From: a virus
Direction: 5' to 3' (one strand)
DNA: 43,406 bases
Virus record (IMG/VR): IMGVR_UViG_3300017706_000454
Coordinates: 1 to 43,406 of that record
Both the position numbers and the translations under genes were made by a program. The notes under the pieces are model-generated. The model worked only from the letters and a program-made list of their open reading frames with translations, was not told the origin of the DNA and ran no database searches. Below are positions 1 to 43,406 of this stretch, piece by piece; the first letter of the stretch is position 1; every line of letters starts with the position of its first letter.

Positions 1-245
1 AAGTCGCCTTCACCTTCAAAGCCTTCAACATTCTTGATATACATCTCAACTGGATACGCAGAAAGATACTGAGCCAAGTCATCTTCTTGGAAGATGTTGT
101 CTCTAGAAGCAGGGTTTCTTGGAATATAGAAACAGTCAAGACCAAACATCTTGATAGACTCAATAACCAAGTCTTCTATAAGATCCTGTTCACCATGTAC
201 TCTATCTACAGAACCATAGTTGTTGAAATACGAATTTGTAGCCAC
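1..245 (-). CDS. gp14: gp14-like neck / head-tail connector protein (partial, N-terminus)
   Basis: The start of a leftward gene whose 3' end lies beyond the left edge. Reading from a GTG at 243-245 gives MATNSYFNNYGSVDRV, followed by about 65 more residues including LIEDLVIESIKMFGLDCFYIPR. This resembles the N-terminus of T4-type gp14, the neck protein that with gp13 closes the filled head and joins it to the tail. The GTG lies 4 bases after the gp13 stop, with AGGATAA upstream as a weak ribosome-binding site. Because the start is GTG, a search limited to ATG misses the gene. The gp13-gp14 order is the standard T4 arrangement and supports the call. The reading frame is open to the window edge. 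Confidence 0.88.
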   Translation of the reverse strand, partial: MATNSYFNNYGSVDRVHGEQDLIEDLVIESIKMFGLDCFYIPRNPASRDNIFQEDDLAQYLSAYPVEMYIKNVEGFEGEGD

Positions 246-249
246 TCTA

Positions 250-1218
250 TTATCCTATCATATCGACTGCGGGCAAAGAATAACTTGAAGCCATTTCTTC
301 TTCAAGTCTTTGAATCTCTTCTCGTGCATCGCTTAAAATTTGTTCTCCATTGAACTGAACGCCACCGGGCAATGTCATGCCGTTGAACTTAGTGAGATTT
401 GAACCCCACTGATATTTGATTTTTGCTGTTGCATAGTTTTGTAAGAAACGATCTTTCCACAAATCTGTGTATGTAGTACCATCTACAACTTGATACGCTT
501 CGATTACAATATGAGTTCCCACAGTCAGCGATTCCAAATTAGTGTCTAGAAACAATCTATTCGTGTGTCTGTTGTAACGAATAGGTACTGCACCGACTAA
601 CATTTCTTCTAAAAGACTGATGTTAGCCATTGACATATAGAAGTGAGTCATGTTATAATTTACTATATCGTGAAGATTCTGAAGTATGAACTGATACTTT
701 GCGTTAAAGATTCCAGACCCCATACCAACATTAGACTCTGGTGTGAACACATTTACAGCACCTATGATGTTATCTGGAATCTCAATATAACCAAGTTCAA
801 ATATTCCCTTAGTGATGCCTGAGTTTGCTGAAGATTCAATTGTTGCTGTTGTGGTAGAGTCTTCTCCAGTTATAACTTCGCCATGCACAAAAGCTACATC
901 ATTAGTTGGCTTGCTATATGTAATCTCTGCGCCAGATGCCGCTAGAATTACTGCTTTAGCACCGCCTGCGCCCGTAATGACTTCGCCCACAGTAAAGTTT
1001 TCTGCTGTGCTTGTAGTAAGTTTCAGTGCTGAATTAGATACTTTGTGTTTGAAATAAGTCTTTTCTACGCCATCAAAGTGATAATCGTTATAATATGACA
1101 ATGCTTCATCAACTCTATCGTCTACTTGCTCGGTAGAAACATTGATATCTATTACTGGTTTACCCAGTTTTCTTAGACAAAACTCTTTGAAATCGGCTTT
1201 GGTTGTTGGCTGTGCCAT
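250..1218 (-). CDS. gp13: gp13-like neck protein (head completion) with an inserted GExITG module
   Basis: 322 aa; T4 gp13 is 309 aa. Its role by family is head completion: it binds the portal side of the filled head together with gp14. The N-terminus (KEFCLRKLGKPVIDINV, about residues 11-27, then QVDDRVDEALSYYNDYHFDG, 31-50) and the C-terminal half (FNAKYQF, 171-177; LPGGVQFNGEQIL, 283-295; ending LPAVDMIG) fit gp13 of marine T4-like phages. Between them, at about residues 64-136, is a low-complexity stretch holding two copies of a FxxGEVITG unit (75-83 and 110-118), which looks like an insertion into the conserved protein. The start is preceded by AGGAATAAAGC. Late-promoter-type boxes lie in the region upstream. 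It is the first leftward gene after the inverted plus-strand cassette. Confidence 0.9.
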   Translation of the reverse strand: MAQPTTKADFKEFCLRKLGKPVIDINVSTEQVDDRVDEALSYYNDYHFDGVEKTYFKHKVSNSALKLTTSTAENFTVGEVITGAGGAKAVILAASGAEITYSKPTNDVAFVHGEVITGEDSTTTATIESSANSGITKGIFELGYIEIPDNIIGAVNVFTPESNVGMGSGIFNAKYQFILQNLHDIVNYNMTHFYMSMANISLLEEMLVGAVPIRYNRHTNRLFLDTNLESLTVGTHIVIEAYQVVDGTTYTDLWKDRFLQNYATAKIKYQWGSNLTKFNGMTLPGGVQFNGEQILSDAREEIQRLEEEMASSYSLPAVDMIG

Positions 1219-1251
1219 GCTTTATTCCTAAATTATGTTGGTATAATATAC

Positions 1252-1259
1252 TATTTATA
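1252..1259 (-). promoter_or_regulatory. T4-type late promoter -10 box (leftward, gp13)
   Basis: The minus strand reads TATAAATA exactly, within GTATAAATAG, about 34 bases before the gp13 ATG. TATAAATA is the T4 late promoter consensus, read by RNA polymerase with the phage late sigma factor gp55. Role inferred from the exact match and the position upstream of a late structural gene. Confidence 0.7.
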
Positions 1260-1295
1260 CGCAATAAAATTGTACTTTGCTTTAGATGCAATGAG

Positions 1296-1313
1296 TATAA
1301 ATATTTATAAATA
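1296..1313. promoter_or_regulatory. Overlapping bidirectional T4-type late promoter boxes
   Basis: On the plus strand TATAAATA occurs at 1296-1303 and again at 1306-1313. On the minus strand it occurs at 1302-1309. The first plus box and the minus box overlap to make a 14-base perfect palindrome, TATAAATATTTATA, at 1296-1309. The site lies between divergent gene sets (gp13 leftward, the 108-aa gene rightward), so it can drive both. The plus boxes end 52 to 62 bases before the ATG at 1366. Confidence 0.7.
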
Positions 1314-1365
1314 AGTGATAACAGACTTCACTTAATTTCTATTGAAAAGGATAAAGGATTAAAAA

Positions 1366-1692
1366 ATGGCAATTCCAAATATTTTCACGATTGAGACCGG
1401 TACTAGTGCGAGTACTTATAATTACCCAACTGATGCTGGCTTTGAATATCGAGGTGGTAAAAGTACTTTTGCGTTTTCGACAGCCGCGGCTGACTTCAAT
1501 AAAGTAACAGCGATAAAAATTCAGGCATCTTTTGACGATGCTAATTGGATTGATTTGACAGATTCTGCTGATAGCCCTGTTACTGTTTCGGCTAACAGCA
1601 TACTAACTGTAGATATTGGCAAATGCAAATTAAGATTTAATACAGTAGTAGGTGCTACAACAACAGGTGTAACTAACATCACGGTATCCTAA
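1366..1692 (+). CDS. Small beta-rich structural protein, unknown function
   Basis: 108 aa, first gene of the plus-strand cassette. It has no signal peptide or membrane segment. The composition (many Thr, Ser, Ala, Asn and alternating hydrophobics, e.g. KVTAIKIQASFDDANWIDL at about 45-63) suggests a small all-beta domain of the kind found in phage decoration or fibre-associated proteins. I do not recognise a named family. AAGGATAAAGG lies just upstream of the ATG as a strong ribosome-binding site, and two late-promoter boxes lie upstream. Its stop is one base before the next gene's ATG, so it is probably co-translated with the cadherin-like adhesin and may be its partner (inference). Confidence 0.75.
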   Translation: MAIPNIFTIETGTSASTYNYPTDAGFEYRGGKSTFAFSTAAADFNKVTAIKIQASFDDANWIDLTDSADSPVTVSANSILTVDIGKCKLRFNTVVGATTTGVTNITVS

Positions 1693-1693
1693 A

Positions 1694-3127
1694 ATGGGAC
1701 ACATTCTAAAAGGGCAAGTTCGCTACACCCTTGCGGTTGAAGATGTTATTCAGCAAGGCGAAATACCTACAGACTTACAAGGAATTTCTCCTCTCGCTTT
1801 CACATCAGGCGTATCAGCTTCATTTGACGAAAATATTGATGCAGACAGCACAGTGTACACCGTTGCCGCAGAAAAGCCTGATGGAACTACCACCGGCATT
1901 ACTTATGGTATAAGTGGAACTGATGCGGGTGACTTCACTATAAACGCAAATACTGGCGTAATAACAATTGATGCAAGCCCGAACTTCGAAGCCGATCCAT
2001 CGTATTCTATTATAGTAACTGCTAATCATGCAAACTTTGATGCAATAACACGAAATGTGGCTCTTGCTGTCAATAATCTTGATGATACTGCACCAACTAT
2101 TACTTCTGGTGCTACAGCGACAGCAATCGCAGAAAATTCTGGAGCGGGTCAGGTTATTTACACTGTAACTGCTGATGATTCTAGCGATGTTTCTGGTGGT
2201 GTTACATTCTCGAAGAGTGGCACAGATCAGAGTCTCATCAACATAGACTCAACAACAGGCGCAGTCACATTAATTGCTAACCCTGATTTTGAAACTAAGT
2301 CATCTTATAGCTTTAATGTAATTGCTACAGATGCGGCATCTAATAGTTCTACTCAAGCAGTGACACTAGCAATTACTGATGTTTTTGACACCGGTCTGGC
2401 GGCGACTGGTACTCTTGGTCGATATAGTCCGACCGGTGGTTTATTCTTTCATGGCTATGAGGATTCTCAGAGCCTACCGGGCACTGCTAATAGCCACAGA
2501 GGTTCTTTATCACCATTAAGTGACAGTGCTTTCTACGGCGGTGTGACAGTTAAAGAACTTGGATATGGCAGAAACCAATACAGCAGTGCGAGTGGAACAG
2601 AGTTTAAAATCGCATTTTCGGGCGATACTAGATCGCAATCCGGGTTTAAGCTAGTGTTTACAGACAAAAATAATGTCTCACGAACATTTAGAAGCACTGA
2701 CTCCAATATGTACAGTGAAAGTTATAACAGCTTTGCTGTTCAAACTACTTATAGCTGGGATGTGACTGATAGCGATGCTCAAGCTGTGAATGTATTTACG
2801 CCATTTGTTGGAATTAGTAGTATGTCTGTCGGGACTAGCTATACTGTGGTTAATGTTCCATATCCCGCACATTCTAGCGGATCGCCAGGTCAAGGTACTA
2901 ATTCATCAAGCGACAGAGGTCAGGCTCTTATTTCTATTGGCACTGCCGCATCAGGAACCGGATTTTTTGGCGGCGGAAGAGTCATTGCTAATAGTAATAT
3001 TAGTAATGCAACTAACATAACTAACGCCCAAGATATTGAATTTTCTAATGGTCTGGTTTCTGATATGAACCGTGGCGATGCCAATGGAACAGGCGACTCC
3101 TTCTCAATCACACTTGAAGAACTATAA
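1694..3127 (+). CDS. Cadherin-like repeat adhesin / tail fibre protein
   Basis: 477 aa. Two tandem cadherin-type domains are visible at about residues 33-131 and 135-232. Each shows an acidic FDEN or AENSG start, a central TG-V-I/TL strand (NTGVITI, TTGAVTL), PxFE (PNFEA, PDFET) and a final xxVTAN or VIATD strand. The linker NNLDDTAP resembles the calcium-binding DxNDxxP linker of cadherins. The C-terminal part (about 238-477) is glycine/serine-rich and unrecognised, and is the likely tip or binding domain. Cadherin-like domains usually mediate calcium-dependent surface binding, so a host-attachment role is inferred. The gene starts one base after the preceding stop with no good ribosome-binding site of its own, so translation is probably coupled. 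It is on the opposite strand to the main fibre block. Confidence 0.75.
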   Translation: MGHILKGQVRYTLAVEDVIQQGEIPTDLQGISPLAFTSGVSASFDENIDADSTVYTVAAEKPDGTTTGITYGISGTDAGDFTINANTGVITIDASPNFEADPSYSIIVTANHANFDAITRNVALAVNNLDDTAPTITSGATATAIAENSGAGQVIYTVTADDSSDVSGGVTFSKSGTDQSLINIDSTTGAVTLIANPDFETKSSYSFNVIATDAASNSSTQAVTLAITDVFDTGLAATGTLGRYSPTGGLFFHGYEDSQSLPGTANSHRGSLSPLSDSAFYGGVTVKELGYGRNQYSSASGTEFKIAFSGDTRSQSGFKLVFTDKNNVSRTFRSTDSNMYSESYNSFAVQTTYSWDVTDSDAQAVNVFTPFVGISSMSVGTSYTVVNVPYPAHSSGSPGQGTNSSSDRGQALISIGTAASGTGFFGGGRVIANSNISNATNITNAQDIEFSNGLVSDMNRGDANGTGDSFSITLEEL

Positions 3128-3138
3128 GGAACAATATA

Positions 3139-3471
3139 ATGGCATTAAATTGGAAAGTTAATTCACTAACAACTTCTACAGAAGGCTCTTTATCAAATGT
3201 CGTTTCCCATGTTGAGTGGGAATGTACATTTATAACTGAATCGGTTTGCAGAAGAAGTTACGGTAGAATAAAATTACAAACTTCTCATTTGAACGATGAG
3301 GGGCAGTCGTTTACTCAATTTGAAGATTTAAGTGAAGATACTGTTATAGACTGGGTAAAGTCTACGCTTGGAGCGCATTCCGTGACTGAAATGGAGCAAA
3401 TTCAAGAAGGTGGCGAAGAAATTATATACAGCGATTTACGAGACACTTCAACACTACCATCTGGTTGGTAG
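3139..3471 (+). CDS. DUF7936-like small phage protein
   Basis: 110 aa. It begins MALNWKVNSLTTSTEG, has an EDTVIDWVKSTLG segment at about 85-97, and ends LPSGW. This layout (MALxW start, VIxWV motif, short Trp-ending tail) matches small proteins common in marine phages and assigned, to my recollection, to DUF7936. Function is unknown; such genes often sit beside fibre genes. It has a good ribosome-binding site (AAGGAAC) 11 bases after the previous stop. Family assignment is from memory of the pattern; no catalytic motif is visible. Confidence 0.7.
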   Translation: MALNWKVNSLTTSTEGSLSNVVSHVEWECTFITESVCRRSYGRIKLQTSHLNDEGQSFTQFEDLSEDTVIDWVKSTLGAHSVTEMEQIQEGGEEIIYSDLRDTSTLPSGW

Positions 3472-3483
3472 TTACCCATCGCA

Positions 3484-3491
3484 CATAAATA
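3484..3491 (+). promoter_or_regulatory. Late-promoter-like box upstream of the 920-aa gene
   Basis: CATAAATA, one base from the T4 late consensus TATAAATA, lies in the 51-bp gap before the ATG at 3523. This is the widest gap inside the plus-strand cassette, which favours a promoter here. One mismatch in AT-rich DNA keeps confidence moderate. Confidence 0.4.
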
Positions 3492-3522
3492 GTATGATAA
3501 CACATGAACCTAAGAGAATCGT

Positions 3523-6285
3523 ATGGCGTCTAGGAAATATCTAAAATTTGGTTTAAGAGCAGACAAGAACTTAGCTGATCTAAGTGACTCGACTATCGCT
3601 GTAGATAATATTCTAGATAATCTAGCGAGTGGTAGTAATATATTCGGTGAATCGTATAACTTCTCTAGTGCTGATATTTCTCCAATAAGACAGTTATCTT
3701 CTACTGATCTTGTAGATATCATCGATCCAGATGATGACCTACCTAAAATACTTACTGACTTAGAGGCTTCTATTCCAGTCTATGATGCGTCTTCTGTTTC
3801 TGATGATCCATTGACTGGTATACAACCAGTACAACCACAAGTTACTCTGCAAGACTACATAAACAGATTTAAAGTTGTATTAGGTGATCCACCATTTATT
3901 AATGGTGGCTCAGGTCCTTTTGCTGAATACGTTCATCCATTAAGAATAACAAACATGACGGGCGATATCAGTAACTTTACTGTCAGCTTAACTCCATCTA
4001 CAAACGCAATAAATGACTTAGTTGTTGGTAATCGATATAAGATTCTAAATAAAGGCAATATTACAAACGCCCAATGGGATTCAATAGCTGTCGTTAACGC
4101 AGGTTCATACAGTAACGGAGATATATTTATATGTGATCAGACCGTTGCGACAGTTATAGGCGCCAACACAACTGCCGAAGTCAGAGACATATCGACTCCT
4201 AGTGGTAATTATGCGCTATCAAGTAGTGCAGTTCCAACTCAAAATTTACCATCAAATGTTCTATTTACGAAAGTTACTGGAACATTACCAAACATTATTC
4301 AAACATCAGACGATTGGGATGTTGGTAGATTTCAGTGGGATAGTGCCTTACATAATTCATTCAGCGTTAATGACGGTCTTGTTCAATTTGTTGGATATCA
4401 GATAGATAACTACTTTCCACCAATCCAAACAAATGGATTATTCTTGATCGAAGAAGATACAGTTGATACTGCAAACGATGACACTAACTGGAGATTTATT
4501 AGAGGAACAAATACATCAAGAGTTATACCTAACTACAATATTACATGGCTCACAAACAGTGATGGATACACAGAAATAACATTTAGCAACAGAGAAGACT
4601 GGAGAAAAGTCGGAGTAAATATGACTGTTTCTCTCAATGGAACAGATGCCGGACAAGTCACTGAAATAAAGACAGATGGTGGAGTATATCGTGTATGCTT
4701 GTCAGTAGACTTTGGTACAACAGAAAGTAGCGGAACAACAGTTGCTGAGTTTAGTTTTGAAATTGGTGGAGATACTTTAATAGCGTATTCACAGCTTGAC
4801 TTCACGCAACCACCCGGAGACTTCAGAAGAAAAGTCAGATACACTTGTTGGTGGCCTACTGGAACTGGAGAAGGAGCAAAGATATTTGGTAAACCTGAAG
4901 GTAGTTCATATGACTTCAGTAGCCTAAATTTTTATAAAGAGCAACTAGACAGCACGTTTGTAAGTCAAAGATACAGCTATCCGTACTTTAGAGACAATAG
5001 AGCAAACATACTAAAGCAAGATGGTAACACAGAAGTTCGTATAGACAATAAATTTTTAAATGTATATCAAAAACCAGGTGTCACAAAAGATATTCTACAA
5101 AATCTTAGTGTGTTTCCAGACACGGTTGCTAGTTCATATAACACAATAACTGCAAAAACTGTTTCTGCTAAAACTGATGGAAGTATAAACGGAACTGACG
5201 CTTTTACTACTGCTGAAGTAGGAGACTTTATTGTTTCGTCTAGACATGATGGATCAAATCAACTTCACTATGTATACCAAATAGAACAAAAAGTTAGTAA
5301 CAGCAAAGTATATGTCGACCCCACATACTTAAATATAACTGGTATTTCAGAAAACTCTGGTCATAATATAGTTTTAGTTAAGAACAACGGGCTAATTGGT
5401 ATATACAAGTCAGTCGATACTAGTGGAACAAATACTTTAACTATTGAAAGAACGCAAGAAGGTATAAAGGCTAAGTATCCATTTGAAGTTGAAGAAGACT
5501 GTATTATCTATAAAGTTGACGATGGTCCTTTCGGTCCTAGTAATACTGACAGCACACACTCAACACATAGATATGGCTTCAGAGTAAGAAGTACCACTCA
5601 CAATAATAACAGAGCGGCAGTTACCGCCGATCTGACTGTAGACGCAAATCCAACAAATTCTAGTGCGACAGTATCTACGAATGACGGATTTGTTGTAGTT
5701 TACTCGTCAAAAGGATTGTTAGATAGATCAACCACTGAAGAATGTACTGGTGTTTTTGGTAGAGAAGTTACAGCAAATGCAAACTCAGGTCAGAATGAAA
5801 TTGTAGTTAATGACCCTAGTGGAATATCAGTAGGCGATCTTGTTTATTTTGATGGTACAATTCCATACGACAACACTTCGCTTGCGACAATGACGAGAGT
5901 TAAAGCAATCAGTGGAAACACGCTTCAACTAGGAAAGGGATCTCCTGCACCAAATACTAATGTTAACTTGTCTTCTTTACTGGCTGTTGGCTCAACTGTA
6001 GTTTTTGTGCCATCTAATGCTGGGCCGAATAGTGATGGTTGGGGATTGAACAACAAAGAATATTGTATTATTCCTCTAAACACAGCACCGCCTTGGGAAG
6101 GGACTGACTTAGGTCTGGCTAGCCCTGCTGTAAGCGCAACAGAAAACTTTGGTGTTATGTCAAAAGAGTTTAGATTTGTTAACTTATCTTTTGAATTACC
6201 TACTGCAAATATTACAAAATACACAGAAAACAATAACGCTAAGAAAAAGTATCTGAATGTTAAGTTTGTTCCACCTGTAAGTTAA
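3523..6285 (+). CDS. Large virion structural / fibre-like protein (920 aa)
   Basis: 920 aa. The N-terminus contains KNLADLSDSTIAVDNIL (about 15-31), like the NLxDLxD...A..NL anchor motif at the start of many phage fibre and baseplate proteins. A copy of the window's recurrent Y-x-I/W module (RYKILNKG...QWDSIAVV...GDIFIC) lies at about 171-204. The middle is a long beta-rich region with many Gly, Asn, Thr and Trp, without a recognised enzyme motif. The end (FRFVNLSFELP...YLNVKFVPPVS) is compact. No signal peptide or membrane helix is visible. Likely a baseplate-attached fibre or tail structural protein (inference). Its stop codon overlaps that of the convergent 803-aa gene by 4 bases. Confidence 0.75.
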   Translation: MASRKYLKFGLRADKNLADLSDSTIAVDNILDNLASGSNIFGESYNFSSADISPIRQLSSTDLVDIIDPDDDLPKILTDLEASIPVYDASSVSDDPLTGIQPVQPQVTLQDYINRFKVVLGDPPFINGGSGPFAEYVHPLRITNMTGDISNFTVSLTPSTNAINDLVVGNRYKILNKGNITNAQWDSIAVVNAGSYSNGDIFICDQTVATVIGANTTAEVRDISTPSGNYALSSSAVPTQNLPSNVLFTKVTGTLPNIIQTSDDWDVGRFQWDSALHNSFSVNDGLVQFVGYQIDNYFPPIQTNGLFLIEEDTVDTANDDTNWRFIRGTNTSRVIPNYNITWLTNSDGYTEITFSNREDWRKVGVNMTVSLNGTDAGQVTEIKTDGGVYRVCLSVDFGTTESSGTTVAEFSFEIGGDTLIAYSQLDFTQPPGDFRRKVRYTCWWPTGTGEGAKIFGKPEGSSYDFSSLNFYKEQLDSTFVSQRYSYPYFRDNRANILKQDGNTEVRIDNKFLNVYQKPGVTKDILQNLSVFPDTVASSYNTITAKTVSAKTDGSINGTDAFTTAEVGDFIVSSRHDGSNQLHYVYQIEQKVSNSKVYVDPTYLNITGISENSGHNIVLVKNNGLIGIYKSVDTSGTNTLTIERTQEGIKAKYPFEVEEDCIIYKVDDGPFGPSNTDSTHSTHRYGFRVRSTTHNNNRAAVTADLTVDANPTNSSATVSTNDGFVVVYSSKGLLDRSTTEECTGVFGREVTANANSGQNEIVVNDPSGISVGDLVYFDGTIPYDNTSLATMTRVKAISGNTLQLGKGSPAPNTNVNLSSLLAVGSTVVFVPSNAGPNSDGWGLNNKEYCIIPLNTAPPWEGTDLGLASPAVSATENFGVMSKEFRFVNLSFELPTANITKYTENNNAKKKYLNVKFVPPVS
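4021..4137 (+). repeat. Y-x-I/W protein module copy in the 920-aa protein
   Basis: Encodes about residues 167-205: VVGNRYKILNKG, then a W four residues after ITNA, then GDIFIC. It fits the Y-x-I...G...W...G...F pattern found in many other proteins of this window. Confidence 0.6.
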
Positions 6286-8693
6286 TACGACTCTTCCATA
6301 GTTAGAACTTTATAGTTACCTGCGGCTACATCAGTCGAATTGGCATAAGCCAATAAGAAATAAGTTTCTCCATTTACAGTTATTGGAATCTTATGCGTAA
6401 ACTCAACTGTTTGTCTAGAGAAAGAATCGCTATCAGTTGATAAACCATCATCTGGTATTTCTGACTGCCCAGTATTCGTGAATAGAAGTTTGGGTTCACC
6501 AATTGCTTTACCACCTGAACCACCAGAAGGCCCTGTTGCTGTAGCAATAAATGAACTACCTACTGCAACTACCCTTTTACCCACACTACCACTTCCGCCC
6601 GAAACTGGATCAGAAACAATAGTAACTACATTACCTACTGAATAATTTGTACCAGAAGTACCTGCAACAGCATTCCAATCATTAGAACCAAGAGTTGAAA
6701 TTGTATAGCTTTCGCCAATAATCAAATCAGCATAGTTTGTAGTTCCAAAAACAGCACTCCAGTCTCTGCTAGTTCCTAAATCAGAAATTTTATAGCTTTC
6801 ACCAATAATGAATGAACCCCAGTTAGTCTCATCTTGTCTATCGAACAAGAAATTACCTGCTTGTGCCGTATCAGAAGTTGTTTTTAGAACTGGTAAAGCT
6901 AGTGTTAAGTTTGGCGCACTACCAGTAACGCCAGGTAAGTTCACATTACCCGCATCTTGGAAAGCAGAAGTTATAGAACTATTGATTGTTAGTGCTTGAG
7001 TTTGATTCTTAACCCATGGGTTATCTTTACCAGTAAATGCTCTTTTTGCTTCACCATTTGCTGGGTTTGTGATATACAGACCATTTCCATCCACGACTCT
7101 TGCTTTACTTGTGGTTACGGGTGATCCACCAGTTCCAGTTGCAACGAATACTACATCTGATACAACTGCACCGGATAACGCATTAGCATTACTTAATGAA
7201 GTTGCTGTAAATAAGTTTCCATTTGCATAAGTTACGCCAGAAGTTCCTGCAAGTGCATTCCAGTCTCCCTGAATATCTGCTGTTAGCGTATACTGTCCAG
7301 TTGGAGTTCCAGACTTTGTTATGTCAATCGCAGTACCACCAGTTGAGCCTGATAGTTTTATATTTTCAGTATCAACTCTAATAACAAAGTATTGCGCTCC
7401 ATTAACCAATCCAGATATATCTGCACCAGAAACTTTTGCAAATGTTACGACATCATCAGTCTGAAGACCATGATCACTTCCACTTGTTAGCTGTATTGAT
7501 TCTTGACCAAGTGCATCATTAACGGCAGTGTCAGCAAAAGTAAATGCGCCATTAGTTCCTAAAGAAGAATATCCAGTGTTTATAATTTTATATACAGCGC
7601 CTGCTGTTAAGTTAGAAGAAGAGACTGATATTTGAGTCAACCCATCTGCCACCTGATTAGCACCAACAGAAGTCCAAGCAGAACCACCCAATAATGTTAT
7701 TTTATATTTTGCACCAACAACTAAGTCACCAAAGTTAGTATCGACTCCTATGCTTAATACCTTACCATTCAAATCTGGTTCATTAACAATCCTAACAGCA
7801 CCATCAAAACGAATACCATTAGCTTCTCTAAATCTATTGTTTAAGTATGTTAGAATAACTTTAGTTTTCTTTTGGTTGATTCCAGTAATATTCGTTTGTA
7901 TCTCTGGTATACCACCAGTCAACAATCCTGCATTCTCTTCAGTATCATCTATTGGTTGACCATAGGGGTCAGGAGATAATCCCTCTAATCCCAATTCGTC
8001 TGCTCTTACTTCTAGAAGAGTACTAGTTCCTGTTGGAGTAATGTGGGCATTTTTAAAGTTTTCTATTGTAATTGAATCGTTTCTAGTGATAGTCATATTA
8101 TCAACACCACCACTTAAACTGTATATATTAGACAAGTTTACCGCATCTGCAATCTGAAATTTTTCAACGCCATCACTATTAACAATAATATATGGATAAG
8201 ATGTGCCGCCATCCAAAGAGACTCTTGTTCCCTGTGTAAATGCAACTCGACCTCTTCTTGGTCTAACTACAATTGTCCAACCATCAATTGGGTCATTAAT
8301 TGCATCAAACTCTCGAACATTTATGAGTTCTGTTGCGGCTCCAAGACTACCACTAGACTCAATACCACTAGAGTCTGCAACAAATATGTCATTAAGAGCA
8401 GGAGTTGATCCAGTAGAGCCGTCATTAGCAACCCAACCGACTGTTGTCCAATCTCTACTCTCCCCTAAACTGGTAATTTTATATCTTTTTGTGGCTTGAA
8501 ATGCACCAAAAGCAAGAGAATCACCAAGTTCATTTGGATTGTTTATCAGTCTAGATTTGTGTTGAAGATTACCAACAAATAATCTAATGTCGTCTGATAT
8601 ACCAAGACCACCCAAATTATCCAATATGCCCTTATCCTGTAGAAAAGATGCACTTTCTACTAAGTTCGAGTTTGCTACAAATCCTTGAGCCAT
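6282..8693 (-). CDS. Module-rich virion structural protein (803 aa)
   Basis: 803 aa, made largely of repeated short modules. The N-terminus (NLVESASFLQDKGILDNLGG, about 10-29) resembles the fibre/baseplate anchor motif. Y-x-I/W modules occur at about residues 69-108, 325-345, 363-388, 466-498, 631-650 and 658-692. One HGL module (SDHGLQTDDVVTFAKVSG, then YFVIRV and IKLSG) is at about 398-460. The C-terminus (VEFTHKIPITVNGETYFLL, about 763-781) is a separate conserved-looking segment. No enzymatic motif is visible. It is likely a peripheral baseplate or fibre component (inference). It is the last gene of the leftward fibre block and ends tail-to-tail with the plus-strand cassette. Confidence 0.75.
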   Translation of the reverse strand: MAQGFVANSNLVESASFLQDKGILDNLGGLGISDDIRLFVGNLQHKSRLINNPNELGDSLAFGAFQATKRYKITSLGESRDWTTVGWVANDGSTGSTPALNDIFVADSSGIESSGSLGAATELINVREFDAINDPIDGWTIVVRPRRGRVAFTQGTRVSLDGGTSYPYIIVNSDGVEKFQIADAVNLSNIYSLSGGVDNMTITRNDSITIENFKNAHITPTGTSTLLEVRADELGLEGLSPDPYGQPIDDTEENAGLLTGGIPEIQTNITGINQKKTKVILTYLNNRFREANGIRFDGAVRIVNEPDLNGKVLSIGVDTNFGDLVVGAKYKITLLGGSAWTSVGANQVADGLTQISVSSSNLTAGAVYKIINTGYSSLGTNGAFTFADTAVNDALGQESIQLTSGSDHGLQTDDVVTFAKVSGADISGLVNGAQYFVIRVDTENIKLSGSTGGTAIDITKSGTPTGQYTLTADIQGDWNALAGTSGVTYANGNLFTATSLSNANALSGAVVSDVVFVATGTGGSPVTTSKARVVDGNGLYITNPANGEAKRAFTGKDNPWVKNQTQALTINSSITSAFQDAGNVNLPGVTGSAPNLTLALPVLKTTSDTAQAGNFLFDRQDETNWGSFIIGESYKISDLGTSRDWSAVFGTTNYADLIIGESYTISTLGSNDWNAVAGTSGTNYSVGNVVTIVSDPVSGGSGSVGKRVVAVGSSFIATATGPSGGSGGKAIGEPKLLFTNTGQSEIPDDGLSTDSDSFSRQTVEFTHKIPITVNGETYFLLAYANSTDVAAGNYKVLTMEESY
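6618..6803 (-). repeat. Two tandem Y-x-I/W modules with DNA-level similarity
   Basis: Encodes GESYKISDLGTSRDWSAVFG and GESYTISTLGSNDWNAVAG in series. The corresponding plus-strand stretches 6697-6725 and 6784-6812 match at 26 of 29 bases, 87 bases (29 codons) apart, indicating a fairly recent internal duplication rather than only protein-level convergence. Confidence 0.65.
7314..7502 (-). repeat. HGL-type module in the 803-aa protein
   Basis: Encodes a unit with HGL, DDVVTF, a G-x-x-G turn, YFVIRV and IKL. Similar units occur twice in the gp7-like protein and, more weakly, in the 1250- and 1359-aa proteins. Confidence 0.55.
8370..8489 (-). repeat. Y-x-I/W module copy in the 803-aa protein
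   Basis: Encodes RYKITSLGESRDWTTVGW and then NDIFVADSS (about residues 70-109). This is the clearest full-length example of the module: Y-x-I, G, D-W, G and a terminal F-x-A-D. Confidence 0.65.
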
Positions 8694-8705
8694 TTATAAT
8701 CTCTC

Positions 8706-11700
8706 TTATTGGGTAATTGTGGTGTCTATCGTTATAGTCCAGACATCTTTCAGTACGTTATATTTAGACAGCGGTGAGCCTTCCGATTGTGCATTTGGGT
8801 CTTGTTCTAAAGCCGCTAAAGAACATCTATTCACACCAGAACCAGGAGTCTGTCCCTCAAGTTTTACAACCACACCTGTTCTTGGATTGTCTTGATAATT
8901 TTGATATAGATCATTGATAATACTCAGAGCCGCAGCCGCAGGTAAATTATTGTTTCTTAAATCTATACTAGTAAGTCTAGTTGCCGTGTCTAAAGTGTTT
9001 GGTATATGACTATCAAAGTCATTATTTTGTGCAAGCAACTTCAAAGTATCTTCAATATAAGTCAAATCGGGAGTAGGTCCGAAGAATCTATTACTTTCAA
9101 TCTTTAACTCTTCTAGCTTTTTGACAGTTTGCCCACCCAGCAGATTCTGTTTTATCGTTGGAAAGTTTCCGTAAAGATTGTTATTATACATTCTGAAATA
9201 CTGACAAGAATTAATTCCATTGATTTCGTTACCAGTTTCTGTTTCAATCTCATACACAGTTGCACCAAAGGCCGATGATCTTGCGTTATATCTTACAACT
9301 TTACCTGTTCCAAAATTGGTTGGGCTAGTTTTTTCCAAGTATCCACCAGAAGAAAGCATACCGCTACTAGCATTGTTGTTTGCAGTAAATGTTGTTCCGA
9401 GATTGGTCGAAGATGCACCAAGCGTAGTAAAGTAACTTTGCGTACTACCCCTTCTGATAATTTTGTAGTTAACACCATTTTGTGCTGACTTCAGATTCAC
9501 TCTATTAGCAGAAGACGAACCAGTGAATACTACGCCCTTAGCGGCAGCGGTTTCACTTGGAAGACCTAAAGTTTCCCATTGTGCCTGAGTTGTTCCAGTT
9601 GGGTCTAATATAACATATCTTTGTGTTTCAACAACACTGTTTGCAGTCAGTGGAGTATATATGAAATAATCATTTGTGCTAGGAGTAGAGCCATGAAGTG
9701 TAGTAGCACCCCAAGGCACAATATCGCTATCGCTTCTTCCAGTTCCGGCCGGTGCTGTTCCTGGCTTCCAACCCATGTCTTCCATCTCAGCATCTGTAAG
9801 ATAGAAGTAAGATGTATTCTCATTGGTATAACGAGACTGAGAGTCGGTATCATTAAATTTAGCATTGACCATTGCATATGCCTCTCCCTCTTTCATAGAT
9901 AAAGTAGAAACAGTATATTTGTTGTTATAGAAGTACAAATATCTCATTGAAGCAAGACCAGTAACATTTGGAAACTTTCCAAATACATGAGTACCTGTGA
10001 TTGAAAAATAGAACATTCTATTGCAGTCAGATATTCCAATATCTCTAAGGTCACCACCACCATAGCTAGTATCATTGAGTTTAACGGCAGCCCCATATCT
10101 TACATTGGTCAATTGAAAGTAATTTAAAACATTTCTAACTGGATCAAGAAATTGCCCTGTTCTATCTCCACCTGGCGCACCAGACACACCAAGAACATCA
10201 TGGTCTAGTGCAAAATTACCATAATTTAATACTCTGTCAACAGTAGGATATACTGAACCGCTTTGTCCTATTCTAAACTGTCTACACTTAGGCGACCCGG
10301 CGTAAAAGTTATTACTGATTCGCATGGTTGTTCCGTAGTTTGAGTAGTAATACATTTCAGTCAACTGTGGTTTATTTGCCCAAGCAGTTGAAACGTCTCC
10401 ATAGACAGGAGAAGATGTAGAACCATTATATGCCATCCACAATCTCGTTATAACATTTAATGGATTTAGTTTTGCACTCGTAATACTTTTTTGTGCAAGA
10501 GAATAAGTTGGGTCTGGTACCTGACCATAAAGGACACAAGTTTTTAACGTGTCTTGCCACTTACTGAAGTCCATTATATTGATTTTACCTGTATAATAAG
10601 GCCAGTATTGATCTAATATATCTGTTGCTAAGTAAAACTCTCTATCAGCATTACTTTTTGCTAAAGTATTAGAATTTGTGTCATCGACAAATCTATAAAG
10701 AGAATTACTTATTAATCCTGTAGTTCTATTAGGCGTATAATGCGTTAATCTTTTACTATCAAGAACAGCGTTATCCATAAACTTCATTTCTTCGGCATAA
10801 CCTATATCCCATTTTACAAGACCAACATTTGGATTGTAGTATATGTCACCTGCGTTATTGTTTGCAGTTGGGTCCCAAAGAACTAGACTGTGAAAAGTGC
10901 CTGAACCTGTGCTACTGTAACTTATATTGCTACCACCTATAGCTTTTAACTTAAACGTATCGCCAGAAACAGAATGCACTTCATATTTTGATTCAGAAGT
11001 TAATCCACCTATTACAGTGCCTACAGTACCTTCTGTTGTGTCAGAATTAGAATCATCGTCAGCAACACGCACATCATATTGAACTTGATTGCCGTTATTA
11101 AGTTGATGGTTGGGTATAGTGATTGCACCAGTTCCAGAGTTAAACTGACTACTATCTTGTGGATTAAACTGCAATCTTAATGTCGGTGAAGTAAAATTAG
11201 CAATCACTGACGGAACTATCAACTGAGGGGCTCTAGTAGCCTGATTCGAACTAGAACCAATAATCAGTGTCTGAAGATTTGGTAAATGGCTAAAGTCCAG
11301 AGGCTGAGTCAAAGTGCCTTTTAGCGAATCTTCTATATTCAAATATTTTAGTGTTCTGGGAAGTCTATCGATGTTTGCTTGTATTGACCCATCAAAAGCT
11401 GAACCATCAGAGTTTAAATTATTCTCATTAGTATGGTTGACAGAGTTAAATATTGGATTTTTCTTTACACTCAAAGTTTCTAACTTAGGAGCGAACTTAT
11501 CTAAATTGGGTATGAACTCCAACTGATTACCATCTAGAAAAAGCTGTTTTAGATTATCTAGAGTAACTTCAGGCCAGCCTGGTATACCATGATAGTTCGC
11601 ATAAATTCTATCAATATTAGCCGGATTATAAAAAATCTTAAGGTCTTGCTCTTCTGCTACAGTATCAGTAACACTTGGATAAAATCTAGTATAACCGCTT

Positions 11701-12458
11701 GTGCTAGGGGTATAGACAGTTGGGTTTCCGACTTCTTCACCAGAATTTACTGACTGCCTCACAAAGGTGAACGGAACTCTTGATCCATTTGCTAATGTTA
11801 AAGGCGGAGTGGTTGCATAAAGAGTTATACTAGGTTGCAACCTGTTTATTGTAATAGTAAATGGAATACCCCTCATGGCAGGAAACTCTACGGGTTCACC
11901 ATTAATACTAAGCCTTACCTTATTTGTTGCTACTTCAGATGTAAATCTTTTTGCTTGTGGTGCAGTAGTTAATGATAACTCTGTAAGCGCAAGATATTCT
12001 CCTTTATTGAGAACATCAGAATTATATGTTATCAATTGATCTGGATTATCTACAGGACCGAATGGCGACCAAGAAGAAACTCTAGATGTAGAAATGTCTG
12101 CGCCTTTATTAACCCAATTATTACTACTATCATTAAAATCAACATAGTTATACTTAATAGTACCTGCTATCAACTTGTTGTTAATATCGTAGTTATATAC
12201 TTGATCAGTATCAACTCTTTTAATTTCGTCTGTTTTCAGTTTTGCTGTAATTGCGGCACTACCTAATTGACCTAATATTCCTTTTTGGTCATCCACAAGA
12301 CCAGACAAACTGTGAAGTTCATCACGAGTTATCACTTGATTTAGGTTTCTTATTAAGTCTAAATTATCTGCTCTTAATCCAAGATTAGACAATGCGACAT
12401 CGGGATTACCAATGTCGATCATGTTTTTAGCTACGTTAAGACCTCTAAAGATTGCCAT
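8706..12458 (-). CDS. Leucine-rich-repeat virion structural / fibre protein (1250 aa)
   Basis: 1250 aa. The N-terminus (KNMIDIGNPDVALSNLGL, about 11-28) matches the fibre/baseplate anchor motif. Leucine-rich repeats are visible at about 297-403 (LDNLKQLFLDGNQLEFIP, LETLSVKKNP, LKYLNIEDS, LQTLIIGSS) and at 1087-1183 (YFRMYNNNLYGNFP, LEELKIESNRFFGPTP, LTSIDLRNNNLP), with degenerate ones between (RYLYFYNNKY near 840). An HGL-like unit lies at about 443-504 and two Y-x-I/W modules at about 948-1027. LRR surfaces bind proteins or glycans, so receptor binding is inferred. The ATG follows directly on the upstream stop (TAAATG), with AAGGAAC as ribosome-binding site inside the preceding gene. Confidence 0.78.
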   Translation of the reverse strand: MAIFRGLNVAKNMIDIGNPDVALSNLGLRADNLDLIRNLNQVITRDELHSLSGLVDDQKGILGQLGSAAITAKLKTDEIKRVDTDQVYNYDINNKLIAGTIKYNYVDFNDSSNNWVNKGADISTSRVSSWSPFGPVDNPDQLITYNSDVLNKGEYLALTELSLTTAPQAKRFTSEVATNKVRLSINGEPVEFPAMRGIPFTITINRLQPSITLYATTPPLTLANGSRVPFTFVRQSVNSGEEVGNPTVYTPSTSGYTRFYPSVTDTVAEEQDLKIFYNPANIDRIYANYHGIPGWPEVTLDNLKQLFLDGNQLEFIPNLDKFAPKLETLSVKKNPIFNSVNHTNENNLNSDGSAFDGSIQANIDRLPRTLKYLNIEDSLKGTLTQPLDFSHLPNLQTLIIGSSSNQATRAPQLIVPSVIANFTSPTLRLQFNPQDSSQFNSGTGAITIPNHQLNNGNQVQYDVRVADDDSNSDTTEGTVGTVIGGLTSESKYEVHSVSGDTFKLKAIGGSNISYSSTGSGTFHSLVLWDPTANNNAGDIYYNPNVGLVKWDIGYAEEMKFMDNAVLDSKRLTHYTPNRTTGLISNSLYRFVDDTNSNTLAKSNADREFYLATDILDQYWPYYTGKINIMDFSKWQDTLKTCVLYGQVPDPTYSLAQKSITSAKLNPLNVITRLWMAYNGSTSSPVYGDVSTAWANKPQLTEMYYYSNYGTTMRISNNFYAGSPKCRQFRIGQSGSVYPTVDRVLNYGNFALDHDVLGVSGAPGGDRTGQFLDPVRNVLNYFQLTNVRYGAAVKLNDTSYGGGDLRDIGISDCNRMFYFSITGTHVFGKFPNVTGLASMRYLYFYNNKYTVSTLSMKEGEAYAMVNAKFNDTDSQSRYTNENTSYFYLTDAEMEDMGWKPGTAPAGTGRSDSDIVPWGATTLHGSTPSTNDYFIYTPLTANSVVETQRYVILDPTGTTQAQWETLGLPSETAAAKGVVFTGSSSANRVNLKSAQNGVNYKIIRRGSTQSYFTTLGASSTNLGTTFTANNNASSGMLSSGGYLEKTSPTNFGTGKVVRYNARSSAFGATVYEIETETGNEINGINSCQYFRMYNNNLYGNFPTIKQNLLGGQTVKKLEELKIESNRFFGPTPDLTYIEDTLKLLAQNNDFDSHIPNTLDTATRLTSIDLRNNNLPAAAALSIINDLYQNYQDNPRTGVVVKLEGQTPGSGVNRCSLAALEQDPNAQSEGSPLSKYNVLKDVWTITIDTTITQ
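9378..9617 (-). repeat. Two Y-x-I/W modules in the LRR protein
   Basis: Encodes RYVILDPTGTTQAQWETLG...GVVFTGSS and NYKIIRRGSTQSYFTTLGAS...GTTFTANN (about residues 947-1028), inserted between LRR segments. In the second unit the W position is F. Confidence 0.55.
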
Positions 12459-15400
12459 TTATTGTTCCTTGTTTGTCACAGATAGTTGTACAGTTCCCGA
12501 CAATCCATCCAAAGATGTTGCGGTTATAAACAATGCTCTATTATTTAGAGAACCTCTAGTTATACCTTTTCTATCTCTTCCAAAAATATTATCTAATTGC
12601 AAACTTACTGTCTCGTTTTCACCAACATATGTCGAATACAAACAATTACCTGGTCTTAACTCATTTAAAGTAGACTTATCGTATCTAGATGCGGATAGTC
12701 TTTCTCCTGCATTAAACGATGATATTATACCATTTTCTGCGGCACTAAATGTATATGTGACATTAACATCATTTTCTTTTCTAGTTTCACTGCCGCTAGT
12801 TACAACAGTTATTGGATGATTGTTGTGTGACTCCAATGCAAAATCTGGTGTATGAGTTCTTACAGTACCTTGCTCTAATATTTCTTCAATGACAATTCCA
12901 TTTATTCTAGCATGATCACCTAAAGCAAACACTGGATATAATGGCTGTGTGTCAAACGAAACTGATTTGATTTTGTTAAATCTTTTATGCGAATATCTTT
13001 CTACTCCATCTTCATCAACAGAGTATGCTTGCCAATCATCTTTTAATATCAAATTTTTAGTTTGTATAGTTTTTGGATTAGCAGTTGCTAGTTGACTATG
13101 AACTGTAGAATTATATTCGACAAATACAAAATATCCAATGGTTTCGTTTTCAGTATCTGCGATAAAATCTGAAACAAACTTCACTCCAGTGCCACCAAAG
13201 TTTCTTCCAAGTTCAGATACATTTGGAGTTATACCCGGTGGTGGGCTAAATGTAATTGGGAAGTTTATTTTAGTTCTTAAAAATCCATCTACTTGTTGAG
13301 TAGTAACGCTGATATATGTGTGTTCACTAACAGTAATTTCACATTGAACAGTAGAAACGTCTCCACGATTCGCACCATCAAGTCTATTTTCTGTTCTACT
13401 AAGTCTGGGATCAACATTCAATCTGTTACCATAAAGAGGGTCAAATTCTGCACCTTCAAGTTCAGACTTGTGATCAAACGTAACATCAGCATGACAGTAT
13501 TCTATCGATGGAAACTCATTTATATCATATTCTTCGTATACAGAATCATTAAGGAATTTTAATTCTGGATCGCTATCTGGTCTATCAGCGGTTTCAACTG
13601 GTTTATATGGAGTAACACCTATACTAAATTCAGCAAAGTGATCATTTCCACTTTCAATGCCGGGGTCTTTAGCATTTGGATTCAAAAAGTGTATTTTGAA
13701 TTTATTGGTAGATACTGGAACTTTAGAAGCCACAATTGTTCTATGTCCGCTTAAAAATCCATCGAATACTAAGTTTGGATCATTGACAGAAATTATAGAC
13801 CCATTTTTAGTTCTAGAGTTAGTGCCTGTACCATTGACAAGTGCATAAGAAGTCTGACCAAAGTTTGATCTACCCCTCTTTTTAATCTGTCCACTTAAAT
13901 CTCCAATGTAAGTTCCATAAACACCATCTGCAATAAGATGAGAAAGAATCTCACTGTTAGAAAAAGTATGAGTTACATCCATTGAGGTGTTTTGTGTGCT
14001 ACCAGTAAAAGAGGTAGTGAGATTTAGTTTAACTGCGCCCGTACTACTATAAACTATGCTATCATTATTATCAAGGAAATTTTTAACATAGAATGTTCCA
14101 ATAACATTTGTGAAGTTAACAGCATCTCCAACCTGAACACCAGTGAATGTATGTTGAAAACTATTATCATCTGTTACTATAACAACTTCAGAAGAGCCGT
14201 TTGTTAATGTAACCTTAAACTTATTTTGACCAAGTAGTCTATTTCCGGCTTGACTTGTGAATACAGTACTATTACTGGAATTGCTTAATGGAACAATACC
14301 AATTTTAGATGCGGATGAAGCATATTTGAATGTCATTCTTCTAGACTTTGGATGTCTTCCGTTCATGTACAACGATGCCGCATAACCAAAATGATGACCC
14401 TGCGCCGAGCCCTTGACTTCTTCAAAATCAATTCTAGTATTTTTGTTTGAAGTCACTGTAACTGTAGATGGATATATCTTCTTAAAGTTTACTCTTGGAA
14501 CGCCGTCGCCATTAAGTATATACTCTTTCGGCATTATACCTAAAATTGGAGTTCTTGTGGTGAATGACTTACTATCAACAGTTTCTGAAGACAGACTTAT
14601 TGTGCCTTCATCTCCACCATCTACATATACTGATGAACCATACTTGTAAAGATATATTGGTGATCTTATCTCTTTGGTGTTGCTTGTATGAAGTAGATAC
14701 TTCATTCTAAAATCTGGATTTTCTAAAACTGGCTCACCAAGAGCATTTTCAATTACGAATGTGTGTAATAGAACCCATCGTGCTTCATCGTGTTTAACAG
14801 GAACATACGCATAGAACTTTGCACCAATAGCGCCATACCAAGAGAACTCAACCTTATACATAGTAACATCTTCAAAGGACAGCGTATATCCAGAGTCACC
14901 TGCACCCTGAAGGGCATCACCATTAAACTGCTCTCTTATAATTTTTGTTTCAAATAATTGACTGGCATCTTGATTGTTTCTTACTCCCTGAGGAGACATT
15001 ACGGTTTGTGCAGATTCTGGTATACCTTCTCTCTCAAACCAAGTAGATGGAAGTTGAAGTGTGCTTCTTCTTACAATGCTTAGAGCCTCTCCCCTAAGTT
15101 GAAACATATATTCGTCTGTATCGTTTGAGCATCCCCACTCAGCTATAGTAGAAGATGCTGGCGCACCATCTGATGCCATTCTAACACCAAACGTGAATCC
15201 ACTTACTCGCCCAGGCTGATATCTAAATGTTCTTTTGCTCTGTAAAATTCCATAATAAGTTGTGCTTGAGTTGCCACCGGGTATAGCCTTTGAGTCACGA
15301 ATCATATCTTGAATAAGATCGTATTCTCTAAACCCCTTATATCCTCTAGTTGATATTCTGTTTTGTCTGTCCTGACCCTCTAGATTGATTATGTCCTGAC

Positions 15401-16538
15401 GTGCTACATCAGGATATATGTCTGTGCCTGCTCTTACCTTGTCATACCAAGCAGTAAACCTCTCAATTGCATCATACGAGTCTTGCTCTTTACCAAGATA
15501 ATCAACATCAAAAAAGTCGCCAGAATTTGTAAAAATAAGTTGTGTTGAGTTTTTACTAAATGAATACTGAGAGTTCTCAATAGTTCCAAAAAGACTTCCA
15601 CTTGAATTGACAAGTTGTGCGAATCTAGGCGCTATGAAGTTTGCCTCAGCGAAATCAATTTTCCCATCAGAATACCAAAAATCATACAGGTATCTACCCA
15701 AAGCAATGAAGTTCATGTACTCTGTAAATCTGGTGGTAGGTTGAGTTAACTTTCTATATCTTGTTCCATATGGAAAGGTGTATTGACTAGGGAAAGCCTT
15801 TAGATAAAGTGCTTGCTCATCAGATCCCTCATAAAATGTTATATTTGATCGTCTTCCATGAACAGGATGCTCTTTTTGATACCACTCTTCAGGGTCATTA
15901 TTATGCCCTTGACGTATATCTGATGCATCCCAATTATCAACATCAAGACCGTATGTCGCAACATCAGAGAAAAGACTTAGCTGTTCTTCAGCACGAGGAA
16001 CACCAAGAAGCGAACTACTTACTTCAGAAGTTTCTTTAAACTGCTCTTCAACCTTGATAGGCCCACCGCCATCAGGTTCATTCTTATTATTGACTTGAAT
16101 AGATAGAGCGTTTTCAGATATTGTTCGACTAGTTAGAGCCGCAGATTCTTCAGTTACAAGTGGGTTGCCCGCATCATCAAATAGTAAAGTACCTTCGATA
16201 TCTACTAGCTGTTGAAATTGTTTTGTAACTGGAGCAGGTACTTTATCAAAACCAAGTTTGATCTTTTTACCTAATGAATTGGCAACAGATGACACGTTAA
16301 CCAAAGTCACTGAAGCCATACCAACTAGTGCTGAAGCAGTTCCAACACCAGTTAGTCTAAATGAATCCACGCTAATAATATCAGCTTGCGCTAGAGTATA
16401 GTTACCCTCAACCAAAGTTGCAGACGAGTCTGTAACTCTAACTTTGTCGCCAACCCGTAAATTATGCCCAGGTGCGGATACTACATCTCCAGTGATTCCT
16501 GTTGAGTAAATCTCTGCGTAAACTGTTCTTTGTGCCAT
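12459..16538 (-). CDS. Large virion structural protein (1359 aa), paralogue of the 1537-aa protein
   Basis: 1359 aa. The N-terminus has an HNL unit (APGHNLRVGDKVRVTDS, about 22-38) similar to the HGL module. A core shared with the upstream neighbour is clear: LLGVPRAEEQLSLFSDVATY (177-196), SKRTFRYQPGRVSGFTFGV (434-452), EFSWYGAIGAKFYAYVPV (564-581) with EARWV after it, and YKYGSSVYVDGGDEGT (631-646). The C-terminal half is beta-rich without a recognised family. No enzyme motif, signal peptide or membrane segment is seen. It probably assembles with its paralogue on the baseplate periphery or tail (inference). The gene starts 3 bases after the upstream stop, with GGAAGAG as ribosome-binding site. 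Confidence 0.78.
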   Translation of the reverse strand: MAQRTVYAEIYSTGITGDVVSAPGHNLRVGDKVRVTDSSATLVEGNYTLAQADIISVDSFRLTGVGTASALVGMASVTLVNVSSVANSLGKKIKLGFDKVPAPVTKQFQQLVDIEGTLLFDDAGNPLVTEESAALTSRTISENALSIQVNNKNEPDGGGPIKVEEQFKETSEVSSSLLGVPRAEEQLSLFSDVATYGLDVDNWDASDIRQGHNNDPEEWYQKEHPVHGRRSNITFYEGSDEQALYLKAFPSQYTFPYGTRYRKLTQPTTRFTEYMNFIALGRYLYDFWYSDGKIDFAEANFIAPRFAQLVNSSGSLFGTIENSQYSFSKNSTQLIFTNSGDFFDVDYLGKEQDSYDAIERFTAWYDKVRAGTDIYPDVARQDIINLEGQDRQNRISTRGYKGFREYDLIQDMIRDSKAIPGGNSSTTYYGILQSKRTFRYQPGRVSGFTFGVRMASDGAPASSTIAEWGCSNDTDEYMFQLRGEALSIVRRSTLQLPSTWFEREGIPESAQTVMSPQGVRNNQDASQLFETKIIREQFNGDALQGAGDSGYTLSFEDVTMYKVEFSWYGAIGAKFYAYVPVKHDEARWVLLHTFVIENALGEPVLENPDFRMKYLLHTSNTKEIRSPIYLYKYGSSVYVDGGDEGTISLSSETVDSKSFTTRTPILGIMPKEYILNGDGVPRVNFKKIYPSTVTVTSNKNTRIDFEEVKGSAQGHHFGYAASLYMNGRHPKSRRMTFKYASSASKIGIVPLSNSSNSTVFTSQAGNRLLGQNKFKVTLTNGSSEVVIVTDDNSFQHTFTGVQVGDAVNFTNVIGTFYVKNFLDNNDSIVYSSTGAVKLNLTTSFTGSTQNTSMDVTHTFSNSEILSHLIADGVYGTYIGDLSGQIKKRGRSNFGQTSYALVNGTGTNSRTKNGSIISVNDPNLVFDGFLSGHRTIVASKVPVSTNKFKIHFLNPNAKDPGIESGNDHFAEFSIGVTPYKPVETADRPDSDPELKFLNDSVYEEYDINEFPSIEYCHADVTFDHKSELEGAEFDPLYGNRLNVDPRLSRTENRLDGANRGDVSTVQCEITVSEHTYISVTTQQVDGFLRTKINFPITFSPPPGITPNVSELGRNFGGTGVKFVSDFIADTENETIGYFVFVEYNSTVHSQLATANPKTIQTKNLILKDDWQAYSVDEDGVERYSHKRFNKIKSVSFDTQPLYPVFALGDHARINGIVIEEILEQGTVRTHTPDFALESHNNHPITVVTSGSETRKENDVNVTYTFSAAENGIISSFNAGERLSASRYDKSTLNELRPGNCLYSTYVGENETVSLQLDNIFGRDRKGITRGSLNNRALFITATSLDGLSGTVQLSVTNKEQ

Positions 16539-16541
16539 AAA

Positions 16542-19500
16542 CTACTGCTCTTCCCATGTTACACCTAAACTGATATCGTTAGTAGTTGTGCTTGCTGTGT
16601 CACGGTCAACTGCAAGATACAAGCTGTCGGTAATATCTGTCAAGGGGAATGATAGATATTCTTTGTTATAATCAAAATATGGGCTCAAGTCAAATTGCTC
16701 TGTTCCGCTTTGTAGATATGTAGTTGCAACATTAATTCCAGTGTCTGGAATAGGCACAACAACATCAGTAGCAATCAATACAGAACTTAACCCCTCTTTC
16801 TCAATAGTTGTTTTACTACTTGCTGTATATCCACCAGAAACTTCAGCACCAGTTGCTAAGAATTTCTTATCAGGTAGGAATGAACCACCATTGAAGAGTG
16901 TTAATGAGCCTTCATAGCTTTCAAGTTGTTCGAAGTAATAACTATCGTTCTCTCTATATAGTCTTCCGAAAACAGTTACCCCCGCAGTTCCAATTCTTCC
17001 TCTAAACCAACCATAGCTACTTTCTCCATTAGGAAGATAGGTCGTATTTGCTGACGGCAAAGGTGCGCTTGCGCTAGTAACAGGGTAATCAGCGTTTAGC
17101 GTAAACGTACCATTCGGAGAAGTACTCGTCTGGAATATAGGAGTCTTCTTAAATCTAAGTCTGACAGTACCTGTGTTTATATTCGCTGTTGACATCTTAG
17201 TTGGATATACCTGAACTCTGTTACGAACAAGGTTACCATCTCTTGTGCTACGAATTACTTTCTTGGTTTCGACACCGTACACAGTTTCTGCTCTATCTGG
17301 TAGTAATTTCAATGAACTATTGCTTGCTGTATTGAGTGTAGATGACAAGTATACTTTGTTATTAGCATTGTCAGCCCAAACAACTTTCACATTTTGGTCA
17401 AGTGCGTTTCCTGTATCTACTACAGCACCCATAAAGAACTCAGCATCGATAGTATTGTTTATATGTAAGAACGGTGTATTAGACCCTTCACTAGCAATAT
17501 CTCCTGCGTTAGTAGTATTGTTAGTGCTTGTGCCACCACTACTAAACACATCAAACTGCTTACCACGACAAGTTACGGGGTTATCGTTGTTATGACTATA
17601 TAGACGAACAGTACCACGGTCACCACCATCGATATAGTAAGAAGCACCATACTTAACAATGTGATGCGAACTACTTTCATAACCTTTGTCGTAACCTTGT
17701 CCATCATTTGCAGTATCTTCGCTGTCACCTAGAGATACTGAGTCACCACCACCATAAGTTGTGTATGTGATCGGTAGTGTTGCGTTACCAAGAGATGCAA
17801 CCTTCAACTGATTCGATGCTCTTAGGTGATGTACTCGTACCCATCTTGCTTCACCGTTACCGACTGGAACATATGCTAAGAACAATGCACCAACAGCACC
17901 ATACCACGAGAACTCAATTTTAAGCATCGTTACTTTCGTAAAGTCATAGTTGTAAAGACTGTCTTGTTTTACTTTAACGCCTTCTACTTCACTGTAAATC
18001 TGCCCAGGTCTAGCAACAGTTCCATCTAAAGGAGATGTCGCTAAGTCACTATAGACTCTGTTTCTGCTTAGATTATCAGCCGCATATGAAGTTCTTGCTG
18101 TCGCAATTCCAGATATACCATCAAGAGCATCATGACTGAATCGTGAGCGAGGCACACGATACTCGTAAACACCCCAGTACTCTGGCTTAACATTGTTCTT
18201 AATCCAGTTTACATACTCTGGGAAGAAGTTTACATTGTCGATTTGTGATCTAATTGTGTTTATATTAGCGCCAGCCTGTCCATTTGGATCAAGTGCCGTG
18301 TTAACAAACCCTATATAAGCTGTTCCTAAACCACCCTCTGCCTTAAGATCATCGCCAAATGCGTACATATATGGGAACATAGCACCCTTAGGAGTTGCTC
18401 CAGTACCACCACCATTCGCCGCATTAATATATCTGAACACTCTATGGCTAGTGTGAGTAGTCGGATCATTCGCTTGGCTGTTTAGCGTATCTGGAGTTAC
18501 ATCAATCTCAGACAACAAAGCATTTTCTGATCCTGAGCTGTTTTGTCTAAGAATATCATAGTCCAGTGGGAAAACAAACGGGCATACAGTTTCAAAATAA
18601 AGTGTTCCAATTCCTGTATTGATATTTGTTGTTCCATTGACATAATTACCACTCGCATCTACAGCAGTAACAACCATTCGACCTTCATCAGCTTTTGTTG
18701 CTGTGAAGATATTTCCTTTAGGGCCTATAACTCTCTTAACTTTAAGAATCTCACCCTTCATCACTTTAACCTGAGTGTCAGCACCTACTGCCGGCTGTAT
18801 ATCCAGATGCGTAGCTGTACCACTCCATGTAATTCTAACGTGTTGACCAAATGTTACATTGCCTTTGGTTATTTTGAACTGGGTGGGAACTTTACTTGCT
18901 GTTGTTCCACTTTGAGTACCATTAGCGTGTAAGACTGTTTTAATTTTTTCTGCGTCTTTAAGTAGTGATGGATCATATATACCACCATGAGTATGCAACA
19001 GTCCATCACGAAGAACAACTAAGTTACCTGGGAATGGTCTATCACCAACAGTAATAGACTTAACGTCTTCTTTACCGAAGTTAGCAATAACTCTTGATGC
19101 TAATGCATTGAGTGCTGTTATTTCTGCACTAATATCTTCAGCCAGGATATTATCAATAACTGTAAGGTCTTTGTCCAAAACATCTTTTAGATTAGTATGA
19201 CGATCGGGCTCACTTAATGTTCCATCTGCTTCTTTTTGCGAGTACACAGAAAGACCTGTGCCTCTTGTAAACATATTCATATTGTATGTGGTTTCTGCAT
19301 CACCACCACCAATAATATCATTCTGATAACCATCAAGAACATAACCAACGTCACGTTGACACTTATCTCTTAATAGTTCTTGAATTTGTGTTGCTGTCAA
19401 ATCTCTGAATGGAGTTAATGCTGTCTGACCCTGGCTAGTAGTCTGTGTTGCATCAGCGCCATCTAGCTTTCCACTAGGACCGTAATTAGGAGCAGTATAT

Positions 19501-21155
19501 GTGATCGCTTCGGCAACAGTGCCAGGATTTGCACCTGATGGTGCTGTGGCTGTAGCAGTAAATACTCTACCAGTAAAGTATGTACCTGAATCATCTGCAT
19601 CTAGATCATCCCAGTTAACATCGCTAGAGTCATTAATAATTACATACTTTCTACCTGCAACCAGAGCAGGTTCGCCAGCACCAACAGTTCTCTCTGCTTT
19701 CTTAGCAGTAACATAATATGACCAGAAGTTTTTCTTAGCCGCAAAAATTGTGTCTAATTTATCTGCTCTTGTACCATAATCCACATCTGCATTAGCAAGA
19801 GATGGTACAGTAAATGTGTTAGTGTAACCTGTGTTCTGTGCATCACCAAATGCTGTAGCAACAATTGTCTGTAGAGCCTTAAGTCTAGTTTCGGCTGCCG
19901 CTGATAGTGCTGTTCCAAAGACACCCGCAGAGTTTGCGTCAATCGTAGCCAATAGTTGTGCATGAATTGGTGCTTCGAATAAAGAAATTTGTGGGAATAC
20001 ACCTACACCTATTCTTGGGCTTGAGTTCCAAGCAGTGTTAGCATTACCACCTGTAGCAGGTAGAGCAAAGTTTGTAGTGTTCCATATTGTATGAGCAGTA
20101 CCGCCATACTCTAAATCAAGTAGGAACATATCTATCCAATAATCTAAATCTCGCTTACACTTTTCTTTTAGTTGTTCGCCTGTAATTATAGCGGAACTAC
20201 CTTCCCAACCAACAGCCTTTGTAAACATAGTAGCAAAGTTATTATAGAAATTACTGGCACCGAGGTCTGTGCTAGACACGGCAACAGTTGTGCCGTCATA
20301 GTATCTTCGAACATTTGTAGAAGAAGGTTGTGAGTAAGCGGCTTCTACAGCATTTAGTACTGTATCGATAAGATTATATCTTGCATCTTGAAGAATTTTT
20401 CTATCAGACACAAAACTTCCGGCTGATTCAGTTCCCTCTTCTTCACCCATACCAACAATTCTATAGTCGTCAAGTTGTGTAGTGTCTAGAAGTGTTCCGC
20501 CTGGGGCTTCGCCTCTTAATGGAGTACCACTTGCACCACCAATCCCATATAGACTAGTAGGGCCATAGTTTAGAGATTGAGTTCTACGAACAGCAGAGAA
20601 ATTATCTCCCTTACCATTGTTTCTGCTTTCCCAATAGTAACCATCATACTTGTCGTAAATACCAAACTTACGAATAGGTGGATTCTGAGAAAAATCGACT
20701 AGACTTAATGTGCTTTTAACACCAAAAGTAGCCGCAGATACACGACCTGGTTGATATCTGAAGAAACGCTTAGATGTTAATACTGCTGTTTTGTTTCGTG
20801 ATGCTTCTACAAGGGCGCCCGCTTCAGTAGGAAGATGCTTAATACCAATCGCTTGCTTTTCGATACCGCCGGCAACGTGATATTCTGGCTTCATTGACCA
20901 TTCTGATGGGTTAACATCATAAGTGTTCACATCAGCAAAGATACCAAGAGCAATCTCTGCTCTAGGAATACCTAGAAGCGATAACGCAACTTCAGACTGT
21001 ACTTTGTTTTGCTCAACAACTGGAATAGAAGTTTGGTCTGTAGCCATTACTACAGGTATAGACTTATCTGCCGTCTGAGGACCTGGAGTAACTGGAGTCG
21101 TTCGACCTACGTTAACTACACTTGAGTTTTGATTTGTATTTGTTATACTTGACAT
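16542..21155 (-). CDS. Giant virion structural protein (1537 aa), paralogue of the 1359-aa protein
   Basis: 1537 aa. The N-terminus is disordered-looking (Ser/Asn/Pro-rich, PVTPGPQTADKSIPVVMATD at 21-40). Shared core blocks are LLGIPRAEIALGIFADVNTY (60-79), SKRFFRYQPGRVSAATFGV (128-146), EFSWYGAVGALFLAYVPV (1081-1098) with EARWV after it, and KYGASYYIDGGDRGTVRL (1168-1185). Between the second and third blocks is about 930 residues, against about 110 in the paralogue. The inserted region holds two helical CxRDxxYxxD repeats (KCKRDLDYWIDMFLLDLEYG, about 332-351; KCQRDVGYVLDGYQNDIIGG, about 598-617) and one Y-x-I/W module (499-537). A role as a large fibre or baseplate-peripheral protein is inferred. 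Ribosome-binding site AGGGAT. Confidence 0.78.
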   Translation of the reverse strand: MSSITNTNQNSSVVNVGRTTPVTPGPQTADKSIPVVMATDQTSIPVVEQNKVQSEVALSLLGIPRAEIALGIFADVNTYDVNPSEWSMKPEYHVAGGIEKQAIGIKHLPTEAGALVEASRNKTAVLTSKRFFRYQPGRVSAATFGVKSTLSLVDFSQNPPIRKFGIYDKYDGYYWESRNNGKGDNFSAVRRTQSLNYGPTSLYGIGGASGTPLRGEAPGGTLLDTTQLDDYRIVGMGEEEGTESAGSFVSDRKILQDARYNLIDTVLNAVEAAYSQPSSTNVRRYYDGTTVAVSSTDLGASNFYNNFATMFTKAVGWEGSSAIITGEQLKEKCKRDLDYWIDMFLLDLEYGGTAHTIWNTTNFALPATGGNANTAWNSSPRIGVGVFPQISLFEAPIHAQLLATIDANSAGVFGTALSAAAETRLKALQTIVATAFGDAQNTGYTNTFTVPSLANADVDYGTRADKLDTIFAAKKNFWSYYVTAKKAERTVGAGEPALVAGRKYVIINDSSDVNWDDLDADDSGTYFTGRVFTATATAPSGANPGTVAEAITYTAPNYGPSGKLDGADATQTTSQGQTALTPFRDLTATQIQELLRDKCQRDVGYVLDGYQNDIIGGGDAETTYNMNMFTRGTGLSVYSQKEADGTLSEPDRHTNLKDVLDKDLTVIDNILAEDISAEITALNALASRVIANFGKEDVKSITVGDRPFPGNLVVLRDGLLHTHGGIYDPSLLKDAEKIKTVLHANGTQSGTTASKVPTQFKITKGNVTFGQHVRITWSGTATHLDIQPAVGADTQVKVMKGEILKVKRVIGPKGNIFTATKADEGRMVVTAVDASGNYVNGTTNINTGIGTLYFETVCPFVFPLDYDILRQNSSGSENALLSEIDVTPDTLNSQANDPTTHTSHRVFRYINAANGGGTGATPKGAMFPYMYAFGDDLKAEGGLGTAYIGFVNTALDPNGQAGANINTIRSQIDNVNFFPEYVNWIKNNVKPEYWGVYEYRVPRSRFSHDALDGISGIATARTSYAADNLSRNRVYSDLATSPLDGTVARPGQIYSEVEGVKVKQDSLYNYDFTKVTMLKIEFSWYGAVGALFLAYVPVGNGEARWVRVHHLRASNQLKVASLGNATLPITYTTYGGGDSVSLGDSEDTANDGQGYDKGYESSSHHIVKYGASYYIDGGDRGTVRLYSHNNDNPVTCRGKQFDVFSSGGTSTNNTTNAGDIASEGSNTPFLHINNTIDAEFFMGAVVDTGNALDQNVKVVWADNANNKVYLSSTLNTASNSSLKLLPDRAETVYGVETKKVIRSTRDGNLVRNRVQVYPTKMSTANINTGTVRLRFKKTPIFQTSTSPNGTFTLNADYPVTSASAPLPSANTTYLPNGESSYGWFRGRIGTAGVTVFGRLYRENDSYYFEQLESYEGSLTLFNGGSFLPDKKFLATGAEVSGGYTASSKTTIEKEGLSSVLIATDVVVPIPDTGINVATTYLQSGTEQFDLSPYFDYNKEYLSFPLTDITDSLYLAVDRDTASTTTNDISLGVTWEEQ
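19545..19661 (-). repeat. Y-x-I/W module copy in the 1537-aa protein
   Basis: Encodes AGRKYVIINDSSDVNWDDLD and then GRVFTATATAPSG (about residues 499-541), inside the region missing from the paralogue. Confidence 0.55.
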
Positions 21156-21164
21156 TTATAATCC

Positions 21165-24100
21165 CTATTTTAAAAGCCCTTGTGCCATCACAAAGTCGTC
21201 TACTATATTTATTGTACCTGCGCCATCGCCTGCTACATGAGCGCCAGCCGATTGTCCTGAAGGCGCACTACCACCATAGTATCTAATAATTAATTGATGA
21301 TTATCACCAGAAACTGTTTTACCGATGACGAATCCATTAAATCGTGTTGCAGATGATCCAGTTGAATCATAGTAACCTGTTGGGAAAACAAGATTTGTCT
21401 TACCATGCACCATTACCTGATCACCAATATTAACATACTTCAGATTCGAAACTTCAACTGTGTAATCTATATAATGCTTATTTGCATTCGCTGTATCTAC
21501 AGCACTCGTTCTATAAACATTAAGACCTAGATTGTCTAGACCACTAGCATTCAATTGTGCGGCAGTACCCCAAGCACCCCCTGTCGCAATATCGCCTGCT
21601 TTTACATCTGTTCTAAAGTTTGCTGACCAACCTATACCATAATGCTTAGTGCCCGCAGGGTGTAAAGAGTTGCCTAACTGAGTCGTGTATATATTCTTGA
21701 ATGTTGAATATGAATATGCACCACCAGTACTAATTAGTTGCTGAAGAGTTCCACTAGCATCCGCATTGGCGATTTCAAATCCAAACTGACCATCAGCAGG
21801 CAACAAATCTCCAGTACCCTGTCTATTTGCCGTTCTTCTTGCTAGTATAATAGGACCTCTATGCCCAGAGTTTTCATAGCCTGGGAACTCATTGGCAGTT
21901 ACTCTACCACCACTTGCAGAATAAGAGGGCATAGTAGTTCCATTCCAAGTGAACACAGCACCTGTCATATTTATAACCGCACCCAAAGCAGTCCAATCAG
22001 TATTACCGACATGAGTAATCATATATGGAGTGTTTATTTTCAAGTAAGAATCAGCATCAGCCGCACCACCAGTGGTTGTTGCAGTCATGGTGGTATTGTT
22101 AATATCTTTAACGCCAGGCCCTACTTCGTTACCATATATAGAGAAGTTGTTATCACCATCAACTGCCAATAGATTAGTTCTAAATACGACTTTTGAATTA
22201 GTTCCAATAGAGTCTTGCGTTAAGTCATATGTTACACCATTTTCCTGATAAACAAAATCATCACTAAGGAAAGGCTCACCAGTGCCTACAGCTTGCAACG
22301 ATGCTCTTGATATATTGATAGAGTCAAACTCACTATTCAATACATCTGGAGTCGATAAGAATTCATTAGCAGGTCCCATTAGTACATTCGGGCTAGTTAC
22401 TAAGAATGTAGAGCCATATATGTTTAGACCCGCACCAACATTTTTAATTACGTTGTTTGCAATAACACCTTCTGCTGTTACAGTAGCATCTATAGACTCA
22501 GTAAAGTTTTGAATAACATTACCAGTTACTACAGTGTTGATTCCAGAGTCAATAGTCAGTGGAGTAATATCATATCTATCTGTCAAACCACCATTAGATA
22601 TCTCAGAGAGATTCATTTTAAATCTTAGTGGTATGCTAGAATAAACGCCATCACCAATAACATTTTGAATTTTACACTTGTTAAGTGTGATGTCGGTTGT
22701 CTGAACACCAAAATCCAAGAATCTATTTCCGTCAGTATCTGCAAGCAAGAATTGATTGATAGCATTACCATCAAAGTCTACACCATCCAGTGTAATTGTT
22801 GTTGATCCAGTAATACCTGGCGATTTTAGAATCTGTGTGCTTGCGCTACCATCTGCACTAGGAAATGTGTAAGAAGCCCAAGGTAACTTTCTAATTTTAG
22901 TAAGACCCGCAACACCAGTTAAACCAAAATCATTTGGAATATTAATGGTAACTACATTGTATGTCTTAGCATTAAGGCTCAGACTCTTGATTCCTATAGC
23001 AGGATCAATTTTACTCAATATAGAGTTATTGATTGTTGTTGTGTCGTTATGAGCCAAAGAACAAGCACGACCAAGTATACCACTTGCGTGATTGACTGTT
23101 GCTGATTCAGTAAATGTAACTATGAAAGAACCATCTCCCAGACCACTTGGGCTAGAAGATTCTACAGTCAAGTCACACCAACCTTCTAAAACTTCGTTGT
23201 GACCGCCGGCTGTTGCATCTGGAGATTCAGCAATAATAGCAGGGAAATGAATAACAGAAGATGGATAAGAGTTATCTTCCGAACTTTTACCTGACCAATC
23301 TACATAATCAAAAGTATGATAATCTTTCCAGTTGTTATTACCATCTGCCAAATCTTTAGGGCCTAGAACAGCAATAAGTTTCATTGATGTTCCTGTGTCA
23401 CCAACTTTGCGATATACTAAAACACCATCAGTAGAGTTGAGATTGGTCAAAGCGAGATTTATGTAGTAGTCGCTATTAAATGTATTCAAAAAGTCTGTGC
23501 TATTAGTGCCGCCAGCCAAAGAAATAACTTGAGACTGGACACCTGATCTAGGACCTACTCTACCAGTTTTGGTATCAAACTTAGCAACTCTATAATGCAT
23601 ATTGAGAGTATTACCAGAATTGTTCGCACTACCATCGGTGTTAAATGTATTTGCAGTAACTGTCAATCCCGCCGTACCCATAGTAACTGGAGTACCAGAA
23701 GTACCACCATAAACTCGAACAACTTGACCTACAGCAAAGTCATTTGCGCTAACTCCACTTTGATTAATCAGAACTTCCCTAGATGTTTGGTTACTTGCAT
23801 CAGCTCCTGTAGCATTTTGCCATGCTCCATTTACGCCTTGTAAGCTATCTTTTGAGTTACCGCTATCAAAAGTATCACTAAAACTCTGGAATAAAGTTGG
23901 AAATTGTTCGTTAATTTTTGCTACAACATTAGCATCATTGAAATACTTGTTTGAACCTTCTTGAATGTGATCTGTAGTGACTCTTTGTACTAGTGCGCCA
24001 GTAGTACCTACAGTGTTTCTTACTTCAAGACTAAGAGTATCGTCAGCATTCTCAATAAGGCCCGCAAAACTCATACCATTTTTTAGCTGAGTGTTGTCTG

Positions 24101-24416
24101 TTGCAATGGTTGGTTTATTTAGTGTGTTATTCCAATCTAAAAGGTAAGAAGCATTTCGGTAAGCACCAATTCCAGTCTGATCAATATAAAACAATGCGCT
24201 TGCATTTAATAGATTATCAGAAGTACCAGTACCGTTAAGACTGCTCTTTAAATTATTCAACCCACCAGTGATTTCATCTGTCGAATAGACATAATTGCTT
24301 ATGTCTTGAGCAGTTATCTTTCTACTGTTAAGTTGTTCGCCCGCAGTATCAACTATCGCAAATATGTCAGTATCCGATAATGAACCTACGCTTAAATCTG
24401 TAAACTTCTTTGCCAT
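21165..24416 (-). CDS. Tail fibre protein with predicted beta-helix (1083 aa)
   Basis: 1083 aa. The N-terminus (KKFTDLSVGSLSDTDIFAIV, about 3-22, then KITAQDISNYV) is the anchor typical of T4-like marine phage fibres (FxDLxxLxDTDxFxxVD). The stretch at about 120-165 (DDTLSLEVRN...VTTDHIQEGSNKYFND) is also a common fibre segment. Residues about 460-685 contain repeated short beta strands with Asn turns (NNSIL, TVVTGNVIQNF, GVIANNVIKNVGAGLNIYGS), suggesting a right-handed parallel beta-helix as in tailspikes. One Y-x-I/W module lies at about 797-824. The last 230 residues may form the receptor-binding tip. No catalytic residues for glycan cleavage can be assigned by eye. Confidence 0.78.
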   Translation of the reverse strand: MAKKFTDLSVGSLSDTDIFAIVDTAGEQLNSRKITAQDISNYVYSTDEITGGLNNLKSSLNGTGTSDNLLNASALFYIDQTGIGAYRNASYLLDWNNTLNKPTIATDNTQLKNGMSFAGLIENADDTLSLEVRNTVGTTGALVQRVTTDHIQEGSNKYFNDANVVAKINEQFPTLFQSFSDTFDSGNSKDSLQGVNGAWQNATGADASNQTSREVLINQSGVSANDFAVGQVVRVYGGTSGTPVTMGTAGLTVTANTFNTDGSANNSGNTLNMHYRVAKFDTKTGRVGPRSGVQSQVISLAGGTNSTDFLNTFNSDYYINLALTNLNSTDGVLVYRKVGDTGTSMKLIAVLGPKDLADGNNNWKDYHTFDYVDWSGKSSEDNSYPSSVIHFPAIIAESPDATAGGHNEVLEGWCDLTVESSSPSGLGDGSFIVTFTESATVNHASGILGRACSLAHNDTTTINNSILSKIDPAIGIKSLSLNAKTYNVVTINIPNDFGLTGVAGLTKIRKLPWASYTFPSADGSASTQILKSPGITGSTTITLDGVDFDGNAINQFLLADTDGNRFLDFGVQTTDITLNKCKIQNVIGDGVYSSIPLRFKMNLSEISNGGLTDRYDITPLTIDSGINTVVTGNVIQNFTESIDATVTAEGVIANNVIKNVGAGLNIYGSTFLVTSPNVLMGPANEFLSTPDVLNSEFDSINISRASLQAVGTGEPFLSDDFVYQENGVTYDLTQDSIGTNSKVVFRTNLLAVDGDNNFSIYGNEVGPGVKDINNTTMTATTTGGAADADSYLKINTPYMITHVGNTDWTALGAVINMTGAVFTWNGTTMPSYSASGGRVTANEFPGYENSGHRGPIILARRTANRQGTGDLLPADGQFGFEIANADASGTLQQLISTGGAYSYSTFKNIYTTQLGNSLHPAGTKHYGIGWSANFRTDVKAGDIATGGAWGTAAQLNASGLDNLGLNVYRTSAVDTANANKHYIDYTVEVSNLKYVNIGDQVMVHGKTNLVFPTGYYDSTGSSATRFNGFVIGKTVSGDNHQLIIRYYGGSAPSGQSAGAHVAGDGAGTINIVDDFVMAQGLLK
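21942..22034 (-). repeat. Y-x-I/W module copy in the 1083-aa fibre
   Basis: Encodes INTPYMITHVGNTDWTALGA and then GAVFTWNG (about residues 795-825). It fits Y-x-I, G, D-W, G and terminal F. Confidence 0.55.
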
Positions 24417-24443
24417 TTAATTTATTCCTAGTATTAATACTAA

Positions 24444-24451
24444 TATTTATT
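24444..24451 (-). promoter_or_regulatory. Late-promoter-like box upstream of the 1083-aa fibre gene
   Basis: The minus strand reads AATAAATA, one base from TATAAATA, in the 33-bp gap between the collar fibre and the next fibre gene, about 28 bases before the ATG. Such matches are not rare in AT-rich DNA, so this is tentative. Confidence 0.35.
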
Positions 24452-26318
24452 AAGCTGTTCTTTTCCACATATACACAGCAACATAAGGTTGTGTTATGTT
24501 AAATGAGTTATTACCGCCTGTGTTCTTAGTGTTTTCTTCATTGCTGTGTTTTTGTTTTCCATCGCTGCCTTGAACAACACTCCTAACTGCATTACCATCA
24601 CTTTTACTATAGCTACGACCTGTTCTTGTTGTATGAACATGGCTATGTGATGGTATCTGAGCAGTTGTCAACTTATGTGTGTACGCACCACCAGTTTGTC
24701 CATTAGAAAAACCACCACCGACACCTATAAGACATCTACCTGCACCAAATGCTTCCCAAGTTCCACCGAATTGTGTACTAGGATTACCATTTGTAGTCGA
24801 TATGAATATTGATCCAACGGGGTGTATGTCATCTATGGAAATTAGACTACCAACAAAGTCATCCATATCAGTGATATTAGCAACAGTGGTTTTAACAACA
24901 CCATCTTTAACTGTAATGTTAGAATTAACATCTCCAGTACCATCGACTGACCACGAACCTTCTAAGTCAGAACCTGCAGTGAATCCAAGAGTTCTAGCGG
25001 TTGTCCACTTGGCTGCCTTTGAGGCAGATGATGCATTACCAGTCACATCACCAACTACACTACCATAAAACGCTCCACAAGATAAACGATCTAGATTTGG
25101 ATTATATCTTAATGCGTCATTATGTCTTAGTGCCTTGTTACCATCCGCATCAACATCTGCAAAGAAAGGTATTCTCTGTATTTCGTTAGTATTGTCTTCT
25201 GTGACATAAACTTGTGATGCACTACCTGCATTACCACTAACAGTACCAGTTACATTACCAGTCACATTACCAGTTAGAGGACCCGAAAACCCTGTGGCAG
25301 TAATAGTTGTGCCTGTTACTGCCGCAGGTGTAGTACCACCCACAATACCATCAAGATTACCAGTTACGTTACCAGTCACATTACCAGTAAATCCACTAGA
25401 CGCAGATACCGTTGTGCCTGTTACTGCTCCAGTATGTGTACCACTCGTGTTACCAGTCACATTACCAGTAAATCCACTAGACGCAGATACCGTTGTTCCT
25501 GTTACTGCTCCAGTTACGTTACCAGTTACGTTACCAGTCACATTACCAGTTACGTTACCAGTTACGTTACCAGTAAATGAGGCATCAGTTCCAGTACCAC
25601 TATCTAAAACTGTTGTTCCGTTAGTTGCTTTTATGTCACCCTGAAATGTTGCATTATCTCCATTAGTACCACTATCTAAAACTGTTGTTCCGTTAGTTGC
25701 TTTAACATCACCAGTTACGTTACCAGTTACATTACCAGTTACGTTACCAGTAAGACCGCCTGTAGCCGAAAGAGTAGTAAATGCACCAGTAGTCTGTGAG
25801 TTAGCACCAATCGTAACACCACTAATATCAGCGCCCAATAAAGAGTTGCTAATAGTGAAGTTATCACTCGCTCCGGCAGGAGTCGTAATTGTACCATTAT
25901 CATTAAATTTAAAACTTCTGGTGCTTGTACCTATAATCAGTTCGCTATGATCGACATCTGTTTTTATGTGCCAAGTGTTAGTCGATGTGCCTTTCTGATA
26001 CTGTAAAGCACTGACTGCATCACCTGAACCAATTTGATTCAATGTCAAGTCACCAAGTATTGACACATCTTCTTCTACAGTTAAGAATGAAGTACCTTCA
26101 GCCGCTAATATTTTATCTGCTTTGAGATGATGACCGGTAGCTAACTCAACATTTCCATCAAGAATAATATTGCCGGCATTTTCATTACCTACTGTTGTAC
26201 CCATAGTTACTGTTGTTTGAAAAACAGTAGCCATTTCGTTTGTCAGGTCTTTCCATTGCTCAAAAGTAGATGTATTATTTACTTTGTTGGAATTTATACT
26301 TGTCTTTGTATTACTCAT
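24450..26318 (-). CDS. Tail fibre with GNVT repeats and gp10-type collar C-terminal domain (622 aa)
   Basis: 622 aa in three parts. The N-terminal part (1-185) includes FEQWKDLTNEMATVFQTTV (19-37), a fibre attachment segment. The shaft (about 188-370) consists of tandem GNVT units broken by VTGTTVSASSGF and KATNGTTVLDSG units. A segment ASKAAKWTTARTLGF (433-447) is the usual strand before fibre heads. The C-terminal domain (about 498-622: HPVGSIFISTTNGNPSTQFG, WEAFGAGRCLIGV, HKLTTAQIPSHSHVH, ending QPYVAVYMWKRTA) matches the collar / gp10 C-terminal type domain. HSHVH (558-562) recalls the HxH metal sites of T4 fibre tips. Likely a short trimeric fibre that binds the receptor (inference). The start overlaps the stop of the 62-aa gene (ATGA). 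Confidence 0.85.
   Translation of the reverse strand: MSNTKTSINSNKVNNTSTFEQWKDLTNEMATVFQTTVTMGTTVGNENAGNIILDGNVELATGHHLKADKILAAEGTSFLTVEEDVSILGDLTLNQIGSGDAVSALQYQKGTSTNTWHIKTDVDHSELIIGTSTRSFKFNDNGTITTPAGASDNFTISNSLLGADISGVTIGANSQTTGAFTTLSATGGLTGNVTGNVTGNVTGDVKATNGTTVLDSGTNGDNATFQGDIKATNGTTVLDSGTGTDASFTGNVTGNVTGNVTGNVTGNVTGAVTGTTVSASSGFTGNVTGNTSGTHTGAVTGTTVSASSGFTGNVTGNVTGNLDGIVGGTTPAAVTGTTITATGFSGPLTGNVTGNVTGTVSGNAGSASQVYVTEDNTNEIQRIPFFADVDADGNKALRHNDALRYNPNLDRLSCGAFYGSVVGDVTGNASSASKAAKWTTARTLGFTAGSDLEGSWSVDGTGDVNSNITVKDGVVKTTVANITDMDDFVGSLISIDDIHPVGSIFISTTNGNPSTQFGGTWEAFGAGRCLIGVGGGFSNGQTGGAYTHKLTTAQIPSHSHVHTTRTGRSYSKSDGNAVRSVVQGSDGKQKHSNEENTKNTGGNNSFNITQPYVAVYMWKRTA
25231..25760. repeat. 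In-frame tandem repeats encoding the GNVT fibre shaft
   Basis: A 12-base unit, gttaccagttac or close variants on the plus strand (GNVT on the coding strand), recurs in several tracts across the region. Two longer direct repeats are present. 25368-25433 matches 25449-25514 with one mismatch over 66 bases (offset 81 bases, 27 codons). 25593-25631 matches 25665-25703 over 39 bases (offset 72 bases, 24 codons). All offsets are multiples of three, so copy-number change would keep the frame. Confidence 0.85.
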
Positions 26319-26503
26319 TTACTCATCTCTTTGATAGTGTTTTGAATTAGAACCATAGCAGATTCTAGCTTCTGTATTCTTGCTTCTAATCCTTTGATAT
26401 ATTTATCTTGATTTCTCTTCACAACAGCTTTTTTATACTCAGCAACATCAGAATTTACAATACCCGAACCACTTTCTGACCTGATAAATGTATGCTGTTT
26501 CAT
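26315..26503 (-). CDS. Small coiled-coil protein, unknown function
   Basis: 62 aa. The N-terminal third has FIRSESGSGIVNSDVAEYKK (6-25), resembling small proteins of marine T4-like phages with an IxNTDDxxY motif. The rest (about 28-62) is a likely amphipathic helix or coiled coil (LEARIQKLESAMVLIQNTI). It starts 1 base after the stop of the DUF4815 gene and overlaps the collar-fibre start by 4 bases (ATGA), so it is translated with them. A role in fibre assembly or attachment is possible from position only. Resemblance to known small phage proteins is from memory. Confidence 0.72.
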   Translation of the reverse strand: MKQHTFIRSESGSGIVNSDVAEYKKAVVKRNQDKYIKGLEARIQKLESAMVLIQNTIKEMSK

Positions 26504-26504
26504 A

Positions 26505-29500
26505 TTAAGTTACCGCCAAAGCCTTGAAGTCATATATCATAGGCGCCAAGTTAATATCTGGTGTTATATTCTTCAGTGCAGGTGTATCTAACTCACTAGT
26601 TGAAGCATGACGCAAAACTAATCTTATCTGGAAAGTCGTAAAGTCATTTGTATGAACTGCTTCGTCAAGATCATATTGATACTCACGATAATCGTAAACA
26701 TTACTCGTGTTCGAGTATAGGTCTGGATTAGCATTGGTTAACTTCTTCCAATCAGTTGATGTGGATGCCGATGTTGTATTGGTCGCTTTTTTGTCAGCTT
26801 CCGCATTGTTAGGATACACAAATCTTCCATACACATCTACAAATGTTCCTACTGGTCTATAAGCATTAATCAAAACTCTTAGTCCCTTAGCAGGCAGTTT
26901 ATCATTTAGAATAACTTCTTTAGAAATCCAGTTAGAAGTCGTAGCTTCACTACTAGACACATTATACTGATAAACATTTAACTCAGCCATGTCTGTGTCT
27001 AGAACAGGAGTAACAGTAGATATTGAACTGTCTAGAGAAACTTTAATTCTAAAGTCATCTTTAGTATCAGAGTCTGCAATCTGCTTACTCTTACTCTTAA
27101 TCACTCTTAAATTATTTGGAGTGTAAACATTAGCATTAGATGATATTGGCTTATCGAGAACACTTTCACCACCAACCACTTTATTCAACTCTAAAGTAGA
27201 TGAAGTGTTTGTGCTATTATCAACTTGAATCTGTGGTTGGAAGTAAGAAACCTTTTCCGAATCCACTGTAGTTATCTTAGCAGAAGCACCAGAACTAACA
27301 CCATTAATAACTTGATCATTTGGTCTTGCTGTGCCATTGAATCCAGTAATCGTTGCTTGAGTTGCAACAAACTGTACACCAAAAGCAGGAGTTACAGTAT
27401 TTGGTACACCTGCTGATCTCCATGCATTTGTTATTTCAGATTCTGTTCCTTGATTACCAACAGTTACAATAGTGTATGTATTACCTGAAATCAACTGCCC
27501 CGCACCAAAACCAATAGTAACAGGTGGATTGCTATCCAAGTAGTTACCTGATCTAGCTGAACTTCCAGTTAAATGTAGCTTAGAAAACTCTCTAGGATTG
27601 TAATAAGAGACAACTCCGGCAACACATCTTTTAACTGTAACACTTGCGCCAAAGTCAGCAGTCGAATAAACAGTATATGGGTCTTCTAAAGTAAACACAG
27701 TATTAGTACCGTCTGTTCTGTTACTTAGAATTTTAGTCACAACTTGTTTACTTGCTAAGTTGATATTATCACTTTGTATCAGAACAAAGTCTCCATCATT
27801 AAAGTCATAAGCAGAAGTACCAAGCTGTGAAGTTAAAATACTTATTTCATTTGGATTAGCAGAATCAGCACCACCAACAGTCATAGCAAAAGAACGATCA
27901 TCTGTAAGAGTATACGCCAACTCACCATCTTGGAAATGAACTACTTTAGTAGTATCTACTTCTGGAGTGGTTTGCGTACCATTCTCTCTAATCGTCAAGA
28001 ACTCAACATTATTTGGAACTAGTTCTACTGATCCAGTGCTTTCGAAGTCGTGTCTATTAATAGTAAACTTAAGGTCCTCATCTTGATAAGAACGCCATGC
28101 GCTATCGTTAGTAGATGTAAACAATGCACCATCACCCCAGTCATTTGTCACTGAAACAGATTTAGCAGTTGCACCTTCTGACAAACTAGTCTCACCCACT
28201 TTACAAGTATAGATTAGATACTCTGGTGAATTTCCATCTGGTATTACGACAAATGCGTATTCAGTATCAGTCTTCAGTTTTACTGGATTATCAAACTTAA
28301 AGTTAGTTGGGCTTGTTCCATTATCAGAAACTAATATCTGATCAGTAGAAGGGTTTAAGTTTTTCTCAGCAAAAGGAAGTACATTTTTAGATGGATATCC
28401 GTTTTGACTTTCTCTAATTTGCATAGTTACGCCAGTTGTAGCCGCGGCACGTTTAAAGAATACATCAATATCACTTATATAAACATAGTCTGCACCCTTA
28501 GATGCGGCAGATTTAACTCTAAATGTCTGAGCAATCGGATCTTTAGCAAATTGTTGGAATCTTCTTTCAACTATACTTGTTTCGGTGTCGAAGTCAAGAG
28601 TTCTGGTTGTTGTATTAACTTCAGTCTTGTTAACAGCAAAGTTATAACCTCTAAATGTGCTTCTTCCATAAGAAGTTGACCCAGACTCAATTGATCCATA
28701 CTGATCAACATCAGCAATCTCTAAAACATTTTCACCAACAAAGAAAGATTCAGAAGGCATATGGAAGTATGCGGCTAAACGACCTTGAGCGTCAGTTCTA
28801 ACTGCATTACCTTTATTGTTTGCGTGACCACTACGAACATCAATTGCTCTCATACTATCACCAACAGCACCTGGAGATACATGAGAATTAACATCTTTCT
28901 CATCGAACCAGAAGTAGTGTCTAGTATTTGGTCTTAAACCACTCACAAGAACTCTAATTATTTGCGCTTTTAAGTAAGGCTTCATATTGACATCTGTGAC
29001 AAAGTTACCAACAGCCTGAGAAAGCGTATTCTCTTTTGATGTCAAAGAAGTCACTTCAGTGGTTTCAAGCATATTCAAAGTATACCAACGATTTGCAAGC
29101 GACCAACTTTCTAGTTCAGTTGTCGGCTCACTTTCTCTTGTAAGTGGTAAAAATTCTTGTATGTTTTCTACCAAATCCATCATCTGAGAGGCAAAGTCTA
29201 TTTCTATATCGACCTTAGGGTTTTGAATAACATCATAACCACTAACAAATTTTGGATAGATACCAACATTACCTTTATAGTTGTAGTAACTAGATACACA
29301 GTTTCTGAAGTTTGTTGCAAATGGTTGATTTACAAAAGATACTTGACCACTCTGTTCTATTGTAGTGACTTCATCAAACTTATTCAGAGTCAAAGTATCA
29401 GACACATTAGTAGCAGTATCAACTTTCAGATCAATTGGGAACTGTTTAACCGAAGGCATTGTAACAGTTTTAGTCTTGTTAATAGAAGCACTGAATTGAG

Positions 29501-32243
29501 CATCATTCAAGTCTGCGCCTCTTAAAGTTTCAAAATTATCTACTAAGATACCATTCTTAAATCTATCAGTTCCATCTGCTCCAGTGACTATGAGATTTTT
29601 GGCATTCATTTCTGACATAGTTAGCGCAACGGCTTCAGTCAGAACATCAATCTTCATCTCTAAGTTTTCAATATCTTTCATCGTATAATTTTTAGTCTTC
29701 ATACTCTTAATAGAGATTGAATCATTTCCTTGAACAGAAATTGTATTGCCCGGATTGATGATTTCAGCAATTTCGTATTGTCTTTCTATTTTTGGTTTTA
29801 CTGGTGCCTCAGCTTCGTCACCCTTAACCAATTTAATAGCACCATACTCATCCAAAACAACACTGTCTATTCTATTCAGATAATACTCTTGAGTGCTGTT
29901 GATTGTAGAGTTATTCGCAAACTGAGCATAACTTAATATACGAGTAATCTCCGTTGAAACTGGTAAAGCATTATTTGGGCTAGTGTTAACAGTAACTTTC
30001 TTTTTAGCATACGGTCTTAGATCGTAGCAGTTGAATAAGTTATAAACAGAAAAGTCTTTTGCGGCATACTGAGGAACTAAGTGCTTGTTGGGCACATTAG
30101 TATAACTGTCAGCAGTCAGGTAACCATTAACATTCGTTCTTTCTAGATATCTTATCTCAACAATCAAGCTGTTAGATGATGGAATACTTGCACCAGACTT
30201 TAGCTGTATGTAAGACAGGTCATAGAACGCATCTTTTTGATTGGTTCTTAGTTTAAACTTAGATGACACATCAACAAGAGAGTCTGTCGTAGACAACGGA
30301 TCTGTGTCCATTAAAACTCTAACAACTTGTATTACATTTGGAACACCCAAAGTAGCAATACGAGAAGTTGGATCATAAGTAGTTTTAATATATCCAGTTA
30401 ACTCTTCTAAAGTATCTTCAGTTGTGTTAGACTTTACTCTATTATAATATAGGTGTTCAATAGTTGCAGTTGCGCCTAAAGAACTAAATGTAACAGTAAT
30501 GCCATCGCTTTCACCGCTACTATCAGTGTCAGCAAGTTGAACAACACCACTAGGTGAGTATATATCTCCACTAGAAATAGCGACAATATCATCAGACCTT
30601 ATTGGAACACCATCAGCAGAGGCGGCAACTGTAGTTGAGTTAGAAGAAAGAGTTATATTGTCAACTCTAACTCTTTCTACTAAATTTGTATTTGAAATTG
30701 ACTTAACGCTACCCTTACCAGTATCAAATACCATACAACCAGAAGAAATATTCTGTTGACCAGTAGGTTGACTGTTAGAATCAAGTTTTAGTGTCACTCG
30801 ATCATTGCCTGCAGTATAGCCTTGTAGACCTAGATGAGTAGGTGCTGTTGCTTCTTGACCTGCGTTCTTTTCTACATTGAAAACAAATATCTTACCTGCT
30901 GATATGTTTCTAACACAACAAGTACCAATTGTTGTTGTATTATTTAAAAGTACATATCTATTAAGTAGATTTGTTCCTGAATCACCATCAAGTTTGAAGT
31001 CAATCAGTTGTTGAGCGTTTGCTCCATTAAACTCATAATGCTGATCATAACTAACACTAGTTACTTGATTTGCTTTTGTTTGCGTTGAAGTAACTTTGTC
31101 AAGAGTAATTTTGTTAGCAGAAACATTTCTAACTTCTTTACCGAAGACGTATGCTTTACCCGGCGAGATAGAAACTTGAGCAACAGTTTCTTGTGCGCCT
31201 AAACTATTGGTAATCGATACTGGCGACTCAAGAGTTGCTTCTAAACCATCAACAACATAGTTTCCAGATTCTTCGTAAGTTCTTTTTGATAACTCTTCTC
31301 CCAATAGGCTATATTGAGTATAGTCACGAAGTCTAATTTGCTTACCATCTTTATATCTGATTAGAGAGAAAAACTCACTTGGCTCACTTGTAGCCGGAAA
31401 CGAAACTAGTTTTGGAACTAACTGAAGTCTGTCTGCACCCGGTGCATTGTAGTTATTATAGCCAGCCGCATTATCCAAAAGACTTGAATCTTGATTAGAG
31501 TTAACAATATTTTCTTCAGTGGTGAAACCAACAGATACTGGATTTATAATCGAAGAGTTAACTGGGTCTTGCCCAGGAATATTACTGTATCTAGTAACAA
31601 CTGTGAATTGTCTATCGACAAACAAGAAGTGACCTTTCTGATAGATAACACCTGGCTCACAAGACACACCAAACGCTCTACCGACATGACCCGCATCTTC
31701 GTGCGCTGTAAATGTTATTGGGCTTCCATCTGAGGTTACTGCATTTTCGTTGCTATCTAAAAGAGAAAGAGTTTCGTTTGCACCGAATTGTTTTACATCA
31801 GAAGTTCCTGAAGCATCTTGACTTGTGTTTAGATAGTTAATGTAAAAGGTTTTTAGATTTGGAGCAGAAGTCTCAAATCCAGTAAGACCCTTAATGATCT
31901 CTGCTTTTAGACCAGAAGTACCTTGAAGTATGAATCTAGTCGATGAGCCATCGCTTGCGAAAACTTCATCGTATATTGTGGGATTAGTAAAACCAACTTG
32001 ATCTTTTAGCTTAACATAAAATAAATCGTCACGAGCAGTTAAGTTAACACCGCTAATGATAGTACCTTCTTTATATACATTAGACCCAAACCGTTCTACT
32101 TGCTTTTGTAGAATAGTTTGAAGCTGAGTCAGTTCTCTTGCCTGTACTGCTTTTGATGGTTGAAACAAAACACGATTAAACTGTTTCGTCTCATCGAAAT
32201 CATCGTAGTACGGATCTACATTTAAGTCTTTGTTGATACCCAT
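26505..32243 (-). CDS. DUF4815 baseplate / tail structural protein (1912 aa)
   Basis: 1912 aa, the largest gene here. The N-terminus (NKDLNVDPYYDDFDETKQFN, 4-23; VLFQPSKAVQARELTQLQTI, 25-44; then VERFGSNVYKEGT) is the diagnostic start of the DUF4815 family, found in phage baseplate/tail clusters. The family-like region seems to run through the first 700 or so residues. At about 1235-1350 is a beta-sandwich-like segment (PIAQTFRV, IDVFFKRA, QIRESQNGYPSKNVLPF, YAFVVIPDGNSPEYL) often seen in T4-like structural proteins. Near the C-terminus a Y-x-I/W module is followed by a GxxVINGVSSGASAKI unit. Function is unproven; a wedge-associated fibre or collar role is inferred from its place between gp8 and the fibres. 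Good ribosome-binding site (AGGGAAAGAG). Confidence 0.82.
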   Translation of the reverse strand: MGINKDLNVDPYYDDFDETKQFNRVLFQPSKAVQARELTQLQTILQKQVERFGSNVYKEGTIISGVNLTARDDLFYVKLKDQVGFTNPTIYDEVFASDGSSTRFILQGTSGLKAEIIKGLTGFETSAPNLKTFYINYLNTSQDASGTSDVKQFGANETLSLLDSNENAVTSDGSPITFTAHEDAGHVGRAFGVSCEPGVIYQKGHFLFVDRQFTVVTRYSNIPGQDPVNSSIINPVSVGFTTEENIVNSNQDSSLLDNAAGYNNYNAPGADRLQLVPKLVSFPATSEPSEFFSLIRYKDGKQIRLRDYTQYSLLGEELSKRTYEESGNYVVDGLEATLESPVSITNSLGAQETVAQVSISPGKAYVFGKEVRNVSANKITLDKVTSTQTKANQVTSVSYDQHYEFNGANAQQLIDFKLDGDSGTNLLNRYVLLNNTTTIGTCCVRNISAGKIFVFNVEKNAGQEATAPTHLGLQGYTAGNDRVTLKLDSNSQPTGQQNISSGCMVFDTGKGSVKSISNTNLVERVRVDNITLSSNSTTVAASADGVPIRSDDIVAISSGDIYSPSGVVQLADTDSSGESDGITVTFSSLGATATIEHLYYNRVKSNTTEDTLEELTGYIKTTYDPTSRIATLGVPNVIQVVRVLMDTDPLSTTDSLVDVSSKFKLRTNQKDAFYDLSYIQLKSGASIPSSNSLIVEIRYLERTNVNGYLTADSYTNVPNKHLVPQYAAKDFSVYNLFNCYDLRPYAKKKVTVNTSPNNALPVSTEITRILSYAQFANNSTINSTQEYYLNRIDSVVLDEYGAIKLVKGDEAEAPVKPKIERQYEIAEIINPGNTISVQGNDSISIKSMKTKNYTMKDIENLEMKIDVLTEAVALTMSEMNAKNLIVTGADGTDRFKNGILVDNFETLRGADLNDAQFSASINKTKTVTMPSVKQFPIDLKVDTATNVSDTLTLNKFDEVTTIEQSGQVSFVNQPFATNFRNCVSSYYNYKGNVGIYPKFVSGYDVIQNPKVDIEIDFASQMMDLVENIQEFLPLTRESEPTTELESWSLANRWYTLNMLETTEVTSLTSKENTLSQAVGNFVTDVNMKPYLKAQIIRVLVSGLRPNTRHYFWFDEKDVNSHVSPGAVGDSMRAIDVRSGHANNKGNAVRTDAQGRLAAYFHMPSESFFVGENVLEIADVDQYGSIESGSTSYGRSTFRGYNFAVNKTEVNTTTRTLDFDTETSIVERRFQQFAKDPIAQTFRVKSAASKGADYVYISDIDVFFKRAAATTGVTMQIRESQNGYPSKNVLPFAEKNLNPSTDQILVSDNGTSPTNFKFDNPVKLKTDTEYAFVVIPDGNSPEYLIYTCKVGETSLSEGATAKSVSVTNDWGDGALFTSTNDSAWRSYQDEDLKFTINRHDFESTGSVELVPNNVEFLTIRENGTQTTPEVDTTKVVHFQDGELAYTLTDDRSFAMTVGGADSANPNEISILTSQLGTSAYDFNDGDFVLIQSDNINLASKQVVTKILSNRTDGTNTVFTLEDPYTVYSTADFGASVTVKRCVAGVVSYYNPREFSKLHLTGSSARSGNYLDSNPPVTIGFGAGQLISGNTYTIVTVGNQGTESEITNAWRSAGVPNTVTPAFGVQFVATQATITGFNGTARPNDQVINGVSSGASAKITTVDSEKVSYFQPQIQVDNSTNTSSTLELNKVVGGESVLDKPISSNANVYTPNNLRVIKSKSKQIADSDTKDDFRIKVSLDSSISTVTPVLDTDMAELNVYQYNVSSSEATTSNWISKEVILNDKLPAKGLRVLINAYRPVGTFVDVYGRFVYPNNAEADKKATNTTSASTSTDWKKLTNANPDLYSNTSNVYDYREYQYDLDEAVHTNDFTTFQIRLVLRHASTSELDTPALKNITPDINLAPMIYDFKALAVT
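27352..27500 (-). repeat. Y-x-I/W module copy in the DUF4815 protein
   Basis: Encodes LISGNTYTIVTVGNQ, then AWRSAGV and FGVQFVATQ: Y-x-I, G, W, G and terminal F-x-A. It is directly followed by a GxSxGAxA unit resembling the GExITG module of gp13. Confidence 0.55.
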
Positions 32244-32260
32244 TTGTTATTCTCTTTCCC

Positions 32261-34258
32261 TTAAAAATCAAACGTGAACTTTATTTTTTCTGTTTTTTCT
32301 GCTTCTCTGGTAATAGGAGCGAAATCTATGAAATGTAAAAGATCACCGCTATATACTTCGTACTCACCGTAATTAATTGTATGTGCTGTTTCATTATTTA
32401 TACTGATCGTTGACGACTCCTTTTCCTTAATATAAAATATACCTTTCTGGAATTTATGTTGAAAGTTTCCATAGTAGTCAACTAATGAGATTTTTGTATT
32501 ACCATCTGTGTTCGCAGGTGTCGTTACTAGGTGTACATTATTTACATGAGAATGAACCTGATGAACTCTAGCAGATATCACTTCTATATTATAGTCATAA
32601 TCTGCATCGTTTACATCTACTTTATCTACAACATAAGCAACCTGAGCAATTTTACTTCCATCAAGATTTGCTATATTAGAATTTAAAGTAAACACTGTAC
32701 CAATGTTCGAATCAGCCGCACCTATATTAGTAAAATCTTGCGTTGACATATTTCCACTGTCAACTATTGTATAGCTTTGCCCCTGAACTGCAAGCCTTAA
32801 GTCAATTGTTTTTATGTACTGTTCAATGTAGTTGTCAGCAGATATCTTGGCTGTTGCGTCTCCTTGAACTAGAATATTAAGCCTATTATCAATTCTATGA
32901 TTTGCTAGGTTGTTAGTTGGAATAGTAGAAGAACCACTAGCATCAGATATTAGTGGATTTTTAACCAAACCAACTACTGTGTATGTGTTTGCCTTTGGTG
33001 TCTCTATATTTTGTCCACTGAAGTTTGTAACAACCGACAGTCTACTCATAGCAAGTTCTGAAATAGGATCAGAGCCATGTCCACCTTTTGGCGAAACAAC
33101 TGCTCTGAGAATGGTTTGCTGACCACTAGCTAAAACAGAACTTTTCAACAATGGTGGATACACGACTTGTGCTGTAGCTGTTTTATAATTTTCTCCTCTA
33201 GACTCAAACGCAATCTGTTTTAGAGTTCCGTTTTGATCAAGAACACCATAAGCCTTACAGGTGAAAGATAGTTTTGGCGTAACACTTGTGTTAAATCCAA
33301 GTGTACTGTTACTCACTAATATCTTGATAACCAACTGACACTGAATTGCGCCATTTGAATCGGGAGTAAATGAATCAGTCGTGTCACCTGTTCTTACAGT
33401 TAATTTTAGATTATTTTGAATTGTTTCAGAAGCAATCACATCATACAGTTTACCAGAAGTGTTATGCCTCAAGTACATATTTCGATATGCATTTGGTTGA
33501 ACATACAAACCTCTTCCAGTTAGTGCTGTTGTGCTTACAGTAATCTCTCTAACGCCAGATGTAGAAGTTGCTTTTGACTGAATTGTTTGTACGCTTGACG
33601 AGTCTGCTTGCGATGTAGCGGCGCCGAATAAATACTGGTTAAATTGTCCGATTGGTGTTGATTCAATTTCAATTCTAGATATGTCTTCTTTTGCATTTGT
33701 TACAACATCAGGATCACCATAACCACCACCATTTTCAGTAAACAATGGCAGAGGTAGACTATTTGCAGTTCTGTAAAGTTGAGCATCTGCACCTTTAACA
33801 GTAAACATATATTGCCAAACATATCCATCTTGTGTGGTTACTATTCTATAGTTTTTAGCATCAACAGAACCCGGGACTTCATCAGAAGCAGTTGCGTTAT
33901 TATTATTCAAGCACTTCAAGACCATAAAGTCTTCACTCTGATCTTCTTGTACTGTAACGTACATATTCAGTTGTTCAATATCTTTGGTATCATCGTATTC
34001 GTCATACACAGTTCCTCGTAGCCAAGGCTTTTCAAAAAACATATATCTGGCATTATCTTGGGTTACTCTGTTAGCAAATATAACTCTTTTCTGAAAATCT
34101 CTTTTATCAAACTGTGTGTTTGTTATGGTCGATTCTTGATCAAACTCTGTAGCACTAAGAGACGTTGAAGCCATAACATAATAGTTATCACTAGCAAGCG
34201 AATCAAACAAACTATGAGTTGTCTCTGTTTTAAAATTTTCTGTAATAATTTTTGTCAT
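32261..34258 (-). CDS. gp8: gp8-like baseplate wedge protein
   Basis: 665 aa, about twice T4 gp8 (334 aa). Similarities to T4 gp8 visible by eye are the N-terminal TENFKTETTHSLFDSL pattern, the DGYVWQYMFTV segment at about residues 149-159 (T4 has DGYVWEYLFEI), and the end SGDLLHFIDFAPI...EKIKFTFDF (T4 has SGEMIYMENRPPI...EINILFTF). gp8 is a dimeric wedge subunit bound to gp7 and gp10. The extra length includes a Y-x-I/W module (QSYTIVDSGNMSTQDFTNIG, then GTVFTLNSN) absent from T4. The position after the gp7-like gene agrees with T4 order. Ribosome-binding site GGAAAAA. Confidence 0.8.
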   Translation of the reverse strand: MTKIITENFKTETTHSLFDSLASDNYYVMASTSLSATEFDQESTITNTQFDKRDFQKRVIFANRVTQDNARYMFFEKPWLRGTVYDEYDDTKDIEQLNMYVTVQEDQSEDFMVLKCLNNNNATASDEVPGSVDAKNYRIVTTQDGYVWQYMFTVKGADAQLYRTANSLPLPLFTENGGGYGDPDVVTNAKEDISRIEIESTPIGQFNQYLFGAATSQADSSSVQTIQSKATSTSGVREITVSTTALTGRGLYVQPNAYRNMYLRHNTSGKLYDVIASETIQNNLKLTVRTGDTTDSFTPDSNGAIQCQLVIKILVSNSTLGFNTSVTPKLSFTCKAYGVLDQNGTLKQIAFESRGENYKTATAQVVYPPLLKSSVLASGQQTILRAVVSPKGGHGSDPISELAMSRLSVVTNFSGQNIETPKANTYTVVGLVKNPLISDASGSSTIPTNNLANHRIDNRLNILVQGDATAKISADNYIEQYIKTIDLRLAVQGQSYTIVDSGNMSTQDFTNIGAADSNIGTVFTLNSNIANLDGSKIAQVAYVVDKVDVNDADYDYNIEVISARVHQVHSHVNNVHLVTTPANTDGNTKISLVDYYGNFQHKFQKGIFYIKEKESSTISINNETAHTINYGEYEVYSGDLLHFIDFAPITREAEKTEKIKFTFDF
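32672..32793 (-). repeat. Y-x-I/W module copy in the gp8-like protein
   Basis: Encodes AVQGQSYTIVDSG, then DFTNIGAADSN and GTVFTLNSN. The usual W is F here. It is an insertion relative to T4 gp8, as far as can be judged by eye. Confidence 0.55.
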
Positions 34259-34276
34259 TATTTTTTTCCGAATACG

Positions 34277-35245
34277 TTATTCATAAGAACGTGGCTGTTT
34301 ACTGCTTCTACCCACAACATATGGATATGCCGGCACTGTTGGAACTGCATCTCCACCACCTGCTTGTTCAAAAGTTAAGAAGTAAGCATACGTTCCTGTT
34401 TTAAAATCTGGTGTTATACAATATCTTCCATTAAATGCATCGAGTGTCCCTGTCTGTGGCTTGATTTCATAATCTTCGATGTAGATGCCAGGAGTATTCG
34501 AAACTCTTGCTGAGTTCGAAAATATAGGATCAGTGGGGTCTCTTAATCCCCATGTACTAAGCATCTGAACAACATTCGAAGTTGGGTCTAATGGATTCTG
34601 ATATCCAAAAGGACCGTAGATTGGAAACCCATCAAGAGCCCAACCAATTATTTTAGAATGTCCTTCACCAAAAACAACACCATCATGAGTGACAGACTCG
34701 TGCTTTAAGTAATCAGAACCAACTTTAGTTCCACTATAATATGTGCTTGAATTTACAAAAAGCATATTTGGGTCTGTAGGATTACTAAACCCTTTATAGT
34801 TAAACAGACCATTTCGATATCTATATTCACCATTTACTTCTGGGCGACCACCACACTGATCAAGCATAGTGTTGTAAGTTGGATTACCCAAGTTAAATGT
34901 TAAGTCAGCACCAGAGTTTGATCCATCGGTCTGATGCGTCTTTGAGCCTGCTGTGTAAATTACTGCTCCATTTATAGCTACACCCACTGGTGTGTCTTCT
35001 TCAACTACCTGACTAGACTGAGCGTATACGTCTCTATCACCTGCTCGATACGTTATATTGTATACTTTGCTAGGTTGCCGATCTTGGATTGAATTATATC
35101 CTGATCTTACATCACCAAAAGTTCTAGTTCCACCAGTATTTATAGGCTGACCTGCTACGACATTAAATCTAGCATCATCCAATTGAGCGGCGCCAGCTTT
35201 AGCAGGAAACGGATCGCCATCGCTTGTAATTTTTAATATAGCCAT
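34277..35245 (-). CDS. YHYH-domain structural protein with lost histidine motifs
   Basis: 322 aa. The C-terminal two thirds follow the YHYH domain layout: DQCGGRPEVNGEYRYRNG (129-146), HSKIIGWALDGFPIYGPFGY (196-215), LDAFNGRYCITPDF (268-281), GTYAYFLT (284-291) and PAYPYVVG (305-312). In typical members the first and fourth blocks read GxYHYH. Here they read EYRYR and TYAYF, so the histidine pairs that name the domain are gone. Function of YHYH domains in phage is not established; the gene lies between wedge genes gp7 and gp8, which suggests a baseplate part. The start overlaps the gp7-like stop by 1 base (TAATG). Confidence 0.82.
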   Translation of the reverse strand: MAILKITSDGDPFPAKAGAAQLDDARFNVVAGQPINTGGTRTFGDVRSGYNSIQDRQPSKVYNITYRAGDRDVYAQSSQVVEEDTPVGVAINGAVIYTAGSKTHQTDGSNSGADLTFNLGNPTYNTMLDQCGGRPEVNGEYRYRNGLFNYKGFSNPTDPNMLFVNSSTYYSGTKVGSDYLKHESVTHDGVVFGEGHSKIIGWALDGFPIYGPFGYQNPLDPTSNVVQMLSTWGLRDPTDPIFSNSARVSNTPGIYIEDYEIKPQTGTLDAFNGRYCITPDFKTGTYAYFLTFEQAGGGDAVPTVPAYPYVVGRSSKQPRSYE

Positions 35246-38200
35246 TATTCAGTAGACTCCGAAACAGTAACAACTTTATAATCTTCTCCACCTTCTGTCT
35301 GAAGAACTTGTTGTGGATCATCAAGATTAAGAGCCGCATTATTAGCATCCCCAGTACCCTGTGCTATCAAGTCTTCTACGTTAATAGTGAATCGTTGTAG
35401 TTCTACATCCACATTAGACTGCATAGCGTTATCACTATTTATCAACGATGTACTAAACATTTTAGTACCTGCAACACCAACAACATTTTTAACAAGAGGC
35501 GAATAGACTACTGGATCAATCATTGATGATATATCGTATGAGTATTCTTGATAGTAATCATTGTCATGAATACGAGTTGAGTATTCTCCAACAAAAGAGT
35601 TTCGAGTTTTCCACTTACCAGAAGTGTTACCCTGTCCCAATGTTCTTAAATCGGCTGTACATACAACTGTATTATATCTTATGCTATCTGGATTAGTATT
35701 CACAATGTTTACTACTTCATTGTCGTCAAACTTATATCCAGTGTGTGTCACTTCAAGTTCGTCAATCTGCCCAGAGTCATAACTAGCGGGGCCCGCAATA
35801 ATTGCATTAGCACCCATAGGTAATGAAGACTCATCTCGCCCGATGTCAGTCATATTTCTATCTTTTGCTCTAATACTAATTGGAACCTCTTTATCAAAAG
35901 TATAGAAAGTGATTGGTCTGAAATAGAAGTCTTCATCAACTCTTTTTATAAACTTAGCTTTTGATGTATACTTTTCTGTAACAATCTCAAAGGTAGTATT
36001 ACTAGTTCCATATGGTATGTTGACTGGAACAACACTTCCGTCAGTAACATCTGTTAACAAAAACGCAGTAGTATTATATTTAGAAGCCATACCATTAATA
36101 GTAACTTCGGACAATCCATTGGCTTCATCTATTACATTTGCATCAAGTACAATTTCTTGTGTAACTATTTCGTTTTCACGAAGGTTAAAGTCAGCATCGT
36201 CAAATCTAATAATCAAGTCTTTCTTATTAAATCTGGCAATTACGTCATTTACAACTCTAACGCCAACATCGTTTTCATATTCTGTGCCTGGGTTATCTTC
36301 ACGAAGTTCGGAAACTCTACCAAGTGTAAATGTTATTCTAGTGAATGCATCACGATATTCTGTAGATAATGATTCTATCCCCTCTCCACTCAATGTGTAT
36401 AGACCATCTTTAAAACTGTCTTCTGCGACACCTGCTTCAGATATCTTATACACACCTGAACCATTAACAGTGAAGTTAATCGCTGAACCCGTGGGGGAGG
36501 CTTTAAGCTGTATCTTATTCTCATCTACTCTGATTGCTCTATATGTTGTACCAGAAGTAAGACCGGATATGCTTCCTGCACCACTTTCTTGAGTAAAGAC
36601 AACCTCTGCATTCGAATTAAATCCATGATCGATGTCGTTGGTCAGTGTTATAGTTTCAGCATTATCATCAAAAGCAGTTTCTGCTAGTATGTATTGATTT
36701 AAGAACAATCGATCTAGAACTACATCGCCGATAATATCTGGAACAAGTGTTACTGTTTCTTCTTCATCAATAGCTGTCACTTCAAATGAAGTTGTATCGT
36801 TAAATGTACCAATGTGTGTACAATGAACAGGTTGACTAAAGTCACCATTGATCAAACCCATAAACTTAATGTTGCTTTCATTCGCAATAGCATCGGGTAT
36901 CTTATCTATTCTTTTGTTGCTACTGTCTCTAAGTGGGTCTGTCATAATACCACCAGTATTGAAGAAACCAAGTTCTACTTGAACAGTCTGCCCACCAAAA
37001 GTAATTGGAGTTTGATTACTAGCACCAACACCAACTTTCTTCTTATCAACACAAAGAGCATTTGCAGTTATACCAGTTGGTTGTGGATTTGTCGCTGTAA
37101 AGACAGCACCAGTATCGAATGCTTTACGAACATCAATAACTTTAGGAGTACCCAATTGCTTAGTAAGACTATGACCAGTTGCTCCACTATTACTTCCAAA
37201 GGTAACAAGTGCTGTTCCATCAAGTGTGTTAGAAGTGTATACGTTAATCACATCTGCATTGATAACTTTAACATATAATACAGATGCATTTGTTAGTGTT
37301 CCACCGGTCGCAAGTGCAAGTGTACCACTACCTTGAGCAAATACTACTTTATCTTGATCTCTAAATCCATGAGCAGTCGATGATATATTAGCACCACTAA
37401 TAGAAGCATCAGTGAAGGTAATTGCTGTAGCAGGGAAAGATGGTTGTACTGCGCTTGCTTGGAACTTATCTCCAACAGCCGGAGCGGTTGATGCGCCCAT
37501 CAAATTCCAATCACCAGAACCAGTGTCGCCTAAGTCTTTAATGATATATGTTCTTCTTGGTTTAAGTGTACTACTGTTACCACTTCTCGCAACCAATTCA
37601 AAATGAGATCCGTCAAGATCAAGACCAACAGACTTCCATTCATCATATGTCAGATCACCAAATGTGAACGGCATATACTCTCGACCCGCAATCAACTGAT
37701 TAGCCGGAACAAAATATGCATCATACCACTGCCAATCTGGTTGCCCTGCATTTGGATGTGGTTGCCCAACAGCTATTGGATTGCCGTCACCACCAGTTGC
37801 TGGGTATGCTTCTGAAACTGTTTCTGGAATATTTGGTGGTAACTCAAAAGTTTCGCCAATACTCAAAGCAGGTAACAATTTATCGATACTACCATCAGCC
37901 CTCTCAACTGTGTTATATGTCAAGTACTGATACAATCTCGCCATGACCTGCTTTACACTACTAAAGATAGCATCATGTCCAGTTAGATCAGTTACTGTAA
38001 GTGAGGCTAGATTAGCACTTGTGAATTGGAAGTCATGACCAATTGTGCTTTTTGTAGCACCTATCTTTATCCAGTCTTCTTCTGTTAGCACAGTACCCGG
38101 ATTAACAATTGTGTACATTTGTCCATTATCTAACTGCTCTAAAGTTCTTATGAAAGCAGGAGAAACGCTGTCGAAGCCAGGACCAGGCTGAACAGATGAT

Positions 38201-39753
38201 ATTGTTGGTATTCTATCTGGGGTATCTACAGCAAGCCCATCAACATCAGTTACACCAATCTGTGTAATGTCACCGGCTGTACTGATAATTGTATCAAAGT
38301 CAGTTACACCACTAAACAACTCAGAGTCATTGATACCATTATTGACCGCTTGTTGAAATCTAAAGAATAGTAAGAAGTCTTGAAGCTGAATCTTATTATC
38401 AATAGTTGTTAAATCACCAGTCTGTTGATCACCACTAAAGTTACCAACAATTGAATCGCTTGTGTCATCTGGTTTGTAGTAGATGTAAGTAAGAATATCA
38501 TCGTAAGCGGGATCAACATTGAACTGTCGTTGCCCCGAAGTACCACCAGTTTCTGCGGCTGTGAGTGCTTGATAATATCCATTATAGAAATGATCAAACA
38601 AAACATTTCTGTATATTGACTCACCGTTACTGTCAAGATTACCTGTGTTATAATACTGAGACATGAAGTCATACATTTCTTGCAGATCAGATCGTGTTTC
38701 AATAAACAACAATGGATGACGATAAGCAATAACTCTTGCGGCTCCAGTTAAACTGTACGCAATTGAATCCTCTGTTCTACCATCATAATCAATTGTAGAA
38801 CCCGGGAATATAATCGTGTCGCCCGGTGTAACACTAAGTGTTGCGTTTTGATCGACAATGATAACTCGGTTACTAATACCAATATCATTAAAGTATTCTA
38901 CTGTGATGCTTGTCGGATCAATGTAACCCCAACCACCATCAACAATCTCGTAATCAATACTACCAATCTGATCAGTGTTTACTTTTGTTACAACACCCCT
39001 TGCACCCTTACCCACTTTTGTAGAAACAATATCTACTGTGTCGCCCACTTTATTACTTGGAAGGCGAAGCCGATTGATGACAGAGATGCCTGAGATAGAA
39101 CCCTGAATGAGTTTACCTACGTTTGTAATTGTTTCAATTCCATCGTTCGTAGCAGTAAGAACTTCAAGTGCATCTGATCTAGTAAATGTGCCTCTTAGAT
39201 TTGAAAGATATATAATCGGAGTTATAGCACCTGCTAGATTCACGAATACAATATCATCTACGAATGCATTTGCATCTGACAAATCACCACGAATTGTATT
39301 ACCACGCTGTATTGGATATCCATCTACATTATACACTGGCTTCATCTCAAGGAATGTTTCTCCACCCCATAGAGAGTCAGATGGCTTGAACACATTATTG
39401 CCGGGATACATAATCTCGATGTCTTCATTAAAGAACATCTTGAATAGTAGTTGTAATGATTCTTCACTACCCTTTCTTGTGTATAAGTCTTGAATGTGTT
39501 TTAGAATAAATCGTATGTCAACATCATCAGAAAAGGGTAACTCAGACAGATACTTTCTTTTGTAGAAGATAAGGAATGTACCTAAAGTAGTATCAATATC
39601 TTTAAGTTTCGGAATATCACGATCTAACTTTTCATCAAGATGCTCATAGTAGGCCTCAACAAAAGCTAATAAAAATTCGCTATTCTCTTTATAGACATTT
39701 GGAAACTGATTCGCAATGTCAGAATAGATATTGTCTCTTACCTCAATTGGCAT
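35245..39753 (-). CDS. gp7: gp7-like baseplate wedge protein (1502 aa)
   Basis: 1502 aa (T4 gp7 is 1032). The first 120 residues (FLLAFVEAYYEHLDEKLDRD at 27-46; LGTFLIFYKRKYLSELPF at 57-74; DLYTRKGSEESLQLLFKMFF at 89-108; DIEIMYPG at 111-118) resemble the C-terminal part of T4 gp7 (FEAFCEAYIQYL, DFYSTKGIEASYKFLFKVLY), the wedge backbone subunit. The remainder is beta-rich, with Y-x-I/W modules at about 546-580, 691-722 and 733-768 and HGF modules at about 777-868 and 1031-1106. It therefore looks like a core wedge domain extended with mobile modules. Context (gp6 upstream, gp8 downstream) supports gp7. The gene starts 3 bases after the gp6 stop; ribosome-binding site weak (GGAA). Confidence 0.82.
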   Translation of the reverse strand: MPIEVRDNIYSDIANQFPNVYKENSEFLLAFVEAYYEHLDEKLDRDIPKLKDIDTTLGTFLIFYKRKYLSELPFSDDVDIRFILKHIQDLYTRKGSEESLQLLFKMFFNEDIEIMYPGNNVFKPSDSLWGGETFLEMKPVYNVDGYPIQRGNTIRGDLSDANAFVDDIVFVNLAGAITPIIYLSNLRGTFTRSDALEVLTATNDGIETITNVGKLIQGSISGISVINRLRLPSNKVGDTVDIVSTKVGKGARGVVTKVNTDQIGSIDYEIVDGGWGYIDPTSITVEYFNDIGISNRVIIVDQNATLSVTPGDTIIFPGSTIDYDGRTEDSIAYSLTGAARVIAYRHPLLFIETRSDLQEMYDFMSQYYNTGNLDSNGESIYRNVLFDHFYNGYYQALTAAETGGTSGQRQFNVDPAYDDILTYIYYKPDDTSDSIVGNFSGDQQTGDLTTIDNKIQLQDFLLFFRFQQAVNNGINDSELFSGVTDFDTIISTAGDITQIGVTDVDGLAVDTPDRIPTISSVQPGPGFDSVSPAFIRTLEQLDNGQMYTIVNPGTVLTEEDWIKIGATKSTIGHDFQFTSANLASLTVTDLTGHDAIFSSVKQVMARLYQYLTYNTVERADGSIDKLLPALSIGETFELPPNIPETVSEAYPATGGDGNPIAVGQPHPNAGQPDWQWYDAYFVPANQLIAGREYMPFTFGDLTYDEWKSVGLDLDGSHFELVARSGNSSTLKPRRTYIIKDLGDTGSGDWNLMGASTAPAVGDKFQASAVQPSFPATAITFTDASISGANISSTAHGFRDQDKVVFAQGSGTLALATGGTLTNASVLYVKVINADVINVYTSNTLDGTALVTFGSNSGATGHSLTKQLGTPKVIDVRKAFDTGAVFTATNPQPTGITANALCVDKKKVGVGASNQTPITFGGQTVQVELGFFNTGGIMTDPLRDSSNKRIDKIPDAIANESNIKFMGLINGDFSQPVHCTHIGTFNDTTSFEVTAIDEEETVTLVPDIIGDVVLDRLFLNQYILAETAFDDNAETITLTNDIDHGFNSNAEVVFTQESGAGSISGLTSGTTYRAIRVDENKIQLKASPTGSAINFTVNGSGVYKISEAGVAEDSFKDGLYTLSGEGIESLSTEYRDAFTRITFTLGRVSELREDNPGTEYENDVGVRVVNDVIARFNKKDLIIRFDDADFNLRENEIVTQEIVLDANVIDEANGLSEVTINGMASKYNTTAFLLTDVTDGSVVPVNIPYGTSNTTFEIVTEKYTSKAKFIKRVDEDFYFRPITFYTFDKEVPISIRAKDRNMTDIGRDESSLPMGANAIIAGPASYDSGQIDELEVTHTGYKFDDNEVVNIVNTNPDSIRYNTVVCTADLRTLGQGNTSGKWKTRNSFVGEYSTRIHDNDYYQEYSYDISSMIDPVVYSPLVKNVVGVAGTKMFSTSLINSDNAMQSNVDVELQRFTINVEDLIAQGTGDANNAALNLDDPQQVLQTEGGEDYKVVTVSESTE
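36436..36663 (-). repeat. HGF-type module, second copy in the gp7-like protein
   Basis: Encodes DIDHGFNSNAEVVFTQESG, then a SGLTSGTTYRAIRV segment and IQLKASPTG. It matches closely the HGL module of the 803-aa protein in order and spacing of HG, VVF, Y-x-x-I-R-V and I-x-L. Confidence 0.6.
37150..37425 (-). repeat. HGF-type module, first copy in the gp7-like protein
   Basis: Encodes STAHGFRDQDKVVFAQGSG, then LYVKVINADVINVYTS. The same motif order as the other HGL/HGF units (HG, D-x-V-V-F, Y-V, I-x-V), with a longer middle. Confidence 0.55.
37450..37683 (-). repeat. Two Y-x-I/W modules in the gp7-like protein
   Basis: Encodes REYMPFTFGDLTYDEWKSVG with GSHFELVAR, and RTYIIKDLGDTGSGDWNLMG with GDKFQASA. 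These are two adjacent units with the same Y, G, W, G, F spacing; the first lacks the usual I. Confidence 0.6.
38014..38118 (-). repeat. Y-x-I/W module copy in the gp7-like protein
   Basis: Encodes QMYTIVNPGTVLTEEDWIKI, then GHDFQFTSA (about residues 545-580). It fits the shared pattern. Confidence 0.6.
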
Positions 39754-39756
39754 AGT

Positions 39757-41517
39757 TTATGATTCCAATGGTGTTACATTAACAGTTATGTCATCTCCAC
39801 GAATGACAATAATTCTATCCTTAGATGGCTTGATATCTTTGCTTACCGAATCAGCAGTAAACTTAATTGCTGAACCTTCAAACGATGATATCTCTACATC
39901 ACTGAGTCTTACAGTACCTGTTGTATAATCAATTGTACCAACAGATGGCTTGAATACGCTATCGCTATCAGTACCAGTAATCACAAGCATGATATTACCA
40001 TTACCATCATCTTTGGCTGATACAAGTGTATTATCAACAGTGAACTTGGTAGACGATACCGCTGGCTTAAAGCTAGTAAAGCCTAAGTCTTCATCAAATG
40101 GATATGGTTTAAGTAATGGTGTTTCATACGAGAAGACAGGCGAACGAGCCGCATTTAATTCTGGTAGATACTCAATGATTGGTTTTGCTACAATGTCAGT
40201 AGACACAATTGACACATCAAGTGCATCAATCGTAGATGCTAGATTTGACTGACGATAAGTCTTATTAAAGTCATTGAGATTTGTATTCTGATAACTTACA
40301 ATAGCGGCCTGAACTTCATTCTGTAGTTGACTTGCAGACTTACTTGTCATATTAGAATCATATACAATATTTACGTTTGTATCCACGAATAGGAACTTAG
40401 CAACCACAAAGATAGGCTCAATTGTTAATGGAGTCTTATCTCGTAGATAGCGTTTAAAGTTAGCAATCTCATAGTCAGCAACACCCTCACCACCAACTAC
40501 GTCAACAGAGATAATTACTTTACCAAACTGTGGTGGATCAACTTCATCACCACCATATACTGAGATAGCCTGAATGTTAGGGAATCTAGCACGAAGCAGA
40601 GTCTCATAGTCTCGTGTTGTAATTGCTCTTTCTTGTACTTGAACAGCCTTTGGTGCAAACGCCCGAATCGATTCAATGTCTTCCGCATCTCTTCCGCCCG
40701 AAGTCTGTGATTGTACAACTACGTTAATTGAACTTGCGCCGCCAAAAGCGCCCAAAGTCAATGAAGTCACGCCGTTAGCCGAAGCGCCGGCGGTGTTTCG
40801 ATAGGTAGCTACAATAGAGTCAGTGATGATTGGCTGTACACCAAATTTATTATTTCCGAATTGTATAGAGTACTTGTTATCATTCTCGGGCTGTAGATAG
40901 AATACCTTATCTGTAGAAGTTATACCAAACACATCAGTCTTATAGATATACTCTTCACCATTGACAGTCAGAGTTAGACTTCGTGTATCTATATTAGGGT
41001 TAGATAGTACTGTGTCTGTAATATTGATTGTCTCATTGATAACACGCCCCTCAAAGAGTTCTACATCATTTACCACATATGTCGTAGGCGATGTTAATGA
41101 GCGTATAGCACTATGTGCTTTATCTGTTAGAAAGTTATATGTACGATTACCACATCTTCCAATAAATGCAGTACCCTTTGGTATACTAAAGTATTGACTT
41201 GGGTTATTAGGATGTGTTACAGTAATGTTAACTTTTGTTGTAGCACTACGTCTTGAAGTAGGCAAATAGTTTAATTCTTTTGCATGAGATATAACACTAT
41301 TACGTTGTGTAGCACTATCCAGAAACATTTCAGATACTGCCATATTATAGTAATAGCTATTATAGAATGTGTTATATGATAGTACATCTAACAGTACATT
41401 CATATTAGAGCCTTCGTAGTCGAAGTCTTTAAATCTATCTTGAGCCTTTAGAAACGTCTTGAGTTGTTCCTTTGTAGCCTTAAAGTCTAGATTCGTTACC
41501 GGCGTCATATCTGTCAT
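39757..41517 (-). CDS. gp6: gp6-like baseplate wedge protein (baseplate J-like)
   Basis: 586 aa (T4 gp6 is 660). The N-terminus (LDFKATKEQLKTFLKAQDRF, 9-28; DFDYEGSNMNVLLDVLSYNT, 31-50; then NSYYYNMAVSEMFLDSATQR) is typical of gp6/baseplate J-like proteins: a helical region that packs against the wedge, followed by the J-type beta domain. SGGRDAEDIESIR near 273-285, then the RDYETLLRARFPNIQAISVY segment, are characteristic of the family. gp6 dimers form the inner ring that ties the six wedges together around the hub and change shape on contraction. The ATG shares one base with the gp25 stop (TAATG), implying coupled translation. Confidence 0.93.
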   Translation of the reverse strand: MTDMTPVTNLDFKATKEQLKTFLKAQDRFKDFDYEGSNMNVLLDVLSYNTFYNSYYYNMAVSEMFLDSATQRNSVISHAKELNYLPTSRRSATTKVNITVTHPNNPSQYFSIPKGTAFIGRCGNRTYNFLTDKAHSAIRSLTSPTTYVVNDVELFEGRVINETINITDTVLSNPNIDTRSLTLTVNGEEYIYKTDVFGITSTDKVFYLQPENDNKYSIQFGNNKFGVQPIITDSIVATYRNTAGASANGVTSLTLGAFGGASSINVVVQSQTSGGRDAEDIESIRAFAPKAVQVQERAITTRDYETLLRARFPNIQAISVYGGDEVDPPQFGKVIISVDVVGGEGVADYEIANFKRYLRDKTPLTIEPIFVVAKFLFVDTNVNIVYDSNMTSKSASQLQNEVQAAIVSYQNTNLNDFNKTYRQSNLASTIDALDVSIVSTDIVAKPIIEYLPELNAARSPVFSYETPLLKPYPFDEDLGFTSFKPAVSSTKFTVDNTLVSAKDDGNGNIMLVITGTDSDSVFKPSVGTIDYTTGTVRLSDVEISSFEGSAIKFTADSVSKDIKPSKDRIIVIRGDDITVNVTPLES

Positions 41518-41927
41518 TATCTTACCCTACTAAGATCGATTGTGAGTGATGAGTCTCTGTTACTATTTATTACGCTGAATAAGATTGTTACGTTAAGTGA
41601 ATTACTATCTATATCACCACCTACTATAACATCTCGTAGATTACAACGAGGCTCATATGTCTTAATTGTTGATTTAATGTTCTCTTTTAATATTACAAGT
41701 GTGTTTGCTGTGACATTCTCAAAGAGTTGCCCTCGTATATCACACCCTATGTCTGGCTGAAATAATCTTTCACCACGATCTGTTAGCACTAAATTCTTAA
41801 TGCTTTCTTTGACCGCTGACTCATTTACAATACGAGCAACATCAGTGCGCCCTGGCACTTGCTCTAAATTTGACGTAAAGTCAGAGAAGAACTCTTGCTT
41901 TTTTGTTCTTGGTGTAAGTCTAGCCAT
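41517..41927 (-). CDS. gp25: gp25-like baseplate wedge protein
   Basis: 136 aa (T4 gp25 is 132). It is a gp25/GPW_gp25 family protein that joins the sheath-proximal wedge to gp6 and templates sheath polymerisation. Family marks are RIVNESAVKESIKNLVLTD (32-50), GERLFQPDIGCDIRG (52-66), LFENVTANT (69-77) and the EPR motif (YEPRCNL, 91-97), which is conserved through contractile injection systems. It is translationally coupled to gp6 and 37 bases downstream of the hub gene. Ribosome-binding site AGGAATCG. Confidence 0.95.
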   Translation of the reverse strand: MARLTPRTKKQEFFSDFTSNLEQVPGRTDVARIVNESAVKESIKNLVLTDRGERLFQPDIGCDIRGQLFENVTANTLVILKENIKSTIKTYEPRCNLRDVIVGGDIDSNSLNVTILFSVINSNRDSSLTIDLSRVR

Positions 41928-41952
41928 TTTCGATTCCTATAATGCTGTTATA

Positions 41953-41960
41953 TATTTATG
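41953..41960 (-). promoter_or_regulatory. Late-promoter-like box upstream of gp25
   Basis: The minus strand reads CATAAATA, one base from the T4 late consensus, in the 37-bp gap between the hub gene and gp25, with the box ending 25 bases before the ATG. It would give a short leader carrying AGGAATCG. Tentative. Confidence 0.45.
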
Positions 41961-41964
41961 CGTA

Positions 41965-43406
41965 TTATGAGCGTTTAATTCTAAAGCCATCGATATCATG
42001 CTTACTCAGAAGTTCATTTAATGTCGCCTTTTCTTCTTCACCAATGCTCTCATCCACATAATATGAACGTCTACCATTATGTAACTGTATATACGATGGG
42101 AATACTCTAATACCACCAAAGCCTGCTCTACTAGCGGCTATGATTGTCTCTTTCCTATCTGAAGCAGTTACGTCTATATCCACCGCACTGCCCATACTAT
42201 ACCATGTGGGTATCTTCTTCTTAGGAAAGAGTGGTGATTCTTGTGCTGACTCATATCCACGTTTTATCGTATATGTCTTCTTTGTCTGTTCAGTCAGTCG
42301 AAGCATTTTTAACCAAACATTGGTATGTACTTTCTTCCAACCATCTCCATTCTCATAGTTCACGACAGCAGAATCAAACTTTATATTACTACCAATGCCA
42401 TTCTCACTTGCGTTTAATAGATCATTCATCTCGCTTTCTGTGGGATAATGGCTAGTCACATAGTCTGCTTCTTCGTTATCAGGCTTTACATTACTATTGA
42501 ATTTAGTAGTCACCTCTTTCTTCTTGGTATCTCTATCTTCTTTACTCACACGAATAGCACCATAGCTAACAGCATTCTTTGTCTCAGAAGCAGAACGACT
42601 GAGTACTGCTTGTGCTTGTCCACCAACTGTATTCGCAAATCTATTAAGTTCCATAGCAGGCGCCATTAACTGACCTTGTAAATCTTGTGCCATTTGACAT
42701 AAGCGAAACATCATGTTAGCAACATTCTCAGGCGTAAGTTTCTCGAACTGTGATGCTAAATCTGCTACAATACCTTCTATGCCCTTTGTAAGTTTATCTA
42801 TAGAAGGGTCTTCCATGAATGTGTTAATATCATTAATCATCTTCTTCATCTTCTTAATCACAGGTCCTGCGGCTGATTCTAATCCCTTGAGTACAAGCAA
42901 TACACTGCCAGCGGCTGCCATGACGACCTTCTTAGCGGCTTCTATAACACCCTTGACAACACTTTCTAATGTTGATACAATAGCTTCTAGACTGGCTCTC
43001 TGTTTAATTGCTTCTAGTAGTGCTTTTGGATCATTTAAGAACTGTGCTACATCCACTACTTCTGATAGTAATGCCTTCCCTGTCTTGACAATAGCAAAGG
43101 CTTTTGTTAGATCAGCAAGTACATCATTATATGCACCACAGGCTTTAGCAGTTAGATTTTGCCCTAAATTAATCGCAAAGTGAAAGTCTAAATCTTTTAA
43201 CAGGTTATATATCAGTACTGGTATAGCTGTAGCAAAGTCACCACGATAAGTCGATCCATATACCGCAGGTGTACCAAACGCATCAAATACATTCAATCCA
43301 GAGCCTGCTGTGGGGGTGGGCGTAATCGTAATCCTCTGATTTGTACTTAATCCAGACTCGTCACCCCCTAATATAGTTGCTTCTCCAGAGCCAGTATTCA
43401 ATCCAC
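41965..43406 (-). CDS. Baseplate hub-type protein with degenerate M15-peptidase-like C-terminus (partial)
   Basis: About 480 residues of a longer protein; the frame is open to the right edge, so the true start lies outside. The visible N-terminal part (LSTNQRITITP, FDAFGTPAVYGSTYRGDF) is beta-rich. The middle (about 60-270) is helical, with a hydrophobic stretch near 155-183 (VVMAAAGSVLLVLKGL). The C-terminal part (about 360-448) follows the M15 D,D-carboxypeptidase layout (YTIKRGYES, MGSAVDIDV, GFGGIRVFPSYIQLHNG), but the first zinc His is Tyr (Y401) and the final H-x-D appears as QLHN, so catalysis is doubtful. Position directly before gp25 and gp6 fits a hub protein, probably the gp5 equivalent, which in T4 carries the cell-wall lysozyme. 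The gp5 assignment is inference. Residue numbers count from the TTG codon at 43401. Confidence 0.65.
   Translation of the reverse strand, partial: GLNTGSGEATILGGDESGLSTNQRITITPTPTAGSGLNVFDAFGTPAVYGSTYRGDFATAIPVLIYNLLKDLDFHFAINLGQNLTAKACGAYNDVLADLTKAFAIVKTGKALLSEVVDVAQFLNDPKALLEAIKQRASLEAIVSTLESVVKGVIEAAKKVVMAAAGSVLLVLKGLESAAGPVIKKMKKMINDINTFMEDPSIDKLTKGIEGIVADLASQFEKLTPENVANMMFRLCQMAQDLQGQLMAPAMELNRFANTVGGQAQAVLSRSASETKNAVSYGAIRVSKEDRDTKKKEVTTKFNSNVKPDNEEADYVTSHYPTESEMNDLLNASENGIGSNIKFDSAVVNYENGDGWKKVHTNVWLKMLRLTEQTKKTYTIKRGYESAQESPLFPKKKIPTWYSMGSAVDIDVTASDRKETIIAASRAGFGGIRVFPSYIQLHNGRRSYYVDESIGEEEKATLNELLSKHDIDGFRIKRS

Follow-up and report, generated by a model that had tools for sequence, protein, structure and literature searches.

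The 12-bp palindrome TATTTATAAATA at positions 1302-1313 is best read, with a probability that we put at about 0.7, as a bidirectional T4-type late promoter in which two outward-facing late boxes share one TATA. This reading draws on what was directly observed, namely both boxes and their geometry, their conservation at divergent junctions, the validity of the T4 box in the lineage, and gp55 genes in three relatives. The junction is a further instance of an arrangement already present in T4, here at a different junction of an uncultured marine lineage.

Late boxes and palindromes of the gp13-cassette junction

The window, i.e., the whole stretch of DNA analyzed, is a 43,406-base record of an uncultured marine T4-like virus with T4-like virion genes inside it. 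Its left end holds gp14 and gp13, followed across a gap of 147 bases by a rightward cassette of four genes (1366-6285); the leftward genes of the window include baseplate proteins, up to gp6 and gp25. The features of the junction and its neighbors are as follows.

3..245, minus strand, gp14-like neck protein, truncated at the edge of the window (PF11649, E 9.4e-14; phrog_460)
250..1218, minus strand, gp13-like neck protein, head-tail adaptor Ad2 (phrog_211, E 3.7e-41)
1252..1259, minus strand, gp13's own late box, 33 nt upstream of the gp13 ATG
1291..1326, unstranded, invariant block of 36 nt, wider than the boxes (alignment of 11 window-type junctions)
1296..1303, plus strand, second rightward box, which faces the leftward one and overlaps it, present in window-type relatives
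1296..1309, both strands, 14-bp palindrome TATAAATATTTATA, a convergent box pair found at a single place in the record
1302..1309, minus strand, leftward late box toward gp13, predicted start about 1296 (T4 rule)
1302..1313, both strands, 12-bp palindrome, the conserved core
1306..1313, plus strand, late box reading rightward into the cassette, predicted start about 1319, box end 52 nt from the ATG at 1366
1366..1692, plus strand, first cassette gene A108, 108 aa (homologues in 11 viral loci)
1694..3127, plus strand, second cassette gene, 477 aa, cadherin domain (PF00028, E 4.4e-20)
3139..3471, plus strand, third cassette gene, 110 aa, DUF7936 (PF25590, E 1.1e-15)
3484..3491, plus strand, one-way late box CATAAATA of D920, 31 nt from box end to ATG
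3523..6285, plus strand, fourth cassette gene D920, 920 aa (N-terminal family alignment A1; 43 loci)

A108 gave no family match in the Pfam and PHROG searches, and the D920 protein had zero matches in Pfam, PHROGs and the isolate phage collection. The D gene is the one directly at the palindrome in most of the relatives found, and members of its family begin with a common N-terminal motif like KYLKFGLRADKNLADL (window 3523-3600; A1), after which variable parts follow.

The sequence-only reading had described four exact late boxes within 62 nt and a perfect palindrome giving a box on each strand, and both observations were confirmed: exact copies of TATAAATA lie at 1252-1259 (minus), 1296-1303 (plus), 1302-1309 (minus) and 1306-1313 (plus), and 1296-1309 is a perfect 14-bp palindrome. 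Absent from that reading was a second perfect palindrome, the 12-mer, which overlaps the 14-mer so that the 18-mer TATAAATATTTATAAATA holds both. The four clustered boxes are 33, 52, 62 and 83 nt from gene starts, and none of the remaining four exact boxes in the window comes within 100 nt of a gene start on its own strand. The chance count that the sequence-only reading had proposed gave 8 boxes in the window against 4.5 expected, with 12 of 100 shuffles reaching 8. The total number is unremarkable; the clustering of four boxes is not chance, as four boxes in 62 nt occurred in none of 300 dinucleotide shuffles of the window, and when the 147-nt intergenic region was shuffled 5000 times the maximum was three boxes, seen in 2 of the 5000. 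The 12-mer occurred in 0 of 60 shuffles of the window.

The two palindromes differ in what they offer a polymerase. The 14-mer had been put forward as the element of a palindromic bidirectional promoter, and comparison of the 12-mer among relatives upheld the two-strand late promoter but not this element, whose boxes face each other. Of the two palindromes, relatives that are not of the window type retain only the 12-mer at the junction, and on this ground we rejected the 14-mer as the functional unit. The 14-mer was found in 9 of the 80 loci of a gp13 scan (8 window-type loci and L069) and in 3 of the 43 loci of a D-gene scan, window-type only.

The T4 late consensus in the lineage

A check of the late consensus, also proposed earlier, showed that the T4 code holds in the lineage. 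Across nine pooled records with 484 called genes, TATAAATA was the top 8-mer upstream of genes, with 59 copies seen 15-60 nt upstream against 1.7 expected, counts which are not independent since the nine records are related. The same 8-mer ranked first in the T4 control (19 seen, 0.9 expected). For the window alone, exact TATAAATA was not the top 8-mer, and AATAAATA, ATAAATAG and related ATAAATA 8-mers led; NATAAATA boxes were found 25-81 nt before gp25, gp6 and other window genes, and boxes of the forms CATAAATA, AATAAATA and GATAAATA also lie within 100 nt of gene starts. The sigma factor gene gp55 was identified in 3 of 29 records of the lineage, which may be fragments (G010 at 1.1e-60; G023 and G024 at about 2.5e-62), and gp45 in two of these possibly fragmentary 29 (G023, G024) and in the T4 control. 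Neither gp55 nor gp45 was found in the 43-kb window. Taken on these sequence counts, the validity of the T4 late consensus in this lineage is supported.

Conservation of the 12-mer with a divergent neighbor

Evidence bearing on both box halves came from a scan in which the palindrome played no part. A search with the N-terminal family of D920 (alignment A1) gave 43 loci, and the exact 12-mer stood just before D in 37 of them. For 35 of these the distance to the ATG is 33-45 nt; the other 2 have no settled start, and there the 12-mer lies 31 nt ahead of the matched region. At all 37 loci, each of which was checked directly, a small homologous gene (MAIK/MAVK...) lies on the other strand with its start 23-28 nt away; 34 of these genes are closed ORFs of 110-137 aa, and the other 3 run off the contig end. 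The 37 junctions represent 24 distinct 52-nt contexts, and since the lineage shares descent they do not amount to 37 independent events. In the other 6 of the 43 loci D comes after a same-strand cassette gene, and the 12-mer is absent at that place; the same six contigs carry the 12-mer at the head of the cassette instead.

The four bases that only the reverse box needs, TATT, are invariant at the divergent D junctions (37/37). In 5 of the 6 same-strand loci, the box before D is one-way, of the form TATAAATA or CATAAATA, and the tetramer ahead of it is CAAC, CGTA or TTGC, not TATT; in 5 of 6 window-type relatives such a box has the same spacing to D as the CATAAATA box of the window. TATT likewise precedes none of 31 distinct one-way gp13 boxes, in an analysis that took in 59 of 74 gp13 loci. 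Both halves are thus exact at 37 of 37 divergent junctions, the counter-case being the one-way gp18 junctions of a sister group described below.

The surroundings of the site are diverse. Among 40 loci, 28 distinct 72-nt contexts in 12 clusters were obtained, with a mean pairwise flank identity of 0.42; as these contexts were collected by the 12-mer itself, they show diversity of the flanks and not invariance of the 12-mer, for which the 37 of 37 is the unselected result. Each of 29 related contigs (21 + 8), most of them chosen after a 12-mer had appeared in a locus, holds exactly one 12-mer, and shuffling of eight contigs gave 0-0.07 expected per contig. The 12-mer is also found in G022, an unrelated contig that was left out of the 29. 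Six of the first 21 contigs had shown no copy near gp13 (G005, G009, G011, G013, G018, G021), and all six have the 12-mer at the same D junction.

Palindromes at one-way junctions

In a sister group, the 12-mer is found upstream of gp18 in one-way junctions with no divergent gene. A palindromic late box was seen upstream of gp18 in L259, L284, L317, L334 and about 20 further loci. T4 homology, applied to four of the one-way loci, placed the site between gp17 and gp18, with a further ORF in between in L334. Among 50 distinct gp18 upstream regions the 12-mer was present in 25, every one of which came from loci fetched by palindrome patterns, and it was present in 0 of 22 gp18 upstream regions from gp13- or D-based fetches. 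These one-way sites mean that the palindrome by itself is no proof of two-way use, and that no divergent gene is needed for a palindromic late box to arise or persist. All-A/T tetramers, TATT among them, precede the box in 50 of the 50 distinct gp18 upstream regions, so TATT could partly reflect an upstream preference for A/T.

The pattern scan for palindromes matched 101 stretches, from which 80 loci were classified. As a strict mark of divergence the 12-mer was rejected, its 28 matches in related loci being divided into 15 one-way junctions, 8 divergent junctions, 4 edges and 1 site inside an ORF. Among the matches listed from an 18-mer scan, 65 of 116 in unrelated viruses were divergent, suggesting that A/T palindromes favor divergent gaps generally. 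The palindrome is also not the sole solution, since the near genome-length contig G024 has another divergent junction with two separate outward boxes and no 12-mer.

The gp13 side of the junction

The scan with gp13 found the 12-mer in 27 of 80 loci, once each, and all 27 have an opposite-strand gene toward the cassette; for 11 of them this right-hand gene was placed from the sequence, by a conserved ATG 26-28 nt away. The palindrome had earlier been thought to couple expression of the neck genes to that of the cassette. This is unsupported, because gp13 has its own dedicated box at 1252 and the neck genes hence their own promoter. The same holds for relatives: of 74 loci, 62 have a NATAAATA box no more than 60 nt from the gp13 start (57 of them exact), the 74 being the 80 gp13 loci minus six in which the match does not begin at residue 1 (L036, L039, L043, L053, L060, L075). 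The gp13 box is also present in relatives with a palindrome that lies at a distance of hundreds or thousands of bases. Of the 12 loci that lack it, five (L012, L024, L028, L030, L054) are in contigs with a palindrome elsewhere.

In the relatives L006 and L010 a gene of 121-124 aa lies left of the palindrome with its start 26-27 nt from it; the 121-aa gene of L006, which starts at 27 nt and lies between the palindrome and gp13, matches phrog_1084. The window junction does not have that small gene, and no gene stands between the leftward arm and the gp13 box. As gp13 also has its box at 1252, the leftward arm in the window probably gives gp13 a redundant additional start.

It is also conceivable, though we consider it unlikely, that the rightward box alone is used in the window, and that the leftward arm is a relic of an ancestral layout with a small virion gene or an A/T-rich aid to opening. 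A small gene does lie left of the palindrome in L006, L010 and at the 37 D-scan loci, where the window has the gp13 box alone, gp13 being already provided for; and the all-A/T tetramers before the gp18 boxes would fit a relic or an opening aid as well. The pattern of retention argues otherwise, in that the leftward box is kept in all 10 A108-scan loci adjoining gp13 despite third-base divergence in gp13, and TATT is kept at every one of the 37 D junctions. Third bases of the shared gp13 codons differ from the window by about 17-24% in the nearer relatives and by about a third in the farther ones, in an ungapped comparison whose register may be off.

The invariant block of window-type junctions

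Window-type junctions are conserved beyond the palindromes. The block TGTTATCACTTATTTATAAATA was found in 10 viral contigs, in scans from which the window's own record may be omitted, and its alignment comprises 11 junctions, the window's and those of 10 loci, which were positioned by means of a 29-mer that lies within the block. The block at 1291-1326, wider than late boxes require, contains AGTGATAACAGAC. The scan with A108 gave 11 loci, 10 of which have the 14-mer and the 12-mer at the gene head. The eleventh, L432 (2371-2450), has a crossed late-box pair at a divergent start and no palindrome, and its divergent neighbor had no match among the window proteins or 13 T4 proteins. A108 is 46-54% identical to its homologues in L002, L004 and L005, whereas gp13 is 95-97% identical there, as if the cassette had been swapped next to a constant promoter.

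Palindromes are often bound by dimeric proteins, and the 36-nt width of the invariant block exceeds the boxes. Both points would suit an operator bound by DsbA or another A/T-binding phage protein, with the overlap of the late boxes being regulatory and not a matter of bidirectional initiation; in T4, according to part of the text of PMC2988020, A/T-rich DsbA sites overlap two late promoters. We regard such an operator as very improbable, given that the core is exactly a pair of late boxes, which in fibre-type relatives lie at promoter distance from both genes, and that the flanks are diverse across the lineage.

Two causes for the extra width of the block were tried, and both are weak candidates. 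A hairpin in the rightward leader (about 1312-1334) had a z-score of -1.45, its stability being equaled or exceeded in 17 of 200 shuffles, and by eye its stem is not kept in L004. The other is a host promoter of the sigma-70 type, for which a single leftward-reading site with 9 of 12 matches (1321-1294) lies inside the invariant stretch. The -35/-10 hexamers are at chance level, with 1 site found against 1.2 expected in shuffles, and the fibre-type relatives have the 12-mer but not the 36-nt block; that the region is a sigma-70 type promoter instead of a late promoter is therefore, in our judgment, extremely improbable.

Counterparts in T4 and other systems

T4 itself has one identical 12-mer, at 116450-116461 between the divergent late genes 26 (minus) and 51 (plus), and RB69 has one in the same 26/51 place (118641-118652). 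Scarlato and colleagues (Virology, 1989) reportedly described late promoters of T4 that overlap and from which the base plate cluster is transcribed divergently. The junction in T4 and RB69 joins baseplate hub genes, while here neck and virion genes stand against an inverted cassette, and the T4 26/51 junction is without a third box, unlike the window. The 12-mer was absent from 12 of 14 T4-like isolates tested, including S-PM2 and P-TIM40. An excerpt of PMC2984593 gives the cyanomyovirus late promoter as NATAAATA, tolerant at position 1; the window shares this box, and it has the 12-mer that S-PM2 and P-TIM40 do not. Because the same 12-mer recurs in many relatives and in T4, we regard the junction as a well-supported case of a known type of switch and not as a new one.

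A second T4 junction resembles the convergent pair. Between genes 4 and 53 (77338-77384), crossed late boxes that face each other serve divergent late genes, and the 1296 plus and 1302 minus boxes of the window have the same facing order; the T4 boxes are separate (start offsets 15-30 nt) and not overlapping, unlike those of the window. A crossed facing pair was also seen beside a gp4 homologue in three contigs of the lineage (L219, about 5310-5370; L226, about 6127-6191; L242, about 11861-11926), where the partner gene opposite gene 4 differs between these contigs and T4, in which it is gene 53. None of the divergent junctions listed for G024 has a crossed pair.

The arrangement also has a likeness in bacteria. 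As excerpted from Warman et al. (PMC12825309), bidirectional promoters of E. coli share a -10 element and a second polymerase is sterically excluded, spacings of 10, 18 and 23 bp between the two starts are frequent, and competition matters when one direction is strongly activated. The window would be like these promoters, as far as the excerpt describes them, in having a shared element on both strands and a predicted start spacing of about 23 bp. The E. coli promoters use sigma-70, whereas here the box is of the gp55 type and the predicted activator is a polar sliding clamp.

Proposed mechanism and implications

In the mechanism that we propose, a gp55-type sigma factor would read the 8-bp box on each strand, with the late RNA polymerase aided by gp33 and the gp45 sliding clamp. 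The holoenzyme would bind the common box in one of two orientations, leading to the cassette or to the opposite operon, and a single polymerase would occupy the site at once, so that each late initiation would go left or right. We infer that the site fires in both directions. The T4 late box is placed at about -13 to -6 in a passage of PMC2988020, and this rule, by geometry only, predicts starts at about 1319 (rightward) and about 1296 (leftward), about 23 bp apart. Mutual exclusion of polymerases at the 12-mer is physically reasonable, since the boxes overlap, and would parallel the E. coli case.

How a direction might be chosen is a more speculative matter. According to an excerpt of PMC7892883, the clamp of T4 surrounds the DNA on the upstream side of the polymerase, and the available text of PMC2988020 describes the gp45 clamp as two-faced, its orientation on DNA being set by the strand that bears the 3' end at loading. 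On these excerpts, an upstream clamp of defined orientation suggests that clamp orientation could set direction. A clamp-borne polymerase might recognize the box in no orientation but the one that fits its clamp. The palindrome would then be usable by either clamp orientation, with the cassette or the opposite operon fired as that orientation dictates, and replication geometry would balance two opposed virion operons, an idea that we hold to be a long shot.

For the lineage, the D family provides a natural comparison, in which the same gene family has a palindromic box at divergent junctions and a one-way box otherwise, which makes the function of both box halves testable. The 12-mer is also a simple site for asking how polymerases attached to a polar sliding clamp choose direction, and if direction were indeed chosen by the clamp, one 12-bp site would balance two opposed virion operons.
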